A stretch of 49,649 nt of DNA, from positions 1-49,649 of the forward strand of contig NZ_RRCH01000027.1 of the NCBI RefSeq assembly GCF_003862495.1, given 5' to 3'. The stretch's first letter is position 1; every line of letters begins with the position of its first letter. The notes beneath the pieces are model-generated. The model ran no database searches. It had not been told where the DNA came from and was given only the letters and a program-made list of their open reading frames with translations. The stretch comes from Halocatena pleomorpha (GTDB lineage Archaea > Halobacteriota > Halobacteria > Halobacteriales > Haloarculaceae). Positions 1 to 49,649 of the stretch are shown piece after piece. Both the position numbers and the translations under genes were made by a program.

Positions 1-1892
1 GCACTCACGCCACCCATCTCGAAGGTGATGTCGCTCTCTTCGCCACCGCTGGCCCCGCTCACGCGCAAGACCAGCGTCGAGTAGTCGGTGACCGACTGGT
101 TGAGCTGCTCTTGGTACCACCCGCCGTTGTCGTATTCGAGGACGAGCGCCCCGTTGCTGACAGTGCCGCTCCCGTTGGCGAACGACCCAGCGCCGCACCA
201 CTGACCGAGGTCGTTCGTGTTGCTCGACCACGACGGATCGCCGTCATAATCATTGACTACCAACCCGTCACCCGGACTCCCACCGCCGTCAGAGCCGGTC
301 GTCGCTGACACCGTTGCCGGTTCGGATTGGTTGCCCGCACCGTCGACCGCCGACACGCCCAGCTCGTAGCTCGTATCGGGGGACAACTCTTCAACGGTCG
401 TCTCAGTCGTTCCGGTTGCAACGGTGTGATCACGGTTGCCGTCGACGGTGATAACGTACTGACTCACGCCTGAGCCACCGGAGTCTGTGGCGGCCGCCCA
501 CGCGATCGACACCGAGGAACCTGTCGTCGCCGTCACCGAGAGATCCGACGGCGTGGTTGGCGGCGTCGTGTCCTCGCCACCGCCGTTACCATCGCCCGGA
601 ACCCCGTCGTTGCGCAGGTCCGCCAACGTGTTTTTGATATCGTCGCCCATGTATCCGCTGCCGGTCGTGAGTTCCCACTCACACGGCAACTCCGGACAGT
701 CTTCGGGAACCGTCCCGTTGTACGGGTCACCGACGGAGTCGTCGGCGTCATCCGCAAACGGCCGGTCGAACATCACCGGTTGCCAAACGGGATCGCCACA
801 CCACGCCGTCCAGTGGATTGCGTCGCTGCCTTCGAGCCAGTTGAGGAACGGCTGCCCGAAACCGGAGTCCGTGCCGCCGATGTACTGACCAGCGCCTTCC
901 TCCCACCCGAATTCAGTGACGAACAAGGGGGCTTCCTCGTACATGTGCGCGACGCCTTCACCGTTGTTCGATGCGTCCTCCCAGTCGTTGGCAGCACTGG
1001 AGTTATGCCCCGGATAGATGTGGTAGGTGTACGCAATGTCGCTGCCCGAGAACTCCTCGACCAGTGCACCCTCGGGGCTTTGGCTCCAACTCGGAGAACC
1101 CATCAAGATCAGGTTGTCGGCGTGCGAGCGGATCGTATCCACCCACGGCTGTGCCATCTCCAGCCAGAGCCGCCAGATGTCAGCGACCCACTCCGTGGTG
1201 GTCGGATCGTTCCACATCCCCGGCTCCTGCGGTTCGTTGTACACCTCATACAGGACGTGGGACTGATCGGCGTACCGGGGAGCAACAACATCCCAGAACA
1301 TGTCGACCTCGTCTTGGAGAGCAGTGTTGACGGGACCCGACTGGCCTTCTGCCCACTGGACATCCCGATGGCGGTGGTAATCGATGATGCAGTAGACCCC
1401 ACGCTCACTACACCGCTGAACAACCGCGTCGAGATGGTTGGTCAGATAGCTTTCCAACTGGCTGCGATCGAATCCCGGTATCGGTGGACCAGAGCCGGGT
1501 TCGTACTCCCCGATGTCGACGGGCTGTACCGGGACCCGAATCATCCGTGGATACCAGCCGTTGCTCTCGTTGGTGAGGCTGTCGATCACCTGAACGGCGT
1601 TCATCCCCCGTGCCGAAGCAGTCATGTCGATCCGCTTTGGGTCCGCGATGTTCAACCCACGGAGTGTGACCGTGTTTCCGCTGGAGTCTTTGATCAGATT
1701 GCCGTCCCGGTGGAGCCACGGCGTTGGAATTCCCGCTGAAGCCTCCGTGACGGCAAGCGGCCCGAATGCCGCAAGACCACCTGCCGCAGCCGTTGCACGC
1801 AGGAAATCCCGGCGTGAGGCCGACCAACCGCCGGCCGCTGACCGGGACTCTGTCGATTCATCTCGCTCAGTTCGCTTCGTGTTGCCACTCAT
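1..1892 (-). CDS. Secreted GH5-family glycoside hydrolase (cellulase-like) with Fn3 and C-terminal beta domain, 3' end missing
   Basis: The frame is open from the ATG at 1892 to the window edge, about 630 residues, with no stop inside the window. A twin-arginine signal (SRRDFLRAT, residues 26-34, then an Ala/Gly-rich stretch) points to Tat export. A GH5-like TIM barrel follows from about residue 55 to 400. Its acid/base Glu is in YEVYNEPQ (E220) and its nucleophile in FVTEFGWEE (E327); both are present. GH5 enzymes are retaining endoglucanases, mannanases and relatives. A Gly/Asp-rich linker leads to a fibronectin type III domain (about 450-530) and then a Trp- and Gly-rich beta domain that may bind carbohydrate. 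The exact polysaccharide cannot be told. The genes to the right (sugar oxidoreductases, importer, IclR regulator) suit use of the released oligomers. Confidence 0.88.
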   Translation of the reverse strand, partial: MSGNTKRTERDESTESRSAAGGWSASRRDFLRATAAAGGLAAFGPLAVTEASAGIPTPWLHRDGNLIKDSSGNTVTLRGLNIADPKRIDMTASARGMNAVQVIDSLTNESNGWYPRMIRVPVQPVDIGEYEPGSGPPIPGFDRSQLESYLTNHLDAVVQRCSERGVYCIIDYHRHRDVQWAEGQSGPVNTALQDEVDMFWDVVAPRYADQSHVLYEVYNEPQEPGMWNDPTTTEWVADIWRLWLEMAQPWVDTIRSHADNLILMGSPSWSQSPEGALVEEFSGSDIAYTYHIYPGHNSSAANDWEDASNNGEGVAHMYEEAPLFVTEFGWEEGAGQYIGGTDSGFGQPFLNWLEGSDAIHWTAWCGDPVWQPVMFDRPFADDADDSVGDPYNGTVPEDCPELPCEWELTTGSGYMGDDIKNTLADLRNDGVPGDGNGGGEDTTPPTTPSDLSVTATTGSSVSIAWAAATDSGGSGVSQYVITVDGNRDHTVATGTTETTVEELSPDTSYELGVSAVDGAGNQSEPATVSATTGSDGGGSPGDGLVVNDYDGDPSWSSNTNDLGQWCGAGSFANGSGTVSNGALVLEYDNGGWYQEQLNQSVTDYSTLVLRVSGASGGEESDITFEMGGVS

Positions 1893-1970
1893 TGTAGTCT
1901 TCCTGTTGCCTCCATTCTTTGGTACACGCGTCAATGCGGTACAACGATATATGATAAACTCCAACATAAT

Positions 1971-1989
1971 AATACTTTCCACTAGTATT
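1971..1989 (-). promoter_or_regulatory. Inverted repeat upstream of the GH5 gene, candidate operator
   Basis: AATACT and AGTATT form 6-base arms around a 7-base spacer, about 80 bases before the GH5 start. The surrounding 1960-2030 is AT-rich and contains TATA-like runs, so this is the likely promoter region. The TCCACT in the spacer recurs before the second oxidoreductase gene (11030-11035). A role as binding site for the IclR regulator is a guess. Confidence 0.3.
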
Positions 1990-2173
1990 GACTTTCAATA
2001 AATATATAATAGATTATAGAATATTTTTGGTTGTATCGGGGAGAGTTCTGCCCAACGACGTGAAAGCGATGTTTGTCGGGAAAAGAGTACGCAGTCGTTC
2101 CGGCGATTGGGCTACGGACTGCGCCGTCTCAGTGGCATCGTCGATCGATCACCACTGCTCGTCGGTTCGACGG

Positions 2174-3274
2174 TTACTCGTTCGATTCGGAAACCGGTGA
2201 GAGTGCACCGGATTCAATCATCTGTTCGATCGGATTGTCATCGACTTCAAGCGGGAGATCAACTCGCTTTCGTCGTCGAACTGATTCATACCCTGCAAAG
2301 ATAATTTCAGCGGTGTTGAGCCCGATCCGCCCACAGAGTTGTGATTCTTCATCGTTCCGAAGGGCGTCGACGACCGCCTCGATCGCGCGTGTGTGCAGTC
2401 GGGAACCGAAACGATCACCGTCGGCAGGTGTACCGTGGAGCGTCTCACCACCGACATCGATCGCGGTCCGGGTTCCATCCTGTTCGAGTTCGAGCATCGG
2501 CCCGTCGTCGACATCGATGCGGATCGTGCCATCCGTGCCACGCAAGAGGAGTGTGCCCTCAACGAGTGATGCTCCCTTCCCGGTCGACAGCGTTCCGTAG
2601 ACGCCGTTTGCGTACTGCCACTGCGCCCACATCTGATTCTCCTGGTGAGCACCGAACCTGATGTCTTCCTCTCGGTAATCCAACTGCGCGATGACCCACC
2701 GCGGCGGACAGTCACCGGCGAACATCCCCGCGAGATCAATCGTGTGGGCACCGGTGTCGAAGAAGTCACCCCAGCCGATCTCTACGCGTTGGAGCGCACC
2801 GATCTCCCCGTTCTGTAAGAGCTGATCGGCTTCCGTGAACGGGCGACCAAATCGACGCTGTCTGTTGAACGTCAGCTGTGTATTGTTTCTCCAACACGTC
2901 TGGACCATCCGCTGGGCACTGGGCCACGTGTGGGCCATCGGTTTCTCACAATGAACCGCAGCCACCGCGTCGTGGTTGGCACAGTCGACTACGATCGTCT
3001 CGTGAACGTCGGGTGGAACGGTCACGCTGACGATGTCCGGCTCAACGTCTGAGAGCATCGTCTCGTAATCTACATACACTCCTTCTGGATCGAGATCGAA
3101 CTCCGTGGCGAACGCCTCAGCGTTCTCGCGGACGATGTCTGCACACGCGATGAGTCGACACTGATCGTTATCTCGATACGCTTCCGCGTGCCGGTATCCC
3201 ATAGCGAACCCTTCGACCGTCGGGTTCGTCGGATCTGGACCGGTTCCGATGATCGCAACTGTATACTGATTCAT
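2174..3274 (-). CDS. Gfo/Idh/MocA-family NAD(P)-dependent oxidoreductase
   Basis: This 366-residue protein has the usual family length. The N-terminal Rossmann fold opens with VAIIGTGP, and its glycine loop is longer than usual (GPDPTNPTVEGFAMG). The family signature CEKPMA is at about residues 110-115, where the Lys helps bind substrate and cofactor. The C-terminal alpha/beta domain holds DTGAHTIDL, including the expected catalytic-region His. Members oxidise or reduce sugars, inositols and glycosides. The gene is divergent from the isomerase-like gene at 3392 with 117 bases between, so the two probably share a control region. The substrate is unknown; a glycoside or uronate derivative is likely from context. 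Confidence 0.87.
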   Translation of the reverse strand: MNQYTVAIIGTGPDPTNPTVEGFAMGYRHAEAYRDNDQCRLIACADIVRENAEAFATEFDLDPEGVYVDYETMLSDVEPDIVSVTVPPDVHETIVVDCANHDAVAAVHCEKPMAHTWPSAQRMVQTCWRNNTQLTFNRQRRFGRPFTEADQLLQNGEIGALQRVEIGWGDFFDTGAHTIDLAGMFAGDCPPRWVIAQLDYREEDIRFGAHQENQMWAQWQYANGVYGTLSTGKGASLVEGTLLLRGTDGTIRIDVDDGPMLELEQDGTRTAIDVGGETLHGTPADGDRFGSRLHTRAIEAVVDALRNDEESQLCGRIGLNTAEIIFAGYESVRRRKRVDLPLEVDDNPIEQMIESGALSPVSESNE

Positions 3275-3391
3275 CCCCAGGTAGTCAGATTACACCACCA
3301 CCCAGATAGAGATTTCGCTCCGTTGTCGAGAGTGCGACCGACACCATGATCGGAGCCGTAGTTATTTGGTCCGTGGGACGAAACCACGACT

Positions 3392-4117
3392 GTGAGCACT
3401 ACAGCGATACAACTGTACACGCTTCGTGAGATCGACGAACCGCTCCCGTCGCTGCTTGACCGAGTGGGACAAACCAGCTTTGACGGTGTCGAATTCGCAC
3501 ACCGGTTTGCCGACGCTGAGACGGCACAAGTTGCCGACGCACTCGAACGCAACGGACTTGATGCGGTTTCGGCGCACGTTGACATTGATCGACTGGAGAC
3601 CGATCCTGCGGGAACCGTGGCGACGTACGCCGAAATCGGCTGTGACACCCTCGTCGTTCCGTGGCTCGATCCGGACCAGTTCGCTGACGCCGACAGTGTG
3701 GCTACGACCGCAGAGCGATTGACGCGACTAGCCGAACTAGTAGCCGACGCCGGAGGAACGCTGCAGTACCACAACCATGATCACGAACTCGTCTCCCTCG
3801 GTGAACAGACTGCTCTCGAAGCGCTGATCCGACAGAGTGGTGACGCGCTCGGCTTCGAATTCGATATCGGCTGGATCGAAGCCGGCGGCGCAGCCCCCGA
3901 AGCGTTCATCGAAACCCACGCCGACCGCATCGAACTGCTCCACCTCACTGACTGTTCGGAGGACGGAACCCCGACTGAAGTCGGAACTGGCGCTGTCGAC
4001 GTTACGAGCTGCCTTGAAGCCGCACTCGGCAACGTTGCAACGATCGTCTACGAACACGACGAACCGAACGACCCCCAAAGCTCCCTAGAACACGGCTCGG
4101 CGCTGCTGGCGGACTGA
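3392..4117 (+). CDS. Sugar phosphate isomerase/epimerase-like TIM-barrel protein
   Basis: This 241-residue protein starts with GTG. It begins IQLYTLRE, as in xylose-isomerase-like (AP endonuclease 2) TIM barrels. Candidate metal ligands of the family are visible: a Glu in FDGVEFAH, HNHDHE near residue 130, FEFDIGW and ELLHLTDC with a late His, and YEHDEP near the end. Members include inosose dehydratases and 3-keto-sugar epimerases or isomerases, often encoded beside Gfo/Idh/MocA oxidoreductases, as here. It is slightly short against the usual 260-290 residues but complete. It probably acts in the cytoplasm on the product of a neighbouring oxidoreductase. Confidence 0.82.
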   Translation: MSTTAIQLYTLREIDEPLPSLLDRVGQTSFDGVEFAHRFADAETAQVADALERNGLDAVSAHVDIDRLETDPAGTVATYAEIGCDTLVVPWLDPDQFADADSVATTAERLTRLAELVADAGGTLQYHNHDHELVSLGEQTALEALIRQSGDALGFEFDIGWIEAGGAAPEAFIETHADRIELLHLTDCSEDGTPTEVGTGAVDVTSCLEAALGNVATIVYEHDEPNDPQSSLEHGSALLAD

Positions 4118-4604
4118 TCGACAACGCCGTTGCGCCGTTTGATAATACGAAACTACAGAGCAGAGGGAAGACGAAAGTTCGAGAAAACCGCAGGACGGTA
4201 ATGAGATCAAACAGCGGACCCGATCACGAAACGGGTGGATAGATCGGGAGAAGGAAGCGTACGACCGTTACATGAGTACGTTTGTAATCCTCCTTTTGAG
4301 CTTTCCCCCCTGAAACGACACAGGTCGTTCTCACCTGCGAAACGCACCCGGATAATATCAAATATGAGAGTTTCATACGGCGGTTGTTTGCCTATATCAA
4401 ATGAATATGTTATGAAGTGGGATACAAGACGGTCGAGAGACAGAGAAAAGAGACATGTCCGTATCGGAGACGGAACGGCGATAGAGAGGAGATAACAAAC
4501 GCACACATAAAATTTCATATAGTGTTATATTAAAACAGCATAGGACGTATCATGGACTCACGCAGATCGATCGTTTACACAGACGAAACAGGGAGAAGAG
4601 CGGC
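4118..4604. other. Intergenic stretch, no gene recognised
   Basis: This lies between the isomerase-like gene and a convergent small membrane-protein gene. Both strands have short open frames (4235-4495 plus, 4207-4518 minus), but their translations are Arg- and Ser-rich and lack the acidic character of the neighbours. Base use turns AT-rich toward 4510-4540. No repeat or RNA gene was recognised. Confidence 0.5.
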
Positions 4605-4838
4605 TTATTCGTTCGGCCGACGGTAGTGGCTGTAGCCAAAGAGGGTTCCGACGAGGAGTCCAACAAAAAGGATGAGACCGAGATTCACGATCGAGATCGT
4701 ATAGGATGTCGTTCCGGACTTGCCGAATACGAGCGAGAGCACCGTCAGGAGCGACAAAAACACGAGAAGTACGAACAGCAACCATCCATACTGGCGATGA
4801 TCGTACACGTGCGCCCAGAACACATCGATCCACGACAT
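4605..4838 (-). CDS. Small two-helix membrane protein, function unknown
   Basis: This 77-residue protein has two clear hydrophobic segments (about residues 17-38 and 48-68) joined by a short polar loop, and a charged tail (HYRRPNE). It begins MSWIDVFWAHVYDH. The start is 114 bases from the divergent start of the substrate-binding protein gene at 4953, leaving room for two promoters. The hydrophobic pattern and acidic/polar ends argue for a real gene. I do not recognise a family. Confidence 0.6.
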   Translation of the reverse strand: MSWIDVFWAHVYDHRQYGWLLFVLLVFLSLLTVLSLVFGKSGTTSYTISIVNLGLILFVGLLVGTLFGYSHYRRPNE

Positions 4839-4952
4839 GCGTGATGGTTTGTCGCCGGCAGTATGAAGGTTGCCACCGAGAGCACTACCGCCGTCCAGCG
4901 TATCAACACCACAATACTTATTACTTCGTGCTTCTCCGAGTTAACGTAGAAC

Positions 4953-6740
4953 ATGGTAGAATACGGAGACAGGAACGGAGAGTCACTCGACCGCCGTCGA
5001 TTCCTCCAACTAGCCGGTGCTGCGAGTACTGTTACCGTTGCGGGGTGTGCGAACCTCGTTAGCAACGGAAATGATGACAATGAAAGTCCACGACACGTCA
5101 GTCACGTTAACCAAGTGCCAGCGGATATACAGTGGAACAGCAGTAATCCGGCGAACACGCCGCAGATCACGAATCGGGTGCTGTTCGATCCGTTCGTGAA
5201 GTACAATTTCAGCACAGGGAAGTTCATTCCGTATGCGATCTCGGAGTGGAACTTCGGTGGTGATACGTTCGAGCTGACCGTTCGAGACGGGCTGACGTGG
5301 TCGAACGGCGACGACGTTACGGCCAGCGATATCGCCACGCAGCTTCGTATCGGACTGTACACGGGAGAGCCGTACGCCGACTTCACCGAGAGCATCAAAA
5401 CGCCCGACGATTCGACCGTCAAGCTGCAGTTCGATTCGACCGTCAACGAGCAGATCGTCACGTTTCAGATCCTCGCTGATCGGTTCGTCCATCAAAAGGA
5501 AAGCGAGTTCGGTACGTATCTGGAAACGCTACAAAACGACGAGCAGAAAGGTCTCAAGCAGCTCGGAGATTTCGCCTATCAAGAACCGATCGCTAGCGGC
5601 CCGTTCGAACACGACAGCGTCGGACAGGAGCAACTGCGGCTCACGTTGCGCGATGACCACCCCGACGCTGAGAAGATCAACTTCGATGAGTACGTGTTCG
5701 AATACCGAGAAAGCAACCAGCAGGCCCAGCAGGCACTCCAGAACGGAGCGATCGATTCGGTGTTCTCCCTGTTCGTGCAGACGGATATCCTCAAAAACTT
5801 CCCGAAGAAAGTCACCCAGATCCAGACGCCCTCGAACTGGGGCTACGGTTTGTACCCGAATCACAGCGATCCACACCTCGGTGACCGGGCCGTACGCCAA
5901 GCGATTCAGTACGTTATCAATCGGGCACAGGTGCGGGACAACGTTTCCCCAGACTCCAAGACCGCTCCGGAGTATCCGGTTGGAATCGCCTCGGACAATC
6001 AAACGGAGTGGCTGGGCGACGCAGTCGACGACTTCGATACGTACGGTGTGGACAGCGCAAAGACCAAGCAAGCCACCACGGTGCTCGAAGAAGCCGGCTA
6101 TCAGAAGCAAAACGGCACATGGGTCGACAGCGACGGCAAAACGGTTGAGTTACCGATCATGGTTCCCTCGGATTGGTCGGACTGGAACACGGCGACCGAC
6201 ACGGTCGTTGATCAGCTCACCCAGTTCGGCTTTCAGGCAACGAAAGAAACCCGAAGTTACGACGCCATGCTCGGCAACGTCTTCCCCAACGGCAACTTCG
6301 TGATCGTTGCGGCGGGCTGGCTGTACGGCGCACCACAAGGCTCGTTCCCCTACTTCTCCCTGTACCATCAGTTGGTCAAAAACAACGACTCGGTCACGTA
6401 CAACTACCCAGCAGCTGACAGCTCACGAGGTGGGAACCGAGCGGACGTGACCGTGCCAGCGCGGTCGGGATCAGGGACGATGACGGTCAACCCGGCGGAG
6501 CGACTCTCCGAACTGGCCGGAAGCACTGATGAGAGCACTGTCAATGAGATCACCATCGAACAAGCGTGGGTCACCAACCAGGATCTTCCCATGCTTCCCG
6601 TGCTCGAAAAGGTCGAACAGACGTTCATCACCGGTGGCGAGGAGTGGGACATTCCGAAACCGGACGCCGAAGTGGCGCAAGTCCAATGGGCCAACACGTG
6701 GCTCCCGCGTCAAGGAGAGATGCAGTACACCGGCAACTGA
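4953..6740 (+). CDS. ABC transporter substrate-binding lipoprotein, SBP family 5 (Dpp/Opp type)
   Basis: This 595-residue protein has a Tat motif (DRRRFLQLAG) and a lipobox ending in Cys32 (TVAGC), so it is probably exported folded and anchored by lipid outside the membrane. The body matches family 5 solute-binding proteins: the FELTVRDGLTWSNGDDVTA region near residue 110 and the later GDRAVRQAIQYVINR segment are typical. Such proteins bind peptides, but in archaea and Thermotogales they also bind oligosaccharides. It starts the five-gene importer operon (4953-10989). A TATA-like AT run (about 4912-4924) sits roughly 30-40 bases before the ATG. The nearby GH5 enzyme and sugar oxidoreductases favour an oligosaccharide ligand, which is inference. 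Confidence 0.9.
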   Translation: MVEYGDRNGESLDRRRFLQLAGAASTVTVAGCANLVSNGNDDNESPRHVSHVNQVPADIQWNSSNPANTPQITNRVLFDPFVKYNFSTGKFIPYAISEWNFGGDTFELTVRDGLTWSNGDDVTASDIATQLRIGLYTGEPYADFTESIKTPDDSTVKLQFDSTVNEQIVTFQILADRFVHQKESEFGTYLETLQNDEQKGLKQLGDFAYQEPIASGPFEHDSVGQEQLRLTLRDDHPDAEKINFDEYVFEYRESNQQAQQALQNGAIDSVFSLFVQTDILKNFPKKVTQIQTPSNWGYGLYPNHSDPHLGDRAVRQAIQYVINRAQVRDNVSPDSKTAPEYPVGIASDNQTEWLGDAVDDFDTYGVDSAKTKQATTVLEEAGYQKQNGTWVDSDGKTVELPIMVPSDWSDWNTATDTVVDQLTQFGFQATKETRSYDAMLGNVFPNGNFVIVAAGWLYGAPQGSFPYFSLYHQLVKNNDSVTYNYPAADSSRGGNRADVTVPARSGSGTMTVNPAERLSELAGSTDESTVNEITIEQAWVTNQDLPMLPVLEKVEQTFITGGEEWDIPKPDAEVAQVQWANTWLPRQGEMQYTGN

Positions 6741-6808
6741 ATCGAAACACCATCGAACGTATGATAATAGACAGTATGATAAACGTAAGGATACGATAGC
6801 CATCGAGA

Positions 6809-7819
6809 ATGCGCATGAACAGTTACTATCTCAAACGGACGGTTCGGGCCGTGTTGACGGTGTGGATCGTCATCACAATCACGTTCGGGATGATTCGACT
6901 GCTCCCTGGCGGGCCGCTAGAACAGCTCCGGGGAAAGTTGCTTCGACAAGGCGTTTCGCCCTCCCGAGTGAACGCGATGATCGAGTCGTATCAGAACGTC
7001 CAGCCGAACCAGTCGATTCTTGAGCAGTATTATGAGTATATGACTGCGTTGCTGACGGGGGATCTGGGGCAATCGTTCCTCCAAAAGGAGCCAGTCACTG
7101 CGATCATCGGGGACGCACTCCCGTGGACGGTGTTCGTCATGGTAATGTCGACGTTACTCATCTTCGTAATCGCCATCGGATGGGGCGCGCTCATGGCCTA
7201 CTGGGAAGGGAGCACGTTCGATCTGGTTTCGAGTAGCGCGTCGATCTTGTTCGCGGCGGTCCCGTTTTACGTGTTGGGGATCGTGCTGATCATCGTGTTC
7301 GGCTATCAGTTGGAGCTGTTGCCGACGGGTCACCGACTGAGCCCCACGGTCGAACCAGGGCTATCGCTGTTGTTCGTTCTGGACGCCATCGATCACGCCA
7401 TCCTGCCGATCACGTCGATGGTCCTCACCGGCGCGGGGTTACAGGTGCTCGCAATGCGCGGCAACGCCATTCAGGTGTTAGGGTCTGATTTCGTCCGTGT
7501 CGCACGGCTGCGAGGGCTGTCAGATCGTCGGATCTCAGTGCGGTACGTCGCCAGAAACGCCATTCTCCCAATGTACACCGGCTTTCTGACGTTGATCGGG
7601 TTCAATCTCGGCGGATCGATCATCCTCGAAGAAGTGTTCAGCTACCCCGGCATCGGTTACTACATGTTTCAAGCGCTCGAAGCCCGTGATTACCCGTTGA
7701 TGATGGGGATCTTCCTCATCATCACCGTCGCGCTCGTGATGGCGGTGTACATCGCTGATCTCACCTACGGGCTGATCGATCCACGAGTCAAATCTGGTGA
7801 TTCACGTGAAGCCTACTGA
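6809..7819 (+). CDS. ABC transporter permease, DppB/OppB type
   Basis: This inner-membrane channel subunit has 336 residues. It starts with a membrane helix after a short basic leader (YYLKRTVRAVLTVWIV). A periplasmic-side loop (PGGPLEQLRGKL) precedes five further helices, as in DppB/OppB proteins. The coupling-helix (EAA) region is seen in FVRVARLRGLSDRRISVRY, where the protein would touch the ATPases. It ends with a helix and YGLIDPRV. An in-frame ATG six bases on (6815) is an alternative start. The end overlaps the next gene by 23 bases, indicating one transcript. Confidence 0.92.
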   Translation: MRMNSYYLKRTVRAVLTVWIVITITFGMIRLLPGGPLEQLRGKLLRQGVSPSRVNAMIESYQNVQPNQSILEQYYEYMTALLTGDLGQSFLQKEPVTAIIGDALPWTVFVMVMSTLLIFVIAIGWGALMAYWEGSTFDLVSSSASILFAAVPFYVLGIVLIIVFGYQLELLPTGHRLSPTVEPGLSLLFVLDAIDHAILPITSMVLTGAGLQVLAMRGNAIQVLGSDFVRVARLRGLSDRRISVRYVARNAILPMYTGFLTLIGFNLGGSIILEEVFSYPGIGYYMFQALEARDYPLMMGIFLIITVALVMAVYIADLTYGLIDPRVKSGDSREAY

Positions 7820-8870
7820 TTCCACATCAGACGCCGATACAGGACAGCCAACCGTCGTCTCAGATGGACCGGAAGACACGTTCTCTTTCGAGACGAGTGG
7901 TTCTACCGTGGAAGTCACTTGGAGCGATCGCCTTCAGGATTTCTACGAGGAGTTCATCTACAAACCCGGACTCGTCGCGTGGGATGACCGCCGAACGCGC
8001 ATCGGCGCAGTCATCATGTTCGTCTATCTGCTCATGGGTATCCCTGGTGCGTGGTTCTACCCTGCGCCGTCGACCAACCAGGTCAAACGGGGATTGGGAC
8101 CGTTCGAGACGCTAGACGCACCGCTCGGATCAACGGGATCGGGCGAAGACGTGCTCGGGATGGTGATCCACGCGACCCCTGAGATGCTCATCATGGTTGT
8201 CTCAGGCGGGATCTTTGCCACCAGTGTCGCGGTTCTCATCGGCACGGTCGCCGGCTACAAGGGCGGTGCCGTCGACAGGGCATTAACCTCCTTTTCGGAC
8301 GTGGCGATGTCGATCCCCGGACTGCCGCTGGTCATGGTGCTCGCGGTCGTCTTCAGGCCACGAGATCCCGTCCTTATCGGGGTGTTGCTCACGATCAACT
8401 ACTGGGCCGGACTCGGCCGATCGATCCGGTCCCAAGTGCTCACGCTCCGAGAGGAGTCATACGTGGAAGCCGCACGAACGATGGGCGTCAGCACGCCACG
8501 GATCCTACTCAAAGACGTGATCCCAAACCTGATGCCGTTCGTGTTGGTCAACTTCGCCAACGCTGCCCGGTATGTGGTGTTTGCCTCCGTTGGATTGTAC
8601 TATCTCGGCGTGTTACCCAGTTCAGTCGACAACTGGGGGATCCAATTAGAAAACGCCTACTCCCAAGAGGGCGCGCTCGTCGGCGGCGACGCGCTCTATC
8701 AGTTGATTGCGCCGATGATCGCCATCATGGGTATTGCGCTCGGTCTCATCCTACTGGCACAGGGACTCGACCGAGTGTTTAATCCGCGCGTCCGGACTCG
8801 ACTGGCTGGCGAATCCGAAGCGACTGCAGAAAACGAGGACCGTGAAACGAACACTGAGGTGAACATATGA
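7797..8870 (+). CDS. ABC transporter permease, DppC/OppC type
   Basis: This 357-residue partner of the preceding permease has a long polar, acidic N-terminal tail (about residues 1-60), typical of haloarchaeal DppC proteins, then six predicted membrane helices. The coupling-helix region YVEAARTMGVSTPRILLKDV is clear. The start is a GTG inside the end of the upstream gene; another GTG nine bases later would serve equally. The stop overlaps the next gene's ATG by four bases (8867-8870). The C-terminal tail is rich in Glu. Confidence 0.9.
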   Translation: MIHVKPTDSTSDADTGQPTVVSDGPEDTFSFETSGSTVEVTWSDRLQDFYEEFIYKPGLVAWDDRRTRIGAVIMFVYLLMGIPGAWFYPAPSTNQVKRGLGPFETLDAPLGSTGSGEDVLGMVIHATPEMLIMVVSGGIFATSVAVLIGTVAGYKGGAVDRALTSFSDVAMSIPGLPLVMVLAVVFRPRDPVLIGVLLTINYWAGLGRSIRSQVLTLREESYVEAARTMGVSTPRILLKDVIPNLMPFVLVNFANAARYVVFASVGLYYLGVLPSSVDNWGIQLENAYSQEGALVGGDALYQLIAPMIAIMGIALGLILLAQGLDRVFNPRVRTRLAGESEATAENEDRETNTEVNI

Positions 8871-9934
8871 TGTCAATTAGTAGTGATGTTCTGAACGAAC
8901 CGCAGGACAGAGACGCTATTATTCGAATGGATGATGTATCAGTTACGTATGACAGCGGTGACTCCTACGTGCTCGACGACGTATCGTTGGCAATCGAGCG
9001 CAACGAGATCATTGGGATCGTCGGGGAGAGCGGTTCCGGAAAGTCGATGCTGGCGTCGTCGTTACTCGACGCGGTACCCGACCCCGGACAGTTGTCGGGC
9101 AGTGTTGAGTATCGTCCTGTGCAGGATCAGAACGTCGAAGTGTTGGCATTAGAAGACTCGGAGCTCCGTGCCCTACGTTGGGAGGAGATTTCGATGGTGT
9201 TCCAGGGGGCGATGAGTTCGTTCAATCCGACGATGAAGATCAAAGAGCACTTCATCGAAACGCTTGAGGCTCACAACGCGCCCGTTGAAACGGGACTCAA
9301 CCGGGCACACGAGTTGCTGGAGGACCTGTATCTGAAGCCTGGGCGTGTACTCGGTTCCTATCCGCACGAGCTGTCGGGCGGCATGCAACAGCGGGCATTG
9401 ATCGCGTTGAGTCTCGTGCTCGAACCGGACGTGTTGGTGATGGACGAGCCGACCGCTGCGCTGGATCTGTTGATGCAACAGTCGATCCTCCTGCTGTTGC
9501 GTGAGCTACGGGAAAAATACGATCTCACGATGGTGTTCATCACCCACGATCTCCCGTTGGTCGCGTCGTTGGCCGATCGGCTCGCGGTGATGTACGCCTT
9601 CGAACTCGTTGAGCTCGGACCGGCCAGCGAGGTGATCAACACCCCGACCCATCCTTACACACGCGCACTGTTGAACGCGACGCCGAACCTCAACGCGCCT
9701 CTTTCGGAGATGCGACCGGTCAAAGGCAAGAGTCCAGCCCCGATTAACGTTCCCTCAGGCTGTTCGTACCACCCCCGCTGTCCTCTCGATACTGAGGAGT
9801 GTCGGACGAACCACCCGCCAGCGGATCCAGTGACGCCTGAACACACGGCTGCGTGTTTCCACTGGGAGGAGGCACGAACGGAGATCTCGTTGAACTACGC
9901 GGAAACAGGGACAAACGATGGTGATTGGCGATGA
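8867..9934 (+). CDS. ABC transporter ATP-binding protein, DppD/OppD type
   Basis: This 355-residue cytoplasmic ATPase energises the importer. Walker A is GESGSGKS (53-60), the signature LSGGMQQR is at 169-176, and Walker B with catalytic Glu is VLVMDEPT (about 189-196), followed by a switch His in FITHDL. The C-terminal oligopeptide-transporter domain is present with its Cys motif (SGCSYHPRCPL, later Cys at CRTNHP and AACFHW). This motif often binds an iron-sulphur cluster in OppD-type ATPases. The gene overlaps both neighbours by four bases. Confidence 0.92.
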   Translation: MMSISSDVLNEPQDRDAIIRMDDVSVTYDSGDSYVLDDVSLAIERNEIIGIVGESGSGKSMLASSLLDAVPDPGQLSGSVEYRPVQDQNVEVLALEDSELRALRWEEISMVFQGAMSSFNPTMKIKEHFIETLEAHNAPVETGLNRAHELLEDLYLKPGRVLGSYPHELSGGMQQRALIALSLVLEPDVLVMDEPTAALDLLMQQSILLLLRELREKYDLTMVFITHDLPLVASLADRLAVMYAFELVELGPASEVINTPTHPYTRALLNATPNLNAPLSEMRPVKGKSPAPINVPSGCSYHPRCPLDTEECRTNHPPADPVTPEHTAACFHWEEARTEISLNYAETGTNDGDWR

Positions 9935-10989
9935 GCACCGACCCCCTGTTACGTCTCGAAGACGTTGCAGTCCACTTCGAGAACGAAGCCGGTCTGTTGA
10001 CGGACGAGTCGGAAGTCGTACAGGCAGTTGACGGCCTGTCACTCTCAATCGAGGAAAACGATGTCGTCTCTCTGGTCGGCGAAAGCGGCTGCGGAAAAAC
10101 AACGCTCGGGAAAACCGCCATCGGTCTCCAGCGTCCGACTGCAGGCCGTGTTACCTACCGTGGTCACGACATCTGGTCAGTACGAGACGGGGAAAGCGAC
10201 GCCGACCTGTCGTGGCAAGAGATCCGTCAATCGTTGCAGATCATCCATCAGGATCCAGGCAGTTCATTAAACCCAAACCGGCGCATCCTCTCGATCCTGT
10301 CCGAACCGCTCCGACAGGTCAATCCGGAACTGGGAACGAGTGAACGCCGCGAGCGCATCTATTCGCTGCTCGAACGGGTCGGAATGAGCCCGGCGCAAGA
10401 TTTCGCTGATCGGTATCCCCATCAGCTGTCGGGGGGAGAACAACAGCGCGTTGTGCTCAGCCGCGCCCTGTTGATGAACCCGGATGTCATCCTCGCTGAT
10501 GAGGCGATCAGCGCGCTGGACGTGTCGTTGCGCGTTGAAATGATGGATCTCATGCTCGAGCTACAAGCCGTATTCGACACATCGTATATTTTCATTTCGC
10601 ATGATCTCTCGAACGCCAGATACTTCACGCAACACGGAGACGGAAAGATCGGTGTGATGTATCTCGGACAACTTGCAGAAGTAGGGCCAGCAGAACAACT
10701 CATCGAGGACCCACAGCATCCATACACTTCAGTGTTGCGCTGGGCGACGCCGGATCTCGCGGCAGTCGACACGCCACCGCAAGAGTTACCGATGCGAAAG
10801 ATCGACGTTCCAGATCCAATAGATCCCCCAAGCGGCTGCCGGTTTCACACCCGGTGTCCAGAGGCCCGCGAGCACTGTCGACAGACAGATCCAAAACCAG
10901 TTCCTGCTGAGGAATCGTCCGTTCGTTGCTTTCGCGCGCAATCCACTAGCCCATACTGGGACAGCGAACCGCTCGAAGAGAATGACTGA
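9931..10989 (+). CDS. ABC transporter ATP-binding protein, DppF/OppF type
   Basis: The ATG at 9931 overlaps the upstream stop as ATGA, which is why it is preferred to a TTG six bases earlier; this gives 352 residues. Walker [10 protein letters not shown]-loop region IIHQDPGSSLNPN, signature LSGGEQQR, Walker B VILADEAIS and the switch His in FISHDL are all present. DEA replaces the more common DEP. The Cys-rich C-terminal domain ([22 protein letters not shown]) is intact. It completes the heterodimer with the preceding ATPase and closes the importer operon. Confidence 0.92.
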   Translation: MSTDPLLRLEDVAVHFENEAGLLTDESEVVQAVDGLSLSIEENDVVSLVGESGCGKTTLGKTAIGLQRPTAGRVTYRGHDIWSVRDGESDADLSWQEIRQSLQIIHQDPGSSLNPNRRILSILSEPLRQVNPELGTSERRERIYSLLERVGMSPAQDFADRYPHQLSGGEQQRVVLSRALLMNPDVILADEAISALDVSLRVEMMDLMLELQAVFDTSYIFISHDLSNARYFTQHGDGKIGVMYLGQLAEVGPAEQLIEDPQHPYTSVLRWATPDLAAVDTPPQELPMRKIDVPDPIDPPSGCRFHTRCPEAREHCRQTDPKPVPAEESSVRCFRAQSTSPYWDSEPLEEND

Positions 10990-11026
10990 AATTCACAACC
11001 CGACACCCCGGTCGAAACCAGTATTA

Positions 11027-11042
11027 GTGTCCACTCTGACAC
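11027..11042 (+). promoter_or_regulatory. Short inverted repeat before the second oxidoreductase gene
   Basis: GTGTC and GACAC are separated by six bases and end seven bases before the ATG at 11049. The spacing overlaps the start region, so a repressor bound here would block expression. AGTATT (11020-11025) and TCCACT (11030-11035) echo the GH5 upstream region. Arms of five bases are weak evidence. Confidence 0.25.
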
Positions 11043-11048
11043 ACGGAC

Positions 11049-12113
11049 ATGAACACCAACGCGTGTCTCGATATCGGGGTGGTGGGGCTTGGAACCCACG
11101 GGTTACACCGGGCGGAGATCCTCCGGGAGTTCGGACAACGGGTGTACGGATCCGACGCAAGCCCGGACGCTCGACAGGATTTCGAACGACGGTTCGGTGA
11201 CGATCACTTCGAAACGCCAACAGCGCTCTTCGAACAGGACCTTGATGCGGTCGTCATCACGACACCGAACAAGTTTCACGCTCCAGTCGCCACCGAGGCG
11301 ATGGAGCGGGGAGTTGACGTGTTTATCGAAAAACCATTAGCGAACACGCTTAAAAACGCCCAACGGATCGCAACCGTTGCTGACGAAACCGATCGGATCT
11401 GTATGGTTGGCTATCAAAGCCGATTTCTGAACGTCTGTAAGATTCTGAAATGGTACATCGATCAGGATTATTTCGGTACGATCAGGCACGTTCAGTCGGC
11501 CTATATGCGACGACGTGGCGTTCCTGGCCGGGGATCGTGGTACACTTCCAAAGAGATCTCGGGGGGCGGTGCACTCATCGACATCGGGATCCACGTAATC
11601 GATTTATTGTTATATTTTTTGGATGAATCGGGTGTGGACGACATCATGTCTACGACTCGAAGCGATTTTGGCAGTCGTGAGTCGTACGCGTATCTCGATA
11701 TGTGGGGAGAGGATGACGACACACAAATGTTTGACGTAGAGGATTCGGTGTCGGCGTTTTTGGAATTCGAAGGCGACACGACGGCGGCCGTCGAAGTCGC
11801 GTGGGCGGTCAACGCCGAATCCACACACACCTATCATATCCACGGCACGGAAGCCGGTGCCCGACTCGACATCACCGATGTGTTGAACGCAACCGCCGAC
11901 GTTCACCAGTCGTTGCAACTCTTCGAAGCACGAGCCGGCGGGACCGATCATTATCTCGATAGTTCAGTAACGACAAATCGAAACGACCCGTACAAAGAAC
12001 AGATCGAGACGTTCATCGACGCCGTCGCCACCGACGAACCGCCATCCATCAACACGGTCGAACAGGCACTCGCTGTCCAACGGATCGTAGAGCGGATCTA
12101 CAATGATAACTGA
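11049..12113 (+). CDS. Gfo/Idh/MocA-family oxidoreductase
   Basis: This 354-residue protein has the N-terminal dinucleotide fold GVVGLGTHGLHRAEIL, the cofactor-side TTPNKFHAPVATEAM segment and the family signature FIEKPLA near residue 97. The C-terminal domain includes GGGALIDIGIHVIDLLLYF with the His of the substrate pocket. It is not closely similar to the first oxidoreductase (2174-3274), so it is not a recent duplicate and the pair may act at different steps. It lies 59 bases after the importer operon in the same direction and may be cotranscribed. The substrate is unknown. Confidence 0.88.
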   Translation: MNTNACLDIGVVGLGTHGLHRAEILREFGQRVYGSDASPDARQDFERRFGDDHFETPTALFEQDLDAVVITTPNKFHAPVATEAMERGVDVFIEKPLANTLKNAQRIATVADETDRICMVGYQSRFLNVCKILKWYIDQDYFGTIRHVQSAYMRRRGVPGRGSWYTSKEISGGGALIDIGIHVIDLLLYFLDESGVDDIMSTTRSDFGSRESYAYLDMWGEDDDTQMFDVEDSVSAFLEFEGDTTAAVEVAWAVNAESTHTYHIHGTEAGARLDITDVLNATADVHQSLQLFEARAGGTDHYLDSSVTTNRNDPYKEQIETFIDAVATDEPPSINTVEQALAVQRIVERIYNDN

Positions 12114-12186
12114 AGCGTGAACTACCCCACCTACCGATCGCCTGACGGCTCGCGCTTGAGGGTGGGCCTTCCTGTTTCCACGACGT

Positions 12187-12230
12187 TGCCAGACTATGTC
12201 TGGCAGCCAGCCAGAACCATAAGTTCTGGC
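12187..12230 (-). repeat. Palindrome doublet 2 inserted in the tnpB remnant
   Basis: There are two perfect hairpins four bases apart. 12210-12230 has 8-base arms (GCCAGAAC) and a 5-base loop; 12187-12205 has 8-base arms (TGCCAGAC) and a 3-base loop. It splits SAKRV from ETGRPTLK. About 50 bases were added, so the reading frame changes. The layout (two hairpins, short spacer, about 50 bases in all) is the same as doublet 1 although the arm sequences differ. Confidence 0.78.
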
Positions 12231-12287
12231 GAACGCGCTTTGCAGATACAAGAGTATCCACAGGGAGTGCAGTCTCCACAGGCGTTG

Positions 12288-12337
12288 ACGAGACGCGATA
12301 CGTCTCGTTTGCCAACCAGAAATCTGAGATTTCTGGT
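12288..12337 (-). repeat. Palindrome doublet 1 inserted in the tnpB remnant
   Basis: There are two perfect hairpins six bases apart. 12315-12337 has 11-base arms (ACCAGAAATCT) around a single base, and 12288-12308 has 8-base arms (ACGAGACG) around a 5-base loop. The unit interrupts the TnpB tail between GRSEST and PVETAL. TCAACG occurs on each side as a direct repeat, like a target-site duplication. The 57-base insertion keeps the frame. Confidence 0.8.
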
Positions 12338-12473
12338 GACGTTGATTCGGAGCGTCCCGCTCCTACAGCTTGCAGGCCGCGAGAAAGGATGTTCCACGCC
12401 GCGTTCGCGTCCCTATCCGCCTCGAACCCACACGCCGGACAGTAAGCGAACATTCATCAGTAGACATTGAATG

Positions 12474-12490
12474 TCGTATATATTATCATA
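12474..12490 (+). promoter_or_regulatory. TATA-like promoter element of the IclR gene
   Basis: The run TATATATTATCATAA sits about 40 bases before the ATG at 12526, just outside the tnpB remnant. It supports 12526 as the start rather than an upstream in-frame codon inside the remnant. AATACT (12496-12501) lies between it and the start. Confidence 0.45.
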
Positions 12491-12525
12491 AAGAAATACT
12501 TGTGGCATCAGCTACAGTAGAAGAT

Positions 12526-13305
12526 ATGGAGAAGGGGGAAAAAGAGAGCAAAACGATCAAATCAGTCGAGAACGCGATTCTCATTCTTGAAGAGTTGCGA
12601 CGCACGGGTCAGGCCGGTGTGACCGAGCTCAGCGATCGGATCAGTCTTTCGAAAGGCACCGTTCATCACTATCTTGCGACGCTCCGTAAGCAGAATTTCG
12701 TCGAGAAGACAGACGATACGTATCAGCTTGGTCTCCGAGCGCTGTCGTACGGCGGTGCTGCTCGTGAGCGCGAACGAGTGTTTCAGATCGGCAAGGACGG
12801 TGTCGATCGGCTCGCAGCAACCACGGGTGAGACTGCACGGCTCGTCGTTGAACGGCAGGGTTACGCCGTAACGCTGTACCAGTCAACGAACCACGATCAG
12901 GAGGCGGTCCCGACGCATCTGGGTATCCAAGAAGATCTCCACAGCACGGCCGCCGGCAAAGCGATGTTGTCGGTGATGAACGACAGTACTGTCGACGAAA
13001 TTCTTGAGCGGAAACTGGTACGACACACAGATAACACCACTATCGAACCGGAGACGCTCCGCGCGGAGATCGAAGAGATACGATCGCGTGGAATCGCGTT
13101 CGATAACGAAGAGCAGTTCGACGGTATCCGGTGTGTCGCTACGGCACTCGCAACAGAAACCGATGAACTTCTTGGGGCGATCAGCGTGAGTGGCTCAGTC
13201 GATCGGATCGATAACGAAACGTTCTATGAAACCATTCCACAGGAGATCAGAAACGTATCAGGCGTGATAGAAATCAACACGACGTATCGAGAGTGGATGG
13301 AATAG
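12526..13305 (+). CDS. IclR-family transcriptional regulator
   Basis: This is a 259-residue protein from the ATG at 12526; the open frame extends 52 codons upstream but only into the tnpB remnant. An N-terminal winged helix-turn-helix (about residues 13-75, with VTELSDRISLSKGTVHHYL) is followed by the effector domain, including HLGIQEDLHSTAAGKAML, GIAFDNEEQFDGIRCVA and AISVSGSVDRI. These are the standard IclR landmarks. IclR proteins control sugar and aromatic catabolism in haloarchaea, including pentose pathways. Its place at the end of the GH5/importer/oxidoreductase island makes those genes the likely targets. Confidence 0.93.
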   Translation: MEKGEKESKTIKSVENAILILEELRRTGQAGVTELSDRISLSKGTVHHYLATLRKQNFVEKTDDTYQLGLRALSYGGAARERERVFQIGKDGVDRLAATTGETARLVVERQGYAVTLYQSTNHDQEAVPTHLGIQEDLHSTAAGKAMLSVMNDSTVDEILERKLVRHTDNTTIEPETLRAEIEEIRSRGIAFDNEEQFDGIRCVATALATETDELLGAISVSGSVDRIDNETFYETIPQEIRNVSGVIEINTTYREWME

Positions 13306-13349
13306 TGAACGTCTCAGGGGGGACCTATCGGCCGGGGCGTTCGATTGCT

Positions 13350-13890
13350 TCAGTACTAGTTACTGCTTTTGAAAACGTCCGTACAGTGATTGAACACGTC
13401 TGTGTACGTCGGTTCGGCGGTTCGCACGTCCGGATCTGTGGTAACGGTGGAAACACGGTTTGGACGGACGAACCACACGCACTGATCCTCCGTCACTGAA
13501 CAGTTCGCCGCCGAGGACGTGCTCGGTCAACGGTGTCGGTGCTCCCAGTGGTGATCACTGGCGGGAGTGCCGCCAGCAACTCCGCCGGTGTGTGTCAGTG
13601 GCGACGGTCGTCCTGCCCGCTGCCCAGTGTTCGCGGAGGACAACACGACCGCCTGAATCGCTGAGAGATCCAACCTTGTAGTTGGCTCATCGAGGAAATA
13701 CACCGGCACGTCGATCGACAGCGTGATTGCGAGTTCGAACTTTCGTTTCATCCCACCGAAAAACGAGCACCCAAAACAATACGATCCGGTTGCCCGAAAG
13801 TTTCGAAAACTCCACTCGGCAAAGGCCCCCCACCTGCTCAATCCACGCTGTATCGTCGTCCCGTCCGTCCAAGTTGACTGTCAAATATAT
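13350..13890 (-). pseudogene. Decayed ABC transporter ATP-binding protein
   Basis: Pieces of one ABC ATPase C-terminal half appear in order in different frames. First comes a segment with WIEQVGGLCRVEFSKLSG (around 13790-13850). Then comes the signature-helix piece GGMKRKFELAITLS and Walker B VYFLDEPTTRLDLSAIQAV (13650-13760). Then come ELLAALPPVITTGSTD, TEHVLGGELFSDGGSV and a tail TDPDVRTAEPTYTDVFNH ending before about 13360. The Walker A half is absent and several frameshifts and stops intervene. It was probably the ATPase of an export-type ABC system. This accounts for most of the 750-base gap between the IclR and PhoD genes. Borders are approximate. Confidence 0.72.
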
Positions 13891-14018
13891 GACCGATTAT
13901 ATGGTTGTATTTGATAATATAGTAGTGATACAGTACGTACAATAGTTCCCCCTACAGAGTAGGCAGTCCAATTGCCGACCACTCTATGGATCACATATAG
14001 ATATAGAATATACACAAG

Positions 14019-14033
14019 ATAGGTTTAACCTAT
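14019..14033. promoter_or_regulatory. Perfect 15-base palindrome in the PhoD-like gene promoter
   Basis: ATAGGTTTAACCTAT has 7-base arms around one T. It ends 30 bases before the ATG at 14064, in an AT-rich region with TATTTTATTC directly after it. The position matches an archaeal promoter core, so it may be an operator that overlaps the TATA region. No second copy was found before the PhoX-family gene. Confidence 0.5.
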
Positions 14034-14063
14034 TTTATTCGTGCTGTCGTATTGTGTATAGAG

Positions 14064-15992
14064 ATGGGGCACGGAGATCAGTTTGAGAGCGCCAGACGGG
14101 CGTTTCTCCGTCGGGCAAGCACGGCTGCGATGGCCACCGGCTTTGCAACCATTGGGAGAACAGTCGGGGGCGCGGCCGGAGGGAACAGAAGACTGTTTGA
14201 TAGCGATCCGTTCACGTTGGGTGTCGCATCAGGCGATCCACTTCCAGACTCGGTCGTGCTCTGGACGCGCCTCGCTCCAGAACCGTTATCGGGGGACGGT
14301 GGGATGCCAGATCGATCCGTTCCGGTGCGGTGGCAAGTGGCACGCGACGACGGGATGAATGACATCGTCACGATGGGCACAGCGAGTGCCAAACCGACGG
14401 CGGCGCATTCGGTACACGTCGACGTTCAGGGGTTGGCGGCGAACACCGAATACTTCTACCAGTTCACCGTTGGACCACACCGAAGTCCGGTAGGACGCGC
14501 GAAGACAGCACCAGACGCCGGAACGGAGATCGATTCGTTCACGTTCGCATTCGCCTCATGCCAGAACTATCCTTACGGATATCATACGGCACACGCAAAG
14601 ATTGCCCAAGACGAACCAGACGTGGCTATTCATCTGGGCGACTACATTTATGAAGGACAAAAAGAAGGATCGCTCGGCCGTGGACACGAACCACCCAAAG
14701 AGATCACATCGAAAGACGATTATCGGATCCGGTACGCTCAGTATAAGACAGATCCGAACCTCCAAGCCGCCCACGCGGCCTGTCCGTGGATCGTGACGTG
14801 GGACGATCACGAGGTTGCGAACAACTACGCCGACGAGATTTCCGAGAACGACGATCCGCCTGCGGAGTTCCTCAAACGGCGGGCCAACGCTTACCAAGCG
14901 TACTTCGAACACCAACCGCTGCGTCCCGCCCGCCAACCGGACGGTCCGAACCTCCCCCTGTACCGGCGGTTCACGTTCGGACCGTTGGTCGAGTTCAACG
15001 TATTAGATACTCGTCAATACAGGGATGATCAAGTGTACTCCGGCGACGCTGCCGCCGATCCCGATCGGACATTGCTTGGCGACGAACAAGAGGCGTGGCT
15101 AATCGAGGGGTTGACCGATTCGAACGCGCGTTGGAATGTTCTCGCCAATCAGATTCCGATGGCCCCAACCGACGAGAACCGTAGCCCCGAGAAACAGGAG
15201 TTCGGGGGCGGAGACAAATGGGACGGCTATCGGGCCAGTCGAGAGCGGTTACTGTCCGTACTAAAACGAGAGTCCGTCCGAAATCCGGTGGTGATCACTG
15301 GTGATGTTCACCGCAACTATGCGTACAACGTGAAAGCTGACGCCACCGATCCCGACACCGAGACTGTTGCCACCGAATACGTCGGTACGTCGATCTCCTC
15401 GTTCGGTGACGGGACCGGGCTGACCCGATACGGATCCTCACTGAACGAACCGTGGCAACAGTTCGCTAACGATGACCGGGGCTACGTTCGGTGTACGATC
15501 ACACCCGGTCAGTGGCGAACCGACTACCGAGTGGTATCGACTGTCGAGAAGCCGAACGCGCCGGTGGAAACGGTCGCGTCGTTCGTGACAGGCGATCGAG
15601 AACCGGGGGCGAAACTCGCCTCCGAACGACCGACGCACGAGTCAGTAGTAATCACCGAAATTCAGCCAAATTTGCCGGACGGTGACGCCTTGGAGGACGA
15701 ATACGTCACTCTTCGAAACACGGGTGACGCAACAGTCGACTGTTCCGGATTCCGGCTCGGGTTCGAAGGCTGGGAGAGTCAGTTCTACACGTTCGATGCG
15801 TTCACGCTGGGCGCTGGAAAGACGGCTACCGTCCGAAACGGTACCGGTGAAAACACTGCCTCGGTACGCTACACTGGATTCGATGATCCAGTCTTGAACA
15901 ACAGCTCACCAGATCTAGTGATTGTCGCTAACAGCGACGGGATCGTCCTCGATGAGGCGTCGTATGCGCCGAAACAGGAACCGAGAGACTGA
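14064..15992 (+). CDS. PhoD-like alkaline phosphatase with C-terminal lamin-tail domain
   Basis: This protein has 642 residues from ATG 14064 (a TTG 12 bases upstream is less likely). A Tat signal (ARRAFLRRAST plus hydrophobic stretch) directs export. A PhoD N-terminal beta domain is followed by the metallophosphatase: HLGDYIYEG, WDDHEVANNY, FNVLDTRQYRDDQ, ITGDVHRNYAY and YVGTSISSFGDG carry the expected metal-binding Asp, His and Asn residues. PhoD enzymes hydrolyse phosphate mono- and diesters outside the cell. From about residue 530 to the end is an immunoglobulin-like lamin-tail domain (VVITEIQPNLP, DEYVTLRNTGD), often seen on secreted archaeal enzymes as a binding module. The gene stands alone with its own palindromic promoter. 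Confidence 0.9.
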   Translation: MGHGDQFESARRAFLRRASTAAMATGFATIGRTVGGAAGGNRRLFDSDPFTLGVASGDPLPDSVVLWTRLAPEPLSGDGGMPDRSVPVRWQVARDDGMNDIVTMGTASAKPTAAHSVHVDVQGLAANTEYFYQFTVGPHRSPVGRAKTAPDAGTEIDSFTFAFASCQNYPYGYHTAHAKIAQDEPDVAIHLGDYIYEGQKEGSLGRGHEPPKEITSKDDYRIRYAQYKTDPNLQAAHAACPWIVTWDDHEVANNYADEISENDDPPAEFLKRRANAYQAYFEHQPLRPARQPDGPNLPLYRRFTFGPLVEFNVLDTRQYRDDQVYSGDAAADPDRTLLGDEQEAWLIEGLTDSNARWNVLANQIPMAPTDENRSPEKQEFGGGDKWDGYRASRERLLSVLKRESVRNPVVITGDVHRNYAYNVKADATDPDTETVATEYVGTSISSFGDGTGLTRYGSSLNEPWQQFANDDRGYVRCTITPGQWRTDYRVVSTVEKPNAPVETVASFVTGDREPGAKLASERPTHESVVITEIQPNLPDGDALEDEYVTLRNTGDATVDCSGFRLGFEGWESQFYTFDAFTLGAGKTATVRNGTGENTASVRYTGFDDPVLNNSSPDLVIVANSDGIVLDEASYAPKQEPRD

Positions 15993-15999
15993 CTCGGTT

Positions 16000-16229
16000 T
16001 CAGCGAATCAGTAGATCACGGAACGTCGGTGTCCCCTGTTTCTCAGCCTCGGAAACGCACAGGACGTATTTGTCACCGAACCGCTCATCTCAAGTTACTC
16101 CCTCGATTTCAAAGTCACGTGATAGGTAACCCCCCTCAAACACAATTCGTCTCGCACACGGGGGGAGGGAGTCCACGCACACGGTACGAATCGGTGTGAT
16201 GAAAACGTTCAGATAGTGGCGAGCAGACA
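16000..16229 (-). pseudogene. Small remnant of an unknown gene (one in-frame stop)
   Basis: One minus-strand frame reads through about 75 codons ending TPTFRDLLIR and a stop at 16000-16002, interrupted by a single TGA in GVT-stop-DERFGDKYV (near 16088). The translation has haloarchaeal character (acidic, balanced), and a Trp-to-stop change would explain the break. No upstream part remains, because the PIN gene begins its end at 16242. Family not recognised; it may also be chance. Confidence 0.35.
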
Positions 16230-16241
16230 GAGTGTCGACGT

Positions 16242-16925
16242 TTACTCCTCATTATCGTGATTTTCGACCCCAGTAGCCCTGTGATACTCCTCAAGAAGCG
16301 TCGGGAACTGGCCTGCCCGAACGTATCGAAGGCCGAACTCATCAGCCCACGAGATGATGCCTCGGTCTTCAGTCACAACCCCAGCGTCAAGTTCTTGGGC
16401 AAGCACGAGTAGATCGAAATCCTCACGCGAGTCGAGGACTCCCCGTTGGAGTGCCCGGCGATACTTATCCCGCATGTCCGAAAGGATACGGTCGGCTTCT
16501 GTCATATAGTCGTCTCGATCGTCATCACTTGCGAGTTCGGCCGGATCGAGTTGCTCTACCTCCCGGATCGCTTCCTCTGAGACGCGGAGACCACGATTCA
16601 CGCGATCACTCATCTCGTCAATGAACTCATAGACGATGTCCGCAGGAATCGTAACACCGTACCGATCGGGACTTTTTCTAACAACCCACGTGTCGAGCCG
16701 CGAGTGGACCGCATCACTCACCTCTCGGTCGCGCAACATCGTCCCGAGTTCGTCGTGGATTGATGGCGGCATGTAACAAGAGATGTTGAGTTCAAGCCGA
16801 GCAGTCGCTACGAGATCAAGCAGACGCAGGAGTGTTTCCTGGAGTGAACGCTCTTCGCGTATCTCGTCCGTGATAAACAGGGACGTGTCGAGCACGAACC
16901 GCTGGCGTGGAAGCGATCCAGCCAT
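16242..16925 (-). CDS. RNA ligase partner protein with PIN-like domain
   Basis: This is a 227-residue protein from the ATG at 16925; a longer frame upstream would enter the divergent promoter. It begins [17 protein letters not shown], with the first PIN acidic residue (D13). Later acidic positions are in [11 protein letters not shown] and in [25 protein letters not shown], the usual PIN second half. It matches the archaeal family (MJ_0950 type) encoded next to ATP-dependent RNA ligases. PIN domains are metal-dependent ribonucleases, though activity of this family is not established to my knowledge. It is divergent from the ligase with 113 bases between starts. Confidence 0.85.
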
Positions 16926-17038
16926 ACCTCTGAGTTCGAGGGGGAGCCTCAAAGCTCTCACTGCCCCACACCCCTTCCCTTTCCTCTGCTTGATAATCTC
17001 TCCCATGTGCTTTTCAGGATGCACCACCCAGGTATAGT

Positions 17039-18154
17039 ATGGACGATCGGGAGTGCTTCGATCGATTGGACTCAACAGCGTCGGACACGGAGGATCTGTT
17101 CGAGCACTTCGAGCGGCGCACCGCAGCCGATCGTACGTACCACGCACTCCCGAACGCACGACACGGCATCGAACGCGGCACCGTCGTCGTTGAGGATACC
17201 GTCGTCAGAGGGTATCCAAAGATTCCTCGGATACTCGTGCTTGACACTGGCATTCCAACGTTTTTCGAGAACAAGCTCGCGGTTGAGGAGAAGCTCGATG
17301 GAGTGAACGTACGGATCGCAAACGTGAATGAACCGCTTGCGTTCACTCGCAGTGGATACATCTGTCCGTACACGACGGCGCGCGCGAAGGAACTCCTTGC
17401 CCCAAACGAATTCTTCTGTGACCATCCAGAGCAAATGCTCTGTGCCGAACTCGTCGGCCCGGAAACCCCGTACACGACACACGACTACGAGGAGATCGAT
17501 TCCCACACGTTCTGTGTGTTCGACATCCGCGATTGCGAGTCCGGCAAGCCGCTTTCTGTCTCGGATCGACGCAGACTCTGTGTCGAATACGGGTTTCCTC
17601 AACCCCGCTTGTTCGGTCGATATCGCCCGCCGCAGGCAGTCGATGGCGTCCGCGACGCCATCGAAACGCTGGACGCGGCGGCACGAGAGGGCGTCGTCAT
17701 GAAGACGTTACACGGAGAAAAGATGGCGAAATACACGACAGAATCTCAACACCACGAGGAACTCGCCTACGCGTTCTCGTTGCCGTTCGATCGCGGCCGG
17801 GAATTCGTCTTCTCGCGCCTCGTTCGTGAGGCGTTTCAGGCAGCCGAATTCGAAGCGGACGACGACCAACTCCGAGAACGCGCACACCGGTTGGGCGAAG
17901 CGATCTTGTTGCCGATGGTCGAAACCATTCGAGACGCGGCAAACGACAAATCCATCGGTGAACGGTTCACTGTGCGTGGATCTCCTCAGCAAATCGACGC
18001 CCTTCTCGAACATCTGTACGACCAATCACTGACACTCGAAATCGACGAGATCACGCGTGAAAACGACGAACAGACCGTTGAATTCGTGAAAGTAGCCGAA
18101 GCAACACGAGACCAGATTCACTACTACCTTGAACATGGTATTCATCGGGACTGA
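17039..18154 (+). CDS. Archaeal ATP-dependent RNA ligase (Rnl3/Pab1020 family)
   Basis: This 371-residue protein is close to the family length. Nucleotidyl-transferase motif I is EEKLDGVN with the lysine K85 that takes AMP. Downstream, [30 protein letters not shown] and KMAKYTT correspond to motifs III, IIIa, IV and V, the last with its Lys. The C-terminal half is all-helical, as in the homodimeric Pyrococcus and Methanothermobacter enzymes, which join and circularise single-stranded RNA in vitro. The divergent PIN-protein gene is its conserved partner, suggesting paired cutting and sealing, which is inference. Confidence 0.9.
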
Positions 18155-18281
18155 TATAATAACTGTTCTAGTCGCAGCAAAACGTCTTCTGAGATAAGGT
18201 ATGAAGTCTATACAAGGAGTCAGTACCAAGTGTTCGGGACGACCTAATCCACACAGATAGGCTAGAAAATATTAATAATAC

Positions 18282-19235
18282 ATGACAGATAGAGCACGCG
18301 AGAACGAGGACAGCGAAACCCGAGAAGTGATCGATCGTGCCGCGTCAGGCGCGCCCGCCGCCGGATGGGCGATCCGTGACCGGTTTTCGTCGGACGAGAT
18401 CTTCCAGCGGTTGGTTGCGAGCGCCGACGAGGAGATCGCCACCGGCAAACAAGAACTCATTTTCAGCGGCTTCGCTGCCGGGTTTGCGATCGTACTATCA
18501 TTCATCGGATACTCTGTCGGGAAAACGTATTTTCCTCATAACAATTTTCTGAGTTCTATTCTGTATCCACTGGGATTCATGTACATCATCCTCGGTCGGT
18601 ATCAGCTCTACACTGAAAACACCCTTCCGCCGGTCGTGTTGGTGTTGACCCGACTCGCCAGCGTACCGTTGTTGTTTCGTGTGTGGACAGTCGTACTGAT
18701 CGGAAACGTTCTGGGGGCTGGTCTCGGAGCGTTCATCCTCGCCAACACACACGTCTTGTCCCCAGCAACGATGGAGGCGGGAACGACGTTCGCTAAACAC
18801 GGGCTCGAAACCGGATGGTGGGACGTCTTTTTCAAATCACTGTTTGCCGGTTGGCTCGTTGCTGGAGTGGTGTGGCTCGGAAACGCCGCGCGCGATACGA
18901 TCGCGCGCCTGTTGCTCATTTACATCGTCTTTTATACGATCGCCGTGGCTGATCTCTTTCACGTTATCACGGCCGTGTGTGACGTATTTTATTTCGTATT
19001 CGTCGGCGGAGGCGGGGTAAGAATCTTTTATGAGTTCTGGTTTCCAGTGTTACTCGGAAACACCGTTGGCGGTGTTTTCCTTGTTGGTCTGGTGAACTTC
19101 GCTCAGGTCGAACAGCATACCTACCCGGAGACCCGAGTACTCTCTTCGCGGGAGTTGTTGTTCAGTTGGAAAGGGGGACAAACAAACGAGCCATCCCGCT
19201 CGGCCGAAGAGGAGTCTAAGCCTATTTCCGAATAA
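18282..19235 (+). CDS. Formate/nitrite transporter (FNT) family membrane protein
   Basis: This 317-residue protein has a polar, acidic N-terminus (about 60 residues) followed by six hydrophobic segments. ELIFSGFAAGFAIVL, FMYIILGRYQLYTENTL, GNVLGAGLGAFI, GWLVAGVVWLGNAARDT and PVLLGNTVGG match the repeated FNT fold. The FLTEN-like loop reads LYTEN. FNT channels pass small anions such as formate, nitrite or hydrosulphide; this branch (YfdC-like) has no firm substrate. An AT-rich TATA-like run (18266-18278) directly precedes the ATG, suggesting a very short or absent leader. Confidence 0.85.
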   Translation: MTDRARENEDSETREVIDRAASGAPAAGWAIRDRFSSDEIFQRLVASADEEIATGKQELIFSGFAAGFAIVLSFIGYSVGKTYFPHNNFLSSILYPLGFMYIILGRYQLYTENTLPPVVLVLTRLASVPLLFRVWTVVLIGNVLGAGLGAFILANTHVLSPATMEAGTTFAKHGLETGWWDVFFKSLFAGWLVAGVVWLGNAARDTIARLLLIYIVFYTIAVADLFHVITAVCDVFYFVFVGGGGVRIFYEFWFPVLLGNTVGGVFLVGLVNFAQVEQHTYPETRVLSSRELLFSWKGGQTNEPSRSAEEESKPISE

Positions 19236-19500
19236 CTCGATACGCCACAGCTTCCACGGTACGAGACACTTACGGCGAAACGGCACTCAGATACCGGTAG
19301 AAACAGTGGGACCGCGTATCGACTGATTACCATCGAGCGTGCGACTGAAGCACACATCAATAGCCATCCGATCAAGCACCGTCGTCTGTTGTCAATAGTG
19401 AACAACCGGGCGGTCTAACCTGTGAGTACGACCTATTTTCGACGTGTATGCTCCGAGTATTCAAGTGCCTCGTACCCAAACGCGCATCTCGTGGTATGCA

Positions 19501-19776
19501 ATGACTCCACAATGGGATGACGTAAGCTTCGTCCTTGCATCAACGTATCGCGTCGACGTGCTCAATCACCTCGCAGACGGATCAACAACGCCGTCGAAAC
19601 TCTCTTCGGAATCGCAGCTTCCGATTTCCCACGTTTCACGGGCATTGCGTGAGCTTCGTGACCATTCACTCGTCGAACTGCTCGTTCCAGAGGACAGAAA
19701 AAAAGGACGCATCTACGGGATTACCGACCGAGGAGCCGATGTCTGGGAGACGATCCAGGCCCAAAACCTCGCGTGA
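19501..19776 (+). CDS. Winged-helix transcriptional regulator (ArsR/MarR-like)
   Basis: This 91-residue protein (ATG 19501) consists almost wholly of one winged helix: VLASTYRVDVLNHLAD, TPSKLSSESQLPISHVSRALREL as the helix-turn-helix, then a basic wing RKKGRIYGITDRGADVW. It is the size of the haloarchaeal single-domain regulators. An alternative start 57 bases upstream adds a poorly conserved leader. No metal-binding Cys is present. The target is unknown. The flanking genes run in the same direction but have spacers of about 250 bases, so it may be a single-gene unit. Confidence 0.78.
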   Translation: MTPQWDDVSFVLASTYRVDVLNHLADGSTTPSKLSSESQLPISHVSRALRELRDHSLVELLVPEDRKKGRIYGITDRGADVWETIQAQNLA

Positions 19777-20023
19777 CCGCACCCCGTAGTCGTCTCTCGT
19801 GGTACTACTTCGTAATCCAGTGAACCACACCTGACGGAGACGAGGTGACAGAAACCGCTGTTTCTCGACCGGGGTTCAAACGGAACGTACCAGTTCAAAG
19901 CCCGATCAGCTCTTCAGCGAAGGAAGTGGTTGCGATCGGCACCCGAGAAGGTCCACACATCAGTGAGAGTGCGTGGCGTCAATACGACGTGGTTTTTTTG
20001 CTTCTTCCCGGAGTGTATACGGT

Positions 20024-21472
20024 ATGGAACTGTGGGGTGGTGAGAGCTACTGGCTCGTCCGGTTCGTGTTCCAGCGAACACTCGCCATCATCTACGTCGT
20101 TGCGTTTCTCGTTGCGTTGAAGCAGTTTCGGCCTCTTGCGGGCGAAGAGGGGCTATTACCGATCAAGGAGTACGTCGAAAACGCGACGCTCTGGGAGCGG
20201 CCAAGTCTTTTCTATGTGATTCCAGACAATCGTGTTATCAGTGCTGTCGGCGCGCTCGGAGTCGGGCTTTCGGTTCTCGCTCTCCTCGGAGGACCATACT
20301 GGGTGCCCGAACCGTACTCTGTTCCCGCGTCGATGGTTCTCTGGGGCGTATTATGGGCACTGTATCTCTCTTTCGTCAACGCCGGTCAGCTTTTTTATGG
20401 CTATGGCTGGGAGACGATGCTCCTGGAAACCGGATTTTTGACGATTTTCCTCGGAGCCGGAACGACTAGACCACCAGTCGTAATCATTTGGTTGCTTATC
20501 TGGGTACTGTTTCGAAACATGTTCGGAGCAGGTCTCATTAAGATCCGTGGTGATGAGTGTTGGCGAGATCTGACCTGCCTCGATCACCATTATGAAACCC
20601 AGCCGATGCCGAATCCAGCGAGTTGGTTCGTCCACCACCTTCCTGACCGATTTCATCGCGCAGAGGTGCTCTGTAACCACATTGTCGAATTGGTGATTCC
20701 ATTCATACTGTTTGCCCCACAGCCGTACAGATCGGTCGCGGGCGGGGCAACGATCCTGTTTCAGGTGTGGCTCATGTTCACCGGCAACTTCTCGTGGCTG
20801 AACGCTTTGTCGGCAGTCCAAGGAGTGGCAGCGTTCAGCGACAGCGTGCTCACAGCGATCCTCCCAATCGGGATTCCAAGACGTGCTCCGCCACCGTTCT
20901 TTCTCGAAGCGGGAGCGCTACTCGTAGCCGTGGTCGTCGTTGTCTTGAGTGTGCAGCCGGTCCGGAACATGCTCTCTTCGAAACAGGTGATGAACACCTC
21001 GTTCGATCCGCTTCACCTTGTCAACACGTACGGCGCGTTCGGTTCGATCACGAAAACCCGGTACCAACTCGTGATCGAAGGAACCAAAACACCGAATCCG
21101 GACGAAACGGACTGGACAGCCTACGAATTCAACGGACAGCCAGTCCGGACGGACCGGCGGCCACCCCAATGGGCACCGTACCACCTCCGGTTAGACTGGC
21201 AGCTGTGGTTCGCCGCGATGCGGTCCCGGCCTGGGCCACGCCAACGCTGGCTCCTCGTGTTCCTCAAGAGACTCCTCGAAAACGACGCCGCAACGCTCTC
21301 ACTGTTGAAAGAGAACCCGTTTCCGGATGAACCACCGAAACAGGTGCGTATACTCCGGTATCGATACCGGTTCACGACACCCGAAGAACGCGCGGAAACC
21401 GGACAGTGGTGGCGGCGGGAACGCGTCGGATCGTACGTCACTCCCGTATCAGCGACAGAACTTACGATTTGA
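20024..21472 (+). CDS. Lipase maturation factor (LMF)-family membrane protein
   Basis: This protein has 482 residues from the ATG at 20024 (MELWGGESYWLVRF), a better start than the ATG 51 bases upstream. It has several membrane helices. The family landmarks FVNAGQLFYGYGWETMLLE, FRNMFGAGLIKIRGDECW, LTCLDHHYETQPMPNP and FQVWLMFTGNFSWLN are present. The C-terminal soluble part holds YEFNGQPV and PRLDWQLWFAAM-like motifs (RLDWQLWFAA here). The vertebrate homologue folds lipases in the ER; the archaeal role is not known. A maturation role for exported proteins is possible but inferred. Confidence 0.88.
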   Translation: MELWGGESYWLVRFVFQRTLAIIYVVAFLVALKQFRPLAGEEGLLPIKEYVENATLWERPSLFYVIPDNRVISAVGALGVGLSVLALLGGPYWVPEPYSVPASMVLWGVLWALYLSFVNAGQLFYGYGWETMLLETGFLTIFLGAGTTRPPVVIIWLLIWVLFRNMFGAGLIKIRGDECWRDLTCLDHHYETQPMPNPASWFVHHLPDRFHRAEVLCNHIVELVIPFILFAPQPYRSVAGGATILFQVWLMFTGNFSWLNALSAVQGVAAFSDSVLTAILPIGIPRRAPPPFFLEAGALLVAVVVVVLSVQPVRNMLSSKQVMNTSFDPLHLVNTYGAFGSITKTRYQLVIEGTKTPNPDETDWTAYEFNGQPVRTDRRPPQWAPYHLRLDWQLWFAAMRSRPGPRQRWLLVFLKRLLENDAATLSLLKENPFPDEPPKQVRILRYRYRFTTPEERAETGQWWRRERVGSYVTPVSATELTI

Positions 21473-21549
21473 TTGTCACGTTACGTCTCAAACAGGACCA
21501 ATACCTACAAGAGGGACGAACTTCCACTAGCTTCTAAGGTGATATTTGA

Positions 21550-22245
21550 ATGGGTAATCCGTTCGTTGAAGATCTAAATGACATATTTCGTGGCGCTCGC
21601 GTGCGAGTAACGACAGCGTCACACACGTACGAGGGGTGGGGGGGACGCTGGAACTACAATGATCAGGCGTTTCTCGTCTACGACGCCGAGCGGGAGGACG
21701 GAGAACACGTCGGTGCAGTCACGATTACTGATCCGGAAACTGTCGAGCGACTCGATTCGCTCCCGGCGATCACGGAAGTTCCGACCGACAGCGTTTCCCC
21801 GTCACCGTACAGCGTTCGTCGGACAGACGATCCGGATCACCAACAGTTCGTGAAGATTACCCGCGAACGAGGGCACCTCCTGACGTATCCGACCGTTCGG
21901 CCCGTCGGCGCGTCCGACCACGCGTATGAGATCGTCGCGGGCCACCGCCGGTTTCATGCAGCCCGAAAGGCGGGACTCGATACGATTGCGGTGCGAATCA
22001 TGGAACTCGACGACTGGGAAGCTGCCACGAGGTTCGTTGACGAACACATCCCAGTCGAAGGGGGAGACGAACGAGACATGTACTCTCAACAGGAGATCGA
22101 CCGGGCGATCGCGCGACTCCGTGAGGAGTGGTCGGATGATCGACTGCAGGAACTGACGCCACTAGCTCCGTATCTTCGAGAAATGCTGGCAGCCACCCGA
22201 CGAGAGGCGATCCGACAAGGACACGTAACTAATGGGCGACCATGA
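21550..22245 (+). CDS. ParB-like nuclease-domain protein
   Basis: This 231-residue protein has an N-terminal beta segment (about 1-70) that resembles a small barrel (RVRVTTASHTYEGWGGRW). It is followed by a ParB N-terminal fold (about 85-170) with YEIVAGHRRFHAARKAGLDTI, the classic GxRR-type box, here GHRR. The C-terminal helices are charged. There is no helix-turn-helix like that of chromosomal ParB and no parA nearby, so segregation is unlikely. A DNA- or nucleotide-binding role is the most that can be said. The beta-CASP gene follows 172 bases on in the same direction. Confidence 0.75.
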   Translation: MGNPFVEDLNDIFRGARVRVTTASHTYEGWGGRWNYNDQAFLVYDAEREDGEHVGAVTITDPETVERLDSLPAITEVPTDSVSPSPYSVRRTDDPDHQQFVKITRERGHLLTYPTVRPVGASDHAYEIVAGHRRFHAARKAGLDTIAVRIMELDDWEAATRFVDEHIPVEGGDERDMYSQQEIDRAIARLREEWSDDRLQELTPLAPYLREMLAATRREAIRQGHVTNGRP

Positions 22246-22417
22246 TCGAGTTGACACGTTCCGGATGCAGTCTCGATCACGAGACCGGAAATCGTGAGCA
22301 CCTCACCGAGATTTCGATGTGTTGTCAACAGTCTCGATCAATTATAGTCCAAATTACACCATATTTCATCTATCAGAACATCCAAGACCGAGACACGACT
22401 CGCTACACACAAATAGT

Positions 22418-24103
22418 ATGACAGAGCCAGACTCGTTTACGGTTACTCCACTCGGTGGCGCACAGGAAGTTGGCCGTTCGTGTTATCACGTCGCGCTCGG
22501 TGATCGAACGTTTCTCATCGATTGTGGACTTCGTCAGTCGACGCCGACCACGTTCCCCGACTTCGAGGCGCTTGCAGGCCCGATCGACGCCGTGTTTCTC
22601 ACACACGCACACATCGACCACATCGGCGGATTGCCCGCCCTTGAACGCGAGGGGTATCTCGCTGACGATGCGCCGATCATCTGCACTCAGCCGACTGCCA
22701 CGTTGGCAAACACCTTACTTTCGGACTCACTTGAAATCCACAAGGCGAACTGTGACCGAGACGGACGGACCCAACGATTCGGGGAGCAGGACCTCGAAGC
22801 CGTTTTGGATCGGTTCGACACCCGCAAGTACGGCACTGGAGTGTTCCACAGCGTCCAGTACCAGTTTGGCAGCGCTGGCCACCTACTCGGAAGCGCGTGG
22901 CTCGCGCTCGAACACGACCGCCGACGCGTGGTGTTTTCTGGCGATCTCGGCGGGCGGTCAGGCCACCTGAGAGAGATCGACACGCCACCGTCGGCCGACG
23001 TGTTGTTCCTCGAAAGCACCTACGGCGACCAAGACACCCATCCCTCGTTCAGCGGCGCGCAAACCACCCTGTGGGAGGAGATCTGTGCTGCGGTCAAGCG
23101 GGATCTACCGGTACTGTTGCCGACGTTCGCTACCGGGCGCGCCCAAGAGTTACTCCAACTGTTCACCCAACGAATCCGCTCCCAGCAGGCTCCCCCGGAG
23201 ATACTCGACAAGATGGAGATCGTGTACGACGGCATGATCGAGGATTCGATGCAGATCTACCACGCCTTCGTGCGCAACGAGTGGTTGGCCGACAACGTCG
23301 TCACCTACAAGACCGATCACAACGACAGCAAACCGTTCCTGCCGGAACAGGCGTGGACGCCGTCTCAAGTCGCCGAACGCGAGCGGCTCATCACCGACGC
23401 CGCGAACGGGGAGACGGTACCGATCATCGTCGCGCCGTCAGGGATGTTCACTGGTGGCTGGTCGCCGTGGTATCTCTGGCAGCTTACCGAACACTGCGAG
23501 ATGGCGCGCGTCTTCATCACGGGGTTTCAAGCCGCCTACACGCCCGGACGGGCGTTGCTCGAAGCCGACGAACCCACAGTAGAAGTCGAGATCACCGGAC
23601 TCATGGAACCCGAGCAGGCCGACGACCGCATGAGCAACGGGTATGGAATTCACCGCAAATCGATCACCGTTCCCCGCAACTGGGTCGGTCGGATCGACGG
23701 CTTCAGCGCCCACGCTGCCCGACAAGGGCTGTTGCATTTCGCTCGGGAAGTCGATCCCGCGAGCATTCATCTCATCCACGGCGAACCGGAGACGATCAAA
23801 TCCTTCCGGAACTATCTACAGGAGAACACCACCGCGATGGTGTCGGCAGCCACCAAAGGCGTCTCGGTTCCCATCGACTGGGCGACGACTAAAAGCGGTC
23901 TCACGTCGTCTGAGACGAACGGAGCGACCGAACCGCAGTCCTCGGGAGCAGCGGCTGACACTGCTGTCCAGAAGCTCCGCAGCTCGGAGGAACTCTCGCA
24001 GTTTACCGGCGAGAGCAATGCGTTCACCGACGAACAGGAAGCACGCATCCGCGAACTCGTCCGCGAGGAGCTCGTTCGACTCGCACTCGGAGGCACCGAA
24101 TGA
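22418..24103 (+). CDS. Beta-CASP metallo-beta-lactamase fold ribonuclease (aCPSF-like)
   Basis: This protein has 561 residues from ATG 22418. The metallo-beta-lactamase motif LTHAHIDHIGG (63-68 for the HxHxDH core), the later His in GSAGHLLGSAW and Asp in FSGDLGG bind two zinc ions. The beta-CASP cap shows PTFATGRAQELLQL, IVAPSGMFTGG, FSAHA and IHGEPE. Such proteins cleave or trim RNA (CPSF73/RNase J group). The core ends near residue 440. A further 110-residue hydrophilic tail, rich in Ser, Thr and Glu, ends in a helix (EARIRELVREELVRLAL) that may mediate partner contact. No KH domain is seen, which fits the aCPSF2 rather than the aCPSF1 type. Confidence 0.9.
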   Translation: MTEPDSFTVTPLGGAQEVGRSCYHVALGDRTFLIDCGLRQSTPTTFPDFEALAGPIDAVFLTHAHIDHIGGLPALEREGYLADDAPIICTQPTATLANTLLSDSLEIHKANCDRDGRTQRFGEQDLEAVLDRFDTRKYGTGVFHSVQYQFGSAGHLLGSAWLALEHDRRRVVFSGDLGGRSGHLREIDTPPSADVLFLESTYGDQDTHPSFSGAQTTLWEEICAAVKRDLPVLLPTFATGRAQELLQLFTQRIRSQQAPPEILDKMEIVYDGMIEDSMQIYHAFVRNEWLADNVVTYKTDHNDSKPFLPEQAWTPSQVAERERLITDAANGETVPIIVAPSGMFTGGWSPWYLWQLTEHCEMARVFITGFQAAYTPGRALLEADEPTVEVEITGLMEPEQADDRMSNGYGIHRKSITVPRNWVGRIDGFSAHAARQGLLHFAREVDPASIHLIHGEPETIKSFRNYLQENTTAMVSAATKGVSVPIDWATTKSGLTSSETNGATEPQSSGAAADTAVQKLRSSEELSQFTGESNAFTDEQEARIRELVREELVRLALGGTE

Positions 24104-24111
24104 GAAGCGCG

Positions 24112-24261
24112 TCACTCGGTGTTTTCCTCGGACGAGCGTCCGAGAGAGTTCGACGACCGATACAGATTCACGGCCAGCCCCGCGATGAACGCGAGAAGTC
24201 CGGAAAGTGCGATCCACACGAGGTTGGGATGCTCGAATCCCAGATGCAGTATAGCAACCAT
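24112..24261 (-). CDS. 49-residue single-helix membrane protein
   Basis: The ATG at 24261 opens a 49-codon frame that ends nine bases from the stop of the beta-CASP gene (convergent). It begins MVAILHLGFEHPNLVW and has one strong membrane helix (about residues 13-33), followed by a Ser-rich, acidic tail (SSEENTE). The composition and compact fit argue for a real gene. Function unknown. Confidence 0.65.
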   Translation of the reverse strand: MVAILHLGFEHPNLVWIALSGLLAFIAGLAVNLYRSSNSLGRSSEENTE

Positions 24262-24490
24262 GGTGTCGGTTATAGCGTAAACAGTTACATCCCAGTTTCG
24301 ATGCCTACATTACTGACCGAGGGACCAGATGATCAATCGACGCCTATAAATGAAAATATGAATATATTTTTTAGAGTCGAGTCAGCATCCGGCACGGAGA
24401 CGTGTCGATCCGCCCGGTTACACCACTGTTACTACCCGACACCAATGATAGCGAATTGATTTATCTCCGGCGGTAGTACAGATCGGTACG

Positions 24491-25156
24491 ATGCAATCGA
24501 CTTCGGAGCCGCGAGACAACGAGATTGAGCACGATGAGACGTTCGAACAAGCCATCACGGCGATGCGAACGCGCCGTTCGGAGCACAATTTCGCGTCGGA
24601 CGCGGAACTCGACGACGCGACGCTCGAAGAGGTCATAACGGACGCGACGCTCGCGCCGTCTTCGTACAATCTTCAGCCGTGGGAGTTCGTCGCCGTCCAA
24701 GACGAGGAGCGCCTGGATACGGTCGTCGAACTGGCGTTCGGACAAGAACACATTCGAGACGCTGGGACGGCCGTGTTGGTCGCCGGACACACCACGCCGA
24801 AGACGGCCGATCGCGTGTTCGAGGAGTGGACCGACTCCGGACAGATGGACGCGGAGACGGCCGCCCAAACCAAGGAGCAGACCGTCGAGATGTACGCGGA
24901 CGAACGGATGGGACGAGATTATGCGATCCGGAACGCTTCGCTCGCTGCGGAGAATCTTCTGTTGTCCGCCCACGCGCGCGGGCTCGCAGCAACGCCGATG
25001 ATCGGCTTCGACGCCGAGGGAATCGCTGAATTCCTCGGATTGCCAGACGACACGGTTCCGGTTGTGTTGATCGCCCTCGGTCCGAGCGGCGGCGAGGAAC
25101 CCGATCGGCTTCCCCGTCGCAGCGTCAACGAAGTGCTTCACAGAGAGGAGTACTGA
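24491..25156 (+). CDS. Nitroreductase-family flavoprotein
   Basis: This 221-residue protein has the family's FMN-binding pieces: an Arg pair in MRTRRSEHNF, LAPSSYNLQPWEFVAV for the flavin phosphate and ring, and SAHARGLAATPMIGFDAEGI followed by VVLIALGPSG near the end. Family members are homodimers that reduce nitro groups, quinones or enones with NAD(P)H in the cytoplasm. The gene stands alone, with an AT-rich segment (24340-24375) and a TATA-like run at about 24460 upstream. The physiological substrate cannot be read from sequence. Confidence 0.9.
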   Translation: MQSTSEPRDNEIEHDETFEQAITAMRTRRSEHNFASDAELDDATLEEVITDATLAPSSYNLQPWEFVAVQDEERLDTVVELAFGQEHIRDAGTAVLVAGHTTPKTADRVFEEWTDSGQMDAETAAQTKEQTVEMYADERMGRDYAIRNASLAAENLLLSAHARGLAATPMIGFDAEGIAEFLGLPDDTVPVVLIALGPSGGEEPDRLPRRSVNEVLHREEY

Positions 25157-25280
25157 CGCCACTAGCGCGATCGATCGCTACCAGAACGTTTCTGTTCACC
25201 GACAGTATAGCGAACGACACCATCCGATTGGATACTATTCCTGTGCGTTAACCGTTCGTAATACCGCTATTTTAGTTAAT

Positions 25281-25295
25281 CATATATTTATATAG
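25281..25295 (+). promoter_or_regulatory. TATA-like promoter element of the second Dpp/Opp operon
   Basis: The AT-only run CATATATTTATATAG lies 21-35 bases before the ATG at 25316. This is the spacing for an archaeal TATA box with a very short leader. A 6-base inverted repeat (ATGCAC/GTGCAT, 25296-25317) follows and overlaps the start codon. Confidence 0.5.
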
Positions 25296-25315
25296 ATGCA
25301 CTCTAAATCGGGTGC

Positions 25316-27286
25316 ATGGCACGATATACCGGCCCACGGAGCAGTCCGATCAACCGACGACAGTTACTCCGAGGAATAGGAGTCGCAAGCGTGGTTGGAC
25401 TTGCCGGCTGTCTCAATGGCGATAACAACGAGGACAACGGTGGAAACAACACCAACAAGCTGGAACAGTTAGAAGAGCCGAACGTCGACTTCGCCAATGC
25501 ACAGACGGGCGGGACCCTGCGGATCGGGGCAACGACGAACGTCGAATCGTTCGACCCACCGTACAGCACTGACGCCCAGTCGACCCAAGCGCAGGATTTC
25601 ATCTTCGAGCAACTCGTCACCGCCGACCGGAAAGGGAACCTCTACCCGTGGCTGGCGAAAAGCTACGAGCAACGAGAGATTCAGGAGATCGACCGGACCG
25701 CCTATACGGAGTATATGACATCGGTCGGCACTACTGATAAGGGCGCACCCGACACCGACGCGCAGATCATCGTCCAGCATCCGGAGGACGATCCGGCAAA
25801 GAGCGATGAGGTGCGAGTGCTCACGCCCAAAGAAGCCGCCGATGCTGTTGATGACGGTGTGTATGGGATGCAGTTCCGGTATCAGCTCCGGAAGGGTGTC
25901 AAATTCCACAACGGTGAGGAGTTGACCGCCGAGAACGTCGTCCGCACCGCTGAGCGCTACGAAAACTCCGATGTTTCTGCGCAAACGTTCGACTCGCTAT
26001 TACACGCCCGCGCGGTCGATAAGTACACGGTCGATCTGTTCGCCCAAGTCCCCGACGCCGAAGCAGAACGCGAGCTGCCGGGATTGTACATCCACGCGAC
26101 TGAGCAGGCCGGTCTCGACGACGGCGCGCTCGATCCGCGACAGGGCAACACACCGATCGGCACCGGGCCGTACACGCTTGATACCTTCGAGGACGGACAG
26201 TATTACGAGCTGTCGAAGTTCGGGAACTACTGGGTTGAGAACAAAGGCGTCGACTCGATCGACTGGTTCGACGGGCCATCAGCGTTCCCGGACGGACCGG
26301 TGATCGAGAAGCTCGCGGTCGAGATTATCCCGGACGCCGCCAGTCGCTCGGCCGCGCTCCAGAACGATGAGATCGACGTCACCTCCGGGCTGGCGTCGAA
26401 CACGCTCGATGAGTTCCATAGCGACGACGGCTACCGCGTTGCCGCGGTCGAAGGCGGCTCGTATGACTACATCCAGTATCCGGTCAACACTGAGCCGTGG
26501 AACGACGAGCGGTTCCGGCGGGCCGTCAACCATCTCGTACCACGAGAGAGCATCGTGAACAACGTCTTGAACGGGTGGGGACGGCCAGCGTGGACATCGA
26601 TCCCGAAGCTGGCTGAGAAAAACGGAACGGCTGATATTGACGCATTAGAGAAAGAAATCCGCCCGTCCAACGAGTACGACACGGAAAAGGCAGCCGAGCT
26701 GCTGGATGAGGTCGGCAACGAGCTTGACATCGAATATCCCATCGAGATCCAGATGGAAGTCAATGCGAACAACAAAGACCGGGTCAGTATGGTCGAGTTG
26801 ATCGCTGAATCGATGGAGCAGACCGACTACTTCAAGGTGTCAATCGAATCCTACGAGTGGAACACCTACACCGCCCGAGTGATCAACCCCGACTATCAGA
26901 ACAAGGGGCTGCTCCCTGCTATCGGGCTGTCAGGGACGTTCAATCCCGAGAGCTTCTGTGAAGCGCTACACCACAGCAACAACGTCGGCCAGTGCTGTAA
27001 CCTGAACGGGATCAATGATCCCAAACTCGACCAGATGATAAACGACGCCCGGTATGATCCCACGGTCGTGAAAGACCCCTCGGTGCGGGCCAAGCGCTAC
27101 GATGAAATTTGGAAATATCTCGCGAAGAAACGTTACAGTTCAATTACCCACTTCAGCACCACGTCCGCTGTGATGAGGACGAACGTCACCGGATTCAAAG
27201 CGAATCCATTCACCGAGTTCCTCTACTCGTTCGCGCTGTACGCCCCCGAGGAATCACAGGCGATCTGGTTGGAGAAATCGGACTGA
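25316..27286 (+). CDS. ABC transporter substrate-binding lipoprotein, SBP family 5
   Basis: This 656-residue protein has Tat signal INRRQLLRGIG and lipobox LAGC with Cys32, then an Asn/Asp-rich linker (GDNNEDNGGNN) common in haloarchaeal lipoproteins. The body shows GGTLRIGATTNVESFDPP, FRYQLRKGVKFHNGEELTAENV and FRRAVNHLVPRESIV, all hallmarks of peptide-type solute-binding proteins. It is longer than usual because of a loop at about 120-170. Leading gene of a complete operon (25316-31754). Ligand probably peptides, although this family also binds other solutes. It differs clearly from the first island's binding protein. Confidence 0.92.
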   Translation: MARYTGPRSSPINRRQLLRGIGVASVVGLAGCLNGDNNEDNGGNNTNKLEQLEEPNVDFANAQTGGTLRIGATTNVESFDPPYSTDAQSTQAQDFIFEQLVTADRKGNLYPWLAKSYEQREIQEIDRTAYTEYMTSVGTTDKGAPDTDAQIIVQHPEDDPAKSDEVRVLTPKEAADAVDDGVYGMQFRYQLRKGVKFHNGEELTAENVVRTAERYENSDVSAQTFDSLLHARAVDKYTVDLFAQVPDAEAERELPGLYIHATEQAGLDDGALDPRQGNTPIGTGPYTLDTFEDGQYYELSKFGNYWVENKGVDSIDWFDGPSAFPDGPVIEKLAVEIIPDAASRSAALQNDEIDVTSGLASNTLDEFHSDDGYRVAAVEGGSYDYIQYPVNTEPWNDERFRRAVNHLVPRESIVNNVLNGWGRPAWTSIPKLAEKNGTADIDALEKEIRPSNEYDTEKAAELLDEVGNELDIEYPIEIQMEVNANNKDRVSMVELIAESMEQTDYFKVSIESYEWNTYTARVINPDYQNKGLLPAIGLSGTFNPESFCEALHHSNNVGQCCNLNGINDPKLDQMINDARYDPTVVKDPSVRAKRYDEIWKYLAKKRYSSITHFSTTSAVMRTNVTGFKANPFTEFLYSFALYAPEESQAIWLEKSD

Positions 27287-27362
27287 TTATTCCGTATCAT
27301 CGCAGATCAAACCACTACGTTTACAATGATCGACAAAACACACAGATGGGTGATACGGTAGC

Positions 27363-28319
27363 ATGAGTCTCCGACGGTTCATACTGCATCGGATTCTCTC
27401 GATCGTCCCGATCCTGTTCGGCGTCTCGGTGATCACGTTCGGACTGTTCCATCTCACGCCGGGCGATCCCATCAGCCAGATGGTCGCGCTGAATCCGGAT
27501 ATCACAGCGGCCGAAGAGGCCCGGATACGGGCACAGTACGGACTTGACGGCCCGGTGTACCAGCAGTACATGACGTGGATGGGCAACGTCCTGACTGGCG
27601 ACTTCGGGACAGTCATCAAGAACAACCGCGAGGTTTCGGCGGTTGTCATGGCTCGGTTGCCAGAAACAATCGCGCTCGGCCTGTTCGGCTGGGCGTTCGG
27701 TCTCATTATCGCCATTCCGACGGGGATCTACGCGGCGGTGAACAAAGGCAAGCTTGGCGACACAGCGAGTCGATTCGTCGCGCTGTCAGGCATCTCGATC
27801 CCGAACTTCTGGTTGGGATTGATGCTCATCCTGATCGGCGCGCTCTGGTTGGACCTCTGGCCGGTGCTCGCGCCCTCGCGGCTCCCGTTGTGGCATCCGA
27901 AGATGCTGTGGTACCTCATTCTCCCTGGATTGACGATCGGCACCGCGTCGGCGGCGTCGATCATGCGCGTCATGCGCACCTCGATGGCAGAAGAGATGAA
28001 CAAGGAGTACGTGACCGCCGCACGGGCGAAGGGGCTCCCCGAACGGCAGGTGGTGCTCAAACACGTCCTACGGAATTCGTTGATCTCGGTCGTCACGCTC
28101 GCAGCGACCCTCACAGCGAGTATCGTCGCCGGTTCGGTCGTCGTCGAAGTCGTGTTCAACTGGCCGGGACTAGGCAAGGAATTCATCGACGCGATCAACG
28201 CCCGAGAGATCAACCTCTTGATGGCGATCACCTTGTTCACCGGCGTGTTCATCATTCTGGCGAATCTGCTCGCAGACATCCTCTATGCGGCGTTGGATCC
28301 ACGAATTAGATACGAGTAA
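27363..28319 (+). CDS. ABC transporter permease, DppB type
   Basis: This 318-residue protein has six predicted helices. Its N-terminus RRFILHRILSIVPILFGVSV and external loop HLTPGDPISQMV are canonical for DppB. The helix series includes PNFWLGLMLILIG, and the coupling-helix stretch is EYVTAARAKGLPERQVVLKH. It ends NLLADILYAALDPRIRYE as in most DppB proteins. Three bases separate it from the next permease gene, so translation is probably coupled. Confidence 0.95.
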   Translation: MSLRRFILHRILSIVPILFGVSVITFGLFHLTPGDPISQMVALNPDITAAEEARIRAQYGLDGPVYQQYMTWMGNVLTGDFGTVIKNNREVSAVVMARLPETIALGLFGWAFGLIIAIPTGIYAAVNKGKLGDTASRFVALSGISIPNFWLGLMLILIGALWLDLWPVLAPSRLPLWHPKMLWYLILPGLTIGTASAASIMRVMRTSMAEEMNKEYVTAARAKGLPERQVVLKHVLRNSLISVVTLAATLTASIVAGSVVVEVVFNWPGLGKEFIDAINAREINLLMAITLFTGVFIILANLLADILYAALDPRIRYE

Positions 28320-28322
28320 CAC

Positions 28323-29357
28323 ATGTCTACAAAACGAGGCCGAATTCGGATTTCGGGATTCGACGCGGATCAGGTCGAATCACGCGATCCGTTATCAGAC
28401 TGGACAGCGGACAGCGAGGTAACGACAGAGAGCCGATGGCGTCGCGGTTGGAAGCGGTTCAAGCGCAACCGCTCAGCGATGGTCGGGGTCGCGGTCGTGG
28501 CGGTGTTATCAATCGCCGCCCTGCTCGCCCGACCGATCACCGTGGCGGGGGTCCCGATTCAGCCGATCGCGTTAGCGCCGTACGAACCATCGACGATCCT
28601 CTATTTACAGGACCCTACCGTCGAGGTGTACGATCCGCCGTCGCTGTCTCATCCCATGGGAATCGACGACTCGGGACGAGATCTGTTTTCACGGATCCTG
28701 TACGGCGGCCGGTACAGCATCTCGATCGGGTTCGTCGTTGTCGTACTCACAGCGGGTTTCGGAACCATCTACGGCGCTGTTTCAGGGTACTATGGTGGTT
28801 GGGTTGATGAGATCATGATGCGGATCGTAGATACGATCTACGCGTTTCCGGGACTGGTGTTGGCACTAATCATCGTCACGATCCTCGGCGGGGGGTACTG
28901 GCAGCTCGTGCTCGCGTTCACCGTGTTCGGGTGGGCGAGCTACGGCCGCCTCGTCCGGGGTGAAGTGCTGTCGATCAAGGAAAACGAGTACGTGATGGCA
29001 GCGAAAGCCCTTGGTGCACGGGATCGGTGGGTGATCTTGCGACACATCATTCCGAACGCGATCCCACCACTGCTCGTGGTCGCCTCACTCAACATCGGGA
29101 CCGTCGTGATCGGCGTTGCGGCACTCGGCTTTCTTGGGCTTGGTATGCCGCCCGGCACCGCCGAGTGGGGAACGATGCTGGATGCGACCCGCGAGACGCT
29201 CATCCAAGGACCGGACGGACAGATCCCATGGTGGGCAACGGTGTATCCGGGAATGGCGATCTTCCTGTTCGTGATGGCGATGAACATGATCGGTGACGGC
29301 ATCAACGACGCGCTTGATGCCCAAGCAGCGACGATGGACGACCAAGGTGGTGCCTGA
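28323..29357 (+). CDS. ABC transporter permease, DppC type
   Basis: This 344-residue protein has an N-terminal tail with the Arg/Lys-rich segment RWRRGWKRFKRNRSAM next to the first helix. The extracytoplasmic loop HPMGIDDSGRDLFSRILYGGR is the classic DppC signature. Coupling-helix region: EYVMAAKALGARDRWVILRH. It forms the heterodimeric channel with the preceding gene product. The last base of its TGA is the first base of the next ATG (TGATG at 29355-29359). Confidence 0.95.
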   Translation: MSTKRGRIRISGFDADQVESRDPLSDWTADSEVTTESRWRRGWKRFKRNRSAMVGVAVVAVLSIAALLARPITVAGVPIQPIALAPYEPSTILYLQDPTVEVYDPPSLSHPMGIDDSGRDLFSRILYGGRYSISIGFVVVVLTAGFGTIYGAVSGYYGGWVDEIMMRIVDTIYAFPGLVLALIIVTILGGGYWQLVLAFTVFGWASYGRLVRGEVLSIKENEYVMAAKALGARDRWVILRHIIPNAIPPLLVVASLNIGTVVIGVAALGFLGLGMPPGTAEWGTMLDATRETLIQGPDGQIPWWATVYPGMAIFLFVMAMNMIGDGINDALDAQAATMDDQGGA

Positions 29358-30427
29358 TGGCGCTACTCGAAGTCGAGGATCTGACTGTCGAGTTCTACAC
29401 CCAGGAGGGCGTCGTCACCGCTGTCGACGGGTTGAGCTACTCCATCGAGCGTGGAGAAATGTTCGGCGTCGTCGGTGAAAGCGGGGCGGGAAAGAGCGTG
29501 ACTGCCCTCTCATTGATGCGACTCATCGAGCGTCCGGGACGGATCACGAGCGGCGAAATCCGGTTTAAGGATCAGAACATTCTCGAAATGACCGAGTCAG
29601 GGGTCCGTTCGATCCGTGGCAGCGAGATTGCGATGGTGTTTCAAGACGCCCAGACCGCACTCAACCCGGTGTACACCGTGGGTGAACAGATCTCGGAAGC
29701 GATCCGTCACCACCTTGATTACGACGACCACGCGGCAAAAGAGCGAGCGATCCAACTGCTCGATACGGTGAATATCCCGGACGCGGAGTCGCGGTACTCT
29801 GATTATCCGCACGAGTTTTCCGGTGGGATGCAACAGCGGGCCGTGATCGCTATGGCGCTTTCGTGCGATCCGGAGCTGCTCATCTGCGACGAGCCAACGA
29901 CCGCGCTTGACGTGACCATCGAAGCTCAGATCTTAGCCGAGATCGAGGAACTGGCCGAGGAGTTCGACACCGCGGTTCAGTTGATCACCCACGACTTGGG
30001 CGTTATCGCAGAGATCTGTGATCGAGTAATGGTGATGTACGCGGGCAAACCCGTGGAAAAAGCCCCCGTCGAGGAGCTGTACTACGATCCGAAACACCCC
30101 TACACGGTCGGACTGATGAGTTCGATCCCACGCGTCGGTGATAACCGTGATCGCCTCCAGACGATTCCTGGAACCATGCCGGATCTCGTGGAACTCCCGC
30201 CGGGCTGTAGCTTCCATCCACGGTGTCCGTTCGCTGAAGAGAGCTGCTCGCGCACAGAACCCTCGCTGACCAACGTCGAAACCGGACAGGCAGACCACGG
30301 TGATCATCTCGCGGCCTGTCTCGAATACACCGGTGGTCTCACAGGAGAATTAGATTACGAAGTCGTTGTTGAACAGACGGATGCGGTAGAAAAACCCAAC
30401 CAGCTCGGAGATGATCAGAATGTCTGA
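29357..30427 (+). CDS. ABC transporter ATP-binding protein, DppD type
   Basis: This 356-residue protein has Walker A GESGAGKS (near residue 41), Q-loop MVFQDAQTALNPVYTV, signature FSGGMQQR, Walker B LLICDEPTTALDVT and switch His in LITHDLG. The C-terminal Cys-containing domain (PGCSFHPRCPFAEESC) is intact, with further Cys in AACLEY. It overlaps the next gene by 17 bases if that gene starts at 30411. Cytoplasmic ATPase of the second importer. Confidence 0.95.
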   Translation: MALLEVEDLTVEFYTQEGVVTAVDGLSYSIERGEMFGVVGESGAGKSVTALSLMRLIERPGRITSGEIRFKDQNILEMTESGVRSIRGSEIAMVFQDAQTALNPVYTVGEQISEAIRHHLDYDDHAAKERAIQLLDTVNIPDAESRYSDYPHEFSGGMQQRAVIAMALSCDPELLICDEPTTALDVTIEAQILAEIEELAEEFDTAVQLITHDLGVIAEICDRVMVMYAGKPVEKAPVEELYYDPKHPYTVGLMSSIPRVGDNRDRLQTIPGTMPDLVELPPGCSFHPRCPFAEESCSRTEPSLTNVETGQADHGDHLAACLEYTGGLTGELDYEVVVEQTDAVEKPNQLGDDQNV

Positions 30428-31754
30428 TACATCAGACCCGATCCTGCGGATCGAGGGACTGAAGAAGTATTACGATACATCGAGCGGCTTCGTTGACAGC
30501 TTGCTCGGGCGGGGCCAGACGGTGAAAGCGGTTGACGACGTTGCTCTCAAGCTGCACGAAGGCGAGACGCTTGGGGTCGTGGGCGAAAGCGGGTGTGGCA
30601 AAACGACTCTCGGTCGATCGATCCTTCGGTTGATAGAGCCGACCGACGGAAACGTGTACTACCGTGGCGAGGAGTTGACGGACGTTTCGAGCACGCGGCT
30701 CCGGCGTCTTAAAACGGATCTGCAGTACATCTTTCAAGATCCGTTCGCCAGCTTGGATCCCCGGATGACAGTGGGCGACATCATCGGTGAACCGCTCGAT
30801 GTCCACGGAATTGCGACGGGAGAAGAGCGCATCGATCGGATCGGCGAACTGCTCGAAACCGTCGGGTTGAGCGCGAACTACACCCGGCGCTACCCACACG
30901 AATTCTCGGGGGGGCAGCGCCAGCGCATCGGGATCGCCCGCGCGCTGGCCGTCGATCCAGAGATCATCGTCTGTGACGAGCCGGTGAGCGCGCTTGACGT
31001 GAGTGTACAAGCCCAGATCCTTAATCTATTAGACGACCTTCAAGAAGAATTCGGACTGTCGTACATCTTCATCGCGCACGATCTGAGTGTCGTGGAGCAC
31101 ATTTCTGATCGGGTCGCCGTGATGTATCTCGGGGAGATCGCAGAAGTCGGACCGACCGAAGCGGTGTTCTCACCACCCCACCACCCCTACACAGAGGCCC
31201 TGTTGTCAGCGATCCCCGAACCCGATCCACTGTGGGAAGGCGATCGGATCACCCTCTCGGGTACCGTGCCATCACCGATCGATCCGCCGTCTGGCTGCCG
31301 GTTTCACACGCGGTGCCCACGGATCATACAACCGGACGAGTTCGATCTCACGCAAACTGAGTGGCGCTCGATCGTAGATCTCAAACTGCACGCGAGCGAC
31401 GCGAAGAGCGTCAAATCACTCACCACTACGGAAGAGGGGTCGGTGGATATTGACCTCTCGGCTGTGTCGAACGACCAACTTGACAGGCTGGTCCGTGCGG
31501 AGTTCTCGCTGCCCGGTGAGCTGAGCGATCCCGAGGCAGAAACAATTCTCTCGGCAGCGATCGATCGTCTTCATGCAGGCGAGATCGCGGCCGCAACCGA
31601 TCGGCTCGGGGCGTTCGTCTCTCCGTGTGAACGCCACTCACCGGAACAGTATCGATCCGACGATACGCACCGAATCGCCTGCTTGCTGTACGAACAGGGG
31701 TTCGATAGCAGTGGTGACTCAGCCGGTGGGACCGACGCCGTCGTCGAGAACTAA
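30411..31754 (+). CDS. ABC transporter ATP-binding protein, DppF type, with extended C-terminal domain
   Basis: This 447-residue protein (or 444 from the ATG at 30420) has Walker [10 protein letters not shown]-loop [13 protein letters not shown], signature FSGGQRQRI, Walker [15 protein letters not shown] and FIAHDLS all present. It is about 100 residues longer than usual. The Cys motif [10 protein letters not shown] is separated from its second half ([20 protein letters not shown]) by an acidic, helical stretch of about 110 residues, which I believe is a haloarchaeal feature of DppF proteins. Last gene of the transporter operon. Confidence 0.93.
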
Positions 31755-31795
31755 CCGCTCCGAACGTTTTAGTCGACATAACGCTTGGAAAGGGT

Positions 31796-32338
31796 ATGCG
31801 TCGGATCTACGAGTCCGAGGCCCTCCACCGGGACGACGAAGAGCAGTTCACTCCGAACCAGCGACGCTCCGAGACGCCGTTTCAAGCGATGCCGTCGGTG
31901 AACACCACGGCGCTGAGCCGACGGTTGCTTCCCAACTGGCTCCGCAATCGAGCCGTCTCGGTATCGGTGTCGACACCCCGCGAAGAGTTCCCGCTGGGGA
32001 CGACGATCCCGTTTCGGGTCACGATGGCCAACGCGCTGCCGGTTCCGGTCACATTCCGAACGCGCTCACCGATCCTGTGGACGTGGGACATCGATGGCGA
32101 AACCAAAGCAACACGCACACAGATTCGGGAGCCACCCGACGAACCGGGAGAGTTTCGGTTCGAGCGTGGCGAACGCAAACGGTTCAAACGACGGTGGAAA
32201 CAACTGTTTCGTGTCTCGGCGTCAGAATGGACGCCCGCTGAGCCGGGCGAGTACACGATCGGCGCGGGACTCAACGTCGATAATGCTGTCCAACGGGGAT
32301 TGTACGACCAAACGACGGTTCGCGTCTCGGACGCGTGA
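31796..32338 (+). CDS. BsuPI-like beta-sandwich protein, function unknown
   Basis: This 180-residue protein has a basic N-terminus (about 55 residues) followed by a beta-rich domain. VSVSTPREEFPLGTTIPFRVTM, NALPVPVTFRTRSPILWTWDIDG and the closing PAEPGEYTIGAGLNVDN resemble the BsuPI (intracellular proteinase inhibitor) domain. There is no signal peptide, so it is cytoplasmic. It starts 41 bases after the importer operon. Its stop abuts that of the opposite gene in a shared TGATCA. Protease inhibition is not demonstrated for archaeal members. Confidence 0.65.
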   Translation: MRRIYESEALHRDDEEQFTPNQRRSETPFQAMPSVNTTALSRRLLPNWLRNRAVSVSVSTPREEFPLGTTIPFRVTMANALPVPVTFRTRSPILWTWDIDGETKATRTQIREPPDEPGEFRFERGERKRFKRRWKQLFRVSASEWTPAEPGEYTIGAGLNVDNAVQRGLYDQTTVRVSDA

Positions 32339-34312
32339 TCAACCTTCCGAATAGAGATCCGCGATTCGTTCCTCGTAGCGCTGTACGATCGCGCGGCGTT
32401 TTTTCTTCAGCGAGGGCGTGAGCAAACCGTTTTGCGGTGTCCATCGTTCAGGGACGAGTTCGAACAGTTTGATCTGCTCTTCGGACTGGAACCGGCGATT
32501 GACCGCGTTCACTTCTTCGACGATCCACCGTTGGACCCGTTTATCGTGACACAGTCGCTCCCGACGGCTGGGAAGTCGGATTCCTTCTCGATCAGCCCAT
32601 CGACGGATTTCCTCGAAGTTCGGAACGATGAGTGCGCTGATGAACTTCTCGTTGTCGCCAATGATCATGATCTGTTCGACGCGGTCACTAGTTGCAAAGG
32701 CGTTTTCGATTGGTTCGGGAGCGACGTTCTTGCCCGTCGAAAGAACGAGTAGCTGTTTGAGTCGGTCGTGGAAGATGAGATATCCGTCGTCGGTCAGCTC
32801 CACGATGTCGCCAGTCCGAAACCAGCCGTCCTCGGTGAAGGCGGTTTCAGTGGCATGAGGATCTTGCCAGTAGCCGCCCGTGACGTTTGCGCCACGAACG
32901 AGAAGTTCACCGATCTCGCTCGTGGAGTGCTGTTTCCGGCTCTCATCGATCTGTGAATCATCGAGAGACACCTCCACGCCAGGGAGTGGCGGTCCGAGCG
33001 TGCCCGGTCTGGGCTCCTCGATCGGATTGACGCTCACGACGGGAGCGGCCTCCGTGAGACCGTACCCTTCATAAATCGTTAATCCCATCCCGTCGAACAG
33101 TTGAGAGAGTTCCATCGAGAGACTCCCACCGCCACTGATGAATCCGTCGACGCCACCACCGAGCTCCTCCCGGACGGTGCTGTACACCAATCGGTCAGCG
33201 AGCGCGTGTTTGAGTCGGTGGAGGATGCTATACTCCGAGCGCTGTGAATGCTCCCTAGCGACGCCGAGCGCCCAATCGAAGATGTGCTCTTTGAGTCGCG
33301 ATCCCTGTGCCTGTTCCTGCATGGAATCGTAAATGCGTTCATACACCCGAGGAACGCTCGTCAGCCCGTCCGGACGGATCTTCCTGATGTCTTCTGCTAC
33401 TGTTTCCGGCGACTCAGCGTAGGCGACTGTCCCTCCCGATGCGAACATGGTGAAATGTCCCACAGTCCGTTCGAACACGTGGGCGAGTGGGAGAAACGAG
33501 AGAGACGTTGTGTCCTCGTCGAAGACGAACATATCATCGGGCTTGTCCGGTCGCGGCCCACCTCGCTTTCGAATCCCGCTGACGTTGGCTTGGAGGTTCT
33601 GATGTGTGAGTTTGACGCCCTTGGGCTGTCCAGTCGTTCCCGACGTGTAAATGATGGTCGCTAAATCGTCCGTCGACTGGGAGCTGAGCCACGTTTCGGG
33701 CTGGGACGGCTGTGAATTCTGTTCTCCACGGCGATACAACGCTCCGAGCGTGAGGATGTCCTCACGGGTCTCCGCCAGAGAGGAGTCGTCCATGACGATG
33801 AGAAACCGAAGATCGAGATCGCCTTCGACCGTGAGAACACGCTCCAACAGCTCTTCGTTTTCCACGATCAGACCGACCGCGCCGGAATCGGAAAGAAGAT
33901 ACTGCATCTGTTTTGTCGATGACTCGGTGTAGACGGTTGTCACGACTGCACCAGCCATCAACAGTGCAAAATCAACCTGTGCCCACTCCATACGCGTATC
34001 AGAGAAAACGGCAACCCGTTCACCCGGTTCGATACCAAGTGTGCGAATCCCGGCTGCGAGCGTGTGGACGATCTGTTGCATCTCGTCGTAAGTCAACTGT
34101 GCGTATTGCCCGGCTTCCGAGGCGTCGATCACACCCGCTGAAACGAGCGACCGATCGTATATTCCCCCTTTGTACCGCTGTGCGGGCTGGTCGCGGTTGG
34201 CGCTGGCACTCCTCTCGAACGACTGGCCCATTGTCGCTGCTTCGATAACCGCATCATCATACTCTTGTTCGGATTCCCACCACTCAGCACTCGGTTCTGC
34301 TCGACCGCTCAT
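32339..34312 (-). CDS. AMP-forming long-chain acyl-CoA synthetase (ACSL-like)
   Basis: This 657-residue protein is a full-length member of the adenylate-forming superfamily. The P-loop is YTSGTTGQPKGVKLTH (about residue 225). IYEGYGLTEAAPVVSVN, the GWFRTGDIVEL hinge and DRLKQLLVLSTGKNVAPEPIE (A8 and A10 region) follow, with the AMP-forming Lys expected near the C-terminal domain. The TLGPPLPGVEVSL loop and the size match long-chain acyl-CoA ligases. It activates fatty acids to acyl-CoA via acyl-AMP in the cytoplasm. The symporter gene upstream on the same strand starts a possible shared transcript with a 68-base spacer. Confidence 0.92.
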   Translation of the reverse strand: MSGRAEPSAEWWESEQEYDDAVIEAATMGQSFERSASANRDQPAQRYKGGIYDRSLVSAGVIDASEAGQYAQLTYDEMQQIVHTLAAGIRTLGIEPGERVAVFSDTRMEWAQVDFALLMAGAVVTTVYTESSTKQMQYLLSDSGAVGLIVENEELLERVLTVEGDLDLRFLIVMDDSSLAETREDILTLGALYRRGEQNSQPSQPETWLSSQSTDDLATIIYTSGTTGQPKGVKLTHQNLQANVSGIRKRGGPRPDKPDDMFVFDEDTTSLSFLPLAHVFERTVGHFTMFASGGTVAYAESPETVAEDIRKIRPDGLTSVPRVYERIYDSMQEQAQGSRLKEHIFDWALGVAREHSQRSEYSILHRLKHALADRLVYSTVREELGGGVDGFISGGGSLSMELSQLFDGMGLTIYEGYGLTEAAPVVSVNPIEEPRPGTLGPPLPGVEVSLDDSQIDESRKQHSTSEIGELLVRGANVTGGYWQDPHATETAFTEDGWFRTGDIVELTDDGYLIFHDRLKQLLVLSTGKNVAPEPIENAFATSDRVEQIMIIGDNEKFISALIVPNFEEIRRWADREGIRLPSRRERLCHDKRVQRWIVEEVNAVNRRFQSEEQIKLFELVPERWTPQNGLLTPSLKKKRRAIVQRYEERIADLYSEG

Positions 34313-34380
34313 TCTTGATAACGTGTATCCCCCACCAGATAACCGTTTAGTCTATAAGGACATATTACTGTTAGATAATT

Positions 34381-36579
34381 TTAAGAATGAAGCTCGCAAC
34401 CGTCGAGCGTGCGCTCTGTTCCTTGAATCGAATCGATTATCACGGCACCGCTTGGGCGTTCCACCACCCAGTAGAGTTTGTAGGCGTCAACCACGCGGGT
34501 AATCTCGGTCTCGGGGACATCAGCGAGCACTGAGGTCCGAAGCGTCCACTTAAACGCCTGACTGCGGGCCTTCTCGTCGGCTTGTCGTTGGTCAAGCTCG
34601 CTGGGCAGAACGATCACGTCCGAAACCGTTTGACCGCCAGTTTCAGGGATCATGTCGGCTCTCACTGCGAGTCGCCGGGAGCAGTCCACGCTGACGACGT
34701 GATCATCCGTATACGACGACATGAAGGGCCGATCGACATCGGTTTCGGTTTCGTACACACGGTGTGGATACGCGACCGCGATGACTCGGCCCGTGGACTC
34801 GTTCGTGACCATCTCTCGCGTGATTGCAGGCGGAAACACCGAGAGATCGGCGTGTTCGTGGTGTTCTCCGGTAACCGCTGGCTGTCCCGCGTCGACGGTC
34901 GTATTCTCCGCTGCGACGGCGGCAACGTGATTACGGACGTTATCAGCCTCGGTTATGACCTTCGGGTCGCTGGCCGTACTGGCGGCGACTGCGCCACCAT
35001 CAGTAGCATACTCGGGGGAATCGTCTTCTGAAAGTACGGCGGACAGTGGCTTATCGAACGTTGCGAACCGTTCGTCGACGCCATCCGGCGGGGACGTAAA
35101 CAGCGAAACGATCACGAGCGTGAGCACTGAGAGGACGAACGCCGGGAACAGTCCGTACACCGTAACGAGACCGTACCAGAATCCGGCTGACTCGGCGGGC
35201 ATCAGTCCGACTGCTTCCAAAACGGTCGGGAGTTGGGTCCACAGGATCATCGTGACCGTTCCGACGATCATGCTGGCGATCGATCCCTCAGCTGTGACGC
35301 GTTTCCACCAGAGCGTGGCGATGATCGTCGGGCCGATCGCCGCGCCTAGGCCGCCCCACGCGTAGTCGAGCACGAGTGTGTAGATTGGCGTGTTTCTAGC
35401 GAGGACTGCGAACGCCACGGACGCCACGCCCAAGCCAAGTGTCACATATCGGGAGTACCGAACGAGTTGTGCCTGTGTCGCGTCCCGATCGAAAAAGCCG
35501 TGGTAAACGTCCTCCACAACGGCACTGGTAGCGACAAGCAGCTGTGAATCCGCACTCGACATCATCGCTGCGAGCGCAGCCGCAAGCACGATTCCAGCGA
35601 GCACATCCGGCAGTAGATTGAGGGTCAACATTGGCATCACGGCGTCACCGTTCTCGATAGTCCCTCCGCCGAACACGGCGAGAGCGTACAGGCCGACGAA
35701 CGCCGCACCGATGTACGCGACGAACATGAACAGTTGTGCGACGAGCGCTGCCAGGCGAACGTTTTTCACTCGATCGATACCCATAAAGCGCACCATGATG
35801 TGGGGGTTGCCGGGGACCCCCAGTCCGATGGCGGCGTAGCTGATGATTCCGAACGCGGCCGCCCATCCGGTCGCCCCGGCCGTAATGCTCGTGAGACTGC
35901 TCCCGTTTTGAGCCAGCGCCTCGAACGGGAGACCGATGTCAATGAACGCGATGATCGGCAGCACGATGAACGCCATGAGGATTATCGTCCCTTGGAAGTA
36001 ATCGGACCACGCGACAGCGAAATAGCCACCGAGGAACGTGTAACCGATGACGATGACCCCGCCGACGACGATACCAACCAGCGGCTCGATGCCTGTCAGT
36101 ATCTGTAGCAACGTCCCCGCCGCGACGATTTGTGCACCGACGTAGCCACCTTCAAACAGCATGAGCACCACTGCGGAAACACCTTTGACACGGCCGGTGT
36201 CGTCACCGAGTCGGTGAGCGAAGAACGTCGGCAGCGTTACTGAGCGGACCAACTCCGTGTACTTCCGGAGCCGTTTCGCGATCGCTGCCCACGAGAACAG
36301 ATCTGCCGGAATCATCCCGAGCCCGTTCAAAAAAGCCATGATACCGGTTCCGTAGGCGTCTGCGGGGACACCGAGCGTGAGCCAACCGCTCATCTCCGAA
36401 GCACGCTCGGAAAAACCCGTCACAACGGGACCGATCTGGCGACCGCCGATAACGTAGTCCCCGACAGAATCCATGAACCGCGAGGTGTACAGTCCGATCC
36501 CGATAAGCACCAGCAGATACACGGCAAACGTTCCGAGTACCCAGACGCTCGCAGAACCAGCGATAGCGTCACTCGCCAT
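34381..36579 (-). CDS. Sodium/solute symporter (PutP/SSS family) with soluble C-terminal domain
   Basis: This 732-residue protein has as its first 500 residues the SSS transporter core with about 13 helices. VGDYVIGGRQIGPVVTGFSERASEMSGWL-like segments are typical of PutP (here split over 40-70), and later GVPGNPHIMVRFMG and MMSSADSQLLVATSAVVEDVY, where the Ser pair lines the sodium site, are preserved. Proline is the best-known substrate of this branch, but organic acids are also carried. Residues 520-732 form an unusual cytoplasmic extension: an Ala/Thr/Asp linker, then an alpha/beta domain with a DVIVLPSELDQRQADEKARS segment. I do not recognise that domain. It overlaps the tiny upstream gene by 11 bases. 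Confidence 0.88.
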   Translation of the reverse strand: MASDAIAGSASVWVLGTFAVYLLVLIGIGLYTSRFMDSVGDYVIGGRQIGPVVTGFSERASEMSGWLTLGVPADAYGTGIMAFLNGLGMIPADLFSWAAIAKRLRKYTELVRSVTLPTFFAHRLGDDTGRVKGVSAVVLMLFEGGYVGAQIVAAGTLLQILTGIEPLVGIVVGGVIVIGYTFLGGYFAVAWSDYFQGTIILMAFIVLPIIAFIDIGLPFEALAQNGSSLTSITAGATGWAAAFGIISYAAIGLGVPGNPHIMVRFMGIDRVKNVRLAALVAQLFMFVAYIGAAFVGLYALAVFGGGTIENGDAVMPMLTLNLLPDVLAGIVLAAALAAMMSSADSQLLVATSAVVEDVYHGFFDRDATQAQLVRYSRYVTLGLGVASVAFAVLARNTPIYTLVLDYAWGGLGAAIGPTIIATLWWKRVTAEGSIASMIVGTVTMILWTQLPTVLEAVGLMPAESAGFWYGLVTVYGLFPAFVLSVLTLVIVSLFTSPPDGVDERFATFDKPLSAVLSEDDSPEYATDGGAVAASTASDPKVITEADNVRNHVAAVAAENTTVDAGQPAVTGEHHEHADLSVFPPAITREMVTNESTGRVIAVAYPHRVYETETDVDRPFMSSYTDDHVVSVDCSRRLAVRADMIPETGGQTVSDVIVLPSELDQRQADEKARSQAFKWTLRTSVLADVPETEITRVVDAYKLYWVVERPSGAVIIDSIQGTERTLDGCELHS

Positions 36580-36715
36580 GTCTTTCCTCCGTGTAGCGCT
36601 TTCGAAGCCGTTGCTCGCGTTTGCCTTCCCAGACGTAGTATACGATCAACATACCGAAAAACACAACGTACGGCCCGACCATACCGATCCAGTCGATAGT
36701 ATTTATGGGCGCCAT
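36569..36715 (-). CDS. 48-residue single-helix protein preceding the symporter
   Basis: The ATG at 36715 opens a 48-codon frame that overlaps the symporter start: the symporter ATG lies in its last codons (ATGGCGAGTGA), implying coupled translation. MAPINTIDWIGMVGP leads into one membrane helix (about 12-29), followed by a strongly charged cytoplasmic tail (KREQRLRKRYTEERHGE). Small membrane proteins of this kind commonly precede SSS transporters and may aid assembly or stability. Family not named. Confidence 0.72.
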   Translation of the reverse strand: MAPINTIDWIGMVGPYVVFFGMLIVYYVWEGKREQRLRKRYTEERHGE

Positions 36716-37077
36716 TACAAACACAACAACTCATACATACGTTTCTACCTTCTGGTTAATGTTTTAAAACCTACCATTCCGTCCGGGTCGATCATGGGTC
36801 TGTAGTGCGAGTGGCATAGGTTGGCCTTCCGTTCGTACTCGAACCGCTAGCAACGTCCAGAAAAGCTGTGGGTGGATCGAATACGATTCACAGCGTACGA
36901 CCGTTCCGCTGTTGGGCACTGTCGGATCTATTCACAACGTTGTGTCTCTGGTCGGTGTGGCGCTGTGTGCAGGTAGACTGCGCTCGCGCACTACGACATT
37001 ATACATTGCCGCACATAGACACTACAGGCGTTTATATTGATATATACATGAATTAGAACAGTTTAAGAATTACTGGG
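36716..37077. other. Intergenic stretch before the 37078 gene
   Basis: About 360 bases lie between divergent transcription units. The first 70 bases are AT-rich with TTTTAAAA (36759-36766) and probably carry the symporter promoter. The last 50 bases hold a TATA-like run, TTTATATTGATATATA (37031-37046), for the rightward gene. The middle has no convincing gene, repeat or RNA. Confidence 0.5.
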
Positions 37078-37584
37078 GTGTGGGTCGAACGTGTGGATCC
37101 GACATCGACTCAGAGCGCGTCCGATAACGTAGCAGGAACACAACCCGTTACAACTGGGAACAAGACAGGCACTACGACGGAATCAATGCACCGAGAGTAC
37201 ATTCTGGGCGTGAACATCGTTACCCAGAGAAACAAAGACCGTGTTCGGTTTCGATTCGAAGCGCCGAATCACAGGGGCGCCGTCTTTCGAGCGGCGGAGT
37301 CTGCAGAACTGTACGCTGACGTTTATTTCGATGTCAATGGTTTTGAGGAAGAAGGGACGGGAGAACGAGGCGTTCCACCAGTGATCATACAGGCCGGACG
37401 AGACACGCTGGCCACGTACCTTCTCACCCAACCACACACAGACATCAACTGGGTTGCGTCGTTCTACGGAAAAACGCCCCCAGCAATCGAACAGTACGTT
37501 GCAGCGGTCAGAACACGCGCCGAAGAGATCCGTGAGGGCGCAAAAGAGCGAGAGAGATCACAGCAAGTGATCAGTGACGGCTGA
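37078..37584 (+). CDS. Uncharacterised cytoplasmic protein
   Basis: This protein has 168 residues from a GTG at 37078; the TATA-like run 32-47 bases before it supports this start. An ATG at 37186 would remove a Ser/Thr-rich, poorly structured leader of 36 residues and give a 132-residue compact core. The core is RVRFRFEAPNHRGAVFRA, then AELYADVYFDVNGF, VPPVIIQAGRDTLATYLL and a helical, Glu/Arg-rich end (ARAEEIREGAKERER-like). It has neither signal nor membrane helix. No known family comes to mind. It ends 121 bases before the exported PhoX-family gene in the same direction. Confidence 0.62.
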   Translation: MWVERVDPTSTQSASDNVAGTQPVTTGNKTGTTTESMHREYILGVNIVTQRNKDRVRFRFEAPNHRGAVFRAAESAELYADVYFDVNGFEEEGTGERGVPPVIIQAGRDTLATYLLTQPHTDINWVASFYGKTPPAIEQYVAAVRTRAEEIREGAKERERSQQVISDG

Positions 37585-37705
37585 CGATCCGGCATGGACC
37601 CGTTCCGATCGGTATATATCCCTTGGGAGTGATCGTTTCCCGACTGTACATCCGCGTATCGATATTATAAACGTACAACAGAAGACATTGTCATCGTTCG
37701 GTTGC

Positions 37706-39778
37706 ATGGTCGAGTTCACTCGACGGCAACTGATGGCAACGTCTATGGCAGCCGCGCTTGGAGCGAGCGTCTCCGGTGTCGGGACTGCTGTAGCCACCGA
37801 TACGAATACCCGGCGGGCTCCGTCTGTCCGGGGAGAACTCAAGCGGTTTTCGTCGACTGCTCTCGGTGCTGAAGTCACTGGTCCGTTCGTATTCAAGGAC
37901 GGAACGCTCCTGTACAGCCTCCAGCATCCGAGCGGAGACAACCCCGAGCCATACAACAGATCAGGGATCGGGTACTTCTCCGGGTTCCGGTTCTCAATGG
38001 ACGGCAGCAACGATGATTTCACCGAACTTTCGACGCCCCAAACGAACGAACAACAGGGGAGGATCCGTAGTGCGGGCGGAGAGTACGAATTCTTGGCACA
38101 CGGGGGCGAGACGATTTCTGACACCGAACGACTCGGTGTGACTCAAACACCAGACGGAACGGACATCACGCGAGAGAATTTTTCCGGAACGATGTATGGC
38201 GATCCGGCTGCAAACCCCGACTGTAACCAGTTCATCCCGACGAATCCAGATGGGACTACTGGCTATCTGTTTACGAACTGGGAGAACAGTCCCGGAAACG
38301 TGTCACGCATCCCGATTAGTCAAGGTGAGAACGGAGGATGGAACGTCGACCTCGATGGGGCCATCAATTTAGCTGACACAAAGCCGTTCCGTGGGATCGA
38401 TGGGACACGGATCAACTGTTATGGCGATCGCACTCCGTGGAACACGATGATCTCCGCGGAGGAAAACTACGCCCACCCCCGCGTTTCTGGGCCAACAACT
38501 GTCGGAGAGATCGTCGCAAACGGAACCGGTGAAGGATATATTGGTGCGTGTCAATTTTGGAATCGACCCGCACCCTCCGAGATCCAATCTGCGATCGAGG
38601 AATACTACGACGACGCGTGGACAGTACAAGGGTGGTGGGCACTATCAGGGATCGAATTTCTGGCGTACTATCTCGGCGCGCAGCCGACTGAATCCGCTGC
38701 CCCGATCAGCGGTCCGTATCCGAACCCGTACCGCTATGGCTACTTCCTCGACATCCGAGAGCCGACAGCCGATCCCCCACAACCGGTCAAATACTACGTA
38801 ATGGGTCGGGCTTCGTGGGAAGCCCCCGACATTCAGAATGATCTGCGAACAGTGTACGGCTGCTCTGATGGCAGCAATAAGGGGATCTACAAGTTCGTGG
38901 CGGATCGGCCGATTCCCAGCTACCACGATCCGATGGACATCGCGGGCACCCTGTACGCTCCGAAGGTGACTAACGAGGCGGCTGCAAAACACCACTCCCC
39001 TGCTGACGTTCCGTTAGAGATCGAGTGGCTTGAGCTGGGGTACGCTACGAATAGGGAGGTCGAAGCTTGGATTGCTGAGTACGATGAGATTACTCAAGTC
39101 GACTATCTTGCTACCCATACCGAGGAGTGGACAGCAGAGGATCCAGTCACCGACGCGGTGCTCGAAGAAGCCGATCGGGAAGTGGTAGAAAATGGGAATC
39201 AAAATTATATTACTAACGAAGAGATCGTCGAATGGGCAGAGCAGTACGACGACGGAGATGTGGATGCAAAGCTCCGGAAAGTACCATTTTTGGAGACGCG
39301 TGCGGCTGCCAAGGAGGTCGGGGCGACGATCGAGTTCAACAAAGCCGAGGGCGTCGACAGTCACGACGGCGCGAGACCCGGTGATCCCGTTTATTTCGCT
39401 ATTTCTGCGCTCAGCGATGGGATGTCCGAGGACGGCGATCTCCAGTTTGAGCGGGTCGATGGGGGTGTTGTCTACCGAGCTACCCTTCAGCACGATTACG
39501 ACGTGTCGACGCTCGAACCCGTCATCGTCGGACCGGACGCTGGCGATCCTGCCGACAGTGCCGATGACGCATTGGTCAATGTAGATAACGTCTACGTAAT
39601 GGACGACGGACGAGTCCTCTGTTGTGAAGACGCGGATCAATTCGGGCGTTCGTATAGTAACGACTGTCTCTACGTCTACCAACCCGAAGATGCGGATCAA
39701 GACCACAGTCACAATGAGGGCAGAAGTGACACGCCCACTACCACGCCGGAGTGGGAACACGCGGAAGGCTATCGCTAA
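37706..39778 (+). CDS. PhoX-family (DUF839) exported phosphatase-like protein
   Basis: This protein has 690 residues from ATG 37706; the Tat signal FTRRQLMATSM with a following Ala-rich segment fixes this start. The body has the beta-propeller repeats of PhoX: TMISAEENYAHP (the Glu of the calcium-binding region), then YGYFLDIREP, VYGCSDGSNKGIYKFV and a late NVDNVYVMDDGRVLCCED. PhoX enzymes are calcium/iron-dependent alkaline phosphatases that release phosphate from esters. An insertion of about 100 residues (EWLELGYATNREVEAWIAE onward) separates propeller blades. The tail is Asp/His/Thr-rich. Together with PhoD (14064) this gives two exported phosphatases in the window. Confidence 0.75.
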   Translation: MVEFTRRQLMATSMAAALGASVSGVGTAVATDTNTRRAPSVRGELKRFSSTALGAEVTGPFVFKDGTLLYSLQHPSGDNPEPYNRSGIGYFSGFRFSMDGSNDDFTELSTPQTNEQQGRIRSAGGEYEFLAHGGETISDTERLGVTQTPDGTDITRENFSGTMYGDPAANPDCNQFIPTNPDGTTGYLFTNWENSPGNVSRIPISQGENGGWNVDLDGAINLADTKPFRGIDGTRINCYGDRTPWNTMISAEENYAHPRVSGPTTVGEIVANGTGEGYIGACQFWNRPAPSEIQSAIEEYYDDAWTVQGWWALSGIEFLAYYLGAQPTESAAPISGPYPNPYRYGYFLDIREPTADPPQPVKYYVMGRASWEAPDIQNDLRTVYGCSDGSNKGIYKFVADRPIPSYHDPMDIAGTLYAPKVTNEAAAKHHSPADVPLEIEWLELGYATNREVEAWIAEYDEITQVDYLATHTEEWTAEDPVTDAVLEEADREVVENGNQNYITNEEIVEWAEQYDDGDVDAKLRKVPFLETRAAAKEVGATIEFNKAEGVDSHDGARPGDPVYFAISALSDGMSEDGDLQFERVDGGVVYRATLQHDYDVSTLEPVIVGPDAGDPADSADDALVNVDNVYVMDDGRVLCCEDADQFGRSYSNDCLYVYQPEDADQDHSHNEGRSDTPTTTPEWEHAEGYR

Positions 39779-39781
39779 GTA

Positions 39782-41104
39782 TCAGTGACCGGTCTTTTCC
39801 ACGTGGTACCAGTCATCAACACCGCCGATCACGTACTCAGTGATCGCTTTCGTTGCGACGAGACCGTACAGGGGGAAGATGACCGGCGTTACGATCCATT
39901 CCCAACCGATCCGATCGACTTTCCCGTGAACGTAATCGATACACCGAATGAGAACAGAGATCGTGATCACCGTGAGAAACGGACCGAACGAGATCATCGT
40001 GTCACTGAACAGAACGACGACTACGAACTTTGCTGTGAGAGAGAGAAGCAGCAGGTTGCCGAAAACCGAACTCATACAAATACCCATACTCAGTACACCA
40101 CGGAGGGTACGCGGCGGAAACCGTTCACGGAGCAGTAGGTGAAACACCTGTGCGTATCCACTCATCCAGCGCTTTCTCTGGCCCCACCAGTCGTGTACCG
40201 TGTGTGCCGCTTCGATCGTAGAAGAGTAATACAGCTGTTCATGAACGTCAAACCCGTGTTTGTAACACCGGTACGCAAAGTCATAATCTTCGGTGAGCAT
40301 CGTCGGGTTGTATCCACCGACGGTTTCGAAGGTCTCTCGACGCATGACAACGGCCCGACTGGCCGCAAGGCGGAATCCGATGAAGATCGAGAGTAAACGG
40401 CTGGTAACGTAGTTCAATAGGACGGATTCGTAGTAAGCGATCGCTTCGATGAGACCACTCGCACGGGGGACAGTGCGACCCTGGACGATATCACACTCGG
40501 AAAGTTCAGTCACTGCACTCGATAGAAATTGAGGATGAATCGATTCATCGGCGTCGAAAACGGCGATATACTCGGACACTGTCTGTTCGACAGCGTAGTT
40601 GATGGCTCCGGCCTTCGATCCTGAATAGCGCGTGTTGATGAGATATTCGACGGATTCATGATCAGCCGAAAGGGTAGTGGCACGATCGATACTCGGCTGA
40701 TCGTCAGGCTCACAGACGATACACACGGTGACGGGGACCGTCGACTCAAGGAGGCTCGTGACGCTCAGGTCAAGCACGTCAGCATCCTTATAAACAGGAA
40801 CGATAGCCGTCATCGATCCCGCAGCCAGTTCGGATGCTTCGCTTGAATCGATGCGATGGATGAAAAGCTGTACAATGAATACCAATGCAGACAACGACAC
40901 CATTCCGGTGAATGAGACTGCTGCGATACTAGCCTGTAACGTCACGATGATGAGGCTGATAACGATCAAATCGAGATGGATAGTTATGATCGATAAGCCC
41001 CTGAATAGTTCAAAGGTAAATATAATACCAGAAAGGGAGAAAAAGAACATGCGACTGAACCAGCGACGGAGGAATGGTCGGACCAACCAGTGTTCAGTAT
41101 TCAT
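39782..41104 (-). CDS. Membrane-bound processive-type glycosyltransferase, family 2
   Basis: This 440-residue protein has two N-terminal membrane helices (about 20-40 and 45-85), then a GT2 domain. AIVPVYKDADVL begins the nucleotide-sugar fold; the DAD motif (VFDADESIHP), the catalytic-base region LTEDYDF and QRKRW are the D, DxD, D and QxxRW set typical of cellulose/hyaluronan synthase-like enzymes. Further helices follow at the C-terminus. It would build an extracellular or membrane-linked glycan from a nucleotide sugar. It is convergent with the PhoX-family gene and three bases separate the stops. Confidence 0.87.
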   Translation of the reverse strand: MNTEHWLVRPFLRRWFSRMFFFSLSGIIFTFELFRGLSIITIHLDLIVISLIIVTLQASIAAVSFTGMVSLSALVFIVQLFIHRIDSSEASELAAGSMTAIVPVYKDADVLDLSVTSLLESTVPVTVCIVCEPDDQPSIDRATTLSADHESVEYLINTRYSGSKAGAINYAVEQTVSEYIAVFDADESIHPQFLSSAVTELSECDIVQGRTVPRASGLIEAIAYYESVLLNYVTSRLLSIFIGFRLAASRAVVMRRETFETVGGYNPTMLTEDYDFAYRCYKHGFDVHEQLYYSSTIEAAHTVHDWWGQRKRWMSGYAQVFHLLLRERFPPRTLRGVLSMGICMSSVFGNLLLLSLTAKFVVVVLFSDTMISFGPFLTVITISVLIRCIDYVHGKVDRIGWEWIVTPVIFPLYGLVATKAITEYVIGGVDDWYHVEKTGH

Positions 41105-41400
41105 ATTAACATCACTAATTAATTGATTTTATCTCTTATCGATGATTGAGGGCTATACGACAGCGGAACCGTCGGGAGGGACTGGGCAGAGTCAATGCGC
41201 AACCGAGTCGGCCGCTGGAGGGGAATTACTCTGAGACCAGTGTCGGAAGAGCGAGGAAAGTCTCCATTCATGGTACCATCACCAAGGAATACATTCGACG
41301 TAAATGAAGGAAACACAACCCACCCACACAAAGGTTTCGATACAGATACGTATTTGTTATAGAGTACGTTTCGGATTCGGCGCTAAAGGAGAGTTCAGGA
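41105..41400. other. Intergenic stretch between the glycosyltransferase start and the orc1 stop
   Basis: About 296 bases with no convincing gene. The end near the glycosyltransferase is AT-rich and likely holds its promoter. No repeat or palindrome of note was found. Confidence 0.45.
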
Positions 41401-42672
41401 TTACTTCAGTTTTTCGAGTTGGCTATCGCGGAGGACGGATTTCAGAACGATATCCGTATCCTGAACGAGGCGATGCTCGAGATAGCTGCCTTGTCCTCGT
41501 CCGCCACCTGTTCGGGTCGATTCAACGACACCGAGAAACGCCTGCTCTTTGAGGAGTTCGTACACACGATGCTCGCTGAGCGTTTTCGTGCCGAGAGTGT
41601 CAGCGATCTCCGTGTAGTGATCGTAGATGTGGCTCGTCGAAAACTCGTCGTCTTTGTTATTCTCGGTAAGGAGCGCCAGTGCGTACAGGATGAATTTCAC
41701 TTGCGTCGTCGATCCTCGAAGCAACTCTTCGAAGCGGTCGATCTCTGCCCATTCTTGAGCGTCTCTCACGTGTTCTTCACGGATCTTGTCTGCGTTCTGC
41801 CGTTCGGCTAGTTCTCCAGCATGGCGCAAAATTTCGATCGCCTTCCGAGCGTCGCCGTGTTCTTGGGCTGCGAACGCGGCGGTGAGCGGGATCACATCGT
41901 CGGTGATGACGCTATCATGAAAAGCGTCACGACGATGGTTCATGATTTCACGGAGCTGGTTTGCGTCGTAGGGTTGGAAAACGAATTCCTCCTCGCGGAG
42001 ACTACTTTTGACGCGTTCATTCAGCTCGTTGTGGTATTCGATTTTGTTGCTGATCGCAATGATCCCGAGATGGCAGTCCGCTTTTCCGGATTCACGGGCG
42101 CGGGAGAGTTGCATTAGTACGTCATCGTTTTCGAGACGGTCGACCTCGTCAAGGATGATCACGACCGCATTGTATCGCTGATCGAGTATATCCCACAGAT
42201 AGTCGTAATACTCTCCACTTCCGATGCCAGATCGAGGAATATCGAACCCAGTTATGTCCGGATCGTTCACCGCACGGGTGATCGAGCGAGCGACGCGGGT
42301 TTGGGTGTTATGCTGAGCACAATCAACGTACACCATCCCGACAGACGCTCCTTGGGCTTCTGCAGCACGCTTTGCTCGTTCGGTAACATGGCGGGCGACT
42401 AGGGATTTCCCGGTCCCAGTTTTCCCGTAGATCATGACGTTGTTCGGTGGCTGATCCTGAACGATAGGCCGGAGTTCAGCAGCGACCGCTTCGATCTCGT
42501 CATCCCGACCAACGATACGAGCACTCTCTGGCACGTGGCCGACCTTAAGAAGTTCCTTTCGATTAAAGATATGAGTGTGAGAGGGATCACCGTCGAAATT
42601 GAACAGGGGATCTTTAGACGGGTCTTCAAACCGGTCGTCGAAGTCGGAAAGTCGAGGAGGATCGTCGACCAT
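41401..42672 (-). CDS. orc1: Orc1/Cdc6-type replication initiator
   Basis: This 423-residue protein is an AAA+ ATPase with Walker A GKTGTGKS (83-90), Walker B VVIILDEVDRLEND (about 170), sensor 1 IAISNKIEYHNELN and sensor 2 GDARKAIEILRHAGELA. A C-terminal winged helix (about 320-400) would contact the origin boxes. Such initiators bind origin recognition boxes and load the MCM helicase. The start codon faces the origin (42710-43874), as in most archaeal orc1/oriC pairs, and the nearest origin box begins 38 bases before the start, so it may regulate its own gene. Confidence 0.95.
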   Translation of the reverse strand: MVDDPPRLSDFDDRFEDPSKDPLFNFDGDPSHTHIFNRKELLKVGHVPESARIVGRDDEIEAVAAELRPIVQDQPPNNVMIYGKTGTGKSLVARHVTERAKRAAEAQGASVGMVYVDCAQHNTQTRVARSITRAVNDPDITGFDIPRSGIGSGEYYDYLWDILDQRYNAVVIILDEVDRLENDDVLMQLSRARESGKADCHLGIIAISNKIEYHNELNERVKSSLREEEFVFQPYDANQLREIMNHRRDAFHDSVITDDVIPLTAAFAAQEHGDARKAIEILRHAGELAERQNADKIREEHVRDAQEWAEIDRFEELLRGSTTQVKFILYALALLTENNKDDEFSTSHIYDHYTEIADTLGTKTLSEHRVYELLKEQAFLGVVESTRTGGGRGQGSYLEHRLVQDTDIVLKSVLRDSQLEKLK

Positions 42673-42709
42673 GTATATCCAATGCAGTGGAGGGAGTTTA
42701 CTTAGGTTT

Positions 42710-42934
42710 ATCCCTCCCCAGAAAGAGTGTATCTCTCCGGTTCACGCTGACGTAACAACGTCGTACGAGCCGTATCACATCTGTGACTGATGAACCGAGA
42801 ACAGAATGTATCGCGTGTCCCCATCGGATCACTCCTATGGCAGCTCGTTACTCGTAGAGAGACCCACCCCCGATCAAGAGTGTATCGTCGTTTGGTCTAC
42901 CTCACCAACCCCCCCACCCCTGATCAAGAGTGTA
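42710..42934 (-). repeat. Three origin recognition boxes, orc1 side
   Basis: Boxes at 42710-42733 (weakest), 42862-42884 and 42906-42934 read, on the minus strand, TACACTCTTnnnnnGGGG followed by a G-rich string. The second and third carry TTGATC in the core; the first has TTTCT. They point toward orc1. Confidence 0.85.
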
Positions 42935-43116
42935 AGTGTTCATAGGGGGGGTGGCTCCAGTTGAGAACGGGGACGTGGTTCTCGAAACTGCTATAGAACT
43001 CGGTTAGAAGTGATATAATAGTAGAAATAGATATTTACTGGACGGTAGCGTTTCGATAGGAACGAGAACGGATCAACCGTTCTCTTCTTTCACGGTTTAC
43101 TTAATGGACTGTTCTC
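42797..43116. repeat. Six copies of GAGAAC/GTTCTC within the origin
   Basis: The hexamer occurs at 42797, 42963, 42978 (reverse), 43064, 43079 (reverse) and 43111 (reverse). The extended form is close to CGAGAACRG. Two pairs make inverted repeats: 42963-42983 with a 9-base spacer, and 43064-43084 with 8-base arms and a 5-base loop. None occurs on the far side of the unwinding region. Confidence 0.65.
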
Positions 43117-43520
43117 GTTTACTGTTTATAAATATTTTGTTCTACTGCTGTTACTTGCTGCTGTTACATACTAGACGTTCGTCTAGATGTTGTTTCACTA
43201 TGCTAGTTTGCTAGCTGTTCTAGCTAGCTGTTCCACTATCTAATGATTATTAACTTAATAGTTACTAATTATATAATAATTAATTATTAATTATTATAAT
43301 TAATACATAGCTAATAATGTAGATGTGAGTGTTAGACTATTGGTTATGAATAGATACTTCATTAGAACAACAATTAACTAGTGTACGGATTTTTTATGCT
43401 GTATATAATGTAGTATATAGTTTTGTGCTGTGTATAACGTTGTATGTGAATATGGGTATGTGGATATAGGTATATGGATATAAATTATTTTCTAATTTTC
43501 GGTGGAGTGTTAACTGTATT
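43117..43520. other. AT-rich duplex-unwinding region of the origin
   Basis: The 400 bases are strongly AT-rich with long A/T-only runs (43240-43310), where AATAATTAATTATT is itself palindromic, and with near-tandem TATGGGTATGTGGATATAGG-like units at 43450-43483. The composition contrasts sharply with the flanking boxes. This is the expected site of strand opening. Confidence 0.75.
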
Positions 43521-43628
43521 TGGCGATATTCATGGTATGTCTGCTTCAGCGTAGTCAGTAGTGGCTCAATCGGTAGTCGGTCAACGTCATCTACAGTTCG
43601 CTCGGAACCTCACGCCTTCCTCTCTGGT

Positions 43629-43874
43629 TTACACTCTTGGCGAGGGGTGGGTGGGTGAAGCCTCCGATAATCACTGGATGTGTAGCGAAATGCAGGACCC
43701 CCTCCGAACAGATACACTCTTGATCAGGGGTGGGTGGGTGGAAGTGGTAGGATAATGAATAGGTTTGGATGACTGCTTCAACCCCTCCAACGAGTGCTTA
43801 CACTCTTGACGAGGGGCGGGGGAGGGGGTTGACAGACGGCTGCGAGCACTTTCACTCTTGATCAGGGGTGAGGG
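43629..43874 (+). repeat. Four origin recognition boxes, far side
   Basis: Boxes are at 43629-43657, 43713-43741, 43798-43828 and 43850-43874 on the plus strand, all of the form ACACTCTTGnnnnGGGG plus G-string (the fourth has TTCACTCTTG). Boxes one and three have GCGA or ACGA in the variable core; two and four have ATCA. Spacing is 84, 85 and 52 bases, so they are not a tandem array. Confidence 0.88.
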
Positions 43875-43984
43875 TCCCGGTCCGGCTTTCTCCCGAAACC
43901 GCTTGCGGAACACGGCGAAGAATATAATCTCCCTTAATTCCTCCGTGTATATTTTACTACTAATAGGAACTGTTTTACTTTCGG

Positions 43985-45703
43985 ATGCCAAACGAGAGAC
44001 ACATGTACGACGAGGATGACCTCGAGACCATCCGCAACGCTCACGACGTGTGGGAGGAGGATACGCTCGATCCGGTGCTCGATTCTTATGGCGAGCGCCA
44101 CGATCGATTCGCAACCGTCTCGAATCACGAGGTAAACCGGCTGTACACGCCGACTGATGTAGCCGATCTCGACTACGAAGAGGATCTCGGTATGCCTGGT
44201 GAGCCCCCGTACACGCGTGGACCGTATCCGACGATGTACCGCGGCCGGACGTGGACGATGCGCCAGTTTGCTGGGTTCGGAACCGCCGAGGAAACCAACG
44301 AGCGCTTTCACTACCTTATCGAGGAAGGGCAAACTGGTCTTTCGACCGCCTTTGATATGCCTTCCTTGATGGGAATTGACTCTGACCATCCAATGAGTGA
44401 AGGTGAAGTGGGTACGGAGGGCGTCGCCGTCGACACACTCGCAGACATGGAAGTGTTGTTCGATGGTATCGACATCGGTGAGGTGTCTACCTCTTTCACA
44501 ATCAATCCGAGTGCTGCAGTGATCTACGCGATGTACGTCGCGCTTGCCGATCAACAGGATGTCCCTCGCAACCAGATCAACGGCACCCTTCAGAACGACA
44601 TGCTCAAAGAGTTTATCGCCCAGAAGGAATGGGTGATTCCACCCGAACCGTCGTTGGACGTGGTAACTGACACCATAGAATTCGCGGTCAATCAGACACC
44701 GAAATTCCATCCGGTATCGATTTCAGGCTATCACATCCGAGAAGCCGGCTCGACGGCCGCTCAGGAGGCTGCTTTCACCCTCGCTGACGGCTTCGCCTAC
44801 GTCGAAGACTGCTTGGACCGGGGCCTCGATATCGACGCATTTGCGCCTCTCTTCTCGTTTTTCTTTAATTCGCACAACTCTCTCTTCGAGGAGGTAGCGA
44901 AGTTTCGTGCGAGCCGGCGCATTTACGCACGAATCATGGACGAGTGGTACGACGCACAAGCTGATGAAGCGAAGCGGCTAAAGTTCCATACTCAGACGGC
45001 CGGACAATCGTTGACCGCTCAACAGCCAATGAACAACATCGCTCGGGTAACGATACAAGCTCTCGCGGGTGTCCTTGGTGGAACCCAGTCGCTACACACC
45101 AATTCCTTTGACGAGGCGCTTGCACTTCCATCCGAGAAAGCCGTTCGGGTCGCGTTGCGCACCCAGCAGATCATCGCTGAGGAATCGGGCGCGGCCGACA
45201 TCGTTGATCCGCTCGGGGGCAGTTTCGCCGTCGAAGCGCTCACCGACGAATTGGAAACCGAAATCATGGATTACATTGAGGAAATCAGAGCGAAAGGGGA
45301 TGGTTCCGTTCGCAGAGGTGTTCTCTCCGGAATCGACGACGGCTACTTTCACCGAGAGATTCAGGACTCCTCGTATGAGTATCAACAGCGCGTTGATGCA
45401 GGCGAGGAGACGGTCGTCGGTGTCAATGAATATGAAATTGAGGAAGACACGTCTGTCGATATCCTCACCGTAGATGAGAGCGCTGAACAAGCGCAACTCG
45501 AACGCCTCGAACGAGTCAAACGCGAACGGGACGACCAGGCAGTTGCAATTTCCCTCACGGCCCTATCAGACGCTATCGAATCGGATGAGAACGTAATGCC
45601 GTACATCATCGACGCCGTGAAAACTTATGCCACGATGGGTGAAATCATGGGCGTTTTCGAGGATCAGTACGGATCATATCAGGAGACACCTGTGACAGCG
45701 TAA
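43985..45703 (+). CDS. Methylmalonyl-CoA mutase large subunit (substrate-binding domain)
   Basis: This 572-residue protein has MYRGRTWTMRQFAGFGTAEE near residue 80, the signature TAFDMPSLMGIDSDHP, VSISGYHIREAGSTAAQE and KFHTQTAGQSLTAQQPMNN, as in archaeal mutase alpha chains. It ends at about the point where the B12-binding domain would begin, so the cobalamin subunit must be encoded elsewhere, the usual archaeal split. The enzyme interconverts methylmalonyl-CoA and succinyl-CoA in the cytoplasm. A TATA-like run (43946-43958) lies 27-39 bases before the ATG, just beyond the last origin box. Confidence 0.95.
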   Translation: MPNERHMYDEDDLETIRNAHDVWEEDTLDPVLDSYGERHDRFATVSNHEVNRLYTPTDVADLDYEEDLGMPGEPPYTRGPYPTMYRGRTWTMRQFAGFGTAEETNERFHYLIEEGQTGLSTAFDMPSLMGIDSDHPMSEGEVGTEGVAVDTLADMEVLFDGIDIGEVSTSFTINPSAAVIYAMYVALADQQDVPRNQINGTLQNDMLKEFIAQKEWVIPPEPSLDVVTDTIEFAVNQTPKFHPVSISGYHIREAGSTAAQEAAFTLADGFAYVEDCLDRGLDIDAFAPLFSFFFNSHNSLFEEVAKFRASRRIYARIMDEWYDAQADEAKRLKFHTQTAGQSLTAQQPMNNIARVTIQALAGVLGGTQSLHTNSFDEALALPSEKAVRVALRTQQIIAEESGAADIVDPLGGSFAVEALTDELETEIMDYIEEIRAKGDGSVRRGVLSGIDDGYFHREIQDSSYEYQQRVDAGEETVVGVNEYEIEEDTSVDILTVDESAEQAQLERLERVKRERDDQAVAISLTALSDAIESDENVMPYIIDAVKTYATMGEIMGVFEDQYGSYQETPVTA

Positions 45704-45944
45704 ATCGTATTGACCTCAAACGTGGTCAAACAGCAGGATTACGGCAGCTATCGAATGTTTACATTACAAGCGTATGTCTGTAACAGTAAAGAATCATACC
45801 TGGTTCGTCGACTCGACCAACCGCAATGTCGTCCGATATCACCCGATTCTCTCCGCTAGATAACTCAAACGCTGTTTTCTCCTACTGAACACGGCATTTG
45901 CAGACAAGAACCATATGCTCATTCCTGTCGATGAATATCGTACG

Positions 45945-46181
45945 ATGTCAATGATCACAGAATCCGACGAAGGAAAATCCGTCGTCCGTGATGATACCAC
46001 CGTCGGTATCGTAGCCACCGTTGAGCACGGAACGGCATACGTTGAACCGGATCCCAGCCTTACTGATAAAGTAATGTCCCAGTTGGGGTGGAAAGACATC
46101 GATGAAGAAACGTTTCCGCTCCAAGATGATGAAATTGCTGACGTGACGGACGATGAAATCAGACTCCAAACATCGAGATAA
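45945..46181 (+). CDS. PRC-barrel-like small protein
   Basis: This protein has 78 residues from the ATG at 45945 (an ATG 30 bases upstream is less likely). The core GKSVVRDDTTVGIVATVEHGTAYVEPDP, and LGWKDIDEETFPLQDDEIADV after it, are the pattern of haloarchaeal PRC-barrel proteins. PRC-barrels often pair with other proteins in RNA handling or cell division. It is strongly acidic. The gene is isolated, with 241 bases before and more than 500 after. Confidence 0.75.
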   Translation: MSMITESDEGKSVVRDDTTVGIVATVEHGTAYVEPDPSLTDKVMSQLGWKDIDEETFPLQDDEIADVTDDEIRLQTSR

Positions 46182-46516
46182 TTACTTACCGCATCCGTCT
46201 ATCTTTCGGGACACCCGAAAAGGACAGATCACCGTGGCTTTTCTGATATGGGTGTAATATATGTAGAAAAGTAAAATACAACATTAAATTATATTTCTAT
46301 ACTATGGACACTAGTTAATCAACATTGGCGTTATTTTTTCTTCATAGACAGGTATGCACAGACAATTGTCACGCCATCTACCTGCTATAGTATCGATACA
46401 GTATATATTTCAAAAATAGAATCAATATAGCCGTTCAGTCGCAGGATGACCGAGGAAATTGAACTGAGTGATATGAAACGTATTTTCGATGGATTAATAT
46501 TTCTGTAAGTGGATCC
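46182..46516. other. AT-rich intergenic stretch
   Basis: There are about 335 bases between the PRC-barrel gene and the decayed gene. It is AT-rich at 46250-46310 and holds a 10-base palindrome GACAATTGTC (46361-46370). A short frame from ATG 46443 (MTEEIELSDMKRIFDG) meets a stop at 46503-46505; it could be the original N-terminus of the decayed gene. No RNA gene recognised. Confidence 0.4.
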
Positions 46517-46865
46517 GTGCATTGTATGGGGGACGTGATATGTGATTGGGGCTCCTCTGGTTGTGAATCGTCTCAGGATCAAGTGTCCTTTGCTAAATTC
46601 ATGCATCTTGATCTTAAACGAGATCGAAATCGGTTGGGTGACTATGGGAGCAATCGGGACGCTGCTCTGATATGCAGAGGAAGGAGGCACTGTAACACTG
46701 GGGGTTCAATTTAGAACGATGGTGGGTGAATACGCCACAATCGTCGTTCTGAACGGATTCTCTGGGTCGGGTGTGTTTCATTTGGATACTGTCACATCCC
46801 GGCCACTGATTACTGGTGAAGAGCTTTCGTTGATCTCGAACGCATCGGAACTCCTGATTGATTGA
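46517..46865 (+). pseudogene. Frameshifted small gene directly before the CHAT protease gene
   Basis: Two overlapping frames join into one sensible protein if a single base near 46670 is skipped: the first part ends HLDLKRDRNRLGDYGSNRDAAL and the second continues YAEEGGTVTLGVQFRTMVG and EYATIVVLNGFSGSGVFHLD, ending SNASELLID and a stop at 46863-46865. The result is about 115 residues. The second part could also be made alone from ATG 46719 (48 residues). The stop is 14 bases before the CHAT start, so the two probably formed one operon. Family not recognised. Confidence 0.5.
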
Positions 46866-46879
46866 TTCTCGATTTGATC

Positions 46880-49039
46880 ATGAGTCTTCCCACCTCCTGT
46901 GGTGACATTCGCGTTGATGTGTCTCGAAACCCACCAGCACTCGAACTGACCGACGATATTCAGGGTGTCTCTGCCACGCTTCCAACGAGTCACGTTCCAA
47001 ATCCTATACAATGCTCAACAGATATGTTTCTTTTTCCAGTGGAAGTAGCCTATGAGTTGGTCCCGCTCGTCCTCTGGACCGGAAAGCTCCATCCAGTTGC
47101 AGTACGTGATTCTGACGGATCGATAGTCGCAGAGATCAAAGATGACGAGTCAGATTTTCTCCCAGCTGGACGGTACACGATCGATATAATGTCGATAGAG
47201 ATGAAGGTGTATCTGCTCGTCGACGGTCCGGTGGCGATCCGTTCGGAATCAGATCGAGGGCGGATCATCGACTGTTCAGCAGCCAAGACCGTTCAGCTCG
47301 GTTTACGGTCCTTTCACGAGTTACCAACTGCCACAGTAACGACGACGGATCGGCCCTACGATGTGATGCGCGCGTTCTCGTGTCTCGGTTCAGCACTCAA
47401 AACCACCTCCTGCGAACGGTCGTTTCCAACGCTGCGTGGTCATCCACCGCTGTTCGAGCGTGGTAGTCGTTTTCAGGCACCTGCAAATCTCGAACGGACT
47501 GAAGAGACGGCTAGTATTCGTATTGAAGTCCCACCGACGCTTGAATCCATCTACCCAATCGCGCCGCTTGCTTACTATCTGAACGCCGTCGTTCGTCCTG
47601 GTGATACTCCCCGGATCGTCACTACTGATACCACTTATCCACTTGACCGGGGTGATGGACTGGAAACTGGTGCGGCACGACTTCTCAAACGCACCTTCAC
47701 GCTCGATTGTATCACTCGAACAGAAGGTTTTTATCCGTTCCCACTCGGAGAGCGGGTGACACTAGAACAGCGATTGCTTGATGCCGGAATTGAAGTCGAC
47801 TTCTCTGCTCTCTATGAGCAGACGCTGGTCGAACGAGTGAACGAATACATCTCGATTCCGTTCGGTCTCTTGGAGGATCTCGTACCCCGCTGGCCGCTTA
47901 CTGCCGACGTTCGCCCATTAGGGAAACACATTCCGTTTTTACCGTTCGTCGTCCAGAGCCTCGGGACAGTACGATGTCTTCCGTTGAGTTGTCAACGATT
48001 GACAAGCCCAGTCTCGCCGGCAATCGAGGAGTTCTGTCGACAAACACCAAACAGAGATGAATCTTCTATACAGAATGAGGAAGATGAGTCGGCAGTCGAG
48101 CGGGGTTTTCCTCGGTCGTCAGAAGACGCTGATATTCCAACGGACATTTACACTCCCCCAGAGACCGACAGTGTCACCCAACTCTGGCTCGCTGATGGCT
48201 ATCCACTTCAGGGGGCAAAGCCGACAATCGACGCGCTCAAACGCAGGTTCGAGACGGCCACCGTTGATGAATACGAAGTAGCTGTCGTCAGCAACGACAC
48301 TGCGATGCGTGCTGAGTCAGATGTCACCGATCTGTACGGACAGAGAGAACAAATATCGTTTGATGTGACTATGTACGAAGAGTTAGCACGTTCGGAGCTT
48401 CGAGACGTATTTACGAAGAGCTACGATCTCGTTCACTACATCGGTCACGTCGATGTGGAGGGTCTTCTGTGTTCTGATGGGTGGTTGGACGCTCACACGC
48501 TTGAGTGGGTTGCGACACGTATGTTCGTGCTCAACGGTTGTCGGTCCTATGTTCAGGGTCGAGCCCTCGTCGATGCTGGTGCGAACGGTGGGATGTGTAC
48601 GCTCTCTAACGTCGCCAATACGGCAGCCACCCGTATTGGGCGCACTGTAGCTCGTCTCCTCAACGCGGGATTCACGCTAGGTGGTGTACTCGAACTTATT
48701 AACGAGGCGTCTCTCATCGGGCAGCAGTATATGATCGTCGGTGATCCTAGCACGGCTGTCGTTTGGAATCCACAGGACTCTCCACGACTCGTAGATCTTA
48801 CTTCGACGTCGGACGCGGACACCTTCACTGCAGACCTCCAAACCTACGCAGCGAATCAATCACGGATCGGATCGCTTTATCTACCCTCCGTCGTGGACAA
48901 CGACATGTATTATATCAGCAGTAGTAATATAACTGAATTCACAGTTTCCGAGTCGACAGCCATAGAATTCTTGCAGGAAGATCGGTTTCCTGTTCGGATT
49001 GACGGATCACTGGAGTGGGATGATTCGGTTGAACTGTAG
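46880..49039 (+). CDS. CHAT-domain (caspase-like) putative protease
   Basis: This protein has 719 residues from ATG 46880. The C-terminal part (about residues 430-660) is a CHAT domain: VTQLWLADGYPLQGAKPTID, DLVHYIGHVDVEGLL with catalytic His523, and FVLNGCRSYVQGRAL with Cys554, then GANGGMCTLSNVANTAATRIG and MIVGDPSTAVV. The His-Cys dyad of caspase-like proteases is therefore intact. The first 430 residues are a beta-rich region of unknown type with neither TPR repeats nor a signal. CHAT proteases in other systems are triggered by partner proteins and cut specific targets, for example with type III-E CRISPR effectors. No such effector is encoded here; the broken gene just upstream is the only close neighbour. 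Confidence 0.85.
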   Translation: MSLPTSCGDIRVDVSRNPPALELTDDIQGVSATLPTSHVPNPIQCSTDMFLFPVEVAYELVPLVLWTGKLHPVAVRDSDGSIVAEIKDDESDFLPAGRYTIDIMSIEMKVYLLVDGPVAIRSESDRGRIIDCSAAKTVQLGLRSFHELPTATVTTTDRPYDVMRAFSCLGSALKTTSCERSFPTLRGHPPLFERGSRFQAPANLERTEETASIRIEVPPTLESIYPIAPLAYYLNAVVRPGDTPRIVTTDTTYPLDRGDGLETGAARLLKRTFTLDCITRTEGFYPFPLGERVTLEQRLLDAGIEVDFSALYEQTLVERVNEYISIPFGLLEDLVPRWPLTADVRPLGKHIPFLPFVVQSLGTVRCLPLSCQRLTSPVSPAIEEFCRQTPNRDESSIQNEEDESAVERGFPRSSEDADIPTDIYTPPETDSVTQLWLADGYPLQGAKPTIDALKRRFETATVDEYEVAVVSNDTAMRAESDVTDLYGQREQISFDVTMYEELARSELRDVFTKSYDLVHYIGHVDVEGLLCSDGWLDAHTLEWVATRMFVLNGCRSYVQGRALVDAGANGGMCTLSNVANTAATRIGRTVARLLNAGFTLGGVLELINEASLIGQQYMIVGDPSTAVVWNPQDSPRLVDLTSTSDADTFTADLQTYAANQSRIGSLYLPSVVDNDMYYISSSNITEFTVSESTAIEFLQEDRFPVRIDGSLEWDDSVEL

Positions 49040-49150
49040 TTTCCCGTCATAACGAACGATCTATAACTGATTCACGTGTTCATCAGCCATTGTTTAATGC
49101 AAAATAGCTATTACAATATTATCGATACACCGGAACGCTCGCGGGATCCA

Positions 49151-49279
49151 CTACGGTCCAGCCGGATGCCAGTCGGCAGCGACCATGCCGGCCTGTGAGA
49201 GTATGAGAAGTACTGTCAGAAGACCGCTGACAAGTTTCGGGTGCTTTGCCACGCGCGTCGTGATCCTATCATCGGACAT
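49151..49279 (-). CDS. 42-residue single-helix protein
   Basis: The ATG at 49279 opens a 42-codon frame. MSDDRITTRVAKHPKLVSG is followed by one hydrophobic segment (about 19-36, LLTVLLILSQAGMVAA) and a short tail ADWHPAGP. The pattern (charged N-terminus, KHP box, helix ending SQAG, Pro-rich end) looks like a conserved haloarchaeal mini-protein family. An AT-rich stretch upstream (49290-49350) would hold its promoter. Function unknown. Confidence 0.65.
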   Translation of the reverse strand: MSDDRITTRVAKHPKLVSGLLTVLLILSQAGMVAADWHPAGP

Positions 49280-49548
49280 TACGTTAATACATTGCATGTA
49301 TATAATAAAATAACTAACTAAATTTTTCAATTACATTACTATGCTTAAAAAATAGTTTGGTTACATTCAGTTACATTTGACATCTCTTCTTTCTGAAGTC
49401 AGATGTCGAATGTTTGTTGCTTGCCTGCGTTGGCGGTGACTTCCAGACAGGACCGGATAGAGGGCTCACAACCCAAAGTCGTTTAAGAGACAAGTATCTG
49501 CACCGCGTGTTCCGACAAAAAATGTGGTTATGAAGTCAGCGGTTTTAC
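49280..49548. other. Intergenic stretch near the right edge
   Basis: About 270 bases. 49290-49370 is very AT-rich with TTACATT repeats (49331, 49361, 49371) and probably contains the promoter of the 42-residue gene. No gene recognised. Confidence 0.4.
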
Positions 49549-49649
49549 TTAGCAGTTCTCTTCTGTTCGGTTACCATCGTCCGAATCGTTCGAGCTATTC
49601 GAATTAGGTGATGTCTCTTCCTCTATCGTATCTGTTGGTGTGTCAGTGG
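49549..49649 (-). CDS. C-terminal end of a gene entering from the right edge (acidic, Ser/Thr/Asn-rich tail)
   Basis: Read on the minus strand from the edge, a frame of 32 codons ends at the stop 49549-49551. The residues (TDTPTDTIEEETSPNSNSS and then NDSDDGNRTEENC) are almost wholly Thr, Ser, Asn, Asp and Glu. This composition is typical of linkers or tails of haloarchaeal exported proteins. It ends in Cys. The rest of the gene lies outside the window, so no function can be given. Confidence 0.5.
   Translation of the reverse strand, partial: TDTPTDTIEEETSPNSNSSNDSDDGNRTEENC

Follow-up and report, generated by a model that had tools for sequence, protein, structure and literature searches.

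Paired-hairpin inserts in a TnpB remnant of Halocatena pleomorpha belong with a dispersed group of haloarchaeal hairpin doublets

Two short inserts in what remains of the 3′ part of a Halocatena pleomorpha TnpB gene very probably belong to a haloarchaeal family of paired-hairpin elements ("doublets") that are non-coding and non-autonomous, measure around 50–60 bp, and insert 3′ of a CG dinucleotide in one orientation. Doublets are dispersed across haloarchaeal genomes, and a single TnpB base has been occupied repeatedly by doublets with different stems. Mobility is read here from the comparison of genomes, among which no strain-level insertion was seen.

Two inserts in a TnpB remnant

The window, meaning the whole stretch of 49,649 nucleotides that was analysed (contig NZ_RRCH01000027.1), carries the following features.

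12117–12453, minus strand: 5′-truncated TnpB (IS1341-type) gene, a 3′ remnant of 337 bp that includes the stretch expected to encode the omega-RNA scaffold
12283–12339, minus strand: insert 1 (TnpB site 1), a 57-bp paired-hairpin element; junction empty in other copies
12315–12337, minus strand: hairpin 1 of insert 1, 10-bp stem and 3-nt loop
12288–12308, minus strand: hairpin 2 of insert 1, 8-bp stem and 5-nt loop
12184–12233, minus strand: insert 2 (TnpB site 2), a 50-bp paired-hairpin element; junction empty in other copies
12210–12230, minus strand: hairpin 1 of insert 2, 8-bp stem and 5-nt loop
12187–12205, minus strand: hairpin 2 of insert 2, 8-bp stem and 3-nt loop

The Cas12f1-like_TNB tail is recognised in the remnant with an E value of 1.1e-5, just below the curated cut-off. 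The remnant is 87% identical to a longer TnpB copy in its own genome (G000:C12, locus L002) and can be aligned with more than 100 intact TnpB tails. The first-pass annotation had described two inserts, each of two hairpins with a 4–6-nt spacer, that split the conserved tail, the first keeping the reading frame and the second shifting it. Comparison with empty TnpB copies, by which the exact boundaries (12283–12339 and 12184–12233) were set, confirms this description and gives lengths of 57 and 50 bp. Insert 1 has the layout TCACCAGAAATC..GATTTCTGGT-TGGCAA-ACGAGACG..CGTCTCGT-CAACG and amounts to 19 codons, in frame and without a stop; its hairpin pair spans 12288–12337, with stems of 8 and 10 bp and a 6-nt spacer, and it matches the covariance model of the family with an E value of 5e-23. 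Insert 2, laid out as TTCGCCAGAAC..GTTCTGGC-TGGC-TGCCAGAC..GTCTGGCA-ACG, shifts the frame, and its pair spans 12187–12230 (stems of 8 and 8 bp, 4-nt spacer). Both lie inside the stretch expected to be omega-RNA. The TnpB copy at L002 shares both pairs with the remnant, position for position, and carries a third doublet at L002:773-823, where its reading frame breaks.

These two are the only hairpin pairs in the window with stems of at least 8 bp, and none appeared in 10 Markov shuffles. The probability that the inserts are chance palindromes or assembly artefacts is negligible: the shuffle controls, the recurrence of doublets in independent assemblies, and the exact empty sites described below all stand against it, and no support for it was found. 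Elsewhere in the window, positions 43266–43305 hold an adjacent inverted-repeat pair (TAATTATATAATAATTA / TATTAATTATTATAATTAATA) that is AT-rich, unlike the GC-rich doublets.

Empty and occupied junctions

Junctions are written below with a caret at the insertion point. Among the best-matching 150 TnpB tails, site 1 is empty in 136 and site 2 in 146; the query was the doublet-free tail and its ranking favours empty copies, so these counts are not frequencies. The empty junction reads GAATCAACG^CCTGTGG at site 1 and AAAGCGCG^TCGTGG at site 2. The hairpins are thus not a constant part of all tnpB copies; their presence at the same place in every intact copy had been set beforehand as the result that would refute insertion. 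Site 1 is occupied by five doublet types at the same junction, and their differing stems still pair.

Filled copies are scattered over a tree of the TnpB tails, a quick tree with several long branches, on which at least 16 changes are needed and a single clade of filled copies is rejected; one ancestral insertion is likewise rejected by this tree. Part of the scatter could stem from precise loss or from exchange of sequence between TnpB tails by recombination. Beyond the TnpB sites, an empty homologue was found for 68 of the 178 doublets in the loci compared, a few of the 68 being differences in array length; examples are GATACAGCG^CCGTCATC and CCTACTGCG^CTACTCGG. No target duplication beyond CG was seen at the comparisons of empty and occupied sites.

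Anatomy of the doublet

The consensus is CG^TC(C/A)-hairpin-(TGTGCGA/TGGCA)-hairpin-NAACG^. At the left junction, CG comes from the target and TC from the element, and the GTC before hairpin 1 is invariant or nearly so; CG in the target logo was imposed by the search, and the point on CG rests on the empty sites instead. The right end is NAACG irrespective of the sequence on the left. Insert 1 (57 bp) is flanked by a TCAACG repeat (CGTTGA on the plus strand), previously read as a target duplication; this repeat is not one, because NAACG belongs to the element itself and is found at sites with differing left flanks. An exceptional type, TCGTC..AACGA, is inserted at GTTG^CTCC (L054) and at TnpB site 1 (L218).

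Stems are mostly 8–10 bp and begin with CC, TC, or AC; loops are mostly of 3 nt and sometimes of 5, and the spacers are TGTGCGA, TGGCA, or TAGCA. The stems covary. Across 73 distinct, nearly ungapped doublets, 97.8% of stem cells are paired, and double changes account for 130 cells, in 13 of the 18 pairs, against at most 22 in slid-partner controls.

Distribution of the family

Short matches in the H. pleomorpha genome share one plan, in which CGTC is followed by a hairpin with CAGAA..TTCTG and, after a short spacer, by another hairpin and AACG. A covariance model built from six copies gives 42–52 matches in this genome (both-strand duplicates included) and finds matches in 53 of 59 relatives, with a maximum of 90 in one genome. 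In a phylum-wide sample, 48 of 53 haloarchaea have matches, against 3 of 242 other genomes; those three (G194, G204, and G211; family f24, genus g81) belong to one genus, and their matches are weak (E 1e-6 to 1e-8). A scan of 84,980 species genomes for the exact pattern gave at least 120 matches, haloarchaeal only among the matches listed. Searching by structure alone yielded 168 doublets in 707 kb, from loci partly chosen by motif, versus 1 after shuffling. An Rfam search returned no family at the doublets; L009:778-823 matches the Rfam eL15-Euryarchaeota ribosomal protein leader.

The proposal of a mobile or recurrent paired-hairpin element is thus upheld in the form of a dispersed family with empty and occupied sites and several doublet types at one junction. 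Growth of the hairpins on the guide RNA, its alternative, is not supported as their origin, because many places outside TnpB carry the same element.

Two further arrangements were seen. An interspersed repeat of around 0.6–1.2 kb occurs five times in this genome (L022, L025, L028, L030, and L032, on G000 contigs C61, C23, C34, and C33), its copies are 79–87% identical, and a similar paired-hairpin type lies at the same place in all five. Tandem arrays of many alternating hairpin units (L043:1389-1617, L130:5664-5860, and L145:5163-5319) follow the order CGTC-hairpin-TGTGCGA-hairpin-AACGTC-hairpin.., which looks as if doublets insert into doublets.

Orientation, targets, and reading frame

At the non-coding site upstream of TnpB, the orientation of doublets relative to the target is 29:0, and at the left-end hairpin site it is 10:0, the single "rev" call there not being a doublet; transposon-amplified copies within these counts are not independent, and several stem types are included. 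As CG is self-complementary, both directions would be expected if a double-strand mechanism recognised CG and nothing else. Selection may additionally act on orientation at site 1, because a reverse insert opens with a stop (CGT TGA or CGT TAA, from sequence).

TnpB-like sequence lies within 400 bp of 99 of 176 doublets (56%), in loci found without reference to TnpB, compared with 4.7% for positions drawn at random from those loci; passive spread of some doublets inside amplified transposons inflates this association. Inserts at site 1 are 57, 60, or 54 bp long in 23 of 24 cases (the other is 56 bp), and 20 of the 24 are also stop-free. Multiples of three thus make up 23/24 at site 1 versus 68/106 at other sites (Fisher p 0.0012), which suggests selection for the TnpB frame. 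The same figures are the opposite of what inactivation would leave, and they weigh against a host or transposon-defence device in which the elements are directed into IS605/TnpB to disable them, as was proposed for SMR-A of Haloquadratum (PMC3119063). That precedent, the strong preference for TnpB elements, and the broken frames at site 2 and at the third doublet (L002:773-823) all speak for such a device, yet a host gene is hit too, and we consider it improbable.

The host gene is the conserved haloarchaeal DUF5781, which contains an in-frame, hairpin-bearing array in this genome (G000) and in a congener (G003); the gene has no interruption in 13 further genomes, of which five are congeners. 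In G034, where TnpB has a single hit and Y1 none, doublets L243, L247, L253, and L259 lie inside long ORFs, possibly host genes.

In the predicted omega-RNA fold, insertion at site 1 keeps 98.9% of core pairing, whereas the site 2 insert disturbs the fold more than most positions would; the preference for paired target bases is significant but small (0.81 vs 0.77, p 0.0035). The retained pairing, the covarying stems, the multiples of three in 23 of 24 site 1 inserts, and the placement of both sites in the 3′ end expected to encode omega-RNA would also fit an integral, evolving part of that RNA, with an ancestral stem pair that compensatory change has maintained and that some copies have lost. 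Most TnpB copies, however, lack doublets, filled copies do not form a clade, and the same element lies upstream of TnpB, in left-end hairpins, and in DUF5781, a TnpB-free and transposon-free insertion with empty orthologues. Together with the perturbation at site 2, these observations render an omega-RNA origin decidedly unlikely, and insertion of a dispersed element is the reading retained below.

A candidate route of movement

The proposed element consists of TC(C/A), hairpin 1, a spacer, hairpin 2, and NAACG; it would be non-coding and non-autonomous, and would enter directly 3′ of CG, usually with C or T next, facing one way with respect to the target and causing no duplication of it. Its main targets would be the structured ends and the omega-RNA region of IS200/IS605-type (TnpB) elements, in addition to some host genes, and within coding sequence the copies that survive would be those that keep the frame. 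The absence of duplication, the fixed orientation, and the hairpins near unequal ends are what single-strand transposition by an HUH/Y1 enzyme would give, and thus we infer HUH/Y1-like cleavage and strand transfer on single-stranded DNA. A candidate enzyme, supplied in trans, would read the hairpins and the unequal ends CG^TC and AACG^.

That enzyme may be the Y1 transposase (TnpA) of resident IS200/IS605 elements, with doublets as hairpin decoys of its ends, a possibility that we take seriously while doubting it. Lack of duplication, fixed orientation, subterminal hairpins, and unequal ends all resemble IS200/IS605 chemistry, doublets are associated with IS605-type elements, and across 59 genomes doublet number correlates with the number of Y1 transposases (rho 0.36, p 0.005). 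The correlation with TnpB is stronger, however (rho 0.48), Y1 and TnpB themselves covary, and the CG junction is unlike TTCAC, the sequence at the right end of the TnpB elements examined. Two Y1_Tnp-negative genomes are also rich in doublets (G034 with 30, at 99% completeness, and G052 with 50, at 63%). No transposase could be tied to the family: just 2 of the 176 doublets have a Y1 gene within 400 bp. Such rare adjacency, like the doublet-rich, Y1-free genomes, gives no support to a Y1 transposase as the only mobiliser. Clustering of neighbouring genes for a dedicated transposase was confounded by doublet-encoded peptides, which link unrelated ORFs.

More speculatively, the doublets might be pan-haloarchaeal minimal single-strand elements specialised on transposons of RNA-guided nucleases, which would recognise one base of TnpB/omega-RNA, insert in frame, and add a hairpin pair to the guide RNA; this fuller picture is rather unlikely as a whole. 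If it were true, TnpB elements would become vehicles of doublets or have their guide RNA remodelled. Doublets in the expected guide-RNA region of TnpB bear in any event on the tolerance of RNA-guided nucleases for inserts. Haloarchaea are genetically tractable hosts, and the defined empty and occupied junctions and the strict orientation rule make the mechanism testable.

Relation to known short palindromic elements

Fungal mitochondria harbour double-hairpin elements, in which two adjacent hairpins are inserted in and between genes; unlike the doublets, these are organellar, and their sequence is unrelated as far as known. Together with CGTC REPs and SMRs, they are short palindromic repeats of unexplained movement for which no transposase has been identified. 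The haloarchaeal doublets are here grouped with such short palindromic mobile repeats as a variant, outside both the CGTC REPs and SMR-A, because they lack defining features of each. No description of this haloarchaeal doublet was found in a literature search that covered few subscription journals.

The CGTC-tagged REP superfamily (Di Nocera et al. 2013, PMC3733652) consists mostly of head-head dimers, includes Neisseria dRS3 and Rickettsia RPE-4/RPE-6, and is listed from bacterial phyla only. Its stem-loop units are tagged at one end with CGTC (or TGTC/CCTC) and have a stem of 8–9 bp with A-T pairs at the first two positions, a loop of 4–5 nt, and a CCA-type unpaired tail. The doublets likewise have CGTC (also TGTC) beside a short perfect stem of around 8–10 bp; in both, each element has a pair of inverted hairpins, stem variants are compensatory, and clusters and insertions inside genes and palindromes occur, with no dedicated transposase known. 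The doublets differ in that their stems start with CC, AC, or TC rather than with A-T pairs, the spacer is TGTGCGA/TGGCA with no CCA tail, AACG usually takes the place of GACG at the second end, the host is haloarchaeal, and the association with TnpB is strong. Every doublet has two hairpins, but head-head symmetry, with GTC on the left and GAC on the right, occurs in only 5 of 168.

In Haloquadratum walsbyi, the small mobile repeats named SMR-A (2011, PMC3119063) are around 110 bp long, have terminal inverted repeats, and within a type are commonly >95% identical. Both they and the doublets are haloarchaeal, lack a transposase and target duplication, are enigmatically mobilised, and insert mainly into IS605-type elements and their palindromes. 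The doublets are, however, only 50–60 bp long, with two separate hairpins, very diverse stems, a pan-haloarchaeal range, and the ends CG^TC and AACG^; SMR-A (HqIRS42/43/55) is set apart by description and not by sequence.

REPINs and the GTAG REPs mobilised by RAYT (TnpA-REP) are also short and non-autonomous, with two inverted hairpins and high copy number, but the doublets carry no GTAG tag and no RAYT was found. Archaea have only IS200-type subclass 1.1 Y1 proteins (PMC6006769). With IS200/IS605 elements and PATEs, the doublets share the lack of duplication, orientation-specific insertion after a short target, and subterminal hairpins; they are gene-less and far shorter, and their junction is CG as opposed to a TTCAC-type boundary. 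From a conventional MITE they differ in having neither terminal inverted repeats nor a target duplication.

Follow-up and report, generated by a model that had tools for sequence, protein, structure and literature searches.

Replication origins next to an orc/cdc6 gene in haloarchaea are described, in the accessible portions of a comparative study, as sets of Orc-specific boxes that end in a G-string and stand in opposite orientations around AT-rich DNA on the upstream side of orc, the box family tracking the Orc family (Wu et al., 2012, PMC3528665). For oriC1 and oriC2 of Haloarcula hispanica, the available part of a later study reports that the G-string is essential, that two inverted boxes are the minimal set, and that extra boxes modulate the initiator (Wu et al., 2014, PMC3936714). 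In oriC1 of Sulfolobus a conserved non-ORB element (ucm, bound by UBP) lies between the inverted innermost boxes and, according to the text available, possibly gives the origin its polarity, a possible asymmetry that this work raised without settling (Dhanaraju et al., 2025, PMC12141716). Whether archaeal origins possess a direction, and whether it needs to match the initiator gene, is an open question in the field. Origin gain, loss and disruption in archaea have also been described, and the words 'inversion' and 'inverted' are absent from the accessible text on origin gain and loss (PMC4441112). Likewise, titles and abstract beginnings of the literature on archaeal origin inversion and asymmetry, a set that leaves most subscription papers uncovered, mention no origin flipped within its locus. 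The putative origin described here is of a known kind and has an unusual history: its layout and its Orc-specific box family are those of the haloarchaeal origins cited above, whereas its flipped state, its one-way mid-origin element and its promoter-fixed box were not found in the accessible portions of Wu et al. (2012).

The window, i.e. the whole stretch of 49,649 nucleotides that was analysed, is contig C20 of a 61-contig, 3.65-Mb genome of Halocatena pleomorpha. The region of interest is located between an orc1/cdc6 initiator gene on the minus strand (41401..42672) and a methylmalonyl-CoA mutase family gene on the plus strand (43985..45703; PF01642, 7e-212), the latter being a conserved far-side neighbour that is also found in Halocatena salina. 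The initiator of 423 amino acids comprises AAA+, Cdc6 lid and winged-helix domains (Pfam Cdc6_lid 9e-25, Cdc6_C 3e-20), and the solved structures most related to it are 2v1u and 2qby. The box pattern CACTCTTGNNNNGGGG has exactly six matches in the window, all within 42867-43868, compared to 0.00 expected from 100 dinucleotide shuffles, and in the whole genome (3.65 Mb) it has seven, the seventh standing alone in contig C37 without a G-rich tail. Two of the six boxes point left (pattern positions 42867 and 42917) and four point right (43632, 43715, 43801 and 43853). With their full extent, the left-pointing pair on the minus strand consists of the outer box at 42865..42884 (core ATCG) and the orc-side innermost box at 42915..42934 (ATCA), and the plus-strand arm of the mutase-side innermost box at 43630..43649 (GCGA), two further boxes at 43713..43732 (ATCA) and 43799..43818 (ACGA), and the outermost box at 43851..43870 (ATCA). 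A seventh, promoter-proximal box on the minus strand (42712..42731) is degenerate in core and G-string; as ACACTCTTTCTGGGGAG at 42714-42730 it has one mismatch to the relaxed pattern, belongs to neither core type and carries a broken G-string. A first-pass annotation of this DNA had described seven boxes, three pointing one way and four the other, around an AT-rich region, and this arrangement is indeed present beside the orc1/cdc6 gene, including the exact far-side order of cores (CGA, ATCA, CGA, ATCA; in full GCGA, ATCA, ACGA, ATCA). The box form that it took to be shared by all seven holds for six of them, or five if the leading A is required, and fails in the third left-pointing box; CACTCTTGnnnnGGGG is common to the same number, six of seven, with 0 expected in shuffles. 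The AT-rich region between the arms is real as well, the putative unwinding region (43000..43549) having a GC content of 0.17-0.39 in 100-base windows.

The closest orthologues of the window Orc were found on chromosome 2 of Actinarchaeum halophilum (96% identity), in YIM A00010 (97%) and in YIM A00013 (95%). The Halocatena salina orthologue (97.9%) lies on the 532,509-base plasmid unnamed1, where PhoX, glycosyltransferase, orc and mutase genes are the same neighbours as in the window, and in the orc tree these two are sisters with support of 100/99. The Actinarchaeum replicon that carries the orthologous orc is, in the accessible part of its description, a minor chromosome (PMC10067837). A wider group of Orc proteins with 77-84% identity is spread over many haloarchaeal genera, encoded on megaplasmids and contigs. 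Our comparison covered 31 related origins, each oriented by its own orc gene. It included 15 of the 27 plasmid records listed at no less than 77% identity; same-genome duplicates (L107-L110, L117, L119, L160), pattern-match regions with fewer than two boxes (L095, L102-L106) and a chance match (L159) were left out. The distant orc group L122-L158 (49-54%) was excluded from the box counts, and the one-sided origins L116 and L171 from the counts of innermost boxes and of the mid-origin element. The box family of the window was present in 31/31 of these origins, each time beside an orthologous orc, and in its own genome it is private to the locus, which supports the first-pass view of an origin with a cognate, origin-specific Orc1. 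The distances from one box to the next group around 46, 60, 84 and 90 bp, and no helical phasing at 10.5 bp was found (R 0.09; 99 spacings from the 31 origins). In many of the relatives at about 80% identity (L100, L101, L111, L114, L164-L166) the sequence TGTCTGCCGTGCGTCAGAC is conserved after one orc-side box; no such stretch was noticed next to the boxes found in the window's genus.

Since the cores on the far side alternate, the first-pass annotation had suggested that they might position initiators of two kinds or affinities. Across the 31 origins, 185 boxes (at most two mismatches, promoter boxes excluded) carry 23 different cores, with ACGA in 98, ATCA in 14, ATGA in 12, ACCA in 11, ACGG in 8 and others in the remainder. 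In a set of 149 boxes from 20 origins, promoter boxes included, the information content per position is 1.4-2.0 bits in the CACTC half and the G-string and 0.7-1.2 bits in the four-base core. The ACGA core is favoured at innermost boxes (48/58, compared to 50/127 of the other boxes; p 3e-8), and G/T tails are longer there (p 1e-14), both p values being too small because the boxes are partly homologous. It is conceivable, albeit unlikely, that the boxes form two functional classes, an ATC-type and a CGA-type, distinguished by the state of the one Orc that binds them or by a clearly different affinity, and that their alternation has been selected; the innermost-box bias would agree with this. 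Perfect alternation is indeed seen in the window arm and in Halocatena salina, and in 7/30 of all arms with at least three boxes. In addition, core positions 2 and 3 are coupled, both over all boxes (CG 113, CC 15, TG 15, TC 21; p 3.5e-8) and within the genus (p 5e-5), as two types would predict, a result whose weight is lowered, in our own judgement, by the non-independence of homologous boxes. However, an arm of four boxes, two of each kind, is expected to alternate in one third of its possible orders, as counted by permutation, and several of the alternating arms come from sister origins; with these weighed, alternation was near chance, and selection for it was rejected. Moreover, outside the genus the coupling is absent among TTG boxes (p 0.73; p 1.0 for the non-innermost ones), while the non-innermost boxes of every kind give p 0.02 there. 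Finally, close relatives swap type at homologous boxes, so that core types do not keep their place: the ATCA box at 42915 corresponds to an ACGA box in YIM A00010, the ACGA box at 43799 to an ACTA box, and the homologous arm of YIM A00010 reads ACGA, ATCA, ACTA, ACTG. The box at 42915 is at the same time the homologue of the relatives' opposite-side innermost box, which is strictly nCGn. Judged over the whole family, the core is best described as a tolerant spacer with a preference, neither a free N4 nor two fixed words, and the two core types look like variation within one site family instead of two kinds of site. Apparent core types in a single origin can, accordingly, be drift within such a spacer. 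Of the two first-pass suggestions, initiators of two kinds find no support, while two affinities are plausible in so far as the ACGA bias of the innermost boxes favours some gradient of affinity by box place.

The region shares with the haloarchaeal Orc1/Cdc6-ORB origins an orc1/cdc6 neighbour that encodes AAA+ and winged-helix domains, multiple inverted G-string boxes around AT-rich DNA, and boxes that are specific to the linked Orc family. We consider it highly probable that the intergenic region serves as the Orc1/Cdc6-dependent origin, with its module inverted, of a secondary replicon belonging to a haloarchaeon of the Halocatena/Actinarchaeum group. The GC skew of the complete Halocatena salina replicon is weak, with a minimum at 482.5 kb and the origin at about 28 kb on a low plateau, and is only weakly compatible with an origin at the orc locus. 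A box array can also have another role, and the accessible part of the Haloarcula hispanica study describes ORB-rich non-origin regions that titrate Cdc6E (Wu et al., 2014, PMC3936714). That the array studied here is such a titrating or regulatory region for the Orc, and not a working origin, is nevertheless very unlikely, since haloarchaeal origins are laid out in this way, with inverted boxes around AT-rich DNA directly upstream of orc (Wu et al., 2012, PMC3528665, accessible portions), and this layout recurs on many megaplasmids. As far as the available text goes, Haloarcula hispanica also differs from the window in its box sequence and in the titrating array of oriC2, which lies downstream of cdc6 (PMC3936714). 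Among our relatives, Haladaptatus sp. DYF46 (L116) has boxes downstream of orc too, and its upstream set is one-sided; its origin may have been relocated across the gene.

In the alignment of the window with YIM A00010 the flanking genes are collinear, whereas about 1 kb of origin aligns in inverted orientation only. Counted from the orc start codon, the collinear flanks extend from -1700 to -1250 (86% over 451 positions) and from -143 into orc (87% over 244 positions). The interior contains opposite-strand matches at window positions -1150..-1033, -294..-191 and -464..-352 (120, 104 and 113 positions; E 1.7e-18, 2.5e-16 and 5e-6), and its plus-strand matches are repeated boxes. Halocatena salina is collinear with the window in two segments (337/422 and 239/292 aligned bases) and inverted relative to YIM A00010 over 275 positions. 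Masking of boxes and tails left an inverted local score against YIM A00010 of 47 for the window (direct 23, shuffled maximum 28) and of 54 for Halocatena salina (direct 25, shuffled maximum 25). Masked inverted scores against Actinarchaeum were marginal, reaching 27 for the window with L091 (shuffled maximum 31) and 32 with L093 (31), and 31 and 36, respectively, for Halocatena salina (30 in both cases); the masked direct alignment of YIM A00010 with Actinarchaeum did not exceed shuffles either (27 vs 29; 23 vs 25). The inverted segment runs approximately from outermost box to outermost box (42865..43870), with collinearity of the flanks resuming at about 42815 and 43922, so that its ends lie within some tens of bases of these boxes. 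The putative origin as a whole has thus been turned round in place, while the flanking genes have not moved. A shared assembly error is unlikely because the Halocatena salina replicon is complete and comes from a separate record.

The distribution of the boxes follows the same pattern. The window and Halocatena salina have four boxes on the mutase side and two on the orc side, whereas the other 27 two-sided origins have 1-2 boxes on the distal (mutase) side and 3-6 on the orc side. This range of 3-6 boxes illustrates how easily relatives gain and lose them, and independent gains and losses on each side could in principle have produced the present arms without any inversion. Moreover, one spacing misfits a simple flip, since the spacing at the outermost box is 52 and 49 bases here, compared to 87 in YIM A00010, which calls for one more change, of about 36 bases. 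Such a history is nonetheless highly improbable because sequence outside the boxes is inverted too, including a mid-origin element together with its distance of 165-166 bp. As the outermost boxes are themselves inverted repeats, we infer that the inversion arose by recombination between them. Recombination between inner boxes, considered from spacing alone, was set aside, as in our own reading a flip at the outermost boxes agrees better with the sequences between the boxes.

The mid-origin element was first seen as AGTCCATT and then widened to AAGTSCATTNA; in the window it reads CAGTCCATTAA (9 of 10; 43101..43111, minus strand) and lies 166 bp from the orc-side innermost box. In 17/27 non-inverted two-sided origins the minus strand carries it 155-225 bp inward of the distal innermost box, and in the element-bearing origins it stands 165-221 bp from one innermost box. 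The window and Halocatena salina qualify only when flipped, with distances of 166 and 165 bp, respectively, compared to 165 bp in YIM A00010. After flipping these two, 19/29 origins carry the element, whereas 300 permuted motifs averaged 0.1 and reached at most 4, a control that flatters the motif because it was drawn from the same origins, some of which are close kin. The stricter first spelling has weak single-origin significance in many origins, and a full (10-of-10) match to AAGTSCATTNA occurred in 0/37 more distant orc loci. In these 19/29 origins a conserved non-ORB element consequently lies between the innermost inverted boxes, like ucm in Sulfolobus oriC1 (Dhanaraju et al., 2025, PMC12141716, in the part available), the likeness being one of place only. 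Because the one-way element reads in the ancestral way only after the window and Halocatena salina are flipped, the flipped state of the putative origin is the derived one, placed on the branch leading to these two species, and the orientation of YIM A00010 is ancestral. We see an even chance that the origin is an asymmetric directional module, inverted as a unit between its outermost boxes without the initiator gene or the promoter box, and, taken jointly with this, that its order is an innermost consensus box, the one-way element 165-221 bp inside, AT-rich DNA and a multi-box arm. Near the element, the window contains an inverted repeat with perfect 8-bp arms (GAGAACGG-ATCAA-CCGTTCTC; 43064..43084), and an inverted repeat with other arms is found at the inverted homologous place in YIM A00010.

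The seventh box did not take part in the inversion. In 31/31 origins a box at this place starts 54-65 bases upstream of the orc start codon, its TACACTCT half being intact and its G-string usually broken, and in most of these origins a TATA-like stretch (e.g. ATTAAGTA) follows. In the window the corresponding TATA-like element of the orc promoter is CCTAAGTAAA (42697..42706, minus strand, 25-34 bases before the start codon), which we take to be a TATA/BRE by the rules of haloarchaeal promoters. The promoter box of both the window and Halocatena salina stayed outside the flipped segment, and its position could let Orc throttle its own gene.

These observations suggest a working model in which the adjacent Orc, as one kind of initiator, would bind all boxes, with specificity coming from the invariant CACTCT..G half and the G-string. 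The four bases in between (mostly A, C/T, G/C, A/G) would be a tolerant spacer whose drift gives the impression of two types. Innermost boxes, with consensus core and long G/T tail, would bind strongly and direct the helicase to the AT-rich region, while weaker outer boxes might add to or titrate the initiator, and orc could be feedback-regulated through the box at its promoter. In the ancestor shared by the window species and Halocatena salina the module between the outermost boxes was inverted, which placed the four-box arm next to the mutase gene and the two-box arm next to orc. The origin consequently appears to be a self-contained module with an internal polarity that is not bound to that of its initiator gene. 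If this is true, the locus represents a natural experiment showing that the origin itself, and not the genes next to it, determines the direction of the module, including its ucm-like element. Two flipped sister species and close relatives in the ancestral state offer a ready comparison, the conserved one-way element is a specific target for mutation, and, with Orc proteins 95-98% identical within the group, the same initiator family would serve either orientation, provided that the origin is active.

The genome encodes 16 Cdc6_lid genes. A simple scan for repeated 12-mers at the other 15 orc loci revealed clear boxes at nine and none at six. The boxes of the nine loci differ from those of the window; one of them, TTCCAGTTGAAACGAAGGGG, resembles the classical oriC1 box. 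Matched against the window origin, the boxes of these nine loci gave nothing beyond shuffled sequence, the closest, from L086 (Orc 49% identical), reaching 13/18 and tying the shuffled maximum, and in this comparison the box family of the window proved private to the window Orc. That a second Orc of the genome shares the origin, with one Orc per core type, is barely credible: the 16 initiator genes, the TTACACTCT-GAT half that the L089 boxes share with the ATC-type, and a Sulfolobus pair of Orc proteins solved together (2qby chains A and B) speak for it, but no box of the nine loci rose above shuffles, cores swap at homologous boxes, the L089 box matches the window origin at 10/16 at most with its string on the other strand and of C instead of G, and in Haloarcula hispanica the origins require their own cdc6 (PMC3936714, accessible part). 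The L089 locus itself (C21:226000-232500) carries boxes TTACACTCTGATnCCCC at 1985, 2331, 3682 and 3724 that are kept in three relatives and combine an ACACTCT half, as in the window boxes, with a C-string. Downstream of the mutase gene, the window also contains a 725-aa open frame without Pfam match (46862-49039), and Halocatena salina has a hypothetical protein of similar size in a similar place.
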